Positions 1-64,000 of a stretch of 64,000 bases of DNA are shown one piece after another; the stretch's first letter is position 1; every line of letters begins with the position of its first letter. A program made the position numbers and the translations under genes. The notes beneath the pieces are model-generated. The model was not told where the DNA came from, made no database searches, and was given only the letters and a program-made list of their open reading frames with translations. The DNA comes from Anagrus nilaparvatae (taxonomy: Eukaryota; Arthropoda; Insecta; Hymenoptera; Mymaridae). The stretch is from contig JAKSXM010000007.1 of NCBI GenBank assembly GCA_022575985.1, forward strand, positions 14,014,501 through 14,078,500. Reading direction: 5' to 3'.

Positions 1-620
1 TAGCTTTATATTCTACTGCTACTACATTTTCTATATATTCTTCATTTTAATCTGTTTCTCACTAAAATTCACATAATAAATATATAAAGGATACTTTTAT
101 TATTTTTTATTATTAATAAAGAATATTTTTTATTAAATTAATTAAAATGTTGAAAAAAATATTTAATATTGGTTTATTAAAAATTTATATATTTTATGCA
201 CGAGAAAATTTATTAAATATTAAATAAAAATATTTGATTTCTGAGCTAACAATTTGCTTTATTTTTTCAATAAATTGCCCACGTTTCGAAGACCTTCAGT
301 CTTCATTATCAAGGCTAAAAATTTACAATATTTTACAATTTTATAAAAACTTTTTTTACATAATTCCAAATTTAAAAATTAAACATTACCTTATTAAATA
401 TTTTAAAGTAAAGAATATACAATATTCTTCACTGAGTAACGATCTTATACTAATCTTTGAGCTTTTAAAAAATTTTACAAGTGCTAGATTTTTTTATACG
501 AAGGAACATAATATAAACAAAATATAAAGTTTGTAACTCTAACGTACATTTTTAATGACTATTTTTTAATATGAAACTTATTACTCATTATTAAATACTT
601 TAAATGTGTAATTAAAAAGA
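1..620. other. AT-rich sequence, no gene seen
   Basis: Very AT-rich sequence with short open frames of low-complexity composition (for example 234-527) that match no family I recognise. I see no splice-bounded exon or repeat end here. Confidence 0.5.
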
Positions 621-629
621 AGAGTATAT

Positions 630-775
630 ATAAAATTGAGGGGGGCTTTGCCCCATGGGTTCACATTTACTTCTATTTCTGTTGCTTAAAACAATCAAAT
701 TTCACTGCAAATTTATTGTTATTTAAAGACATTCTGATTTTCTAGAGGAGCCTAGTTAATCAAAATTTAATTTAA
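630..775 (-). mobile_element. Helitron-like 3' end fragment
   Basis: Read on the minus strand, this stretch resembles the end of the Helitron-like insertion at 13855-14017. Both have a shared block (aaatttgcagtgaaa, then aacagaa..agaagtaaatg) followed by a G/C hairpin of the form GGGGGC-TTTG-CCCC. The terminal CTAG of the other copy is not evident here. It is a short degraded fragment, recognised only by comparison within the window. Confidence 0.5.
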
Positions 776-1139
776 TAAAATGTACTGAAACATTAAAATT
801 TTTGTTGATGAAATCATTACAGGAAACTGGAAAGCCTTAGGAAATATTTTTGAAACAAAAACTATCCTTGCATTGCAAGAAAGAAAGACTCGATACACTT
901 TGACGTATAATAAAAAACGCTGCCAAGTGATTGGCACTATGGTTCCTCATTAACAATAGCAAAATATTTATAATGGTCTATTTTATCTAATAAAAATTAT
1001 AATTTGAGATATCAGTATTTCATAAAAAAAAGTTAAATACCGTATTTTAAAAGAAAAAAAATGTTGCTGTGATTTAATGTTTTTTATTTAACAAATTTTT
1101 AGAAAAAAATTTTCAATAAACTAGGTATTACACTTTAAA

Positions 1140-1990
1140 AAAAAACAATATTACAGATTTTTTAATTTTTTTGTTTTATTAATATTGAGAAAAAAAATTT
1201 GAAAAAATTCGGTATCAGATCCAAAAAATTACTATGAATACTTTCTAAAACTAGTACTCTCATAGAAATTAATTAGGTACTACGTCCGAACAAAAAAAAA
1301 ATTTGGTGTTCTTTGTATTTTTTTGGTGAAAAAAATTTTGGGAAAAAAATTTTCAAAAAATTAGTTATCAGATTCGAAATATCGAGTAAAAATCGTACTT
1401 TCAAATATAAGTACTTTTATGGAAATAAATGAGGTATTACATCCAAATTAAAAAAAAAAAAAAGTAGTTTGAGATTTTTTGATGAAAAAATTTTTGAAAA
1501 AAAAATTAGATCTTAATTCCATAATGGTTGTTAAATACCACCGATTGCAAAATTTTCAAATATTAGTACTTTCAAAGAAAAAAACTAAGTATTACGACCT
1601 AAAATAAAAAAAATTTTGGCATTTTTTGTATTTTTTGGCAACAAAAATTTTGAGAAAAAAATTTTGAAAAAATTAGGTATCAGGTCCAAAAAAATGCTAT
1701 AAATGCTATAAAGAAATAAATTAGGTACTACGTCCAAAAAGAAAAAAAAAATTAGTGTTTTTTGTATTTTTTTGTGAAAAAAATTTTGAGAAAAAAATTT
1801 TCAAAAAATTAGTTATCAGATTCGAGATATCGAGTAAAAATCGTACTTTCAAATATAGGTACTTTCGTGGAAATAAATGAGGTATTACATCCAAATTAAA
1901 AAAAAAAAAAAGTAGTTTGAGATTTTTTGATAAAAAAATTTTTGAAAAAAAAATTAGGTCTTAATTCCATAATGGTTGTGAAATTTCACC
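1140..1990. repeat. Tandemly duplicated ~448-bp AT-rich unit
   Basis: A block at about 1326-1535 recurs at about 1774-1984 with only a few substitutions. It includes the strings ttagttatcagattcga, atcgtactttcaaatat and aatgaggtattacatcc. The offset is about 448 bp, so this is a recent tandem duplication. No coding content is visible. Confidence 0.8.
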
Positions 1991-1993
1991 AGT

Positions 1994-1995
<2 letters not shown>

Positions 1996-2040
<45 letters not shown>
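1996..2040. repeat. (CA)n microsatellite
   Basis: An uninterrupted run of about 20 CA/AC dinucleotides follows two 'acat' units. The open frame across it (1927-2181) is a product of the repeat and is not treated as a gene. Confidence 0.95.
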
Positions 2041-2045
<5 letters not shown>

Positions 2046-2707
2046 GACTTTTTTTAAAAACCGGTTTTTTAGCTTCCTGAGGTCCCAAAACGTGCTTATA
2101 TGCCAAAAAATCAAAAATCAAAATTTCATCTATCACAAAGGTTCCTCTATGAGGAACCAAAACGCATTCAAAATTTCATAAAAATAATATATTAAACTTA
2201 ATTTATTTGTAAATAATTTGTATTTAAATTTGCATAATAAAATTTGAACTTGGTATTATATTATTTTTATGTAGACGGATCTATGTAGCTAAATTTGTTA
2301 GTTGAAAATAATTTTAAATTTTTAGTGAATACATAGTATTTATTATTTTAATTAAAAAAACTTTAAAATATCGTAGAAAATAAAAAAAATTTTTTAATAA
2401 TAAAAAAGTTGATAATTTATTATTTTTTTCGTTTTATGAATACTAAAATTTCTTGAATTTGTCTCCAGGATTCTAATTTTTACCGCCAATCATCTAAAAA
2501 ATTATTTTTAAAAATCAAAAATTTGTTTAACTATATAAAAAAAAATTTTTTCATTTTGAAGTACAGTCCGATTTTAATAAAAATTAACTGAGTACGTAGC
2601 CATGTCAAATATTTTTTTTTTTTTTATAAGGGGAATATGTGAAAATCTTGCATCAGCCGAGGAGTGTTTGTGGGCCCTAACGACCCGCAAATTTACATGA
2701 CCGCCCA

Positions 2708-3984
2708 TACTCCAGTCTAAATACGGGGGGGGGGGGGGGGTTGTATTTTAACTGGCGAACATGAGATTTGCTTTACTATACGTTTTTTGGGTCGCTGAAC
2801 ACGAAAATCGGGGTCATTTCGTAAAGAAATAGGGGCTTCACCCCTAAATTTGCAAAAAAACTACCCTAAAATGGGGTTTTACATAGTTGCACTTTGAGCG
2901 CTCAGATTTGCACCATACGGGTTTTTTGGGTCGCTGATCAAGAATTTCGACTTCTTTTTCATAAATAATTAAAATTTCACCTCTAAATTGGCTAAAATTA
3001 CCCCCGAAAAGACTTACTTATCATAAATATTCAATATTCACCGTTAAAAAAGCTAAAACTACCCCTTAAAAGGGTTTGTACATCCAGGATATGTATATAT
3101 AGGTTTTGTGGGTCTCCAATCAAGAAATTCGACTCCTTTTTCATAAATATTCAAAATTTCACCCATAAAACAGCTAAAATTACTCCTAAAAGGTGTATTT
3201 TCACACTTCGAGCATCCCGATTATGTCCATTCAGGTCCCTAGGCCGCTGATCAATAAAAATTTGTTATAAAAATAAGTAAGTATTAATTTTTTTATAAAA
3301 AATTAAATTTTTTTATAAAAAATTAAATTTTTTTATAAAAAATTAATACTTACCTGAAAAATAAATTATTATAGTGGAGGTAAAAATAAATAAGTGACAT
3401 TTAATATATTTTTTTTTTTTTTATAATGCATGCTTAAGAAATATTTAATACTTATGAGAAATAAGTCGAAATTCTTGATTAGCGACCCAAAAAACCTATA
3501 TAAACATATCCTGGATGCTCAAAGTGCCCACATAGCAAAAACATCCCTTTTAGGGGTAGTTTTAGCTAATTTAAGGGTGAAATATTGAAAATTTATGAAA
3601 AATAAGTAGAAATTCTTAATCAGCGACCCAAAAAACCGATATGGACATATCCTGGTTGCTCAAAGTTCGAAAATAGCAAAAACACCCTCTTTTTGGGGGT
3701 AATTTTATCCAATTTAGACGTGAAATTTTAATTATTTATGAAAAATAAGTCGAACTTGATCAGCGACCCAAAAAACCCTTTAGGTGCAAATCTGAGCGCT
3801 CAAAGTGCAACTATGTAAAAAACACCCCATTTTAGGGTAGTTTTTTGCAAATTTAGGGGTGAAGCCCCCATTTTTTTACGAAATGGCCCCCATTTTCGTG
3901 TTCAGCGACCCAAAAAACATATAGTAAAGCAAATTTCATGTTTGCCAGTAAAAAGACAACCAAACCCGTATTTTGACTGGAGTA
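2708..3984. mobile_element. 1.28 kb non-coding TIR element, TACTCCAGT family
   Basis: The ends are inverted copies: TACTCCAGTCTAAATACGGG on the left and, on the reverse strand, TACTCCAGTCAAAATACGGG on the right. The whole element is a fold-back structure. Within each arm the motif GGTTTTTTGGGTCGCTGA (or a close variant) recurs several times, next to paired 'cacccctaaatttgcaaaa' type blocks. The centre holds three copies of a ~22-bp AT-rich unit (about 3290-3350). It is flanked by CCA at 2705-2707 and 3985-3987, a 3-bp target duplication. There is no coding capacity. It shares its ends and core motif with the coding element at 59524-63476, so it is probably a non-autonomous relative. Confidence 0.88.
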
Positions 3985-4218
3985 CCAGTTGTACAAAGGT
4001 ACAACCGGAAGACTTCCGGCGAACGCGGTCGTCGATTTTGCCACAGATTATTACTGGATAAACACACTATAAACCTCTCTGCGCTTGATTGCCCCAAACC
4101 GGAACTCCCTTTTCAGGGATAACTTCAGTTTGGGACGCGCAGCTTAGGCAACTGGCCGCTGCCTTCCCCCAGCCTAGGGACAGGAGAGCTCTCTCCGAAG
4201 AATGTTCTACAAGGGAAT

Positions 4219-4638
4219 ATGAACCAAGCCCGGCAAGCTGGTGCTTTGTTGGGACAGATTACTCGTGAAGAGGATTCAAATATCTTCTTAAGCGAGCAAT
4301 CATCCAACATGAACCACAAATACTGGCTAACCGATAACACTGGCTGCTGCGCCATATGGCTCCGGGGTAGAGCCCAAACGTCCTTAACGCAAAAAGGGAA
4401 AGGCAATTGTCACGTTTGGATCACGTGCGGGGAGGCAACTTATATAAGTTGCTACCTCTCCCCAAACGGTATCTCCGATGGGCTGGCTACAAAGCTAGCC
4501 AGCATCGAGAACAGGGTCCGGACGGTAACTGGCAGCGTTATCCTTGCTGGAGACTTTAAGGCTAGGGCCTTAGAATGGGGCATGCTGACGACCAATTCCA
4601 GGGGACAGATGGTACTCGAAACGGCACTAGATGAAAAC
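4219..4638 (+). pseudogene. LINE endonuclease fragment (R1-like)
   Basis: A 140-residue open frame contains the apurinic/apyrimidinic endonuclease core of a LINE, ending in the conserved catalytic motif written here as GDFKARALEWG (usual form GDFNAKH..WG). The Asn of the motif is Lys, and the frame ends in a stop before the SDH motif, so it is inactive. It lies inside the GC-rich LINE island and continues in other frames at 4894. Confidence 0.8.
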
Positions 4639-4893
4639 TAGTGGTCCAGAAAAGAGGAAACAGGCCCACCTATGAGAGGGCAGGATGGGGTGCCTCTATT
4701 CCTGACATAACCTTTGCAACAGAAGGGAGAATGAAATGAAGAATTCTCCCATGCGTCTGGGAGAATCGTCGAATGGACTGTGATGAATGGCTACAATGGT
4801 AGTGATCACCATAACACCACCTTTCGGGTGCTTGAGGGAATCTCACAACGACTTACATACAGGAGGCGTCCCTAGGGTTGGAATGTACCAAAG

Positions 4894-5850
4894 ATGGACG
4901 AGGAAAATTTTGAAGAGTATCTTCGAATCGATTCGGCGTCAGTCCCCGCGTGGTATGGAGGGGCTACAGGTCCTTGCGAGGCTGAAAACTTAGTCAAGAA
5001 AGTAACCTCTCTATTGCGTGGGGCCTGTGACGTCTCTATGCCTCGTCGAAGGGCCTGTAAAGGAAGAAAGCCAGTTTACTGGTGGACGAACGAAATAGCG
5101 GAGCTCCGCATGGAGTGCCACAAGATGCGACGAAGGGCGCAGAGAACACGGAACCGACCCGAGGCTGCTGCACTTTTCCAGGAACACGAGGATACTAAAC
5201 ACCGGCTGGCCAAGGCTATCTGTCAAAGCAAGGCTCAATGCTTGCGTTCATTATGCGAAGATATAAACAAAGACCCCTGGGGTAATGGGCAAGTTGAACC
5301 GGGGGTCTGACAATATGATGGACGCGGTGTCAACCAAAAGAATCGTCGGTGCTTTCTTCCCTGATCAGCCCATCCGGAAAAACCCGGTATAGGCGAGACC
5401 CAGGGAGGAAGTGCCGCTATTCAGCAAGGACGAGATGGTCAAGGCCATGAAAAATGTGAAAAATGGCAAGGCGCCGGGGCCGGACGAGACCAGCGGAAGT
5501 GCTCAAACGAGCGGTCAAAATAATCTCTAGTATCCTGTTAAGCATGTTTAATGCGTGCTTGGTGGTGGGAGTGTTCCCAAGGCAGGAGAAAGTGGTACGT
5601 CTCGTGCTCTTGAACAAGGGTAAAGGTGGACTAAGAGTAAAGCCCCGGAGTATAACCCTAAGAGTATAGCCCCGGACTCTCCATCATCTTACAGACCCTT
5701 ATGCATAAATACCATTGGAAAGGTGTTGGAGAGTATGCTCCGGGCAAGGCTGAAAAGAGCCATCGAAGAGGGCGGTGGCCTTTCTAAGGAGCAGCATGGA
5801 TTTAGTGAAGGGCATTCCGCGATAGACACCATCTGGCGTGTCATGGTGAT
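4894..5850 (+). pseudogene. LINE linker and reverse transcriptase N-terminal fragments
   Basis: 4894-5310 encodes the Lys/Arg-rich linker seen between endonuclease and RT in R1-type elements (PVYWWTNEIAELR, then an Arg-rich helix). From about 5424 a second frame shows the RT motif 'KNGKAPGPDE', followed by a frameshift into PAEVLKRAVK at about 5490. Further on come YRPLCINTIGKVLE-like and EQHGFSEGHSAIDTI-like motifs, the last at about 5790-5840. The catalytic YADD part is absent. Multiple frameshifts make it a relic. Confidence 0.75.
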
Positions 5851-5859
5851 AGGAAAAAA

Positions 5860-7480
5860 ATATTAATATCACAATATCCCAACATTGAACCCAAATTAAC
5901 ACTATTAAAAAATACTAAAATAATTTTCTTTTAAATTTAATAAATCAGGAAAAATTTATAATATTTAAAATATTAAAAAAAGCAATTTAAAAAATTTGTT
6001 TTTCTAATAAAAAAGAAAAATAAATAAATAAATAGGTATGAAATATCAAAGCTGAAAATTTTTTGAAAGAAAATCATATTCAATTTTACACCTTATTTAT
6101 ATCAAGCTAAAAAGAAAAATGTAGGTAAATGACAGATAATTTAAGTACAATCTGTATTATGAATAGTATGAAAAGGTCAAGTGAAAATTGCTTATTTATG
6201 AAAATAAAAAAGTAATTTATAAAGAAGAAAAAAAGTAAATAACAGATTTATTAAAGAATAAAAAAATTACAGTATTTATAAATATTTTAGTTACATAAAT
6301 TTGATAAATGAATTTAATACTTAAAGTATTTATAATAATATTTTAAAACATAAAACTATTTACTATTAATGGTAAATCTCTATTTAGCATATTAAAATTT
6401 AAAATTCAAACCAAAATTAACTTGTTACTAATTTTAAATAATGCATCTCTAATTGAATACTATTTACTGAATTATTTGTTAGCAGAATTAAATAAAGTTA
6501 ATAAGCTCTATAAAGTTGATAAAAGTTTAAAATTAGTAAAATTTACATTTATTTCAAAAACACAGGTTTTGATTTTGTAAAAAGTTACAAGCACGAACAA
6601 GTACAGAGCATGCACAGGTCGATCCTTACATCTTACTCCATAGGTTCACACTCGGTTTTTCACCAAAAACGAACAAAATAATTTTGTAGGGGTAGAAAAA
6701 AGATCATTTTTGAATACTATGGTGAAAATTAAAGTTAAAATTTTGTATCTTTGTTAAAATCGAACAAATTCAATAAAGAGAATATTTTGAGAATATTAAT
6801 TATATTACAAATGCATATAAGTTCGTTTGCACATCTGTCTATTTACATGATTAGTTGGTTATAAGCATTTGCTTATAAAATTAATTCGAGAAATATAATT
6901 ATCTGTATGTATAAAGCAGTTAAGTCAAGCATTAATATTTGAAAATTTTCCACTACTTAAATTTTAATTTTCGTAATGTGCTATTTATTACATTCACATT
7001 ACTGCTGTTCTTCATTATTTATTATTACTTTGTAAGAAGTAATTCTTCTTATTTTAGAAATAGTTTTAAAATTAAATAAAAGCTTCTTGTTATATTTATA
7101 CTTATTTTGAATTATTATTCACTTGAAAACTTTTATCAAATAGTTTTAAATTGTATATAAAAAGCGCTAGATTCTTGTTCTTTATTATATTTAAGTAATT
7201 TATAAAATGTTTTGAATTCTGTACATGAGTTCTTTTCTGTTTTAAATTACAAAATTTAATTGCTTTATAATGAATTAAAGACGCACAATAATTTCAGATT
7301 TTTTTTTAAAAAAATTGTATGCAAATAAAATTAAATTTGCTTTAAGGATGATAACTACCAAGCTGGGGATAATAGAAAAAAGAAACTATTACTCTCTCTT
7401 TCTATCATATTACTATAGAAGTGAGAACCTTGCGCGCGCCCAACTATACGATAGCATTGTTAAATAAATAAAATTTTCGT
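5860..7480. other. AT-rich sequence, no gene seen
   Basis: Composition changes abruptly at about 5853 from GC-rich LINE to very AT-rich DNA. I see no exon, RNA gene or clear repeat end in this stretch. Confidence 0.4.
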
Positions 7481-7851
7481 TATAAAAAAACCACCCTAGT
7501 CTAAATTAAATTGAATAATTATATTCTACGATATGTTTTTTATATGTTATAATTTTTTTATCAAAAACTGTACTCAAAAAATACTATAATTTTTTATTGT
7601 AAAATGTCGTCCCATAAGAATCACGTGTATAAGATGCTTGGAGAAGCAAAATTATTTTTAATTATTTAATAATGAAGGAGTCACCCTAGGATCTTCTAAT
7701 TTTAAATATGTATTTTTTAATATGATTTCTTGTCATATACCAATTTTTATTAAAATCTCTACTCAAACAAAAAAGGTGAGCAACATCCTTAAGTTAAATA
7801 TTACATAGAAATTATAGACATGTTTTCTAAATGACATATTAAAAATCTTGT

Positions 7852-8086
7852 CAGAAAATGGCATTGTTGCTAATGAATAGTTAAAATTATTTAACTCAAT
7901 AATAACCGAATCGATAAATTTTAAGACGGTCATGTAAAAAAAATTTAATTTGTATAATTTTATTAATTATAAACTTCAGCTTTAGCTTTAGCACTATATG
8001 AACCTCTGGAAATCTATTGATTAGATTACTATAGAGTTAAATAAATTTTAACCTTCATCATTGACAATGCCATTTTCTGGCGACAT
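7852..8086. mobile_element. Short inverted-repeat element (MITE-like)
   Basis: The left block tcagaaaatggcattg..aatagttaaaattatttaactc is matched in inverted orientation by gagttaaataaattttaacc..caatgccattttctgg on the right, giving arms of about 50 bp. This is a small fold-back element. The exact ends and target duplication are not clear. Confidence 0.6.
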
Positions 8087-8551
8087 TGTAAAAAGAATTA
8101 TAAAAAATATCAAAGAGATGACACGAAAATAAAATTTTCTTAAATCTTTGAAAATGAAATTACATATCTCGAAACGCGTCAGTTTACAATAATTGACTTG
8201 TCACTATTAGACGGAATAAATAAATTTTTATGTTTATAAAAAAATTTATTGTTTTTAATTTATTTTTTCAAAAAATTTTATTTTGTTACAAGTTATTTAC
8301 AATATTTGACAGATTTAGACATGTAATTACATTTACAAAAATACTAAATTTTTTTAATTACCATGTATTTCGGAATTTTATTTTTATTAAAAAATTACTT
8401 AATTTTTTTTCGTTTCGTGAAAATATTTTTATTGGAATTTGATATATAATGAAAAATAATATATAATTATTATTATTATTATTATTATTAATCTTTATTT
8501 GCCAACTACAAAAATATATTCAATACACTCAATTGTCAATTATATACATTA

Positions 8552-11392
8552 CAGTGATTTTTTTAACGTGCAGTTCTACACAAAAAGTGCAGTTCTGAAA
8601 AAATTTGTGCAGTACTAAAACCTAGTTTGTGCAGTCCTAAAATATAAATTTTTTATACAAAATATTTTATATTCTGAAAAAAATGAATTTTATATTGATA
8701 TTTTTCCTACAAAAGATGCAAATTATTATAGTTTTGGATGTTTCCGTAACGCTATAGAAATAAAAGAAATAGCAAAATACTAAATAACTACAAAATACGA
8801 CAATGTTATAGCATTATAATATAATAGCATGTTTTCGGAATCTTTAATACAAAGCTGCAACCTCGCCAGCTAACCAAAATACTTCCAATTGGTCCCATTT
8901 TTTTTTGTATAAGTGTCACCATTCATATACCATACACCACAATTATTTGTTGTTAATTCTGTCATGGCGAAACCAAATGCCCCATATTCTTACCCCAAAA
9001 TAACCATTTTTGAAATTGCTGCCAAAATTCTAATTTTTAAAAGAATCGAGTTCCATAGGCCTCAAAAATTTTTTACAGGCCCTAAGTGACCAAAAAATTT
9101 TTACTAGTCTTTTTATAATTATTTGTTTAGCAGATATGATAATTTAAAGTTAGAGTTCCATTTTCACGGTTTTTTAAAAAAAGTAAATTTTAATCTTTAT
9201 CTATTTAATGAAAAAAGACGAAAATTGGTATCCTTATGTAAAATTTTTTGCTAAATCAAAATTTTTAGTCAGATTTTCATTTGGTCACGTGACTTTACGG
9301 GTAATTTAAAATTTCTGATAAATGATTTTTTAAAAATCGCTAATTTTCAATTTTAGTGCTTTTAAAATATATTTACCCAAAAAAATGATTTCATATACTG
9401 AAAGTATATGAGAAAACATAAAATTTGAGACCAACAAAATGAAAATTGAGCTGTCTGCAACTGAGGTATAAGAGCTAGAAAAGGCCAAGCAAGAGAGTTG
9501 ATTTTCTCGCGCAAAAAAATTTTGGACTCCAGAATGGGGCACTATAAGGAAAAAAAATTTTACTGTAAAGTACGCATTTGCGAGAAGAACTAATGAACAC
9601 AAATTTCTCAAAAATTAAAAATTTTAAAAAATTGAAAAAAACAAAAATCGCTGTAAAAAATAGAGGATTGGCTTTAAAAAGCTAAAAATTGAGGAAAAAT
9701 ATTTTTTTATATATACTTTCGACCAAACATACCGTATAGGAGCCAATTTTCGAACGTATTGAATTTCGATCAAATACACACAAATTAGCGTTTATATAAA
9801 AAAGTATGCATAATTTATCTAAAACCGAGTTTTATTATGAAACTATAAACCCTAAAGAACTAATTTCTACCCTACCGATGTTAAAAAACAATTTAAATTA
9901 ATAAAAAAAATAAGAAAAATGTTCTCTTAGGAGATTTTTCTCATCGTTTTCGCCAAATCTCGTGCGTTATTAAAATCGAGTGTTAAGGATACCTACTCTA
10001 TGCCGAATACTAAAAATGCTTTTAATTACGTTGTGATGCTTTAATAAATGTAGGGAAAGGGTTATATTCACTTATTTATTGCAAATTTATTTTAAATAGG
10101 TATATCGATAATCGAATCCGAACTTTTTTACACGTATGGGTATTTTCGATATTTTCAATTTAATTACACTTTTTTTAATTTAAACGATATTTATTTAATA
10201 ATAATACACTAAATTTGTCATAATTACATTAGTTATACTATATTTTATAATAATTAATAGAATATTTAATAAACTAACACACATAAACAAAATTTAAAGT
10301 ACTTATATACTTATGTATCACTTTGTTTATAACACAATAAATGCTCGTAAATGCTTTGATTTTTATAAAAAATACGTAGAAACACTTTAAAATTAGCAAA
10401 AAATCTTTATTTTAATATTAAAAATGTATAAAAATTATATTCTAACACTTTTTTCATAAAATTAATGCTTTTTTACTTTTAAATACACAAGCAAATAAAG
10501 AGTTAAACAAATGTGTGTTGTTTATAAAAATGTCGCGCGCAAACTAAGTCATTGACCCGGCTGGTTGCTTAAACACGGGGTCTATTTTATTTCCTTAAGT
10601 TTTAAAAATATTATATCAACTATTATCTTTCGTTAATAAATTAAAATTAAAAAGCAAATTTTAATAAATAAATGTTTAAAATACTTGATTATACAAGTGT
10701 GTAGTTCATCTGCTGTTTACTATACTTTACTCTTATTATAGGTATTTTATATTAAAAAAACAAGAAAAAAGAAGTGAAAAGGGAGTTAAGAAATAGGTAT
10801 AGTTATACCTATAAGAATCCTATTAAAACTCGCGCGATTTAAACTTAGTTTTAACGATTTTCAAATTATCGAAAATTAATTCGATCAAAATGATACTATT
10901 ATCAAAAATACAATTTGCATTATCGAAATTACCTTACCTTGCACACTTGTAATAAATGTAAATTATTAATTACCCATCAATAAATTTGATATTTTTTTAA
11001 TTGGGATAATAAAATATAGGATTTCTCTGATCAAATGCAACAATATTTAACTCGAATTATTAATTTTAAAGTATATTTTTCAACAAATAAAGATACAGCT
11101 AGACATAAGAAAGTGACTTCTGATCGAAAACTGGCTCCTATACGGTACTTTGGAGTACATTCTGAGACTCAAAAATCCAAACTGTATATTATGTACTTTA
11201 TAAAATTTGACCCATTTACATGTTCAATAAATTTAATAAAAAGTAATTTTTGAGGTACTTTTTCAAAATTTAAAGAGATAATATTTTGTAAAAAAATAAG
11301 CAAAATTAGTATTCCCTCCCCCCCTTTTTCCCCTTTACCCCTACCTATTTTGTGATTTGTGCAGTTCTAAAATTTCCTTAAAAAAAACACTG
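8552..11392. mobile_element. Non-autonomous hAT-type DNA transposon
   Basis: The ends are short inverted repeats starting CAGTG (left CAGTGATTTTTTTAA, right on the reverse strand CAGTGTTTTTTTTAA). Subterminal 'gtgcagttcta' repeats lie at both ends. It is flanked by a perfect 8-bp duplication ATACATTA (8544-8551 and 11393-11400). An 8-bp duplication with CAGTG ends is characteristic of the hAT superfamily. No hAT transposase (RW or hAT-C dimerisation motif) is recognisable; the open frames at 9330-9611 and 11035-11253 are not transposase-like. Internal inverted segments exist, for example the block around 9722-9775 against about 11110-11155, both containing a form of ataccgtataggagcca. Confidence 0.88.
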
Positions 11393-11713
11393 ATACATTA
11401 TACATAATAAAATAATACATAAATCAATAGATATTAATATAATTTACAATATAATATAAGAATAAAAATTAAAATTTTTTTTTTTGTACTTAAATTAAAA
11501 TTAAATAAAAGAAAATTTACAATAACTAGTTAAAGAAATAATACTGAATGGTTATAAAATATAATGTACATAAATATAGTTATATAAAAGAAAATTTACA
11601 ATAAAATGACTATTTAAAAGTTAACTGTTAATAGTAAATAATTAAATAGTTAAATAGTAAACATCAATAATACATAGTCAATTTCAAGATGATTGTTGCA
11701 AATGCCACCAACA

Positions 11714-12721
11714 CTATTGTTCATTCTCTAATTTATGAAAGTAAAGTCTGATACTCTTTTTAAAACGAGAATAGGATGGTAAATCCCTTATACAGGGGGG
11801 AATCGAATTCCATTGATTCGCATACTTTACTTGAAAAGAGTATAGACCCCAGTCAGTGGGTACTGTGGTAACCTTAAGGTCTTTACGGGGGCCTCTGGTA
11901 GGTTTGTCTGATTTGTATGGTTCAAATAAAGTGCATAATAAAGGAGGTTCTCTCATACGCACAATTCTATACATAATAAGGGATGCAAAGTAGTCAGTTC
12001 TGGTCACGTTAAGCATCCAACCAAGACGCTTCCTGTATGATGTAATGTGTTCTTGTCGTCTCAAACCAAAAATGTACCTAATACCTGAATTAGTGAGTCT
12101 CTGTAATTGCCCACTCAGTTCATTAGAAATATCAGAATAAACTGCTGAGCAGTAATCCAAATGGGGAATCACAAGAGACTCAATGAGGCGCTTACGAAGT
12201 GCTTCAGAGGTACAAGATTTGATGAGCCTAAGACCATACAATATGCTATTTACTTTCTTGGTCACCTTTGTCACTTGAGGACGCCAAGACAAACAAGAGT
12301 CTAAGGTGATACCAAGACTGACAACCTCATCCACAAAGGGAACACAAACACCACTATCATTGATAACAATTTTGGAAATATTTAATTTCTTAAATGAATT
12401 AACTGTGGTAGAAGAACCAAAAACAATCGCTTGTGTTTTCTTTATGTTTATAGATAAGTTATTTGCATTAGCCCATGTCGCCACTTTTATGGCTCGTTCC
12501 GAAAGGTATGCAATACCTTGTTCAATCTGGTCAGTGGGAACTTGGACATATATCTGTAGATCACCCGCGTATAATAGTCTGAAAGTTATGTCATCACTTA
12601 AGTGGTCTTTAAGATCATTCATGTAAATACAAAAGAGGAGTGGCCCAAGAACGGATCCCTGGGGCACTCCAGTATTTATATCGCGGAAAGTTGATGTTAT
12701 AGATTTTGATGACACACACAT
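11714..12721 (-). pseudogene. LINE reverse transcriptase C-terminal half (copy A)
   Basis: A 335-residue open frame starts just before the RT motif GVPQGSVLGPLLFCIYMNDL (about residues 18-37). It continues through the catalytic box, here YAGDLQIYVQV, the thumb and a long C-terminal region typical of CR1/L2-type elements (YFASLIMYRIVRMREPP .. WNSIPPCIRDL). The first Asp of the catalytic YADD pair is Gly, so this copy would be inactive although its frame is otherwise open to the stop. The endonuclease and the front of the RT are missing. Confidence 0.88.
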
Positions 12722-12975
12722 TGATCGTCCACAGAGGTATGACCAAAACCAAGATAATGATGATTTATATAATTACCCATACCTAGGAAAAGATATAATG
12801 GTTTAAAATATCCTGCACAAATCTTATGTATGTAAATTGTCTCCAGGTTACATTAGCTGAAAATTTAGTATAGCATTCCTAACGTCATTCTGAGCAATAG
12901 TTTTAATTGGGGAAATGTTGAGTTATCGCACCCATGAGGTGTAAATATTATACTCAAAAAATACAATTATTCTAT

Positions 12976-14017
12976 CTTACTAGTCTTACTAGTCTTACTA
13001 CTATATATATTTGAAAATTTATTTGTGTGTCTGTGTGTGTGTATTATCATCAGGGTCAAACCAGTGAACGAAATTTAATAAAACCGGTGTGAAATTAAAG
13101 AAAAAAAGTCCGCGGGTGACATAGGCCATAGTTTTGTGACTCAGCTATCGTACTTTTGGAGATATTCAATTTTTAGTGTTTTTGAACTTGATAAAATTTT
13201 TTAAAATTTTTAACAAAAATTGAAATATCTTGAGACTATTGAAAAATTTTACTGTCACACTTTGTAGTATTCGATTCAACACCAATTCTTACGTATTCTC
13301 CTAAATTTTTATTCAAAGCGGAGGTATCTTTAAAATTTTATAAAATATTTTTGAAACTGGTTTAAAAATTTAAAAATTTTTTTTTATTTCTTATGGTATT
13401 TTTAATCATCTATTTGAGGGTTTGTATGTGCATGTGTTTCATCATCAGGGTCTAATCAATGAAAAGTCAAAATGAAGTTTCAAAATATAAAAAAAAAGTC
13501 TGCGTATGACATAGGCCATAGTTTTGCAACTCAGCTACCGTAATTTTGGAGATATTCAATTTTTACTATTTTTGGGAAAAATAAAATTTTTTGAAATTTT
13601 GATTAAAAAGTGCAATCTCTTCTAAATATGATAAAATTTTACTGTCACAATTGGTATTACTTGATTCGGCACTAATTTATACGTAATCAGTTATATTTTT
13701 GTTCAAAACGGAGGTATCTTTAAAAATTAGCAACATTTTTTATAAATCTTAATACTATATACTATATATATGTAAAAATTTGTCTGTCGGGATTGGGCAT
13801 AGCCTCTCCAATATATTTACAAATATGGTTCTGTAATCCATAATTATAAATTTACTGGAGACTTTGCTTGAGACAGAACTAGGCTTCTCTGAAAACTCTT
13901 AATGTGTTTTCATAATTATAGGTAAATTTGCAGTGAAAAATGATTTTTTTAAGTAACAGAAACAGAAGTAAATGCGACACAGGGGGGGCGGAGCCCCCCC
14001 CCTCCAACTTTTGCTAG
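12976..14017 (+). mobile_element. Helitron-like insertion
   Basis: It interrupts the left arm of the surrounding fold-back element. The 3' end shows a GGGGGGGC-GGA-GCCCCCC hairpin followed after ~15 bases by CTAG|T, the usual Helitron ending (hairpin, then CTRR, next to T). The 5' side begins with a TC-containing TCTTACTAG repeat and the actatatatatttg string common at Helitron 5' ends. Inside, a block of about 170 bp is duplicated with an offset of ~410 bp. Both copies contain 'catcatcagggtc/atcatcagggtc' and 'gacataggccatagtttt'. A further actatatatatgtaaaaatttgtctgtc string at about 13755 suggests a second, fused 5' end. No Rep/helicase gene is present. Confidence 0.6.
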
Positions 14018-14213
14018 TATTTTATATATTTTACATTATTTCATATTTTACTAGGATATTCCTGAATCTTGCCATCCTCAAGTAATAACGTATGAGTAGC
14101 GATCAATTTGCTATGTTAAAAAAATGTCCCCTATACCTTGAAGTTTAATCTTTTAGGCTTTTTGGGCCTCGAACCACGAGCGTTAATAATTTAAAATATC
14201 AGCCTTTTATTAA

Positions 14214-14932
14214 CATGGAGCACGTTTATAGGAAGGGATGCTTTGGGAATCGGGAAATCAAGGGAGATGTCAAATGTGTCCCAGTTAGGGGGAGGGTGAC
14301 AAATGGGACTTATTTCAATTTAGGGACTTAGAATAAATGCCATTCAGGAGCTTGCCATTGACAAATAATATCGTATGGGTAGCAGTCAGTTTGTTATGTT
14401 AAAAAAATAGTTCAATCGTTTAGGCTTCTTGGGCTAAGAAGTCAATTTTCAAAATGCTACAAAAAAAACAAAGATTAAAAAGTAAAAAGTATTATATCAA
14501 CATTATTTTTGGACATGTAGTTTTTTTTAATAAGAACCAATATTTTTACAGGCAGAAAAAATAATCCAAAACACGGTGAAAAATATGGTCAAGGAAAAGT
14601 ATAAAGTATATATGAAAATTTTTATTAGTGAAGATTATTAAGAAATATTTTGGAATATCTTTGAATTTTAGTAACTTTTTACATCAATTTTTACCGTCGT
14701 CGTTAGCGTAAGACAATGTACACCGCGAGGAGGTTAAACGATCGGATTTCGCAACTTATTTGACCCTTTGAAAGGTCGTTTGTTTATATATAAGGATAAA
14801 TATAATTTTATGCATAATCAAATACCTATCCCCCTTCTGGAACTGATAGATTTGAGCTGCCCCCTCCCCTTAAATAGGAACCCCTTGATTTTCTGATTAC
14901 CAACGTGCCCCTCCCTAATAACATGTTCCGTG
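14214..14932. mobile_element. CATGGAACATG-type MITE (decayed copy)
   Basis: The left end CATGGAGCACGTTTATAGG is preceded by TTAA. The right end, on the reverse strand, is CACGGAACATGTTATTAGGG. Inside lie the shared purine-rich 'agggggaggg' and 'tttagggacttagaataa' segments seen in the copy at 52972-54067. The right TTAA is lost. It sits at the centre of the larger fold-back element. Confidence 0.65.
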
Positions 14933-15289
14933 ATATTTTAAATTATTAATGCTCATTTCTCTAGGCCCAAAAGGCCTAAAAGGTTGAACTGAGGGTATAT
15001 GAGACATTTTTTTAACATATCAAACTGATCGCTACCCATAAGGTATTACTTATCAATGGCACGATTCAGGCATGTCCTAGTAAGTTATAAAATAATAGGG
15101 AATAATTGTATTTTTTGAGTACGATATTTACATTTTATGGTCCTTATGGGTGCAATAATTAAAAAATTAATCATTTCTGGGCATTTTGCCCATGAAGACT
15201 ATTGCTAAGAATGACTTTAGGAATACTATACTAAATGATAAGCTAATTTGGCCAGGACTCGATTTCCATAAGATTTGTGCAAGGCCCTT

Positions 15290-16055
15290 CACACATATTA
15301 GCTAATACATTTGATAAACTGGAATTTAAAAAAGGGTACGAATTAATGAGTTACACTTGTTATTCTTATCACATTACTGGAGTTCATTAAGTACTTTCTT
15401 ATTCATAATTTGTTCTTCGTAACATGTTTGTTGCTGTGTAGCATACTTTGATGATCTAAAAAATAAAAAAGGAAAAATATAAAAATTACTTACTTTTAAA
15501 CGACTTTTTACTTTGTAATACTAAAAGTACACTGTAAAATTATATTGCTTGTGTTTTTTCATCCAATTATTTTAATTTTCAAGCAATATTTTATTTACAG
15601 TGTATGGTTAATTTATTAACTTTTATAAAAGCAAACAAATGATATTCAATTAAAGGTCCTGCTTTTAAAATAATTGGCTTTGACGATCTCATCATCATTA
15701 TTATTAATACCTTTCTTGTAGATTTACTTAATAAATAAAACTCAGAATTGTAAAGTTCTTTTTCAAAATCTTCACTCTAAAAATAATAAGTTCAAGTATA
15801 AAGCTATTTATTGAATTCACTATTACTTTACAATGCTTTACATTTAATATTTAATGATGACTAAACAAACTAAACGCATCTTTCTATCAAATAATAATTT
15901 GGAAGTGGAAAAACTAAATTAAATTTGCTTAGTTCAACCGGCTGTCAATGAAGTTCAATTCAATAAATGGGCAAAAGAGAAAAAACCTCTGAAAAGTTTA
16001 ACTAATACAATCGCAAATTTCGCGCACATTTTAGTGCATATGAAATGTGATTGCC
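15290..16055. other. AT-rich intergenic sequence, no gene seen
   Basis: No exon or repeat end is recognisable. One small imperfect inverted pair, actgtaaaattatattgcttg near 15528 and caagcaatattttatttacagt near 15582, could form a hairpin of about 70 bp, possibly a tiny fold-back element. Confidence 0.4.
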
Positions 16056-16059
16056 CTCG

Positions 16060-16900
16060 AATTTTCAGTCCTTTAAAAGTATATATTTTATGTTGGTGAA
16101 AATTTTGGCTAGATAAATTAACATATCGAAAAGATATGAGAACAAATAATAATTATTCAAAATTTCTCTTTCTGTTTTTAGCTAATAAAAACTGACCATT
16201 TGAAAATTTTAACAAAAAGAATGAATTTTTCTCAACAAAACTAATTTTTTCTTGGAGTAAAGGTATCCCGTAATTATCTAAAACTTTTCTTTTTACAATA
16301 AATATTAACTGATGTACATAATATATCAAGTTTTTTTTTGGAATTTTTGAAAATGAGGTAAAAATAACAAATTTTTAATTTTACATATCTTGGTCAAAAT
16401 ATAAAGAAAAAAATTTATAACTGTTTTGTATGTTTACACAACCAACGATCACAAACGATCATGGAACATGTTCACTCATAACAATAATAAATCCAAAAAC
16501 CGAAATTACAATAAATACCGAAATATAAATTATCCTAAGTCCATAAACTTAAAGTATTCTAAGTTCTTGTTCTTATCAGGGCAAATTATTCTAAGTCCCT
16601 AAATCGAAAATATTTTAAGTCCATTTCACCACCCCCCCCTTCCAAGACAGACTTTTTTGAAATACCCCATCCAATGAACATGTTCCATGTTAAAAGGATT
16701 TTTCTTTTTCTATTTTTTTCCCAAAGAATCTGATCACCTCGTTTTTTTTCAAAATTTTCACTTGGACAGTTTTTATTGGCTAAAAAAAGAAAGAGAAATT
16801 TTGAAAAATCTTGTTTCATAACTATTAATTTGATGATAAAAAAGTCCAGTGAAAACTTTCATCAACTTAAATTATATACTTTTAAGAGGTTCTAGTTTAA
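16060..16900. mobile_element. Fold-back element with nested MITE
   Basis: Left-arm strings ttaaaagtatatattttatgttg (about 16074), aaaatttctctttctgttttta and gctaataaaaactg are mirrored on the right by taaaaactgtcc-type, aaagaaagagaaattttg and catcaacttaaattatatacttttaa, ending near 16885. The arms are imperfect. A 230-bp CATGGAACATG MITE (16460-16689) sits between them. The frame at 16586-16819 is a by-product of these repeats. Confidence 0.6.
16460..16689. mobile_element. CATGGAACATG-type MITE, short copy
   Basis: It starts CATGGAACATGTTCACT and ends in the inverse AACATGTTCCATG followed by TTAA (16690-16693). Internal 'attctaagtccctaaatcga' and a C-rich run match the right part of the copy at 52972-54067. 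The left flank is GAT rather than TTAA, so the left edge may have decayed. Confidence 0.65.
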
Positions 16901-17286
16901 TTTTGAACATTTTGGACACGTAAACGTCTGAGAAAATTGAATTAGTGCAGCACCAGACAATTCTTGATTTTCCGATGATCTGATGTTATAGTAGCAAATT
17001 TTACATGCATCCAGTAAAAAAATAATCTTTTAAAACAACTTTTGTTGTGCACCTAATCGGTTTTATAAATTTATTACTAAACAATGGCTATAAGAAACTT
17101 GAAAAACTTCCAAAAAATTTATATGGGTTTAATTTGGACATTTTAGCACCTAGAGAGTTAGCAATTTGAGGAAAATCATGTTAGATATGTATAAAAAAAT
17201 GTGCGAGTTTTAAGGACAATCAGTAACGGTAAATATGCGGGAGTTGTAACTTTCAAATATATAATTTGCATGCATTGAAAAAAAAT

Positions 17287-17850
17287 CCCCTTGCCTTAAG
17301 GCCCTTGTTCGATATTTTTTGTAAAAAAAAAACAGTTTTTGAAGTGATTGTAATTTTTTTATTATATTGAATAATAACGGTTTTGTTAAAGTTTTCTTTT
17401 TTTTTCTTTTTTTTTTTGCAAGTCAGGTTATACTTTTAAGATATCTTTACGATATATTCGTGAACCTAAAAAAAATTTCAAAATTTAAAAAAATGAAAAA
17501 ATTAAGGCGCGCAAATGAAAAAAAAATCAACTTTTCGTGCATTCAATTGGACCTTATATATAAATCAGAGAGCCATAAAAATATTTATATTTATATTTTG
17601 CCGGTTCACAAATAAGGTATTTAATTATTTATTTAAATAAAAAAAGAATGAAGTCGATCGGATTATTATTTTTTGAGTTATAGTGGAAGCTGTTTTTGAA
17701 AATACAACTTTTGGGAAAACTACTTACAAAAACTTTAATATCTTCTAAACCGCTTCGAATATTTGTCTAAAACTTTTTTTTACAATTCCTCAGATATTTT
17801 TTGAAATTTTTTTGAAAAAATCGAACAAAGGCCTTAAGCGGAATTCCGTT
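17287..17850. mobile_element. Short TIR element (TTAAGGC-CTTTGTTCGA family)
   Basis: The left block cttaaggcccttgttcgat (from about 17293) and the right block atcgaacaaaggccttaag (ending about 17838) are inverted copies. They enclose about 500 bp of AT-rich DNA, including a low-complexity open frame at 17367-17615 that I do not consider a gene. The exact ends are not resolved. Confidence 0.6.
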
Positions 17851-18205
17851 TGCCGCCAGATAAATATTTCCACTTGTCGCAATTTGATTTATTTTTAGCG
17901 TACATATGCAAATTATTATAGTAATATTATGCATAATATTACAAATTTTAACTTAATATTAACAATTATCCGGTACTACATTTGATAGTAGAATTATTAC
18001 CAAAGTAAGAATACAGAAAATTTTAGTACACGAAGAACCAATCAATCGGTACTAGTTCTTAAAGTATACTAAAACTTCAAGTGTTCACATTAGAAGTCCA
18101 TTTAGCCATCTAACAAAAGTCTAATTTCACATCTGCTTTTTCTGGTCAAATGAACGTCTTAGGGTGATCAAACATATTAATATTTTTTATAAATTAATTT
18201 CTTAC

Positions 18206-18410
18206 CATACTTAAGTTTCCATTAGATGTAAAACATATGGCACTTAACTGAACAAACATACAAATTACGTAAAATAGAGTATTAATAGCTTTAACATCCT
18301 TTAAACCATAAACTGATAAGTTATAAACACCCAAGCTTATTAAAAAAAATTGAGTTAAGTATTGAATCGTCATTGGTATTTTAAACATTTCATTTACAGC
18401 ATTTGCATTA
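18206..18410 (-). CDS. Odorant receptor exon 3
   Basis: The acceptor ATTATAG is followed by 205 bp. Joining to exon 2 gives ..MIYD|NANAVNEMF.., which extends the conserved loop into TM5 and TM6. It ends in phase 0 before GTAAGA. No further exon is recognised. Confidence 0.8.
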
Positions 18411-20068
18411 CTATAATATAAAAATAAATTTTTGAAAGTAATATGCTATGAAAAAATTAAATTTGCGTCAAATATATACAAGGTTTGCTTTAGACTCCTC
18501 TAAGGATCGTTTTAAATATAATGTTTTCTAAATTTCATAGCTAAAAAACAGTATTTTCCCAATTTTGAGCTGTCGATTAGGATATAAAAATTTATTTTTT
18601 ATCTATAATGTGTAAATTGAAAATTTTCTTTGTCAAAAATATTTCCGCAGATGAAAATTTTTTAAATATTTCATAGTGAAAAAAAATACAAAAAAGAAAT
18701 AAGAAACAGAATTTCTGGGAACCACCTTTCTGTCCCCGCATGATAATTTCGGAAAATTCTGATTCAATTTTTGGATTCCCCGGAAAATTTTATTTTACAG
18801 CGTTTCATAAATATCTAAAACTTGTCTATAAAAAGAAATTAAAGTAATTTATTCAGTGAAAGAAAATTGGGTCCCAGAAATTCTCTTCTGCTCAGACCCC
18901 AGAAATTCTGTTGTTTTTAATTATTTTTTTTAGCAGGGTTTATCTAAAAAATTTTATATTTTAAAATCTCATACAGTTTGATCTCAAAATCTTGTATTAA
19001 TAAATAAATAAAAAAATTTAACTTTCAGATCCAATCTTTAATTCATCCGCCTGTAAAAATAATTTTATTGCTACTTGCAAAGACTTGATTTAGTTTTATT
19101 TTTTACTGAAACATGGGCAATGAAAAATTTTGCCTCCTTTTTTAAAATTTTATTAGAAATTTTAATCCAAAGGAAATACCTATTTATAATTTTATACAAA
19201 AACAAATCCAATCAAGCCGCGTCTACTCGGCCTAACTAAAAAATAAAACTATAACACTTACTCATAAATCATTTGATGCTCTTGTATAAGTAGCTTGAAT
19301 TTAATTTTTTCTTCATTTTCAATAAATTTTTTTGTTCCTTTTAATGATTTCAAATAATCAAATGTTATCTCTAAGTGATTAATTAATATTTCAAATTGAT
19401 TCTTCAAATTCATTATTAATGCCAAAAATATACAATCATATGAGCAGGTATCAAGACACGAATAAAATAATGCAATAGACTCAAATACATAAAAATACCA
19501 GTAATTATTATCATTCAATTCAATAATTGTGTACATTTCAACTGGTAATTTTCGATTAACTTTGTTATTTACCAATGGTGGTATTATAAACGTGAAAAAT
19601 AAAACTATCACTAAACATGTAAATACTTTTGTTATTAAACTGGAAAAAAAAGTTAAAAAAATTAAAAAAACCAATAAATTTAAATGAATAAAATAAAAAT
19701 TACCTATTTAATTTATCACATTTTAATTGTAAATAACTATCGCCTTTTTGATTAACATAATTTTCAAAATTTTTAATTAAATTAATTAATTTATTTTTAA
19801 TCAATAATAATGTCACAAATTTAAAACCACACATAAATATTGATACTGTCATATATGATATTTCAATAATATCATCAAAATTTTTATTAAACTCTTTTAC
19901 TAATGTTAAATTTTTAATTATTAAACTAATTACAGTTAAAAATATAAATGAAAATACGGTATAACAATAAAATTTGTGCAATTTTATTTTAATTTTTGAT
20001 TTTAATTCATTAGGCGTCCAAAAACCTAAAATATATAATAAGCGAAAAGGTAATTTTATAATTTTCAT
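18206..20068 (-). CDS. Insect odorant receptor (7tm_6 family), C-terminus not found
   Basis: Three minus-strand exons with GT-AG introns join in frame: 20068-19704, 19639-19262 and 18410-18206, giving about 316 residues. Insect odorant receptors are seven-transmembrane ligand-gated channel subunits that pair with the co-receptor Orco in sensory neuron membranes. Supporting features are the N-terminal start MKIIKLPFRLLYILGFWTP, hydrophobic segments near residues 35-55, 70-90 and 130-145, and the middle region YSCLDTCSYDCIFLAL. Then come the cytoplasmic 'LIQEHQMIYD' block (usual form H..I), the IQYLTQFFLISLGVY helix and the QLSAICFTSNGNL segment typical of the TM6 side. Family members are about 380-400 residues. 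The last 60-80 residues, with TM7, are not visible downstream of 18206, so a distant exon or a pseudogene is possible. Subfamily is unknown. Confidence 0.85.
19262..19639 (-). CDS. Odorant receptor exon 2
   Basis: It continues in frame from exon 1 (AG|T gives Ser) and encodes TM3, the extracellular loop, TM4 and most of the loop before TM5. The donor is GTAAGT. The intron to exon 3 is about 850 bp and contains a small inverted pair around 'cagaatttctggga'. Confidence 0.85.
19704..20068 (-). CDS. Odorant receptor exon 1
   Basis: It starts at ATG 20068 and ends in phase 2 before a GTAATT donor. It encodes 121 residues covering the cytoplasmic N-terminus and the first two hydrophobic helices. 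The 64-bp intron that follows ends in TTTTCCAG. Confidence 0.85.
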
Positions 20069-20079
20069 TTTTTTTTTCT

Positions 20080-20990
20080 TAGAGTTCTTTTTTTCGCAAA
20101 TCTATATAAAAATACTTGTTCACTTTATAATTATTTTATTACAACTAAATTAAAAAGCATTCTAATGAAAAAAATGCATTGTAGTGTCTTTTTTATAATC
20201 ATAGGTTTAATCGTGTCACTTCTTAAAGGGTATAAAAGTTTCTCCTACTCTGTTTTTTTGAAAAAACATTTATTCAATAAAAATAATAATAGACTTTTAA
20301 GAAGTATGAATATTTTACTACTATGTTATATTTGAACTTGGCCTTGGTACTAGCTTTCTAGTGCAAAGGTAACATTTAAGTTGGTATTAGCTTGTTTTAA
20401 AAGGCGTTAAAAAATAAATAAAAACAATTAGTTTTCTGGACAGTGGCCTCGAAAGTACGATTTCTTGGCTGCTGCGTGGCCAAGGAAATCGCAATTTCTT
20501 GTCACTGACGCAGAAAAATCGTATGCGAGGTTTCCAAAAAAATAACGTCAGGAATGGCTTCAGTGGGAAATGTCACTAAGGACCTATACTAAAAAAATGT
20601 TTTTAAAGCTTCTATGTGTGTTTCCTAGAGATTTCTTTAAAAATTGACTAAGAATATATTGAGAAACATCGAAGAGGTCTTCATAACTTGGGCAGATTGA
20701 GGCGTAGGGAGCTGAAATTTTTGTGGAAGATCGTGTTTTCTATGTGTGAACCCCATATCATAAACCTGCGGATAAATTTTAAGAGTTCGACCTGGTAACC
20801 GCGTTCATTTTGACGTGCCCATACAATTCTTTTTTTGTTTATTAATTTATCAAAAAATTACAATTTCCTCTCATAAAAACTCTTAAACAGCACGTGGCTT
20901 ATTAAAGGATAGTAATAATTTTTGTTTTTCAAATTTTTTTCCGGTAATTTTTCTTCTTTGACCAATCTTCCTCTAGAATTAATTTTCATA
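20080..20990. other. Region 5' of the odorant receptor, no gene seen
   Basis: AT-rich sequence upstream of the receptor start. A ~95-bp inverted pair, cctcgaaagtacgatttc (20449) and gaaaaatcgtatgcgagg (ending about 20541), forms a hairpin resembling a tiny fold-back element. No promoter can be assigned with confidence. Confidence 0.4.
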
Positions 20991-21005
20991 AATTTAAAAT
21001 TATTA

Positions 21006-21120
21006 ATATGGAACATGTTTATAGGGAAGGGGTAACTCAAGAACTTGAAAATTAAGGGGAGGGGTCGAATTAGTCCGGTTTGAGGGGGGGGGGGGGGTAA
21101 ATTTGTCCGGTTTAATCCCA
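21006..21120. mobile_element. Solo end of a CATGGAACATG-type MITE
   Basis: TTAA (21002-21005) is followed by TATGGAACATGTTTATAGGG, 'aacttgaaaattaagggg' and a 14-G run, as in the left end of the copy at 52972-54067. No matching right end is found nearby, so it is a truncated copy. Confidence 0.65.
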
Positions 21121-21786
21121 TAATTTAATTTAACTTCCCCCGGGTGTAGTTGGGGAATAAACACAATCTAGGATATGCTAATTTGGGTTTATCCTTTTTA
21201 GTATAAGCCTGGAGCATGGTTTTATTAAACTCACTGGTGAAAGAATTTAAAATAACTAAGTCCTTTTATTATTATTGTTTGCTGGTTTATTGACTTGTAA
21301 TTAGATCGCTAAAGAGTGGGGAAAATTATTTTTTTTATTTATACTTTTGACCAAAAATGTTTTGAAAAATATTTGGATACTCGACAATTCCAACCATGCT
21401 TTTCACAATCCAGATATACCTGCATATCATTCTGTTCAAAATTATTAGTTTAATAAATTAGCTATTTTATTTTTAAAATAAAAACTCTTTAATTAAATAA
21501 TTCAGACTAAAATTGCCTATTATTTTAACCAAGAATAATTTTCCGTAAATTAAACTATAAAAAAAATAGTACTATAAAAATTATATAATAAAACTTTATA
21601 ATAATTCGAAATAATAAAATATTTGTATTTGATTACTAGAGTGTTCAATTTAACTAGAATTCTTAAATTTAAGTAATAATAATAATTAAGATTAATGTTA
21701 TTTCAAGCATACATTAATATATATAAAGGAAAATATCTTCGTATGAAATGACTGTTTTAGAAAACTTATTACATTAATAATATATA

Positions 21787-22458
21787 TGGTACCGTTAATG
21801 TACCCCTAACCGATAAAGTTAACTTTAACTGGTTAAAGTTAACTTTAGCGAAGCGTTTTCGTCAAAGTCCACGAAGACGATTAAAATGAAGAAAAATATA
21901 ACATTAGCGGCTTCATGTTCGTTAAAGTTAACTTTAACCAAGCCGTGTTAGTTAAAGTCCATGAAAGCAGTTAGATTAGGCTATTTTTTTTTAAGGCATT
22001 GTCACAGTAAGGCGTTCTCTAGAATTAGGGATAGGGGGGCTGAAAGACTTGTACAAATTTGTGAGTAAATACTGCACCTTACTGTAACAATGCCTTTTTT
22101 TTTAAATAGCCTAACTTAAACCTAGGGGTGTCTTATAACTAGGATTGGTTACTAGTCCCAAGAAATGCATTTTTAAAAGAGTAGCCTAACCTAAGCCCTG
22201 AGAGTACCTTATAGCAAGAGTAGTATATAATATATAATACAAATCTTTTCGATTCGTATGCAAAACCGATTTCATGGGCATTAACTGACAAGGATTAGTT
22301 AAACTTAACTTTATAGTTTATCTTACATAAAACCGTTAATGTCATATTTTTATTCATTTTAATCGTCTTCGTAAACTTTAACGAAAACGCTTCGCAAAAG
22401 TTAACTTTAACCAGTTAAAGCTAACTTTATCGGGGGAGCGGACTTTAGCGGTAACATA
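21787..22458. mobile_element. TIR element rich in GTTAAAGTTAAC
   Basis: Arms of about 110 bp are inverted copies. The left has gataaagttaactttaactg, then gcgaagcgttttcgt, then acgaagacgattaaaatga. The right has the inverse, ending in gcggtaac at 22458. A second inner inverted pair (aggctattttttttaaggcattgt at about 21980 and its inverse near 22090-22125) makes the centre fold back too. The flanks are AT repeats, so the target duplication (perhaps TATAT) is ambiguous. There is no coding content. Confidence 0.75.
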
Positions 22459-22511
22459 TATACGTATACATATAATAATATAAGAGAGAAGACTTTAGCT
22501 TTAAGAATTAT

Positions 22512-24708
22512 ACGATATCCCGGGGAATTATAAAAATGATATGTACAGATCAAATGGAGTCTGAGTACCCAGATTTGATCAGGTATGGATTTTGGCATAA
22601 TTTGGTCATATCTTCTTATATCTAAACATATACATTTTTCAAAAAAAAAAAAAAAAAAAAAAAATAGCTGGCACATGAATCGAACCCGAATTTTCAGATT
22701 ACTAGATCTCTAACGTTACCGCTAGACCACCACGGCTTCGTTGTTTAAGGTTCATTATTCTTGTATAAGTACAAAAAATTATTTTTTATTTATACAGTAA
22801 AATAAATAAATACATTAATTTTTTTTGTATTCAAATACTGAAAATTAAATGAAATGAAATTTTAAAAATACTATTTCATTTTTTTATTACAATTTTTTCT
22901 TATTTCCTATTAAAGCCGTAAATATATTTTAAAAAACATTATGGAAATATTTCTGACAATTATTAAAACTTATTCATTATTTATAAAAATTTCAAGTAAC
23001 TCTTTCAGAAAAATAAACGACAAATTACCTAATATAGTTTTTCATTCCTACCGGACAACTATTAAGATTAAATTTCCAGAAGTGAAATCAAAAACTAAAG
23101 TACTTAGAAAAATAATTTTTATTTACACTTCTTATAGTCAGCAATTAGAATTATTTCTGAAAGTTACAAGTAAAAATCTTATTTAGAAAAAAAGTTATGA
23201 AGAGTTAAAGTTAAATTTCATTGCTAACGGACAACTATTTTTGAAATTAAAAGTCCAGAAGTGAAAACCAAAACTAAAATACTTAGTAAAATAATTTTTA
23301 TTTACACTTCTTATAGTCAACAATTAGAATTATTCCTGAAAGTTACAAATCAAAATCTTATTTAGAAAAAAAGTTATGAAGAGTTAAAGTTAAATTTCAT
23401 TCCAGCGGGGCAACAATTTTTGAGATTAAAAGTCCAGAAGTGAAATCAAAAACTAAAATACTTAGAAAATTAATTTTTATTTACTCTTTTAATAGCCAAC
23501 AATTAGAACTATTTCTGAAAATGTCAAGTCTTTATCTCAACTGGAAAAAAAAATTCCTTGTTTAGTATATCTTTGAAATTCAATTTTTTATTTACCGAGG
23601 AAAACTTGAAAAATGAAAGATTTTAAACTATATAGAAATAATTTTTTTTCTAGTTGAGAGGAAGACTTATAATTTTCAGAAATAGTTCTAATTGTTGGCT
23701 ATAAAAAGAATAAATACAAATCATTTTTCTAAGTATTTTAGTTTTTGATTTCACTTCTGGATATTTAATCTCAAAAATAGTTGTCCGTTAGCAATGAAAT
23801 TTAACTTTAACTATTCATAAGTTTTTTTCTATATAATATTTTGACTTGTAACTTTCAGAAATAATTCTAATTGTTAACTATAAGAAGTGTAAATAAAAAT
23901 TATTTTTCTAAGTATTTTAGTTTTTCATTTCACTTCTGGACTTTTAATCTCAAAAATAGTTGCCCTGCTGGAATGAAATTTAACTTTAACTCTTCATAAC
24001 TTTTTTTCTAAATAAGATTTTTACTTGTAACTTTCAGGAATAATTCTAATTGTTGACTATAAGAAGTGTAAATCAAAATTATTTTTCTAAGTACTTTAGT
24101 TTTTGATTTCACTTCTAAAAATTTAATCTCAAAAATAGCTATCCGCAGAGATGAAATTTTACTCTAAAGATTTTAATTTAAAACTTTTTAAAGAAATGAA
24201 TAATTTAATTTTAATGATTTAAATTATGGATATTTGATTATTTTTCTTTAAAAATATACCTTTTGTGCAAAATTGCAAAAAAAAAAAAAAAAAAATTTTT
24301 TTTTTAATTTAAAAATTTTTTAATTAGATTAGAAAAAAATTTTAATTATTGTAAATTAAATAAATAAATATTATAATAACTTTTTTTAATTGTAATTTTC
24401 TAGCTCAAATTAATTCAAATAAATTTTTTTTGATATTAGATAATATGACTCAACGCTAATAAATTTGTCCTGATATAGTTGTATTATGTTCTTACCCATA
24501 TAAAAGTAAGAGTCAATCTCAGCAGATACGGTTTCGTGATTACATTTTTTTTCAGATATACCCAGATCGTGCCAAAATCCAGTTTAGTACATACTACAAC
24601 GTATCACTCCATACTTGCTCAGTTTTGCCTTAATTAACTTATGCTTGATCTGATCACATTTTAAATCTATTTAGATCTGGGCAAATCATTTTTATAATTC
24701 CCCGGGAT
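22512..24708. mobile_element. 2.2 kb fold-back element with internal ~180-bp repeats
   Basis: The terminal block atcccggggaattataaaaa (left) is matched in inverted orientation by tttttataattccccgggat (right, about 24689-24708). Inside, the left arm carries three direct copies (about 23040, 23220, 23400) of a ~180-bp unit containing 'ccagaagtgaaatcaaaaac'. The right arm carries three inverted copies between about 23640 and 24160. The element therefore forms a long multi-repeat hairpin centred near 23590. The open frame at 22941-23186 is repeat-derived. A tRNA-like sequence lies in the left arm only. Confidence 0.75.
22667..22738 (-). other. tRNA-like sequence (tRNA-derived SINE head or tRNA pseudogene)
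   Basis: On the minus strand the sequence reads GCCGTGGTGGTCTAGCGGTA at the 5' side (A-box-like TGGTCTAGCGG) and GGGTTCGATTCATG near the 3' side (B-box-like GGTTCGATTC). It is followed by a run of about 23 T, which would stop RNA polymerase III. The acceptor stem does not pair properly and the T stem is imperfect, so it is not a normal functional tRNA. A tRNA-derived SINE head or a pseudogene fits best. Confidence 0.5.
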
Positions 24709-24935
24709 GTTGATGTAATTAAAGTCTAAATATATTCACTACTTTACATAAAATCAAGTTATAGTGTATACATTAAACTAAACTTGCATAAAATCGAATA
24801 AACGCATATAACTTTGTATGTTTACAACTATATTGCATTTAAAAACATTCTTATATATATTTTTTATTTATATCGTAAAATGTAAAATAAAAATTTATAA
24901 AAATTTTATAAATATAAAATTTATATTGAAATATA

Positions 24936-25075
24936 TATGGACACGTCCAGGATAGAACGAACAGCCGAAAAATAAAAATAAAAAAAAAAATTTTTGTGCC
25001 ACTTTTTACCTGGGATTTATGAAACCTTTTTTATTTTTCGGCTGGTCATTCTATCCTGGACATGCCCATATGTAT
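24936..25075. mobile_element. Small ~140-bp palindromic MITE
   Basis: atatggacacgtccaggata..cagccgaaaaataaaaa on the left is mirrored by tttttatttttcggctg..tatcctggacatgcccatat on the right. Arms of about 50 bp enclose a short AT-rich loop. The flanks are AT-rich (possibly an AT(AT) duplication). The frame 24994-25203 is not a gene. Confidence 0.75.
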
Positions 25076-25079
25076 CTAA

Positions 25080-26250
25080 ATATATAATATTATCGTTGAA
25101 TTTGATTGAAAAAGGAAAAATCTTATTAAATAGGTACATAATATGCAAATATTGGTGTCACATAGTACTTGAGTTTAAAATTACAGCTGTTACGAGATAT
25201 TAGCTTATTAGAAGATTTAACGATACCACTAATTCTGCATTTATATATATATTTTGAATATATTAAATATATATATGAACTGGTCTAGTTAATTTTATGT
25301 TTTATTTTTTTTTAATATAATTTATTTATTTGTAATTTTTTGTGACAGATTGACATTTTGTTTTTCTCAGTACTTTGATGTTCTGAGTATTTAAGAAAGT
25401 TAACTGAACGTTTATTAATTTATTTGTGCTTTTGACTGCTTAAATTAACGTGTGTCTTCTGCGGCAGGTTTTGTGGCTCTATTTAAAAAAAAATGGGACA
25501 ATGAACCAATATGACTTACATATGTCCGAATGAATGTGTTAATTACGGTTCTATGTATTTTAAATGAAGCTTTAAAATCTGCCACAATGAAGGTGTTAAA
25601 AAAAATTGACAATGATATTTAATTACTATTTGCGATTGCTTCAAAGCAAAATTAAAGCCAATTTAAAAAAAAAAGAAGAAATAATTATATTTTTGGTAAC
25701 ATATAGATATAAAAAAATAAAACTTTTTTTCAAACCACTTACTCAAAAAAAAAAATTGGAAACCAATACTAAAGGTTCAGTTACTTATTAAATATAAAAA
25801 TAGAACCTTAATTTATCTAAAGGATTATCCCATATATATTTTGTGTTTATATAATTTTGCTTTGTACATTTATTAAGAGAACCTAGAGAATTTACATTTA
25901 TTTGCACTATATTCTACATTATTTTATGCAAATTATCACAACAGATGCATATTAACTGTCATAGAAATTATTTTATCTTGTTTTTTTTATTAAATTAATA
26001 CTTTAGACCGTAATTTTACTCTTAATTTTTGCATTATTTAAATTTAAGTTTTTTTGGTTATTTTTTTCTATTAAAAATGTACACCTATAGTTGACAACTG
26101 ACTAACTGTCAAAATTCTCTAATTTTCCTTTAGATATAATTTCAAAAAAATAAATTAAGTTCTTACAAGTACTTTGAGTTTAATTAAATAATTATATAAT
26201 AATATTGAGCTCAATTACCATAAAATGAAAATTATTGTACATATAATTTA
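25080..26250. other. AT-rich sequence, no gene seen
   Basis: Only low-complexity open frames (for example 25606-25791) are present. I see no exon or repeat end. Confidence 0.4.
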
Positions 26251-26257
26251 ATATATT

Positions 26258-27790
26258 TTTATTATTATTATAGTCTTTATTTAGCCAAGCAAAAATGATA
26301 TAATACATAAATATACAATATATACATAAAAAATAAATAAAATTTAATACAATAAAATACTTATAAAATGTATCTGTTAGGATATTTAATCTATATAGAA
26401 TTATTCTATTAAAATACAAAGCTACTAATATATAATCAAAAATACATGACTAGTAAAAGTGATTTTGGTCAAATCTTTGGATTAATAGTCAAATGCATAA
26501 CATATTGGAATGTACGTCAAGTCGGTAATTAATAAAAAGAAAAAGAAAAATTTTCAATAGTTTAATACATGACTTTGGGTGATTTAATACAAAATTTATA
26601 ATGATTTATAAATCTCTGCTGTATAAATACTGTTTAATGCTCTTTTTGAAACGTGTGAATGAACGTAGGTCACGTATACTTGGTGGAATATTATTCCAGA
26701 AATGAGCATATTTGACTTGAAAAGAGTTTATTCCCCAGTCAGTTGTTATAGAAGATGGTATTTTCAAGTCTTTACGAACACCGCGTGATGGTTTGTCAGA
26801 TTTAAAAGGTTCAAATAAAGATAGAAGAAAAGGAGGTTCCTTCATACGTATTAGTCTATACAAGGATAAGGCTGCAAAGTAATTTTTACGGGTTTTTATA
26901 CTCATTCAATTAAGTTTTCGCCTAAAAGGTGTGATATGGTCTTGTCGTTTTAGACCAAAAATATATCGTACACAGGAGTTTAACAGTCTTTGCAGTTAGT
27001 CAGTCAGTTGATTGTTAATGTCAGATTACACTACATTAAAATAGTCTAGATGGGGGACTACTAAGGTTTCTACCAGACGCTCATGTAATGCTTGGGATGT
27101 GCACGGTTTAATGAATCTAAGCCCATATAGTGCTCTGTTAACTTTATTTTTAATTTGATACTGCCAAGAAAGTGGCCTGTCAAGAATTATTCCAAGACTT
27201 TTAACTTCATTAACAAACGAAACACAATCGCCATTTTCATTTACTATTATTTTACCAATGTTTAGCCCATCAAAGAGCTTTATTGTATTGGGTGAGCCAA
27301 AAATGATTGCCTGTGTCTTGCTAGTGTTCAACTTCAGGCGATTTGATTCCGTTCATACAGCTATAGCTTTAGCTGACTCAGAGAGCCTAAGGATACCCTG
27401 TTGTATTTGATTGTTCGGAACCTGGACATAAATCTGCAGGTCGTCTGCATATAATAGTCTGAATGAGCTTACATCCAAGAAATCCCGAATATCATTCATA
27501 TAAATGCAAAAAACCAAAGATCCAAGTACTGAACCTTGCGGCACACCGATGTTTATATCACGAAAGTCCGAGACTGATTTGCCAGATGCTACACATACAG
27601 ATCGTCCGCAGAGATATGACCAGAACCAACGCAGGGTTAATTTTGAGAAGCCTGTATCCCGGAGCTTTCCAAGCAGTATTGATGGAGATACATTTTCGAA
27701 GGCTTTCGAGAAATCAAATTGCAAGAGTATGGTGGCTAGCTGCCTTTCGTTACCCATGCGTATGTCATCTGTTAATTTAATCAAGGCATT
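26258..27790 (-). mobile_element. CR1/L2-type LINE copy B, 5'-truncated
   Basis: Minus-strand LINE of the same family as copy A. RT pieces lie at 27784-27353, 27331-27026 and 26905-26606, separated by frameshifts and stops, and a 3' UTR ends in ggctaaataaagac plus TAA repeats at about 26258-26275. It is 5'-truncated at about 27790, inside the RT. Confidence 0.85.
26606..27784 (-). pseudogene. LINE reverse transcriptase (copy B), frameshifted
   Basis: The 143-residue first part holds QFDFSKAFENV (RT motif A), GVPQGSVLGSLVFCIYMND and an intact YADDLQIYVQV box. The second part (KTQAIIFGSPNT .. VVPHLDYFNVV) is the thumb region. The third part (YFAALSLYRLIRMKEPP .. WNNIPPSIRDL) is the family's conserved C-terminus. 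At least two frame breaks separate the parts, so it is non-functional despite the intact catalytic box. Confidence 0.88.
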
Positions 27791-27799
27791 TTTAAATAT

Positions 27800-29355
27800 T
27801 TTTATATATTTTTATAACAGTTAATATTATAGGTATCAACATATTTTTTTTTTAATTATGCAATAAAAATATTTTTTTAATATACTCCTCTTTTATGATA
27901 TAATAATTTTATTAAAAATATAAAATAGCTTTAAAAAATTTATGAAATACAAAATAATGATACATTTATTAAATATTAGCGAGGAAAATATTTTAAAAAT
28001 TCGTTGAGATTTATGATTTTCATAATTAATAAAATTTATAAACACGGCCAGTTATTATGAAATATAATTACATTATTTATTATAGAGATCCATTAGCATT
28101 TAGAATTCACTAAATGGTTTAAAAATTTAAAAACCTTCTTTTTTTTGTAAATAAAAACTAATGTCATTGAAAATCTAAGTGATTTTGTTTAAATCAGCTG
28201 CGAGACTAAATATATTAATTTAAAAATTTCTTTTCAAAAAAATTTCATTTATGAGTAATGAGTAGTGAAACAGGGCTAAGTAGAGGCTGAAGCTTTAAGA
28301 TTAAAAAAAAACTAATTTTACAGGGTTTTAGTATGTAAAAATATGATATATAAAAACTTTTTGATAGTAATTTTTCTACGGTCTAGTATAGAGTTTTTGA
28401 GGGATATTTACTTCTCAAGTACTTCAAAACTCATAAATTTATTTTTCTTAGTTTCCAATTTTCCGAAAATTTCCGTTTTCATGCTTTTTCTTTTAATAAT
28501 CTAAATAAAAATAACAAATTGATTTTTAGATCCCTCGAAAAATTTTACTTTATTTACTATACTTTATTTAAGTTAAATTTAAGTTTTCCATTAATTTTTC
28601 CAGTTTTTCGATTTTTCTCGAGATTTTCCAAAAATTTGATGGCAAAAGCGACTTTATCGGAGAATTTTTAATACCCCCTAACCTAAAAAATCATTTTTTC
28701 CCTCCCAGGCATAAAACTTGTACATAAAACTTGACACAGAATTTTCTACACTCATTTTACGACTAAGCAGGCAAAAAATATTTACAGCATCATGGGAAAG
28801 AACCATTAGGCAATAGCGTAAGGCGCAAAATATTGTAACCCCCATGGGAAAAAATCTTTAGAAAACCCTTTTCACTAGCTTTGCTGAGCCCTGGTGCTGG
28901 TGATCACGCTCGTACCGTATTTTTTGCACAATGGATACTTAATATACTACTTTTAACTTCATTTACAACAAAAAAATTAAAATCAAAAAGTTAGCTTAGA
29001 AATTTGAAAATGTTTAAAAATCGAAAAAGCAACTGTCATTTCAAAGCCATTGAACGATCTAATTATTAGTATCTTAAATATGGCCATGGTATCATTTGAT
29101 TTTGTCTAAATTTTTAGTCAATTTTACTTAGAATTACTCATATATAAAATTAAAATAAAAATTAATGTATACATGAAAATTTTCATCCATATTAATAAAA
29201 GTCTATAATAATTAAATTATAATATTTGCATAAAAAATGTGTAATTAAACTTACAGTATATTTTAATGAAAAATTATCGTCAATATATTTATTAATATTT
29301 TGAATAATTCACAATTATTTTTTATTCCAAAAAATTTAATTATAAATTAACTAAA
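27800..29355. other. AT-rich sequence, no gene seen
   Basis: No recognisable exon, RNA gene or paired repeat ends. Confidence 0.4.
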
Positions 29356-29359
29356 TACT

Positions 29360-30072
29360 ATATGATGGGTTCCACCCCAACTGAGCCCAAGCTGAACTGA
29401 ATGGTCGCAGAAGTTGGCCTAAACTATTTTTCTCCGAAAGTAGAACTAAAAATAAGTAATCCAAGCTGTTTTTAGTTTTCTAGGACAAATCCTCGATTTT
29501 TAGCAGCCATTTTTTTGTTTTTGACCTACTTACTTTCAAATGTTTATTTTTCGGTAAAAAACATTTTCTTCCAGATACTTACAAGAAATTCATACAGAAT
29601 TCAATTTCGAGGTTCAAGATTTGATCTAGACTGCGCATGTGTGAGAAATTATATTTTCGTAGGCTCAATTTTCTTTTACTTAGGGCTTAAATATTTAACA
29701 AGAAATTTAAGCCTTTTTTTACTTAATCTGAAAGGCGTAGTGGTAAACAACGTAATTTTTCGTGCATGCGCTATACAAATCAAATTTTAACCTTGGAATC
29801 GAGTTTCGCAAAAAATATTCTATAACCACTAAGAAGGAAAATATTTTTCACCGCAAAATAACCATTTGACGGCAAAAATAAGAATATTTTGAATCAAAAT
29901 TAACCACAGTAGGCCAAGAACACAAAAATGTCAGCCAAAAGGATTTGACCTATAAAAAGCTTATTGGCTGAGTACTAAATTTTAGTTGCACTTTCGGCAA
30001 AAAACATTTTAGGCCGATTTCTGCGACCCTTTAGTTCAAATTGTGTCCAGTTGGGTTGGAATCCCTCATATA
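29360..30072. mobile_element. TIR element, 'CCAACTgarccaa' family, copy 1
   Basis: The left end tatatgatgggttccacccc, then aactgag..ctgaactgaatggtcgcagaagttggcctaaa, is mirrored on the right by ttaggccgatttctgcgaccctttagttcaa..cagttgggttggaatccctcatata. The arms are about 80 bp. The AT-rich interior with the open frame 29515-29790 has no recognisable product. A related copy is at 35368-35805. Confidence 0.75.
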
Positions 30073-30922
30073 TTTTCAGCATATTTTTTTACATTTTTTT
30101 AAATTTGTATTTTACCAACTTAGAAATAACTGTGATGTCCTATAACATTACGTGTATCAACAAAATATGTCTATGCTTAATTATTGTGGTAGGTTGTATA
30201 AATAAAAATAAACCATGGTATTATGTTAGTATTTCTGCGGTAACTGGAGTATAATTTCATATCCACAAGTTGTTTCTGATCCCTCTCTGCATCTTGTTAA
30301 CAAGAGTATCCTATAATAACATTTAATGGTTTACACCTGAGGTTGAAATATTCATCTTGATAATTTTATCTAATCTTTGTATTTAAAATACTACTGGTTG
30401 TCCTAATATATTTACCTCATTATAAGTTGCACATTAATAACAATTGTCTTGTACTTGAATTACTTAATATTTGAAAGGTAAATTTTACCGTCTTAAGGAG
30501 AATACATTATTTTTGACGTTACACAGTTTTTTTTTGTCTTTTTAAACCACAAATTTTTCTTTAAAAAAAGTTATGAAGCTAAATACTAGAGCTTTCACGA
30601 AAATATATAAATAAAAATGACAATTTTCTACTACTTACTTTGCCTATGTTGTAGCTTCTAATTACCGTATCAATATACCTAAGCTTTGTACCTTTGTAAA
30701 GTAGGTCTAGTTAATATAATATTAATAAAGAAAAATTTCAGATTGTTGTAAGTTTCTTAACTCTAAATACGTATAGAAGAACTAGGGCAGGGACGAGATT
30801 AAACAAAAATGTTACGGCTTCGTCAAAACAATGTTAAAATTTCTTTAAACAAAGTTAATACGCGGTCTTTGAGTACAACTTGTGGTATAATCAAAGTCAT
30901 ATATAACTAAAACAAAATAATA

Positions 30923-31215
30923 GTTTGGTCAAAACGCGGTTTAGGGTGTATTTTCTACTGGCGACATGAGATTTGTTCTACTATATATTTTTTGGGTCAC
31001 TGATCACGAAAATCGGGGTCTTCTCCGGGGGATATTATCGGAACAACCTTAAATTTGCAAAAGCTACCCCCAAAAAGGTTTTTTTTTATTTATTAGCAAA
31101 CTGAGTTTCTAGATTTAGCCAAGAATTGGCCTAAGAGGGTTTTTTGGGTCGCTGAACAAGAATTTGAGGTAATTTTTTATAAATAATCAATATTTCACCC
31201 TTAAATTAGAAAAAA
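30923..31215. mobile_element. Degraded end of a GGTTTTTTGGGTCGCTGA-family element
   Basis: It starts with a decayed terminus (tagtttggtcaaaacgcgg, compare TACTCCAGTCAAAATACGGG) and continues tactggcgacatgagatttg and ttttttgggtcactgatcacgaaaatcggggtc. A second motif copy, gggttttttgggtcgctgaac, lies at 31138-31158. No right terminus is found, so this is a one-ended remnant. Confidence 0.65.
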
Positions 31216-31810
31216 CGAGTGACTAGAAAAAAAAAAGAATAATAAATTCACAAATACAAAAAAAACTAAAAGCAAAATAAAACCATTACCTTTCTTTTTT
31301 TAAATATTTATTCATTCAGATATATAAAATATAAACTTATTACTAAAATTGAATTTTATATGATTGACATATTTAAATTACCCACATTCAGTGTACAACG
31401 TATACTAATAAAATATAACAAGATATAAAAATATGAATATAAAAAATTTGACAGTTGAATTTCATTTTTATTAATAAATATAAAACACATAAAATCCATT
31501 TTTATAAATCAAAAATATATACGCTTAAAATTTCAATTATGTATCTGAAAAGAAAATGAATTCATACAAAATTCAAATAATAAATATATACATACAAGAT
31601 TTTCTTAAACCAGCTAGAAATATTTACAAAATATAAAATACTAGCTGATTGGCCTCGCGATGCTCGGCATAACCATAATAATTAAATTTGTTGGTAGATA
31701 AAGTAATATTAAATCGTAAAATTTTTAAATTTATGAGTAAAATGATAATTTTACACCTAAAAATTCTATATGATTAAAAATATTAGATGGTTTGAATATT
31801 ATTTTTATCT
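31216..31810. other. AT-rich sequence, no gene seen
   Basis: Nothing recognisable apart from a short 'ctagctgattggcctcgcgatgctcggc' string at about 31642, which is GC-richer than its surroundings and may be the edge of an unidentified mobile element. Confidence 0.35.
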
Positions 31811-31817
31811 AGTATAA

Positions 31818-32969
31818 GAGCAATTATTTTAAAAGTGCTACTTAATTTGAGCCTGGAATCGTAATTTTTTTTTTGTGGGCACATCGAAATGACCCGTGTT
31901 TTCAGTTAGTTTGAACCTTTAGAAAACCGAAAAATATCGTGAACAAGAAATCGGCGATAGGCGCCAAAAAGATTTTTTCACTTTTATGTCAGAAACCGTG
32001 TTTTTCGTATCTGAACTACCCCAAATTTTCAAAATAACTTTTTAGGTAAATAATTTTTAAAATAATTTTTAGGTAAAAAAAATAGATACAAAAATCTGAC
32101 TGTCAGGGAAAAATCACTCCAGAAGAAAAAAAAACTTTACTTTTTCCGATGAAATTTAGCCAAGTTATCGTCAATTTAAGATTTTGCTCAAATTCGTCTT
32201 AAAAAATATTGAGATTTTGAAAAAAGCCTGTTTCTGAACTTTAAACATGCATTACTCGCTTAATTTTCATCGTAAAATAAAATTTTTTTTTTTTAAATCG
32301 ATTAATTTTTTCCTGGAAATTCATTTCCTTAAGAAAAAAAATCATTTTTATTGACCAAATTTCAATTTTTAGGTCAAAAGCCTTTGAAAACTGTAAGTAG
32401 CAAGATTTACTTAACACAGTTTTTGATCTAAAAATTAAAATTTTGTCAATAAAAATAATTTTTTTCTTAAAGAAATGAATTGCCAGGAAAAAATTAATCG
32501 ATTTTAAAAAAAAAAATTATTATTTTACGATGAAAATCAAGTGAGTAATGCATGTTTAAGGTTCAGAAACAGGCTTTTTTCAATAAAATTTCAATCTTTT
32601 TTGAGACGAATTTGAGCAAAATCTTAAATTGACAATAACTTGACTAAATTTCATCGTAAAAAGATAAGTTTTTTTTTCTTCTGGAGTGGTTTTTTCCTGG
32701 CAATCAGATTTTCCTATCTATTTTGTTAAATTTTATTTACCTAAAAAGTTATTTTAAAAATTTAGGGTAGCTCAGATACGAAAAACACGGTTTCTGAAAT
32801 AAAAGTGAAAAAATCATTTTAGCACCTATCGCTGATTTCTTGTTCACGATTTTTTTCGGTTTTCTGAAGGTTCAAACTACCTGAAAACACGGGTCATATC
32901 GATGTGCCCTAAAAAAAAAAAATTACGATTCCAGGCTCAAATTAAGAAGCACTTTTAAAATAATTGCTC
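31818..32969. mobile_element. 1.15 kb near-perfect palindrome (fold-back element)
   Basis: The sequence is an inverted repeat over its whole length, with arms of about 560 bp meeting near 32395. Paired blocks include gagcctggaatcgtaa with its inverse ttacgattccaggctc, and cacatcgaaatgacccgtgtttt with aaaacacgggtcatatcgatgtg. Also paired are attaattttttcctgg (about 32304) and ccaggaaaaaattaat (about 32483). There is no coding content. A transcript through it would fold into a long double-stranded hairpin. Confidence 0.85.
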
Positions 32970-33002
32970 ATAAGCACTTTTAAAGATAACATTTAATCTT
33001 TA

Positions 33003-33313
33003 TATTAGATTTTTAAATTTAGGCAGATCTTTCTAAACAATTTTATATTGGATTTTTAAATTGAAGCAGAACTTTCTGCCTAAATTTTATATTGGATTTT
33101 TAAATTTAGGCAGAACTTTCTGCCTAAAATTTATATTGGATTTTTAAATTGAGGTAGAACTTTCTGCCTAAATTTTATATTGGCTTTTTAAATTTAGAAA
33201 GATCTTTCAGACCAATATTATAGGTTTTAAAAATTTGGGTAGATCTTTCAGAACAATACTATAAGTTTTAAAAATTTGGGCAAATCTTGTAGATCAATAT
33301 TGTAAGTTATAAA
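33003..33313. repeat. ~55-bp tandem repeat, about six units
   Basis: Successive units follow the pattern 'ttatattggatttttaaatttaggcagaactttctgcctaaa'. Each contains a small GGCAGAA-CTTTCTGCC hairpin in the better-preserved copies. The last units diverge (ataggttttaaaaatttggg). It lies directly after the large palindrome. Confidence 0.8.
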
Positions 33314-33319
33314 AATTTT

Positions 33320-35360
33320 ACTGTATAGTGAAATTCATATTGGCTGTCTTCGATATTAAAAAACTGAAACAATTTTTAAACTATGAAAAAATTTGACTCT
33401 AAATAGTTTTTTTGCTATTTCTCTTTAATGAATGTATGAAATAAAAAACAAAAAAAAGTGGTTTTCGAAAAGCGTTTAATAAATACAAAGCAATTTGATT
33501 TTTGCATTTTGATACAAACCAATTTAAGATATGAAGTGATGAAAATGACCACTTTTTGAGTTTTTAAATTTTAAAACTTCTTAAAATTTTTAAACTTCTT
33601 AGCTTTAAACATTTGTAATTCTAAACAGTGAGCTTTAATTTAAAAAAAAAAAAACGTCTATTGGATAGCATTTTTTACAAGGAATAATTTGCCCGAAAGC
33701 TCGTCTCAAAAGACCTCTTAGATCCTGAGAAGAGTTTTAGTGAAAAAAAATTAAAATGTTTTGTGTTTTCGACCTATAACTTCTGAGATTGTTTTCTCGA
33801 AATCTTTTAAATATTTTTTAAAAATAAAAAAAAACGCCTGGGGATATTTCTTTAAAGATTAATTGAAAACAACTTTCATGTAGTTTCGTCCATACAGTTG
33901 TTCATAAATTAGTCTTGAATAAAATCATAAAAAATCAATATTTACAATTATTTCATTTTAATATATATAGGATATTTTGTATTTATAAAATTTATTGACT
34001 ATAAAGAGTAATTTTAAAGATATTTTATTTTACGTAAACGTGACATTTCGTCTCCACCAACTTCCTCAGACTTCAACACATTTGAATAATTTTTTTTTTT
34101 TTAACAATTAAATAATAAAAAAGTACTTAAAATAAAGTTTAAAAATATTTTGTTTGAATATTTAATCAACAGCTATCAGACAAGATTTCAAAAAACTGAC
34201 AAAATCTACAGATAACAAAACAGATTATAAGAGATCTAAAGCGATCTCTGAAGTTCTATAAAGTGATTTCTCAAAATGTGAAATCTCCTTAGAACCTTGA
34301 AGATCAGTTTAGGTCTCTTTTGTTCCTTTTCTATTCTCTAAAGATCTAGACTTTAGATCACTGGAGATCTAAAGAAATATTACAAACATTCTTTAGAATC
34401 ATCCATTGGTAGTTTTGCTAGGAGTACATTTTTACAGTGTACATATTATGTAAATAATATGAAAAATATTTTATTTGTTCAATAACATGTAATAAAATTA
34501 GATTAAAAATTCTAAATAAATAACTAGGATATAAATTAAACAAATGATTATAGAAAATAAATAACAATAAATAAAATTAAAGCAAATAATTGATACCTCC
34601 TCTCGTTAAATATAATGAAAATATGAATTAATAATATAATCTCATATACAATAATGAATCATTAGGATAATAAGTACGAAATATTAAAACTAAATAAAAT
34701 GAAATATAGATAATGTAAATATTGTTAATACGTTATTACACAGAGTTGCATATATTCTAGGTATAAAATTATAACTAATAAATTAGTTTAAATATATAAG
34801 ATGTGACACGAAAAGTGACGTGCTACATCAAATTACTCTGTTGTGTCATATTCCATGTGGATTTTAATGTACTGTTAATATAATATATTATATTAGGCAA
34901 AATTATCTTTCTCTCTCTTTTGACTACTATAAATTTACTATAATTTAAATAGCAAAACAATTTTTTCTTGGAAAAATTAATTCATTTTTTATTCATTAAC
35001 ATTTTTATAAAATAATTAATTTTCTTTTTTATGAAAAAAACTAACAGACTAATCAAATTTTATTTTTTCTCGTGTAGTTTTTTTCTTTAAAAAAAAATGC
35101 AAACATAAATGAGAATGAAATTTTACTTTTTTATAAATAAAAAAAGTAAATTTTAATTAAAAAGAAAAAAAAATTAATTAACGTGATGTAAATTTTGTTT
35201 ATTACAAGGTATATTATTCATTGATTTTATTTAATAAAAAAGTTTTTTGTTTATCTACAGAACGTTATAGAATAAATATCTTTATTTATAACGAAAACAA
35301 ACACAAAAATTAGATTTTTTATTTTTTATCCACTTTATGTGCAGTAATTTTATTTTATTT
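33320..35360. other. AT-rich sequence, no gene seen
   Basis: No exon is recognised. About 34190-34400 holds many 'agatct/gatctc' tetramer-like repeats but no clear unit. Upstream neprilysin exons might lie here or further left; I could not identify any. Confidence 0.35.
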
Positions 35361-35367
35361 TATAATT

Positions 35368-35805
35368 GTATATGATTAATTTCATGCCAACTTTGTTCAA
35401 ATTAGTTGGAAGGGACGCAGGGGTTGGCCCAAAATATTTTTTACCGAAAATACAAGTTGCGATTTTCACAATCCTAAATAACTTTTAAATCCCAGATGGA
35501 ATTTTACAGGAAGTATTCTTTGTGGACATATTATATGAAAAATCTCAATGTAAATGAAACATTTGAAAAATATAAAATGAAAAATTTTAATATTAAATTA
35601 TTTTAATATTAAGATAAAACAAGAAAAATTTTAAGTTTAAATTTTGTGGAAAATACAAAAACGGATGCTAAAAGTCGAAAATTGTAGAGAACTAATTATA
35701 TAGGGTGATTAATTATTTTTAATGGTAAAAAAAATATTTTAGCCCAATTTTCGTGATCCTTCAGTCCAACTTGCCTAGTTGGTATGGGATCGCTCATATA
35801 TTATA
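35368..35805. mobile_element. TIR element, 'CCAACT' family, copy 2
   Basis: Left end atatgattaatttcatgcc, aactttgttcaaatt..gacgcaggggttggcccaaaatattttttacc. The inverse on the right is ggtaaaaaaaatattttagccc..cgtgatccttcagtccaact..ggtatgggatcgctcatatat. It is shorter than, and diverged from, the copy at 29360-30072. Confidence 0.7.
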
Positions 35806-36652
35806 TGATTTTTTTTTTTATTAATTTACTTCAATAGTTTTTAATTCTTTTCTCCCTTTGAAATAATTACAAAGCAAATAACTTCAGCTCTAGCAAATTT
35901 AAAATTCAGTAAAAATTTTCTATTGATTTTTTTTTCCTTATCAGTACGTGACTTAAATTTTCACATTTCTACCCCTATTGTTCTTCACCTTTCTAATAAC
36001 ATATACACTAGCCTGCATATAACAAAATAGTAAACTTTAAAAAAAAACCTGGTCAAATAAATTTGCTTTTGTGATAATACAAAACTGAAAATGATTTTTA
36101 AAATACCCTGCTTGAATTTTGTTTAAATTATTCAAATATTCTACCGAAATTCAAGATGACCAACCTTAAAGTGCAATCATTTAAGATTGATCCTTTGTCT
36201 CTTATTCCCAAATATATATCATATTTTACAAGATTTTTGCTCATAATCACTATTTTTAGAAGTGCAGTGAAAATGAAAACTTATAATCTAAGATTTGTAT
36301 CACTCTACTAATTAAAATGTATTAATTCTGACAAAAATTATAACATAGCTCTTATAATATATCTACAAAAATTTAAACTGAAAGATTTTAATATCAAACG
36401 TTAAGCTTTTTTCTTTGGGCCACTTTTTATTACAAAATTTTGCGAGGTAACAATTACATAAAGATAAACCATTTTTTTAAAAACTAAGTAGTAAACAAAA
36501 AATTGTTAAAAAAAAATAAGCATAAAATGATTCAAAATAAAATATATGACAAAAAAAAAAATTTTTTTTAATAATTTTTTAAAAACATAAATAATCGTGA
36601 AAAAAGTAAATTGAAAAAAAATATGGAAAATTGATTTTTTTTCTTTCTTTAG

Positions 36653-36861
36653 ACAGCGTTGAAGCACTCGGCGTGGATCCAATCTTAGAAGTACTAGAAA
36701 AGGTTGGCGTACCTCGTGAAATACCAATGGACGAGGATAAAATTCCAGTATTAGATTTTGCTAAAATATCCGGTACATCCCAAAGACTACTTGGCCTCAA
36801 TCTCTTCGTAAACTTTTACATTAGCGAGGACGTCCGAAACACTTCACGAAACCGAATGATG
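36653..36861 (+). CDS. Neprilysin-like exon a
   Basis: The acceptor TTCTTTAG precedes it and the upstream exon must supply one base (phase 1). It encodes the segment from DSVEALGVDPILEVLEKVG to RNRMM. The donor is GTATAT. A CT microsatellite lies about 30 bp into the following intron. Confidence 0.9.
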
Positions 36862-39800
36862 GTATATATAAATTGGCTATTTCAAAATTTCTCTCTCTCT
36901 CTCTCTCTATTTCATTCTTTTATATCACTAAAAGCTCTCTTTGTTTCAATTGACAAAACTGCTGACTATACAACTCTACATAGAAAACTTATATTCAAAT
37001 GACATTTCAAAACTTTTACTCCAAACTTTGTTCAAATATATATAGATAGTTTTTAACCACATATTTCTATCTCACTCTTATTTCATTTTACTGTCCATTA
37101 AATTAAAAACATTAAAAATAAAAAGAAGACATAGGAAATAAATATCTAATACAACTAATTTACAATTAAACGACATATATAACTTGAGTTCAATTTTAAC
37201 TTTAATTTTAGATGGAACAAGCATCATCTGGTTTTAGTGAAAGATATTTATTAGATCCAGAACGTTTTCAATCAGAACTCGACGAATATAAAAAATATAT
37301 CAAATCAATGGTTGAGTTAATTGGCGCTGGTGATAAAAGTACTGAATTTGCTGATGAAATATTAAATTTCAGTACACAAATGGCTAAAGTAAATATGACC
37401 AATTTTTTATTAAAAAAATCTAATTTATCTTTATTATCTTAATTAAAAAAAACGTGATATATTTTTTTTTTCAAACTGTTAGATATTCTTTCGTGTGTAA
37501 AAATGTATAGTATGATACTCAAGAGAATAAAAAATGTAAATAAGTTTATATTATACATAATAATAAGAAATATTAATTTTATACCTCGCTTTAGAATAAA
37601 AAAAAAAATTCTGTTGAAAAAGTTAAAGAAAAACATTTATTTTATGTCCCTTTTTCTTTTTTATTTAAATAGGTTTTAACAACTCCAGAAGAAAGAAGAA
37701 GTGCTAACCATCTTTTTCACGACGTTACGGTTGATGATCTTCAACAGTTGACAGATATTCATGCAGTTCAAGTATAATTTTTTAAAAATAATATCACAAG
37801 ATTAAATTAAGTAATTAGTTTAATAAATTTTCTTTATTTTTTTTTTTCTAGTGGAATTGGACGATATATTTAAATAACGTTTTTAATAATACAAATGTAA
37901 CGATAGATCCAAAAACAGATGCTGTTATTGTTATGGATTTAAATTATTTAAGAAAATTACCAGAGCTTCTTGCAGTTACACCACGTGGTACATTAGGTAT
38001 GTAAATTGTAAATTATATCTTTTATAATTTTAATATAGGAAACTTTATAAATTACGTTGTATTAGAGTGGTTTTAAATTTTAATATGGTATATACGTTTT
38101 CATGAACAGAGATAATATCTGTGTACTTTAGCTCGAGGGAGGGATTAAAGGTGACCAATTAAAGTAGGAAATGACCTTTAGAAAAGTTTCTGATTTTGTT
38201 ATACTAATTAAGAATGCAATAGAGAATATTTTAAGAACAGCGTAAATTTATAATTATCAGACCATAAATCTGCGATAAATAAGTATTATAAATTTTTTTT
38301 AACATGGAACATGTTGATTGGGAGGGGTACCTTAGGAATTTAACCAAAGTAAAGAAAATTAATTAAATCTTGTATAGTTTAAAATTTAAATGAAAATTTG
38401 TGTTGAGAATTCAATATCTCTTGAAAATTAACTAATATTACCCCTCATTTCCACGTACAAATTAATAATTGAAAAAGTTTATTATTATAGAAAATTTTGT
38501 TAAATTAATAAACAATAATAATAAGAGTATTTTAAACTTTGCATTTTAAAGATACTATAGAAAATTCTATTTTATATTTAATTATTATTCATGTATAAAA
38601 GCTAATAAATTGGTTAAATATTATTTTAAAACTAAAAAATCAAACTTTTACTATTATTATTAATAATAAGCTTATAACTTATTTAAAAAAAAGCAAATAT
38701 TATTTTAAACTTAGATAATAAAAACTTTTTAATACATAAAAATTTTTAAATTTTCAATAAATTTTTCTTCTATTTTTTAATAATAAAATAATGAAAAATG
38801 AAAAAATAAATTTTTATTGAATACGTATAAATTTAATCCCTTTAAAAAATAAATGATAAAAAAGAAAGAATAAAAAAAAAAATTTTTATTTCAAAAATAA
38901 AAAAAAATTATATAGTGCTGATGATCGAATACCAAAGTCTTTAATTAAACTGTATAATACTCGTTTATCTCTTTGTTAACTACTATCTAATCCACTATAT
39001 ATAAAATATATAATCACCTTTTTTTTCAAATGGATATTTAAAAAAAAAAAATTTTTTTCTTGTAATAATAATTTTTACTTTAATTAAAAGAGATTTTATG
39101 TTATTATAATATTAAAGAAAAATTTTTCTTTATATATTATTTTTTCACCAACGCACTTATACACACATAGATGGAGATTTTTTTTGTATTAAAAAAGTTT
39201 ATTATTTAATATAAGAATTATACTTTATTATCACATTTTTTATGCAAAGAAAAACCACAGCAATTACTGTAGAATTCTAATTATTAAGCATTTAAATAAC
39301 TGAGATATTTGATTGTCTAGCACTTTCTCATTAAATTTTTTAAAATACCTAAGGTATCTTTATCAATATTCTTTTATCTTTTTATAAATAACCGCTTAAA
39401 CTGCAGTAAATTAATAAGGAGGTTGTTTCGCCCCCAATTTACCACTTTAACCCTTAAAAGAATAAGTTTTTTTCAAAAAACTGTTCTTTTTTTCATTTTT
39501 AAGGCTCAAAATATAGGTTCTTTGAGCCACCGAATGCAAATCGGGCATAAAAAATAAGTGCGGAGGGTTTTACCATTGATGGTAGACTCGTAAAGAGTCT
39601 TCCTTCAAATTTGAGAATGTATCAGTTGTACCTTGAATCAAAAACTTTAATTTAAGAAGAATGGAGGTAGAGAAAAGTTAGAAAAGTATTCAAAAAGTTA
39701 TAATTCCAAAACATTAAGGAACAGTACAGAGTAGGGGCAGTTATTTTATAAAATATCATACTGACGCGTTGCCCCAGATGGCTGGAGCATATGTAAAAAC

Positions 39801-42800
39801 TGGTCTAATGAGCATTTTATACATAAGTAGGTCATTTTTAATGCCTAATGCGGAATGACACTTTAATATCGGCATAAGTTTGACAATTACACCGTAGGTT
39901 TGATTTCTTTTATTTGAGATATGTTTACAAAAATTTAATTGACAATCGAAAGTAACTCCCAGATAATTGACACTGCGTTTCCAATCAATCAGAACGTTAT
40001 TATATTTCAGAGGGTCAACATCGTGTAAAGATGATTGCTTCTGATTTATCAGCATTTATTTTTATACGCCATTTAGTGCACCATTCGTGCATCAAATCTA
40101 ATTGATTATTTAATTCGCGAACTATTTTTTTGCTATCTTTAGACGAGGTATAATATATCCTATCGTCCGCATAAACCGCGGTCTCCACACCTACATGTCT
40201 TGGCATATCGTCAATATATAACTTAAAAACTTTGGGACCGATCAGGCTTCCTTGGGGGACACCCGATTCAATGGCAAATTCCTCAGACATTGCATTGCCT
40301 ACTTGGACTACAAATTTACGGTTTTTAAGATAAGAATTTAGAAAATGAATGAAGCAGTCGGGTGCTTCAAGTTCTATTAGTTTGCGTAACAGACCATTAT
40401 GCCAGACGCTATTAAAAGCCTTGGCAACGTCAAGCAAAACAGCACCAACTTTTTGTTTATTCTTGATACTACTTTTGTTAAATTCGCGTGTGATATATTC
40501 TGTGACTCTTAGAATTTGCTGTTGAGTCGAGTGTTCATGACGAAAGCCAAATTGTTCGTCATATATTAATTTATTTTGTAGACGGGCCATGAACATTGCT
40601 TCAAGAGCTTTGCTCATGGTATTGAGGAGGCTTATAGGTCTGTAACTACTGGGTTGCCTAGGGTTCTTACCGTTACCTTTCATAATTACCATGATAATAG
40701 CTTTTTTCTAAGCCGGAGGAAAATAGTTTAATTTAAAAAATGCGTTGAAAATTTCAAATATGAATTCTAATACAAAGTCGGTGAGATTTTTGAGCACGAA
40801 ATTAGATATACCATCAATTCCTGGGGCTTCGTTATTTTTGGTACTTTTTATGTAGTCTTTCAGTTGTTCAAGGGTTATAAAATCAATTTCTGATTCACAA
40901 GACTTCTTAAGGAAGCCCTCCACAAATTTATTGGTCTCTTCAATTAAAATTGGGTCAGAGGGCTCCGCGTGGGGGGATATGGTTATAGCTAAGTAGCCAC
41001 CAAGTCGACTGGCTTTATCTTTAGGTGAAAAGAACTTCAGTTCGCCATTCTCATCCTTTAACGGTGGAATATTTCGCGGGGATATTGTAAGAACTTTAGT
41101 CATTTGATAAAGGGTATGATCTTTAATTTTTTAATTTTTAACAGTATCTTGCCAAGAATTGCATTTAAATTTATTTATTACATCTGTAATTTGACGTCGT
41201 AAGTTGTTTATTAAGTTTTTGATAATGGGACTGAAGTACTTACGATTTACTCTCTTCAGTTTATTTCGGGTTTTGATTAGATCTTTAGTTTCTTTAGGCA
41301 ATTCGTTGGAAACAAATTTACTTGTTCTAACAGGTGTGGATTTTTCAACTGAGTTATGTTTTTTGTAACAGTTTCAATCGCGTCATCGATTTTTCGGGTT
41401 GAGTCTAGTGCTGTTAGTTTTGGGTGAGTTTTTTCAAGAGATTCATTGAAGATGAACCAATTGGTCTTTGAGAAGTTATATCTGGGAGTTCGTACGTCAA
41501 AGTTAAGAGAGAGGTTAACTGTATGTATTAATGGGAGGTGATCAGAGTCTAGCTCATCAGCTACTGCTGTTCCGATTAGATAAGAGCAATTTTTTAATAT
41601 CGCGAAATCAATTATATCAGGTTTGTGCTTTGCATTGTCCGGGTAATGCATAGGCAATTCGGGAGCATGAACGTGCAGATCTCGGTCCATGCAGAATTTG
41701 TTTAAAATATTACCGTAAGTGTCATTGGTACGGCTACCCCAGGCCATATGTTTTGCATTAAAGTCGCTCGCTGCAAAAATTGAAGAATCATCATTTGGAA
41801 AAATTTTTGTTAAATCGTTTTTATCAAAAGTATCAGTGTTACGACCCGGTGGAATATACACTGACACTATTGTGATTTGATTACCGTGAGTGTTTATTTT
41901 TATTGCGTTTGCATTAATAACCGTTAAATTATTAATAACTACTTCGAAATGAGATATATTGGATTTGACCAGAATAGCTGTACCATTGGCATGGTCATTA
42001 CGATAAACTTTGTAACCAAAAACTTTCAATTTTTATTTTCTAAATAGGATTTAGAAACCAGACAAATGTCAATATTGTTTGTTGCAAGAAAATCTTTCAG
42101 TTCGGACTGTTTGTTTTGATTTAAACTACGCGCATTCCAATGGCATATCAACAATTATTCTGGTTTATGATTCATTGTTAAGGGTTAAAATTAATTGAAT
42201 CATGATGCCTAATAATTTCGTAATAAGATCATTTTTGTCAATTGGTTGCTTGTTTATTTCTGCTTGGATTAAGTCCATTGTTTGCCTTAGGAGGGATAAA
42301 TCAACGGCACTATCTTGCGCGTTATTTGAATTTTTAGAATGAACAAAAGGGCGACCGGTCGCTCTTGAGTAGTTGAAGTAATTTTGTTGAGGGCTTGCTT
42401 AAGGTGTAGGGTTATTTCTACTGCTTGGAGGGAGTGGAGAATTTTTAGAGCTATTTAAGGGAGAGTTTTGTTGTTGAGGTTGAGGTTCAGGAGGTTGCTT
42501 AACTTTGGGTGAGGAAATTCTTCTAATTGTAGGTTTAATATTAGTTTTAAAGTAAGGACAGCCACGGTAAATCGCTACATGATTTCCACCACACTTGGGA
42601 CATTTTTTAATTTCTTGAACGGGCATGTATTACTCAAGAGAACTTCGGAACATTTCATACATTTTACTTCAACGTAGCAATTAGCAGTCACGAGATTAGA
42701 TTTTTGACATCGGAAACATTGTACGTGGCGGGGAGTCTTGACATAATTTTTAATCTTAATTTTGGTGTAGTTAAATGACTCGAGCTTTGGGAACTTGGGA

Positions 42801-45800
42801 CTTTTCTCGGTATCGTTTAATGTGACTAGATAGAGGGGTAGGGCTGATTTTACTTGGTCGTACTTGTGTAGTCGAGATACACTAAGTACTGGGTATTCTA
42901 GGGCCAGTAATTCATCTTTGATAGAGTTGGGATCCTCATAAATTGATAGAATCCAATTGAAATCCATTGGATTCTATTAGGGAATGTAGACTTCTGAAAT
43001 GTACTTTTTCAAAAACATGGATTTATACTTCATTAACTCGGGATTTATTAATTAGACTATATTTAAAGGAGACTGAGTTTAACATAACTTTGATTTTATC
43101 GTAGGTTTCTTTACCATCTAAAACAATATTAAAGGGGGGGAGTCTTTCATTTTTGACGACCGAGACGTTGCTTCCGTCAACGTTGCTTTTACCATCCTCT
43201 GGGCTGAACACTTCGTATTTATTCTGGGTATTTATTGCACGTCTAGTTTTTATTTCACTAAAAAGGATATTATTGGCTTTCCTCTTACCTTTTCGATTTT
43301 TGGCCTCTTGGAAGCTATTATGACTGGAATCTTCGGTATTAATTAACTCTGTTTCCATTGAAACATCTTCTCCTCCTTGGCTTCCCTGGCTTATATTTTG
43401 ATCACCTGCCATCGTCTGGTTGGGACCTCCAAGGGTCCCTTGACTTAGATCCACTTGCTGCACTTCGGTTTGCGTATTTTGTCTTGAAAAAGGCAGATTG
43501 AATAGTTGTAAATACGTTGAGGAGTAATGCGCACTCAACAACCACCAAAACGAAACTCATACAATTCTCAATGAACATTTCTTTATATTTTTAGGGTTAT
43601 AAGGTCATTTCGTTTGCGAGAAAAATTTTACTACCATCTTTTTAGGGAATAAATTCTTACATGAATATTACCTTATAAGATATATTATTAATAAGATATA
43701 TAGTTTTTCAAAATTTTCAACGTGATTTTCAATTAAATATACTTAGATTTAGTTATCTAAGGAAATTTGGATTCCAAAAGCAATGTCTCAGCTTTCTATT
43801 AAAAAATTTTGAGTTCTGCAGGAAATTTGACCTGAAAAAGTATACCCAGCTTAAGGTTAACTAAAACAAAAGTTCAAGCACTTTTCAGACTCTGCAAAGA
43901 TTCTTTGAAGTATATATAATATATTAATTAAACTTTAGCTTAATTACCTAAAATGGGTAATCAGTTAAAAAATTATTAATCTATAGCCTACTGATGTGGA
44001 TACATTTTCTTTATAATTAGTTCTGTAACATTAATTTAATGAAATAACCCTTGGTACAATTTTTTGACATTGAAGTATTTAATGAACCAAAATACTAAAT
44101 ACCGTACTTTGAAAAAAAACATGTAAATTATTATAAATTATTTTAAAAACGTCACTTTAATACGTCCCCGATATAAGCATCTCAAGAATATAAATTTTTA
44201 GAGCAAAATAAAATAGCTTTCTTAAAAAAAAATGTAATAATAAAATTTATGAATAAATTTATTGCTAATAAAAAAATTATACTATTAATCTAAAAACTAT
44301 TGCATGTTAAAATTTTTGCTGTTGTAATTTGCAAAAATAAGATTAAAAATTATTATATTAGTACTAATGAATATTGTTAATTAAGTAGAAGATTTAAAAT
44401 TTTGAATAAGAAATTATCTTAGTTATTTCTGATACTCTTGTGGTTCAGGAAATGCCTTATAATTGGAATTTTACCTTCCATAGAAAATGAAGTTGTTAAA
44501 TTTTGAATGATAATAAGGAATGTTTAGTATAGTATACTAAAATTTTGTCGAAAATCACTTCTAAAACTTGTCTAATATAATAATTATAACTGTTGAATAT
44601 AATCTCATGGTATTTGAAAGTTAGTAATTTTAATAACGTCAATTATATTCTATTTCTATTTATAGTACGTTACGCATGGTGGAGTATTTATTCAAGAGTT
44701 GCACCATTAACATTACAAAAATTTCGTGATCTTGGTTTTGAATTCGCTAAAAAAGTATTTGGTTTAAAAGAAAAAACTCCACGTTGGAAAAGTTGTACAG
44801 GAAATGTCAATGCTGATTTTGGTATGGCATTGAGTTACGTTTATGTCAAAAGGCACTTCAACGAGGAATCACGTGAAAAAGTAAGCGACACAAACTATAC
44901 ACAAAAAATATATATATAAGTATATATAATATATATATTGACGTTTACTTTATTTCTTTATTTTTTTTTCTTCATTCATGAAAAATATACGAAAAACTTT
45001 ATGCGAATATTTTCTCTCTTGCCACATAGTGTGTCATGAGATATAACGTTAAATGTATATATATATATATATATATATTTATAAAAGAAAGAAAACTGGC
45101 ATGTTATTTCCAAACAATTTAGAAGCTTTTTCTACTAAAAGTTAAAAAAAATTATATATATATATATATTTTTTTTAAAGCAATAAAATGAACATCAAAA
45201 AATTGTTGCACGAGAGTAAAAGACGTGTGTACAAAAGTTTATATATTTATAACACACACATACACATTTAATGTCATATAATAAACGTATTTTTTATTGA
45301 TAAAAATATTTTTATATTAAATAAAAAAATATATAATAAATAAAAAATTATTTTAAAAAAAGTAATGGCAGTTTAATTCGCAATTTGGATTTAAAAAAGT
45401 ATTTCATGTATATTTTTTTAAAAAAAGAGAAACTTTTATAGTCAGCAGTATAGTAAAAGTACATAAATGTCTGACTCGTTAGAAAATGTTATCTACTTAC
45501 TGTTATTACACTAATAATTCATACTTTTATTTATTAGAATACGTGTTTTTTTTAACAAATAATATTTTTTACCTCTTTTTTTGAAGAAAAAAAAGTAATA
45601 ATAAATTAAAATGTTAATTTAACTTATATCTTTAGTTTTAAATGTTTAAGTTTTAAACAGATTTAAACAAAGTTTTGTTCTTGACATAAGAAAGTCACAA
45701 TTTATAAAGAGCAAGTAGTTTAAGTCCGAATTAGTCAGACATGTCAGTGACAATTAAATTTAGTGTATAAAATGAAATAAAATTTAATTATATTTATTTT

Positions 45801-48800
45801 TTTAGGCATTAAAAATGCTTCAAGATGTTAGAACAGCATTTGATAGCATGGTTGCTGAATTAGATTGGATGGACATAAATACACGTAAAAAAGCACATTT
45901 AAAATTACAAGCTATGAGACCATTCGTTGGTTTTCCCGAGTGGATAACTAAACCGGAAAAATTAGATAAATTTTATGAAGAGGTAAAAACTATTTTATAT
46001 ATAAATTTTCTTTAATTGTCTTTTAATAATAATAATAATAATAAAATTAAATTATTCTAAAAATCCAGTGGGAATTTTCTTAGTAATTTACTTAAATAAA
46101 TTAAAAGCCACTGTAAAATAATACATTTTTTTCTTTTCTTCTAAAAACTTTTTTTGAGAAAAGATTTTTTTAATATATTAATCATTGTAAAACTAACTTT
46201 AAATGAGTATTACAGAATTTTAGTTTAAAGAATAAATTAGAAAATTTTTTTTATGTATGTGTGTGAGTAATATACAAAATAAAAAAAGTTTTTTTTTTCT
46301 TGTTAATGTATTTAACAGTGTATGATGTATTTAGCTAGGAAAAAACTTTGTTAAAGTTTAATCACCTAAAAAATTACAAGTTTTAAATTTTTTAAACGTT
46401 TTTTATGATTATAGTACTTTTTATACTCTCTTCTTTATGGGTATATATGGGTTAATCCGCGTTATTTTCTTTTTAAGCTGAATTTAGTTGTTAAAATTTT
46501 TTAATACGCTTATGAGGATCAGAAAGTGTATTTTAAGTACGCCATTATTGGTCATTTTTCAAGATATATTTTTTATATCTTAAATAATCTATTCACATTG
46601 CGGGAGAAAGGGATTGGGGCAGAGTTGGGAAGTGATATTTGTATCCCTGAAAATATTTTCTTTATTATCGCTTATATTTAAAAAAAAATTTTTTTGCTAA
46701 TTTGAAGGCCTACCAGTTTAAAAGACATTAAAAATCGATAAATTAAAAAAAAAACTTTGACGCTCCAAGTAAAATGTATATTCGAGCAAAATATTTCAAA
46801 TTTCAATTAACAAATCAAATGTTTCTTTGTTAAAACCATCTGGACTAATTCATATAAGATACATTTTATATAATTTAAATTTATATTTAAAAAAAATATG
46901 TATATATATATATATTTTAACTAATTAACTTTGATACAACTTTATATGTAATTACTTGTATTTATATATATGTAATATATACATTAGCCTGGCATTTATT
47001 TTAAAAAATCGCTTGGGTTTTTGATAACCAGTTGAAAAAAATAGCTCAAGTTTTTTTAAAATAAAATATTGATAAAATTTGATCTCTACAAATTTTGAAA
47101 ATAAAAATTAATAAAAATTCAATCAAAAAATTATTAAATTTTACTAATAATTTATATAGTGTTAAACAAACTGAACTTATTGTTAGTAAAAAAAACCGAA
47201 AATTTTTATTATATTTACTAATTTTTTGTACGCACGTGAGCATACAAAAATAACATTTTTGAATATTTATCAATTTTGAATATTTAGCAACCATAAACGT
47301 CCTTCTTAAGAGCCAGTGTATTTGATGTCAATATTTAGAATTGGTTATATGAGTTATAATTCTTTGAATCTTAAAATTTGGTAAATGGCTCCTAATTTCA
47401 CACCCAGCAATCGAAAACTCAAGCAGCATTGTAAAATAACTGCCTAGCTAATATATAAGTATACAATAAATTAATACAATCAATAATTTCTATGTAAACT
47501 TTTTCTCCAGAAATAAATTACATAATATAAAACATAGTTTAAATTAATATTACATAATTTAAAAAAATTATCTTATTTTTTCATCTAAAACATAAAATCA
47601 ATTTTTTAAATTAAATAACTTAACGATACATAATATTGAAAGTTTGTGTTTGTATTGAAGAGCAAGACGCCGGTTTACGTTAGACTATTAGAGTGGAAGT
47701 TTCCTAAAATTTAGTTTTCACTTGATATCAATTTATCGTATTTATTGTATAACTTGAATTCTCTTGTACTTCTTCTTGACATCCCAAAAACAAAACTATT
47801 GATCTTGTATAATACTTTGACTATAAATTATATTTCTAGTTGAATTTGTATTGTTTTGATTATTTAAAATATAAAATAAATAAACATTTATCTTTTTAAT
47901 TAATATTAATTGTTTTTTTACCTACGTAAATGCAATAAAATCTTTAATTCTCCTTAGATTTTATAGAAAATTACAAATTATAACACAAAACAGTTTATAT
48001 CTTAATTATCTTAATTCTTTTTTATTTCTCTACTGGCTCAATTAAAAGCAATTTACTAATGTCAATTACATGATTTTTTTTAAATGACATTTCTTTTGTT
48101 TATAATTTTATACTCAAGCTTCTTTATATAATAGAAATAATTAATATTTTTTATTTAAAGTCTTTATTTAATCGTTTGTATATTTTATCTATTATTATTA
48201 TTATTATTATATTTATATGAAGATTAATTGAAATATAATTATATAATTACGTGGTATAATGAGATTAGTAACGAACAAGGGGAGTGACAACTGTTTGGGA
48301 AGCTGATTTGCTTCTGAGTTTTAGGGCAGAATGTGGTAGTTGAAAAAACATCCTTAATACCCTCAGTTTACCTGAATGGGCTTCCTGGGCCTAGAAATTA
48401 GACGCTCTAACAGGGTTTTTATGCTAAAAAATAGAGTTTTACAAGCTATCTTCAAAATGACGCTGCTACCTTCTAAATCAACCAAATACCTTATTTTTTA
48501 TGTATATCTCCTTTGAATCTCCATAAACCAGATTTTTTATCAAAAATTCTGTTACCGTTATAATCAATAAACCAAATGACAATTTTTGGCCAAATATGGC
48601 CAATTTTTAGTTTACTGACAATAATGGTAAGAGAATTACTGATAAAAAACGCGATTTATACAGGGATTAATAGCTGACAAGAAAAAAATAAGACCAATTG
48701 GAAGGTGTTTAGTTGGTTTACAAAGTAGCAGCAAGATTTACAAGATAAGCCTAAACAATCCTATATTATAGTATTGAACCCTAGGGGGTCTAATTTTTAT

Positions 48801-51800
48801 TAAATCCTATAACTTTCTTATAATAAATAAATCAGGTTTAGTCCAGACGCAACCCATAAGGCCTGTGTGTACAGAAAATGAGAAATTTTCACACTATAGC
48901 CAAATTTTGGACATTTTGGCCACTTTATTTAATGTTTCAAGTTCTTGTAACAAAATAAAGTTATCTGAATTTCTGACAATTAAGTTTTTGGTGCATCCAA
49001 TATTTTTTGTGCATTCAGATCATTTTAGAGTTATTTTTAGTCATTCTTTTGGTGTTTCGAGTTCTGGTAACAAAAAAAAACTCCAACGAGCATGGGAAAT
49101 GTTGACTTATAACAGTTTTAACTTATTCTTCTTGATTAAGCCTAAAAAGGGCAATTTCATGGAGCCTATTTTTATTAGATTCTAGGGGCACTAGAGTAAA
49201 AATAACTAGTTATTGCTCAAAAACTATTAAAATTTTCCTCGATCAGGATCCATAAAATCGTCTCAGAGCAAAATTTTAATAAATTTTTAGTGTTAATTAT
49301 TAGAGTTTAATTATTTCAACTCTAATGTGCCATTGTCCCTAGAATCTAGTAAAAATATGCTTAATGAAATCGACCTAAAGTACTCCAAGTCCCTAAATGA
49401 AAATTATTAGTCCGAGTGAAGCATGCGTTAGCATGCTTTACTCAAGTTATATCCCCGCAGGAAAATGATCTAAGGTGAGTTAGTTTGCGCCTTATTGATT
49501 TTATGAATATATATAAAACTTAGACCATAATATTTAAAATTTCATCAGGATCTTCACTATTATTTTATTTTTGAATTACGTTTTTTTTAAACAAAGTTAT
49601 CCCAATTTTACGGACGCGCGTCAATTTTTATATTATTTCTATACTATAAAAATGTTAATATTATGCATGTGTCTATTTTTTCGTGATACTTATTATATCA
49701 TTAATTATATTTTTTATTTATGATAATTATTTAATAATAAAAAATATTATTTATTTAAAGATTTACACGAATATGATATCGGGTTTTACCGAATTGCCCA
49801 CAATAGGCAACTTCAGGTTAATTTTTAGGTATTTTTAAAAAGATCTTTTTTTGTAATTTTAACGACCCCTAGTAGGTTTTTTGGGTCACTGAACACGAAG
49901 ATGATATCGGGTTTTAACGAAAATGATTTAGTTGCCCACAATAGGCAACTTCAGGTTAATTTTTAGGTATTTTAAATTGATCTTTTTTTGTAATTTTAAC
50001 GACCACTAGTAGGTTTTTTGGGTCACTGAACACGAATATGAAATCGGGTTTTAACGAAAATGATTTAGTTGCCCACAATAGGCAACTTCAGGTTAATTTT
50101 TGGGTATTTTTAAATAGATCTTTTTTTGTAATTTTAACGACCCCTAGTAGGTTTTTTGGGTCACTGAACACGAATATGATATCCGGTTTTACCGAAAATG
50201 ATTCAGATGCCCACAATAGGCAATTTCAGGTTAATTTTTGGGTATTTTTAAATAGATCTTTTTTTGTAATTTTAACGACCCCTAGTAGGTTTTTTGGGTC
50301 ACTGAACACGAATATGATATCGGGTTATAACGAAAATGATTTAGTTGCCCATAATAGGCAATTTCAGGTTAATTTTTGGGTATTTTTAAATAGATCTTTT
50401 TTTGTAATTTTAACGACCCCTAGTAGGTTTTTTGGGTCACTGAACACGAATATGATATCGGGTTTTACCGAATATGATTCAGATGCCCAAAATAGGCAAT
50501 TTCAGGTTAATTTTTGGGTATTTTTAAATAGATCTTTATTTGTAATTTTAACGACCCCTAGTAGGTTTTTTGGGTCACTGAACACGAATATGATATCGGG
50601 TTTTACCGAAAATGATTCAGATGCCCACAATAGGCAACTTCAGGTTAATTTTTAGGTATTTTTAAATAGATCTTTTTTTGTAATTTTAATAACCCCTAGT
50701 AGGTTTTTGGGTCACTAAACACGAATATGATATCGGGTTATAACGAAAATGATTTAGTTGCCCATAATAGGCAATTTCAGGTTAATTTTTGGGTATTTTT
50801 AAATAGATCTGTTTTTGTAATTTTAACGACCCCTAGTAGGTTTTTTGGGTCACTGAACACGAATATGATATCGGGTTTTACCGAATATGATTCAGATGCC
50901 CAAAATAGGCAATTTCAGGTTAATTTTTGGGTATTTTTAAATAGATCTTTATTTGTAATTTTAACGACCCCTAGTAGGTTTTTTGGGTCACTGAACACGA
51001 ATATGATATCAGGTTTTACCGAAAATGATTCAGATGCCCACAATAGGCAATTTCAGGTTAATTTTTGGGTATTTTTCAATAGATCTTTTTTTGTAATTTT
51101 AACAACCCCTAGTAGGTTTTTTGGGTCACTGAACACGAATATGAAATCGGGTTTTAACGAAAATGATTTTGTTGCCCACAATAGGCAACTTCAGGTTGAT
51201 TTTTATTATTTTTAAATAGATCTTTTTTTGTAATTTTAATAACCCCTAGTAGGTTTTTTGGGTCACTGAACACGAATATGATATCGGGTTATAACGAAAA
51301 TGATTTAGTTGCCCATAATAGGCAACTTCAGGTTAATTTTTAGGTATTTTTAAATAGATCTTTTTTTGTAATTTTAACGACCCCTAGTAGGTTTTTTGAG
51401 TCACTGAACACGAATATGATATCGGGTTTTAACGAAAATGATTTTGTTGCCCACAATCGGTAAAAACCGATATCATATTTTTGTTGAGTGACCCAAAAAA
51501 CCTACTTGGGGTCGTTAAATTTACAAAAAAAGATCAATTTAAATTTTAGGGCTTAAGGGGGGGGGGGGAATCGTGGCTAATTTCACCTAATTTTTACCAG
51601 CGCAAGTGCATTCATTGTATACAATTTTCTTTAGGGCTATGTGAAGAGATTCCCATAGATTTCATCGTAAGTCAGCCAGGGTCGTGGTTTTCAGAAGTTT
51701 GGCCTTTTTTTTACACCTAGGCCCCGACTATTATCAGTGCTGGTAAATTCAGAGAGCACCAGCGTTGATTTGGAATTATTATATTCTAATTTTTTATTTT

Positions 51801-54800
51801 TTTCACTCTGTGTAAATTCTAATTTTTTATTTTTTTCACATCAAGTTTCTCGTCTTCGAGTTCACTCTGTTTACATTTTGGGCATACAAAAATATTGATT
51901 AGATAATTTTAATTAATTTCAAGAAAAGTATTATAAATTAATTTTATTTAAAAAACAACTAAGGAAAAATTTTTCCGTCATAATTATAAAGGTTTTACGG
52001 TTTTATAACTAATTATAGTTTATTAACCAACAAAATAAACAAAGTGAACTTATGAACAAACATTCAATTTTTATACAAGGTGACTACATGAAAATGTAAA
52101 AAATGTAAAATGTAATAATTCCAAATTAACGCTGCAGGCCTATTCTGTATTTGATTCACGCTGTTTTCACGTGAAATATAAGCGTGAAAACACGTGAAAG
52201 CATGCAATTTTAGGTTAAAAGTACGTGAGTCGAAGGAAATTAGTTATTGAAAATATGAGTTCCTAATTTTAGGTTAGATTTTATTGCGAAAACACTCTGA
52301 AATTGATTCCCTTATAACCAAACTATATTCGCGTTATACGAATGAATGAAAAACTATAACGAAAACTTGAAATTCGATAAAACCTTTCTAAAATAGATTT
52401 CTTGACTAGGTTAATTGAATTAATTGTAATAAATTAAAAATTCTGCAAAATATTAATATTTACTGTTAATATATTTGTAAATTTAATTACATCTTTTTAA
52501 TATTTTGAAATGTAAAGCATCATTTAAAAGCCTCACATAAATGAAAGAAAGAATAAAATAGTCTTTGGCCCCGATACTTTATACCACTTTTTTCTTTTCT
52601 ATTAAAAAGTTATGTTATATTCTTTTTTGTAAAGCATGATACTCCACTCAATATGCGGGTTTGGTTGTATACTAGCCCTCACCACGTTTGGTCTAGAATA
52701 GGTTTTTTGTGTCGCTGATCACGAATATTGAGGTAATTTCTATAGAAGATAAGGCTTTACTCCTAAATCAACAAAATTTAACCCCGAAAAAATGTATTTT
52801 CGCTATATTCACTACTCTAGCTGATTTAAGGGTGAATCTCGAGTTTATTTAATATAGGGCTCCGAAATTCGTAATCAGCGACCCGAAAAACCTATATATT
52901 AGAACAAATCTGGTGAGAGCTAGTAATTATTTCCCCCCTCGCCCCACTGTAATTCAGTGTTAGACTATTAACATGGAACATGTTTATAGGGAGGGGGTAC
53001 CTCAAAACTTGAAAATTAAGGGGGGGGGGTCAAATTTGTCCGGTTTAAGGGGGGGGGTCGAATGAGATTTAAAATAATTTCAATTTAGGGACTTTGAAAA
53101 ATCTGGGCTTAGGGACTTGGAATAATTCGGTTTTAAGGACTTTAAATACTTTTATTTTTTAAAAAAATTCATCTATCATGAAGTTATTTTTTTCACTTTA
53201 TTATAATGAACTATAACTTTGGTCATTATTGGAAATCTTATATAACTTCAGCAAGATCATCACAGAATTAGAGTTCTCGAATATTGTTATAATAATGGAT
53301 CTTATACTGGATGTAAAAAGTTTGCATAATGTACAAATGTTATCCTGTTTGTCGAACTTTTTATTTTTTTACCAAATATGACCGTTGACCAATAGCTTTA
53401 AAAAATAATGACAGAAAATGATATTTATTTTTAATGACGATTATTTATTTATTATAGGAATTAAAATTTTTTTAAAGTAGGTATGTTTAAACTGAATATA
53501 AAATATTCAATATAATTGTTTATTAAAATTAATATTGATAACATTTAATTAAACTGTGGTAAAAATTTTATTGTCAGACATTTTCCAATTATCTGCAGTA
53601 AGTATTGGGATACAATTGCAATAATTATTTATCAATTTTCTTTTGGCAGTCCTTTCCAATATTGTGTCCTTAAATTTAATTCTAATTACTATTTAGGTAA
53701 TCAAAAGAAAAAATGAATATTTTTAAGTAATTAACTATTCATATATTCAATTTTTTGATAAGATGTGTACAATAATTAACAAATATTTAACAAATATATA
53801 AGTAATTTTTCATTTTTTAAGGAATCTTTTATTAAAAAATATATTAATAGTTACCGTAATTATAAATTATAAAATAATTATTTTTATTTTATATTTTATT
53901 TTACTGATTAATATATTTTTATCTTCACTCAGACTTCTCATTATTTATAATGACTTACTAGTTTTAAGTCCCTAAATCGAACATATTCTAAGTCCATTTG
54001 CCCCCCCCCCCCCATAACTGGATTTCGGACCTTTTTCAAATACCCCTTCCTATAAACATGTTCCATGTTAAAAATTAATCCTAACCACTAAAAATTATGT
54101 TTTCTGGTTCATATTTACAAAAATGTTACACCCCATTACTAAGGCATTTTTTGTTTACAAAAATGCGAAAAATTGGTAAAAGATTTCCTAAAAAAACTAT
54201 AACCGAAAAAATAAATATTTTCCGGAAAAAGTTCGACATTTCCATAATCTATAGACTCAAAACATACTTGGCAGTGGTTAAGATAACTTTATTTTGTAAC
54301 AGGAACTCGAAACATTATAAAAATGGCCAAAATAACCTAAATTGGGCCATAGCGAAAAATGTGACCATTTTCCGAAAAAAATACCAAAAGACTGAAGTTG
54401 CAATGGTCTCTTCCTTTCGCACCCACCATGCGCACATGGGCTAATTAATAATATTGAATAAATTTGAACAAATAAAAGTAAAAATATTTTTACTTTTAAA
54501 AATATTTTTAATTTTTAATTTTAATTAACAGAATATCTAAGCATATAAAAATTCATAATTTATAAAAATCAATACCAACTAACAAATTTATTAAAAAATT
54601 TTGCATTTGAATATCGATAAAAAAGTATTTAAAAAGTAAATTCTATAGTAACATAAAATTTTAAATGAAATTTAAATTAAAAATTTAAATGAGACATAAT
54701 TTGACAGATAAAAAGTTATTTAAAAAAAATTAAACTTTTCGTTATAGAACAACTGTTTATTTAGCATAATTTCTTTATTTAAATAAGATTATTTTTTGCA

Positions 54801-55502
54801 TTTCAGGCTGAAGTAATAGAAGGAAATTTATTTCAAACATTTTTAAAATTAACAAATGTTGGTTTAAAAAAAAATTTAAATAGTTTGCGAGAAAAACCAG
54901 ATAAAAATAGATGGATCAGTACCGGCACTACAGTTAATGCATTTTATAGTGCAACATTAAATTCAGTTAGTAAGTATAAAAATTTTTAAAACTTAAATTA
55001 TAAACTTATTTAATTAATACGTGTATTTAAAGAAATAGAACTTTTATTATTTTAATTAGGTACTTCATTAACTTTCGACTCTAGCTTTTTTTTCTTCTAT
55101 TAAGTTAAAATATAAAAAAAAGTATTAACTTAAACTAATACTTATTACAACACAGTTTTTCTTTTTAAAATAAGATTATAATAATAATAAATTATTCCTT
55201 TAAAACTTTTTGTTAATTTTAAAAACTACTTTTTACTATTAAATATGTTTCATTAAAAAATAAACTTAACTTTTTTAGACAACAAAAAAATATATTTTTT
55301 ATAATGTATGGACAAAAAACTTGAAAATATTTTTTGTAAGAAATTTTTTCTTTAAGATTTTAATTGTTAAAATAGTTTATAAAAAAAAAATTAAAAAAAA
55401 AACATAGTATAAGAAAACAATGCTTATATATAATGCTTGAAAACTATTTTCAGCATTTCCAGCGGGAATTCTTCATCCTCCATTTTACGGAAACGGACTT
55501 GA
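36653..55502 (+). CDS. Neprilysin-like M13 zinc metallopeptidase, internal exons
   Basis: Eight plus-strand exons with consistent GT-AG sites and matching phases encode about 411 residues: 36653-36861, 37212-37388, 37673-37771, 37852-37996, 44666-44880, 45806-45982, 54807-54969 and 55454-55502. M13 peptidases are usually type II membrane or secreted ectoenzymes that cleave small peptides. Family features are LGLNLFVNFYISEDVRN, the MEQASSGFSERYLLDP block, and EERRSANHLFHDVTVDDL. After these come RYAWWSIYSRVAPLT, the ELDWMD..TRKKAHLKL.AM..FVGFPEWI segment and the substrate-binding NAFYSATLNSVTFPAGILHPPFYGNGLE, equivalent to the NAxY motif. The chain stops in phase 2 just before the expected HExxH zinc-binding exon, which must lie beyond 64000 or be lost. 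Exons for the membrane anchor and N-terminal cysteines, before 36653, are also not seen. No disabling mutation appears in the exons. The paralogue is not resolved. Confidence 0.93.
37212..37388 (+). CDS. Neprilysin-like exon b
   Basis: 59 codons in phase 0, from MEQASSGFSERYLLDP to STQMAK. The acceptor is TTTTAG and the donor GTAAAT. Confidence 0.9.
37673..37771 (+). CDS. Neprilysin-like exon c
   Basis: 33 codons, VLTTPEERRSANHLFHDV onward to IHAVQ, phase 0 at both ends. It is too short to stand out as an open frame and was identified from splice sites and family pattern. Confidence 0.88.
37852..37996 (+). CDS. Neprilysin-like exon d
   Basis: Starts WNWTIYLNNVFNNTNVT (two potential N-glycosylation sites, NNT and NVT) and ends phase 1 at GTL|G before GTATGT. 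The following intron is 6.7 kb and contains the antisense Jockey-type LINE. Confidence 0.9.
38303..38350. mobile_element. Solo end of a CATGGAACATG-type MITE
   Basis: TTAA (38299-38302) is followed by CATGGAACATGTTGATTGGG and aggggtaccttagg, as at the left end of the copy at 52972-54067. No right end is visible, so it is a truncated remnant inside the neprilysin intron. Confidence 0.6.
38360..39740. other. Neprilysin intron sequence, no other feature certain
   Basis: AT-rich intron. Around 39495-39550 the string aaaatataggttctttgagccaccga is a weak, decayed relative of the GGTTTTTTGGGTCGCTGA motif. Nothing else is recognised. Confidence 0.35.
39756..41103 (-). pseudogene. Jockey-type reverse transcriptase, frameshifted
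   Basis: 41103-40708 carries the region up to APGIDGISNFVLKNL. 40692-40015 carries SYRPISLLNTMSKALE, EQFGFRHEHST, DVAKAFNSVWH (motif A Asp kept), SGVPQGSLIGP and an intact YADD box. 40055-39756 carries the thumb (VNYLGVTFDCQLNF .. YAPAIWGNAS). Stops and a frame overlap separate the parts, and the rest of the C-terminus is missing. Confidence 0.88.
41277..42029 (-). pseudogene. Jockey-type endonuclease domain
   Basis: A 250-residue frame covers most of the AP-type endonuclease: GTAILVKSNI, SVYIPPG, the ASDFNAKHMAWGSR box (usual GDFNAKH; Gly is Ser) and the catalytic SDHLPLI near the end. The N-terminal catalytic part lies in another frame or is lost. This enzyme nicks target DNA for target-primed reverse transcription. 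Confidence 0.85.
42399..43541 (-). pseudogene. Jockey-type ORF1 (gag-like), frameshifted
   Basis: Three frames carry it: 43541-43023 (Gln/Ser/Lys-rich N-terminus), 42967-42575 and 42626-42399. The second shows the pre-knuckle region FNYTKIKIKNYVKTPRHVQ, then a knuckle CFRCQKSNLVTANC whose His position is Leu. A second knuckle (CMKCSEVLLSNTC) is also degenerate. The third frame holds a well-kept CPKCGGNHVAIYRGC followed by a Pro/Gln/Ser-rich tail. Such proteins bind element RNA. The frame breaks show it is a relic. Confidence 0.85.
43600..44600. other. Neprilysin intron sequence, no other feature seen
   Basis: AT-rich intron between the LINE and exon e; nothing recognised. Confidence 0.4.
44666..44880 (+). 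CDS. Neprilysin-like exon e
   Basis: Completes the split Val codon of exon d and encodes RYAWWSIYSRVAPLT .. MALSYVYVKRHFNEESREK, a strongly conserved block before the catalytic half. The donor is GTAAGC. Confidence 0.92.
44900..45180. repeat. (TA)n microsatellites in neprilysin intron
   Basis: Several TA runs (about 44910-44935, 45057-45077 and 45155-45168) lie in this intron. No other feature is visible. Confidence 0.7.
45806..45982 (+). CDS. Neprilysin-like exon f
   Basis: 59 codons from ALKMLQDVRTAFDS through ELDWMD and GFPEWI to KFYEE, phase 0. The acceptor is TTTTTAG and the donor GTAAAA. The next intron is 8.8 kb and holds the 138-bp satellite and several MITEs. Confidence 0.92.
46000..48830. 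other. Neprilysin intron sequence, no gene seen
   Basis: AT-rich intron with short ATT runs (for example 48190-48211, a possible LINE tail microsatellite) and low-complexity open frames. No coding or clear repeat structure. Confidence 0.35.
48865..49080. repeat. Dispersed repeat, copy 1 of an inverted pair
   Basis: The strings atagccaaattttggac..ttttggccac, ttcaagttcttgtaacaaaataaagttatct recur in inverted orientation at about 54270-54375. A further internal echo (gtttcgagttctggtaacaaaaa) lies at 49055. The open frame 48865-49185 belongs to this repeat and matches no protein family I know. Confidence 0.6.
49777..51460 (+). repeat. 138-bp satellite array, about 12 units
   Basis: About twelve tandem units at 137-138 bp spacing; the 'gggtcactgaacacg' string recurs at 49883, 50020, 50158, 50296, 50434, 50572, 50709, 50847 and onward. 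Each unit has GGTTTTTTGGGTCACTGA, a 'gatatcgggtttta' block and a hairpin TTGCC-CACAATA-GGCAA. Because 138 is divisible by three, open frames of 205 codons (50038-50655) and 162 codons (50727-51215) run through the array; they are repeat artefacts. The core motif ties the array to the element at 59524-63476. It lies in the neprilysin intron. Confidence 0.92.
51460..51560 (-). repeat. Inverted terminal unit of the 138-bp array
   Basis: Immediately after the last forward unit the sequence switches orientation: ggtaaaaaccgatatcatat, then gagtgacccaaaaaacctac, then ggggtcgttaaatttacaaaaaaagatc. It is followed by a 12-G run. The array thus ends in a short inverted copy, as in a one-armed fold-back element. 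Confidence 0.75.
52640..52962. mobile_element. Short MITE of the TACTCCAGT / GGTTTTTTGGGTCGCTGA family
   Basis: The left end is tactccactcaatatgcggg followed by tttggttgtata, ggttttttgtgtcgctgatc and cacgaatattgagg. The right arm inverts it (attcgtaatcagcgacccgaaaaacctatat), with a decayed terminus near 52962. It is the smallest two-armed family member in the window, with no coding content. Confidence 0.7.
52972..54067. mobile_element. TTAA-flanked MITE, CATGGAACATG family (best copy)
   Basis: The left end CATGGAACATGTTTATAGGG and the right end (reverse strand) CATGGAACATGTTTATAGGA are inverted copies, each flanked by TTAA (52968-52971 and 54068-54071). The subterminal region holds G-runs (C-runs on the right) and 'tttagggacttaga'-type blocks. 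TTAA target duplication is typical of piggyBac or Kolobok-type transposases. The ~1.1 kb interior has no gene. Confidence 0.85.
54090..54450. repeat. Dispersed repeat, copy 2 of an inverted pair
   Basis: agataactttattttgtaac..ggaactcgaaacatt..atggccaaaat matches the inverse of the segment near 48910-48965. The open frame 54097-54444 lies in the repeat and is not recognised as a gene. The edges are not resolved. Confidence 0.55.
54807..54969 (+). CDS. Neprilysin-like exon g
   Basis: Encodes AEVIEGNLFQTFLKLTNVG to TTVNAFYSATLNSV, including the NAxY-type substrate-binding motif. It ends phase 1 before GTAAGT. Confidence 0.92.
55454..55502 (+). CDS. Neprilysin-like exon h
   Basis: A 49-bp micro-exon encoding TFPAGILHPPFYGNGL and part of the next Glu codon. 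The acceptor is TTTTCAG, the donor GTAAGT, ending phase 2. The expected next exon should carry GHELTHGFD-type sequence but is not found before the window end. Confidence 0.9.
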
Positions 55503-55767
55503 GTAAGTAAAATTCATATCTTGAAAATACAAGATTAAAATAATAAAAATAATAATAATAATAATGATAATAAGAACTTTTTTTTTATTCTTTGTTTTAT
55601 ACTTTAATTTTAAGAGAATAACAAAATTTTAAATTTTATTTAAAATTGTATAATATGGAATACATAATAATTTTTATAGAAATTTGCATATATTTAGAAT
55701 ATTTTATATGGGTTATTTGCAAAATTAGGTGATCTAATGTTGAAATTTATAGTTTAGAGCTTTTAAC

Positions 55768-55857
55768 ACATTCGCGTTCAGCGACCCAAAAAATCCATAG
55801 TAGAGCAAATCTCGTGTTCGCCAGTGAAAATACAACCAAACCCGTATTTTGACTGGA
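55768..55857. mobile_element. Solo right end of a TACTCCAGT-family element
   Basis: gcgttcagcgacccaaaaaa, tccatagtagagcaaatctc, gttcgccagtgaaaatacaacc and the terminus cccgtattttgactggatta match the right end of the element at 2708-3984. It abuts the truncated LINE copy C at about 55858. Probably an element inserted into the LINE, after which its other arm and the LINE 3' part were lost. Confidence 0.75.
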
Positions 55858-57219
55858 TTATACATGGAAGATTTTATATAAAGATTGACCAATAAGATAT
55901 GGCCAAAACCAGTTTAGCGATGACTTTGAAAATCCACCATCCTTTAATTTTTTAAGCAATTTCGATGCAGTTACATTGTCAATGGCAATAGGCAAAAGGC
56001 AGTTACATTGTAACCTGCTTATTTTCTGTACCCAATTGAATATCATCTACAAGTTTTATTAATGCTGTTAGGATACTATGATATTTTCGGAATCCCGTTT
56101 GAAAGGGGTCCAAGACCTTTGATTTATTTAAGAAGCAGACTACCTGATCAAGAGCTAGCTTCTCAAGGACTTTCAACAAAAAGCACAACTATGCTATAGG
56201 CCAAAAATCGGTTTTTGATAATGGTACTGGTACTTTTTTAAGGGCTAAAATGCGAGATTTTTTCTAAGCACCATTTAATAATGAAGCATTGAACCAAAAT
56301 ACCATTTAATAATGAAGCATTGAACAGTTTAGTTAGATGGGAAGCAATAGATGGAAGTACTTTCAAAATGGCACTTGGAAGTTTGTCATCATCTCCTATA
56401 GATTGTGATTTAAAATGAGAGATCTCCAGCGTAACATCATTTTCAGATACTCTTTTAAAACGAAACTATAAGTCGGAGCATTGCTTACAATATTTATAGA
56501 CTCGAGTGGACCTTCATTAGGGGATATTGATATTTTAGAAAAATGCGAGTTCAGCTTATCGGGTAGGAAACCATGAAGAGCATCATTAGCTTTGAGGATT
56601 AATCCCAGGGTCTTTGTCTCCTTTCAGAAGTTTCTGTTTTCATCAAGAGTACTGCATATGCGATTATGCTTATAAGCATAGCGAGCTATCTCTGATTTTT
56701 CTTCATACGAGTTTGCTAAAGCCAAAAATTCATTAAGAGGATTGCGAGATCCTGTCCTGATATAACGTCTGCTATTTGCATTTCGTTTTGACCTGAGTAA
56801 TTTTAGTTCCAAGTTTATCGAGGGATAGTCTACTTTGCTCATGTATAATTTCTTTTCAGGAGCAAGTTTGTTATTTGGCGTTATGGATGCTGTAAGTTAG
56901 TGTAGAGAGCCCTTGCTGAATGTTGAGCTGAACGTTCAAGGCTTTTTAGGTGAGAATTAAAGCCACGTGCTGTTATTATTTTAAGCGTTCTGTAAGTCAT
57001 TTTAACATCTAGAGGTGTCGGATAAAACCGGTCAATATGGAGATGATTTCTAGCTTTTTGCTGAGTCACAGTTGTCAATAAAAATGTAGCCAATCCAAGT
57101 GTCTTTGTGGATGGATCTGTATTAACCAGTTTGAGTGAGAGATCACTCATTATATAAGTTATGAAACAAGTGTCAGATTCATTAGATTTAAGCTTGTTGG
57201 CATTCCAATCACAGATCAC
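55858..57219 (-). pseudogene. LINE endonuclease C-terminus, linker and RT front fragments
   Basis: 57219-56881 encodes the endonuclease C-terminal part and linker start. 56842-56624 encodes a basic linker (LRSKRNANSRRYIRTGSRN). 56188-56003 carries KVLEKLALDQVVCFLN and DPFQTGFRKYHSILTALIKL, the RT palm front. 56046-55858 carries LKKLKDGGFSKSSLNWFWPYL, which aligns with GKLRDTGFSKLTLRWFWSYL of copy B. All frames are interrupted. Confidence 0.8.
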
Positions 57220-57700
57220 TATCTAATGGCTGAAATCAAAGCAATTAGAATGTATTAACTGAGCAAAGTCAGTATCAGACCTAATCGGAACATCATGTGG
57301 TCTGTAAACTAGGGCACCTAAGGTTGGAGTGGAATTGTCATTTCCAAACAAAAAAAAAGATATTAAAAAAGTGGCTTACTAGTTTGTTGGGCATTATTTG
57401 AGGAGCAAAGTATTTTCACTTAAGTATTTTCACTAAGTTTCTCTTTGATGTAAATGAGAATAACCCCACCTTGAGTATTATGGTCTTGCTGCAAAACACT
57501 ATATCCTGGTATGCTTATTATATCATCATTGATTTCAGGGCCAAATCTATAGTGTCTTGGCAATACCAAAAAGATGAAACGCGTTATTTATAGTAAGATA
57601 TTGACTAAATTCCCAAATAAGCTTTTTCAGAAAGGTATAGCATTTAGGAAGACTACCTTCAAAATTAGGAGTAATTTAGGAGTAATTTCAGGCCCATGTT
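55858..57700 (-). mobile_element. CR1/L2-type LINE copy C, endonuclease and RT front part
   Basis: Minus-strand LINE fragment of the same broad family as copies A and B. From 57560 to 57430 there is endonuclease text (GPEINDDIISIPGYSVLQQD and GGVILIYIKEKLSENT). From about 57340 come ALVYRPHDVPI and ICDWNANKLKSN (usual GDFN). Then follow a linker (56842-56624) and the RT front part (56188-55858). All are decayed by stops. It ends abruptly at the solo TACTCCAGT-family terminus, before the catalytic YADD region. Confidence 0.8.
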
Positions 57701-57719
57701 GGGCTTGGTAATTTTATTT

Positions 57720-58050
57720 TAGCCGCGAAAAAACGCTAAAAAAGTAAAAAATTCGTGGGATTCAATAAATTAATGTATTTTCATGGACTAAAAAAAATAT
57801 TATATTCTAAACAAAAATTAGTAAGTTCTAGTGACTCATTGGCTACAAGTTTTTGCTCGTTAGTTTTATACTAGTTTTTAAGTCAAATTTTGTCCAATTG
57901 ACCACATTAAAGTAGAGAAAAATTAATTCTTTGAGCAATTATTCATGCCTTTGAAAGTGTGCGTTTCGTGGAAAAAGTATTCAAAAAAGTAATCAAAAGA
58001 GTAATCAAAAAATGTATGCATCACTCAAGCACCATATAATTTAAGTTTCC
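57720..58050. other. AT-rich sequence, no gene seen
   Basis: Host-like AT-rich DNA between the LINE and the TTAA palindrome; nothing recognised. Confidence 0.4.
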
Positions 58051-58057
58051 TTTTTAA

Positions 58058-58779
58058 CGACGCTCTGTCCACCACAGGGTGTTTTTTGCGCAGCATGTTT
58101 GTAACTAAAATATTTTAACGATATATTTATTTATAATAATTTTTTAATGAAAGAATCAATGCTTTTCAGTATTTAGTACAAGAATATAAAAAAAAAAAGT
58201 TAAAAATGTTTATTTGTTTAAACAAATATGACCTGTTAAATTTTTGAAATTTTTGGGTTATAAAAGCCTGAGTTCCCAGATCTGGGCTACTTGGATCAAA
58301 ATTCTGCTTGGCTCATATTGAAGATCATTCAATTCTAGGTGGAGGTATCGTGGGAAATTTTTCGCTAAGACTCTTCAGTAATGAGTTACAGCTAATTGTT
58401 TATAAAAAAAAAGTTAAAAATGCTCAACAATTTATAAACAAATAGGTATAACTCATTACTGAAAAGGTTTAGCGAAAAATTTCCCACGATACCTCCACCT
58501 AGAATTGAATGATCTTCAATATGAGCTAAGCAGAATTTTGATCCAAGTAGCCCAGATCTGGGAACTCAGGCTTTTATGACCCAAAAATTTCAAAAATTTA
58601 ACAGGTCGTATTTGTTTAAACAAATAAACATTTTTAACTTTTTTTTTTTATATTCTTGTACTAAATGCTGAAAAGTATTGATTCTTTCATTAAAAAATTA
58701 TTATAAATAAATATATGGTTAAAATATTTTAGTTACAAATATGCTGCGCAAAAAACACCCTGTGGTGGACAGAGCGTCC
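58058..58779. mobile_element. TTAA-flanked palindromic MITE
   Basis: An almost complete inverted repeat, arms about 350 bp, centred near 58418. The left end is CGACGCTCTGTCCACCACAG and the right end (reverse strand) GGACGCTCTGTCCACCACAG, each flanked by TTAA (58054-58057 and 58780-58783). The arms remain very similar, including the block 'cagatctgggctacttggat' and its inverse near 58540-58560, so the copy is young. The TTAA duplication suggests a piggyBac- or Kolobok-type transposase acting in trans. Confidence 0.85.
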
Positions 58780-58789
58780 TTAATGCTAA

Positions 58790-59520
58790 CGCAATGTTTT
58801 TTTCATTATAATTCATTATAAAGCTCAACTGTAACTATTTCAGAATTTTTTAAAAAAATAATACCTTTACTACCTCTGGTACCAATAGTATTTATTATTA
58901 AAAAATTAATATTCTTAACATACAAAGAAATAAAGAAATTAAAACTATTAATTAAATTTTTTTAACAAATAAATTGTTACTAAAAATTTGCAAACTAGCC
59001 ATATTGTACTTAAATATTTCTTACTTTTAAATAGGTGCTTGAGAAAAAAAAATCTTATTTACATTTAATTTTCATTACCATAATTTAAACTATTAAATAA
59101 CGTAAATATTTATTTTACAAAGTATAATTTTTATTTACTATAAAATTAAATTCATTCATTTATTTATTTAGTAATAAATAAAAAAAAAACGTTTTATTAC
59201 ATTAAAAAAAAAAAAATAGGTAAAATACATATATGTAAATTTAAAAGTGTAAAATTTAATACCTCTTTTAAATATAAAGTATTTATTTTATGTTTTCAAA
59301 CTTTGAAAAACATGAATTTCAACTCTTTAAATCTCTTGGGATTTTCTCTCTTTACCCCCTTACACAAATACACATACGTTTAAATAACTATGAATTGCAT
59401 ATACACCTAAACAGTTGTTTTTTTTTTTCAATAAAAAATAAAAGGGTTTTAGCAGTACGAAAAAAAATTTTTTTGAAACTTCTGAAAATGAACATATACA
59501 TTAATAAAAAATTTTCTTTT
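58790..59520. other. AT-rich sequence, no gene seen
   Basis: Very AT-rich spacer between the TTAA palindrome and the nuclease-CXC element. The open frame from 59290 is not recognised and runs into the element's left end. Confidence 0.4.
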
Positions 59521-59599
59521 TATTACTCCAGTCAAATCACGGGGGGGGGTGGTATTGTTTGTGGCCGCCACCAGATTTGGTCTACTATAGGTTTTTTGG

Positions 59600-60350
59600 G
59601 TCGCTGAATCCGAAAATCGGGGTCTTTTATGTGCGCAATTGGGGCTTGACCCTTAAATCGGGCAAAACTGCCCTTTAAAAGGGCATTTTTGCTGTATTCA
59701 TTGTAGACCTTTGAAATTTGGTATACAGGGGTTTTTTGGGTCGCTGATAACGAATATTGCAGTTTTAATTATGAAAAATTACCCCTTGACCCTTAAATTG
59801 GGCAAAACTGCCCTTAAAAAGGGCATTTTTGCTGTATTCATTCTAAGCCTTTGAAATTTGGTATACAGGGGTTTTTTGAGTCGCTAATAACGAATATTGC
59901 AGTTTTAATTATGAAAAATTACCCCTTGACCCTTAAATTGGGCAAAACTGCCCTTAAAAAGGGCATTTTTGCTGTATTCATTCTAAGCCTTTGAAATTTG
60001 GTATACAGGGGTTTTTTGAGTCGCTAATAACGAATATTGCAGTTTTAATTATGAAAAATTACCCCTTGACCCTTAAATTGGGCAAAACTGCCCTTAAAAA
60101 GGGCATTTTTGCTGTATTCATTGTAAGCCTTTGAAATTTGGTATACAGGGGTTTTTTGAGTCGCTAATAACGAATATTGCAGTTTTAATTATTAAAAATT
60201 ACCCCTTGACCCTTAAATTGGGCAAAACTGCCCTTAAAAAGGGCATTTTTGCTGTATTCATTGTAAGCCTTTGAAATTTGGTATACAGGGGTTTTTTAGG
60301 TTGCTGTTCACGAAAATCGCGTTTTTTTAAATTGAAAATTAGGTGTTTGG
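59600..60350. repeat. 140-bp subrepeats, left arm
   Basis: 'gtatacagggg' recurs at 59721, 59861, 60001, 60141 and 60281, exactly 140 bp apart. Each unit holds GGGGTTTTTTGRGTCGCTRA, 'acgaatattgcagttttaatt', 'accccttgacccttaaattg' and the hairpin TGCCCTTAAAAAGGGCA. Confidence 0.95.
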
Positions 60351-60532
60351 CCTCAAATTTGCTAAAACTACTCCTAAAAGGGTTTGAAAGGTATACATAA
60401 ATGAATCATACATTTTTAAGTAATAAGATTTTTTATTATTATTTAAACATAACATATTGTTCTAAAAAAAGTACAAAAAAGTACGAAAACAAATAATTTT
60501 TGAGACATTTTGCAAATATTATATACAATTAA

Positions 60533-62590
60533 TCATACTCCATACTCAATATTATCATAGCTATCGTTATAAATGCAGTCAACACTAATATTTGGTTCAA
60601 AAATTGAACAATCGTAATCTTCATACGTTCTCTCCAGAAGACTGTCATCGTTTTCGTCTATGGTGACGTTTGGCTCTAAAATGGAATTATCCTCACATGT
60701 GTTTTCTGAATTTATGTCAGAGTTATGTTCACAATTTTCGCAGCTCTGACCACTGCACGTTTTGCAGAATATGCTGCATTTTAGACCCAGTTTGCGACAT
60801 CCACATTTTTTTAGGCAACCTTTTTTACAACCGCAACTAAATTTCTTTAAAAATTTGTCTGGTATAAGTGGACATGCAGTAAAAACAGGCTCTAAAATAT
60901 TATCTTTACCGGTTTTCCAACCCCAATCTAAGGGGTTTAAATCTAAATTCAAAGACCAATATTGACATTGAAAGTACACTCGTTTTGTGTGTTCTAGTAT
61001 AGCATAGTCAGTTGGTGGGAGCTTACGAATATCGTAATCTCCAGTCAAATTCTTATAGTGCCTGAGTCTAATCATATTGTATCTGCTTTGAGTAGTTATT
61101 GGATGACCATATAATATGCAAACTATATCTAACGCTATTTTCCGGAGGTCATCAATATTTGCATCGGGTTTAAAAAATTCTTCAGCCTTCTTGGCTAAAT
61201 TGTCATCCTCCTCTGCATCCATAAGTTTGAAAATTTTTTCTTTCCCTCTTAAATAAAATGCAGAAGTGGTATCAGATCCACAAAATGCATGCAAAAAGGC
61301 TACAATTTTTTTTAATTTTGTGTATTTAAATTTATCAGGATGAAACACTATTTTAGGTTCTCTTTTTTTGTCCCTTTTTTTGTTAGGTTTTTCTAAGTAA
61401 ACGTTTGATTTATCGCCAGAAAACTGGGTTAACAAAATTAATATATCTGTATCCTCTGCAACTATTTTAACAGCTTCGTACTCTTCAGATTTATTAATCG
61501 CTGTATGTACTATTAATGCATCAGCATCTTCGACGGCTTGGATTACCTCTACTCCCATTTCTTGAAACATTGGTGTCAGTCGATTTATTAAGAGTTCTTT
61601 ATTATGACCACTGCTTAAAAAATCTTCCTGAGAAACACCAGCTTCTTTTTCATCTGACAAAAATTCTTGATTAGCAGAATAGTGTCTTTTAGATCTTCTT
61701 GACCTCTCAAAACTTTTGGTACTATTTTCTGATAAATATCCATCAAACACAACAGTACACGAAGCATACTGTTTTATATGATTACAATACATATCAAAAA
61801 TTTCTTTAAATGTGGATGTTGGTTTCCAAGTAATGCGATGTAGTAGGTTGCCCCCATCAATTACTGCAATTGTATTACTTGGGAACTCAAAATCTGTAAC
61901 TGGGTCAAAGAGATTATATAATACACTTTTTTCTGATTTATAAAAACCTACTCCGTCAAATATTGCTGCTGGAAACGGAGCTAATTCATAAGAAAGGTAA
62001 TCCTTTAAACCTTCCGTTTTATCATTGGCGCCTAATATTCGCAAAAATACTGCATTTGGATTCACTGGAATTACTTCGTTACCAATTTTAAAGGACGACA
62101 TCATAGCTGATAACGGCAAAACCTTGTTTGACCGTTTTAGATGTAATTCAGAAAAATTCAAATTGGTAAGAGTTTTAACAATTTCAATACCTAACTGATC
62201 TGCCAAGTGACAATTTACGAGACTGTTACCTATTAAACCGGTATCTAAGGCAATCAAATATGGGAGAGTAGGAAAGGGTTCATGATTGTCAAAATACTTA
62301 GACAATTCTATCAAATCTTGTCTATCCTTTTCTCTTCTTGCTGGTCGAGCATCAACATGTTGATCACTGCTAGAAATATCGATACCAGAATATTTTAAAA
62401 GTGCTTTAATTATTTCTAATAGAACAGAAGATGAGGATATCCATTTTGCTATTACGGCATCTGTTACACCTCTTCGAATAAATCCTTTAACAGTTTTGCC
62501 CGATTTAAGGGTCAAGGGGTAATTTTTCATAATTAAAACTGCAATATTCGTTATTAGCGACTCAAAAAACCCCTGTATACCAAATTTCAA
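60533..62590 (-). CDS. Predicted FEN1/PIN-like nuclease with C-terminal CXC domain
   Basis: An intact 685-residue frame inside the TIR element. Residues 1-33 are translated from the terminal repeat, so the real start may be Met21 (62530) or a spliced upstream exon. Residues 75-140 (SSDQHVDARPARREKDRQDL .. TGLIGNSLVNCHLADQLG) resemble a conserved block of uncharacterised invertebrate proteins. Residues 240-445 look like a FEN1/PIN-type metal-dependent nuclease. Acidic positions occur in IDGGNLLH (Asp245), FDGY (Asp283), VEDADALIV (354-357), AEDTDILILL (380-382) and FCGSDTTSAF (Asp440). Residues 584-621 form a tesmin/TSO1-type CXC domain (CGCKKGCLKKCGCRKLGLKC), a zinc-binding DNA-contacting fold. 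The tail is acidic. It is probably the element's transposase or an accessory nuclease that binds the repeats, but no classical DDE domain is seen. Relatives I recall appear longer at the N-terminus, so this copy may be truncated. Confidence 0.85.
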   Translation of the reverse strand: MKFGIQGFFESLITNIAVLIMKNYPLTLKSGKTVKGFIRRGVTDAVIAKWISSSSVLLEIIKALLKYSGIDISSSDQHVDARPARREKDRQDLIELSKYFDNHEPFPTLPYLIALDTGLIGNSLVNCHLADQLGIEIVKTLTNLNFSELHLKRSNKVLPLSAMMSSFKIGNEVIPVNPNAVFLRILGANDKTEGLKDYLSYELAPFPAAIFDGVGFYKSEKSVLYNLFDPVTDFEFPSNTIAVIDGGNLLHRITWKPTSTFKEIFDMYCNHIKQYASCTVVFDGYLSENSTKSFERSRRSKRHYSANQEFLSDEKEAGVSQEDFLSSGHNKELLINRLTPMFQEMGVEVIQAVEDADALIVHTAINKSEEYEAVKIVAEDTDILILLTQFSGDKSNVYLEKPNKKRDKKREPKIVFHPDKFKYTKLKKIVAFLHAFCGSDTTSAFYLRGKEKIFKLMDAEEDDNLAKKAEEFFKPDANIDDLRKIALDIVCILYGHPITTQSRYNMIRLRHYKNLTGDYDIRKLPPTDYAILEHTKRVYFQCQYWSLNLDLNPLDWGWKTGKDNILEPVFTACPLIPDKFLKKFSCGCKKGCLKKCGCRKLGLKCSIFCKTCSGQSCENCEHNSDINSENTCEDNSILEPNVTIDENDDSLLERTYEDYDCSIFEPNISVDCIYNDSYDNIEYGV

Positions 62591-63350
62591 AGGCTTAGAA
62601 TGAATACAGCAAAAATGCCCTTTTTAAGGACAGTTTTGCCCAATTTAAGGGTCAAGGGGTAATTTTTCATAATTAAAACTGCAATATTCGTTATCAGCTA
62701 CCCAAAAAACCCCTGTATACCAAATTTCAAAGGCTTACAATGAATACAGCAAAAATGCCCTTTTAAAGGGCAGTTTTGCCCGATTTAAGGGTCAAGGGGT
62801 AATTTTTCATAATTAAAACTGCAATATTCGTTATCAGCGACCCAAAAAACCCCTGTATACCAAATTTCAAAGGCTTAGAATGAATACAGCAAAAATGCCC
62901 TTTTTAAGGGCAGTTTTGCCCAATTTAAGGGTCAAGGGGTAATTTTTCATAATTAAAACTGCAATATTCGTTATCAGCTACCCAAAAAACCCCTGTATAC
63001 CAAATTTCAAAGGCTTAGAATGAATACAGCAAAAATGCCCTTTTAAAGGGCAGTTTTGCCCGATTTAAGGGTCAAGGGGTAATTTTTCATAATTAAAACT
63101 GCAATATTCGTTATCAGCGACCCAAAAAACCCCTGTATACCAAATTTCAAAGGCTTACAATGAATACAGCAAAAATGCCCTTTTTAAGGGCAGTTTTGCC
63201 CAATTTAAGGGTCAAGGGGTAATTTTTCATAATTAAAACTGCAATATTCGTTATCAGCGACCCAAAAAACCCCTGTATACTAAATTTCAAAGGCCTACAA
63301 TGAATACAGCAAAAATGCCCTTTTAAAGGGCAGTTTTGCCCGATTTAAGG
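62490..63350. repeat. 140-bp subrepeats, right arm (inverted)
   Basis: The inverse string 'ccctgtatac' recurs at 62571, 62711, 62851, 62991, 63131 and 63271, exactly 140 bp apart, giving six units in opposite orientation to the left arm. The innermost unit overlaps the 5' end of the coding frame. Alternate units share variants (cagcta/cagcga, ttttaaaggg/tttttaaggg), which suggests amplification as 280-bp pairs. Confidence 0.95.
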
Positions 63351-63479
63351 GTCAAGCCCCAATTGCGCACATAAAAGACCCCGATTTTCGGATTCAGCGA
63401 CCCAAAAAACCTATAGTAGACCAAATCTGGTAGCGGCCACAAACAATACCACCAAAACCGTGATTTTACTGGAGTATAT

Positions 63480-64000
63480 TTCTTGTTGTCTATATTTTTC
63501 TCTAATTAGTGGGTTCTATCTAACAGGTTAAACTGTTTTTAATCTGACTTAATGATAAGTTGAAAATTTAAAGTTACTTTTTTCTAATTATTTTTATGAA
63601 ATAGCCTGTTAAATTATACTATAACGCAATAATTGCAAGCTTTAAATATTTTGGTAAATTATTTGAGGAATTTTTAATGAGATTTTTTAAATGCTGTTTA
63701 AAGAAGTGTAGTATAATTAAAGTTAACAAAATTGTAACAAGATATTAGATACTTTCGAGGAAGAATCTTGAGAAATACTGACTCGTTGAATAAATACTCG
63801 GTCATTAAAGAAAGTATTTGTAAATTTTTGTATATATGAGTCATTTCAAGTAAAAATATACTTACAATTCAAAGATAAGTAACTGACATTGATAAAGTTA
63901 AAAATAATTATAAAATATTGTTGTTAACTTCTACTATTTTATATAAGGCATTCCACATCAAGGAGGCCAAAATTAAGTGAAGGATTATAAGGATTAGTTT
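63480..64000. other. AT-rich sequence to window end, no gene seen
   Basis: Probably still neprilysin intron. No HExxH-encoding exon is visible. Confidence 0.4.

Follow-up and report, generated by a model that had tools for sequence, protein, structure and literature searches.

We found that the element at positions 59524-63476 of the window (the whole 64,000-nucleotide stretch of Anagrus nilaparvatae DNA that was analysed, C62:14014501-14078500) is most probably, at a probability of about 0.87, an internally deleted copy of a longer transposon. Both of its ends remain, as does the C-terminal half of the family protein with a nuclease region and a CXC-like tail, whereas the predicted DDE transposase part has been lost; because of this loss, the element likely moves only when a fuller relative supplies the enzyme. 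Two results led us to regard the element as a deletion derivative and not as the representative of a non-DDE class: a longer sister element that carries D, D and E motifs, and a close copy, L025, that retains the TIEQ segment.

Boundaries, terminal repeats and copies of the element

The element was 3,953 bp long, with the inverted ends TACTCCAGT at 59524 and ACTGGAGTA at 63476, and was flanked on the left (59521-59523) and on the right (63477-63479) by the target-site duplication TAT; the ends and flanks were thus found as claimed in the preliminary description of a mobile element with inverted termini and a 3-bp duplication. The left inverted terminal repeat (59524-60382, plus strand) consisted of the TACTCCAGT end and 140-bp tandem units, of which 4.7 were present at 59645-60297, and was separated from the stop codon of the gene by a gap at 60383-60532 (minus strand). 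The right inverted terminal repeat (62491-63476, minus strand) contained 6.2 such units at 62491-63356 and adjoined the truncated gene. The inverted arms, 59548-60382 and 62619-63453, measured 835 nt and were 94% complementary, with 140-bp units in both, which confirmed the long terminal repeats described earlier. The outer 183 bp of the left and right ends were 96.2% identical, with about seven differences, five of them in or beside a G-run, instead of the approximately three that had been reported for the outer ~185 bp.

Several other features were present in the window. A second element of 1,277 bp at 2708-3984 had TACTCCAGT ends flanked by CCA on either side, and its right part matched the end repeats of the sister element L041 (described below) at 72-76%. 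A 12-unit array of 138 bp at 49794-51457 contained open frames, the longest of 205 codons, and its core was 86-89% identical over ~30 bp to the 140-bp unit of the 59524-63476 element. The segment at 52640-52960 carried TACTCCACT with an internal GGTTTTTTGTGTCGCTGATCACGAATATT motif and is possibly a decayed relative. Additionally, we observed fragments of non-LTR retrotransposons with reverse transcriptase and endonuclease domains (11714-12721, 40015-40692 and 41277-42029) and a fragment of an odorant receptor gene (19258-19674; Pfam 7tm_6).

Copies were searched in the 488.7-Mb genome (393 contigs), and the end-sequence search gave at least 126 matches (best 40 of 2,963 candidates). The 32 regions around end matches, minus two extensions (L038 and L039, which had no end and were left out of the counts) and plus L002 and the window, yielded 32 loci, 28 of which were two-ended. 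L001 and L003-L008 were dropped because they coincided with the window, L009, L010, L029, L025, L011 and L030; the one-ended loci L011, L020, L024 and L040 stood outside the 28, and L032, which had an additional inner end, was paired by its outer ends. Identical 3-bp flanks were found in 27 of the 28 two-ended copies, the exception being L028, in which the left end was also altered. The more diverged end pairs in L013, L018 and L022 had TTA, TTT and ACT on both sides. Three loci (L002, L029 and L030) were 99.8-100% identical to the window body over 336-631 nt, in agreement with the view of a young element. The two ends of L016 (4255-9561) held 24 counted repeat units and one unit, respectively; the element ends apparently expand and contract as tandem arrays.

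Coding sequence from the window body was found in 25 of the 28 two-ended copies (none in L032, L036 and L037), and the loss was one-sided throughout: it was always the 5' side of the gene that was missing and the 3' side that remained. The 3' end of the window body was reached in 24 of them, with L014 stopping 15 bases short, and the 5' cut lay at ~16 different points, as judged by BLAST starts, some of which may coincide within BLAST error. The two-ended copy L025, which was 97% identical to the window copy, still had the segment SGIPPDQTIEQ immediately before the point at which the window copy breaks off, and its terminal repeat was joined directly to this TIEQ segment. When three N-terminal queries were compared with the copies, only residues 357-400 of the relative P0003, which include the TIEQ region, were matched, in L025.

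The open frame, its nuclease region and its cysteine-rich tail

The sole frame of at least 100 codons within the element was that at 60533-62590 (minus strand), with 685 codons, a TTG start and the first ATG at codon 21; a further frame of 105 codons straddled the left end of the element. Codons 1-33 (62492-62590, minus strand) were terminal-repeat DNA and matched repeat units elsewhere in both ends. In the alignment of the family proteins, the window frame started only past about residue 830, just after an SDMTIEQ motif. As judged from this alignment, the window frame corresponds to the C-terminal half of the family proteins, which are ~1,300-1,540 amino acids long, and does not amount to a whole gene. 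The single intact 685-codon gene proposed earlier was therefore upheld as an open frame of that length, but not as a complete gene, since its first codons lie in the 140-bp repeat and the rest aligns only to the C-terminal half of its relatives.

Residues 235-470 (61181-61888, minus strand) formed a FEN/XPG-type nuclease region with D245, D283, E295, D355, D357, D380, D382 and D440. The single window sequence gave no significant Pfam or PDB match for this region; a 12-sequence profile of residues 235-470 matched human EXO1 at E=9e-6, and full-length profiles matched the same protein in the PDB at E=0.003 and 0.002. Upon alignment with EXO1, the FDG, K..ER, AD, ED.D and GCD positions were in register, as were D283, E295, D357, D380, D382 and D440, while D245 preceded the aligned stretch. 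We take the EXO1 residues aligned with these acids to be catalytic. The acids were nearly invariant in a 65-row alignment with gaps set aside: D245 in 64/64, D283 in 63/63, E295 in 63/63, D355 in 59/62, D357 in 61/62, D380 in 61/61, D382 in 61/61 and D440 in 62/62. Given the profile match with the acids in register, we read the region as being of the FEN/XPG type and not as any PIN fold, and the earlier proposal of a FEN-type nuclease in the frame was supported.

The C-terminal tail contained a cysteine cluster at residues 586-620 (60731-60835, minus strand), with nine cysteines that were invariant in 10 tails. Some relatives bear UniRef names with Tesmin/TSO1-like CXC; however, neither the full frame nor any of the 10 tail sequences matched a CXC model of Pfam at E<=1, and we therefore call the tail CXC-like. 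The CXC domain claimed earlier was retained to the extent of this nine-cysteine cluster, but its assignment to the domain family found no counterpart among the Pfam models.

A longer sister element and the predicted DDE half

A protein search of the same genome gave at least 85 matches (best 65 of 2,254 candidates). The nearest long match among those listed, C1:7461944-7463596, was 73% identical over its best stretch and lay within an element of 7,921 bp, L041/L042 (C1:7457434-7465354), which had TACTCCAGT at 7457434, ACTGGAGTA at 7465354, a TTT duplication on both sides and 141-bp repeats in both ends. Comparison of its ends with those of the window element revealed 66-68% identity over several hundred bases. 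Its frame of 1,437 codons, which spanned almost the complete coding region but contained three in-frame stops and a 66-bp triplication, showed the motifs DNAD, TFDQ, LGSFH and TIEQ, followed by the nuclease and the CXC tail in that order; DNAD, TFDQ and TIEQ are a candidate DDE triad. The long relatives aligned to this frame from about residue 95-300 to near their own ends. Because of the three stops and the 73% identity, we regard L041 as a member of a sister family and not as the parent copy, and it is probably not active. Four remoter matches in the same genome (33-37%) had listed frames of 1,223-1,386 codons that were stop-free within the match. No copy of the window family with the N-terminal half was seen among the best 40 of 2,963 candidates of the end search and the best 65 of 2,254 of the protein search, and one may have been missed among the others.

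The search with the window protein found 36 relatives among 7,992 scored candidates, and that with the upstream half of P0003 found 515 among 7,996, of which 120 were listed and were partly the same proteins. The named relatives were mostly from insects (ants, wasps, beetles, moths and butterflies, aphids and a whitefly), together with a soft coral and a rust fungus. In the 65-row alignment, with P0040 numbering and gaps set aside, D416 and D419 were D in 55/55 and D580 in 60/60; E827 was E in 64/65, the one deviating row being that of the window copy, where the repeat encodes Y. On the basis of these invariant residues, we predict a DDE catalytic centre in the N-terminal half of the family protein. 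Pfam placed this half in DUF6589 only, a family whose function is not known, in 5 of 28 long members at E<=0.01; two further single-member Pfam matches among the 28 looked like chance. Full-length profiles gave no RNase H-fold match against the PDB, where only EXO1 and implausible chains appeared, and the matches to RSV phosphoprotein, defensin and COUP were judged to be chance. No relatives were found in viral contigs with one alignment as the query or in prokaryote genomes with one protein as the query.

The preliminary description had proposed that the nuclease and CXC protein may itself serve as the transposase, in which case the element would belong to a new or little-described class without a DDE enzyme, and had named longer copies with a conventional transposase between the same ends as one finding that would speak against it. 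In favour of this reading, the window copy retains the nuclease-site acids, which almost never vary across the family, and copies have moved recently. Nevertheless, L041/L042 is a longer element of this kind, with its transposase part recognised by motifs; this sister element and most of the aligned relatives continue upstream through the invariant D, D and E motifs, and L025 retains part of the piece that was deleted from the window copy. Moreover, no excess of silent changes was seen among the window copy, L015 and L025, with dN of 0.009-0.014 and dS of 0.005-0.013, although the changes were few and the last codons were misaligned. We consequently consider a transposon that relies solely on a non-DDE nuclease to be extremely improbable. 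The alternative offered earlier, an Academ-type nuclease, came close to our finding, but the nuclease sits within one larger protein and is not a separate accessory.

Truncated products of some other transposons act as regulators, and the window body is open throughout and is one of three long truncated copies, with L015 and L025. It is nonetheless very unlikely that the truncated product has been kept as a trans-acting repressor or helper nuclease: L025 has a stop before the CXC tail and L015 has one near the C-terminus, and most of the 25 coding copies are much shorter and are cut at differing points. In pairwise comparisons of the three long copies, purifying selection on the truncated frame was not apparent, with few changes in each pair (dS 0.0125 and dN 0.0135 between the window copy and L025; 0.0079 and 0.0113 between the window copy and L015; 0.0053 and 0.0087 between L015 and L025); the last codons of the window copy were misaligned because its 3' end differs. 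We would likewise give very little credence to the more specific proposal that the truncated protein is produced and works alone as a structure-specific nuclease, binding the 140-bp repeat ends and helping or blocking the transposition of longer relatives in trans.

For the internally deleted copy, a working mechanism can be suggested. The DDE centre predicted in the N-terminal half would cut and join the TACTCCAGT ends with a 3-bp stagger, the cysteine-rich tail and an N-terminal Cys/His region may bind the repeated units of the ends, and the FEN-like domain might trim flaps or gaps as the element is excised or integrated. The internal deletions could stem from gaps that were incompletely repaired after excision. 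The case illustrates that a deletion derivative can pass for a one-gene element with an unusual enzyme, and the claim of a new class is thereby removed. With its ends, 3-bp duplications and longer sister, this well-bounded family provides a setting for testing the role of a FEN-type nuclease in a transposon protein and whether the nuclease sets the duplication length.

Affiliation and comparison with known systems

A description of Academ elements from 2010 reportedly included an XPG nuclease and a Cys8 finger. The combination of a nuclease and 3-bp duplications fits AcademX as published, and by comparison with the published description the family likely belongs to this nuclease-encoding lineage of the Academ superfamily. 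The accessible part of PMC10045372 gives duplications of 3 or 4 bp for AcademX and 9 or 10 bp for AcademH and links these to a nuclease and a helicase, respectively, while that of PMC10294476 treats Academ as a DDE/D superfamily in which curated bivalve elements average 5,565 bp; a Repbase Reports entry on Academ is cited in the accessible part of PMC4455052. In our family, duplications of 3 bp were found in 27 of the 28 two-ended copies and as TTT in L041/L042, and the nuclease was present both in the window copy (EXO1 profile, E=9e-6) and in L041. The DDE/D transposase was absent from the window copy; three acidic motifs occurred in order in L041 and the relatives, without an RNase H profile match. 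That the family forms a separate superfamily, resembling AcademX and lying outside Academ, appears unlikely: the placement of the N-terminal half in DUF6589 only, in 5/28 members, would favour it, but the nuclease and the 3-bp duplication agree with AcademX as described in the published text available. The architecture of the window protein was not found described in the parts of the open-access literature that were available.

AcademH by publication belongs to the same superfamily as AcademX. In the accessible part of PMC10045372 it is described as carrying a helicase and making duplications of 9 or 10 bp; those of the window family measure 3 bp, and its searches yielded no match to a helicase. 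The tail shares CxC-clustered cysteines, nine of them invariant, and the UniRef names of some relatives with the Tesmin/TSO1 and MSL2 CXC domains, but differs in matching no Pfam CXC model. KDZ and other transposons also encode proteins with cysteine clusters, a likeness to the window protein. The nuclease region resembles FEN1, XPG and EXO1 in that its profile matches human EXO1 and the acidic residues line up; it differs in being part of a transposon protein and in being matched by profile and not by single sequence. Whereas the window copy differs from AcademX in being without the N-terminal half and in having ends with arrays of 140-bp units, it shares with AcademX the 3-bp duplications, the nuclease, predicted DDE-type motifs in the longer sister and a size of several kb.
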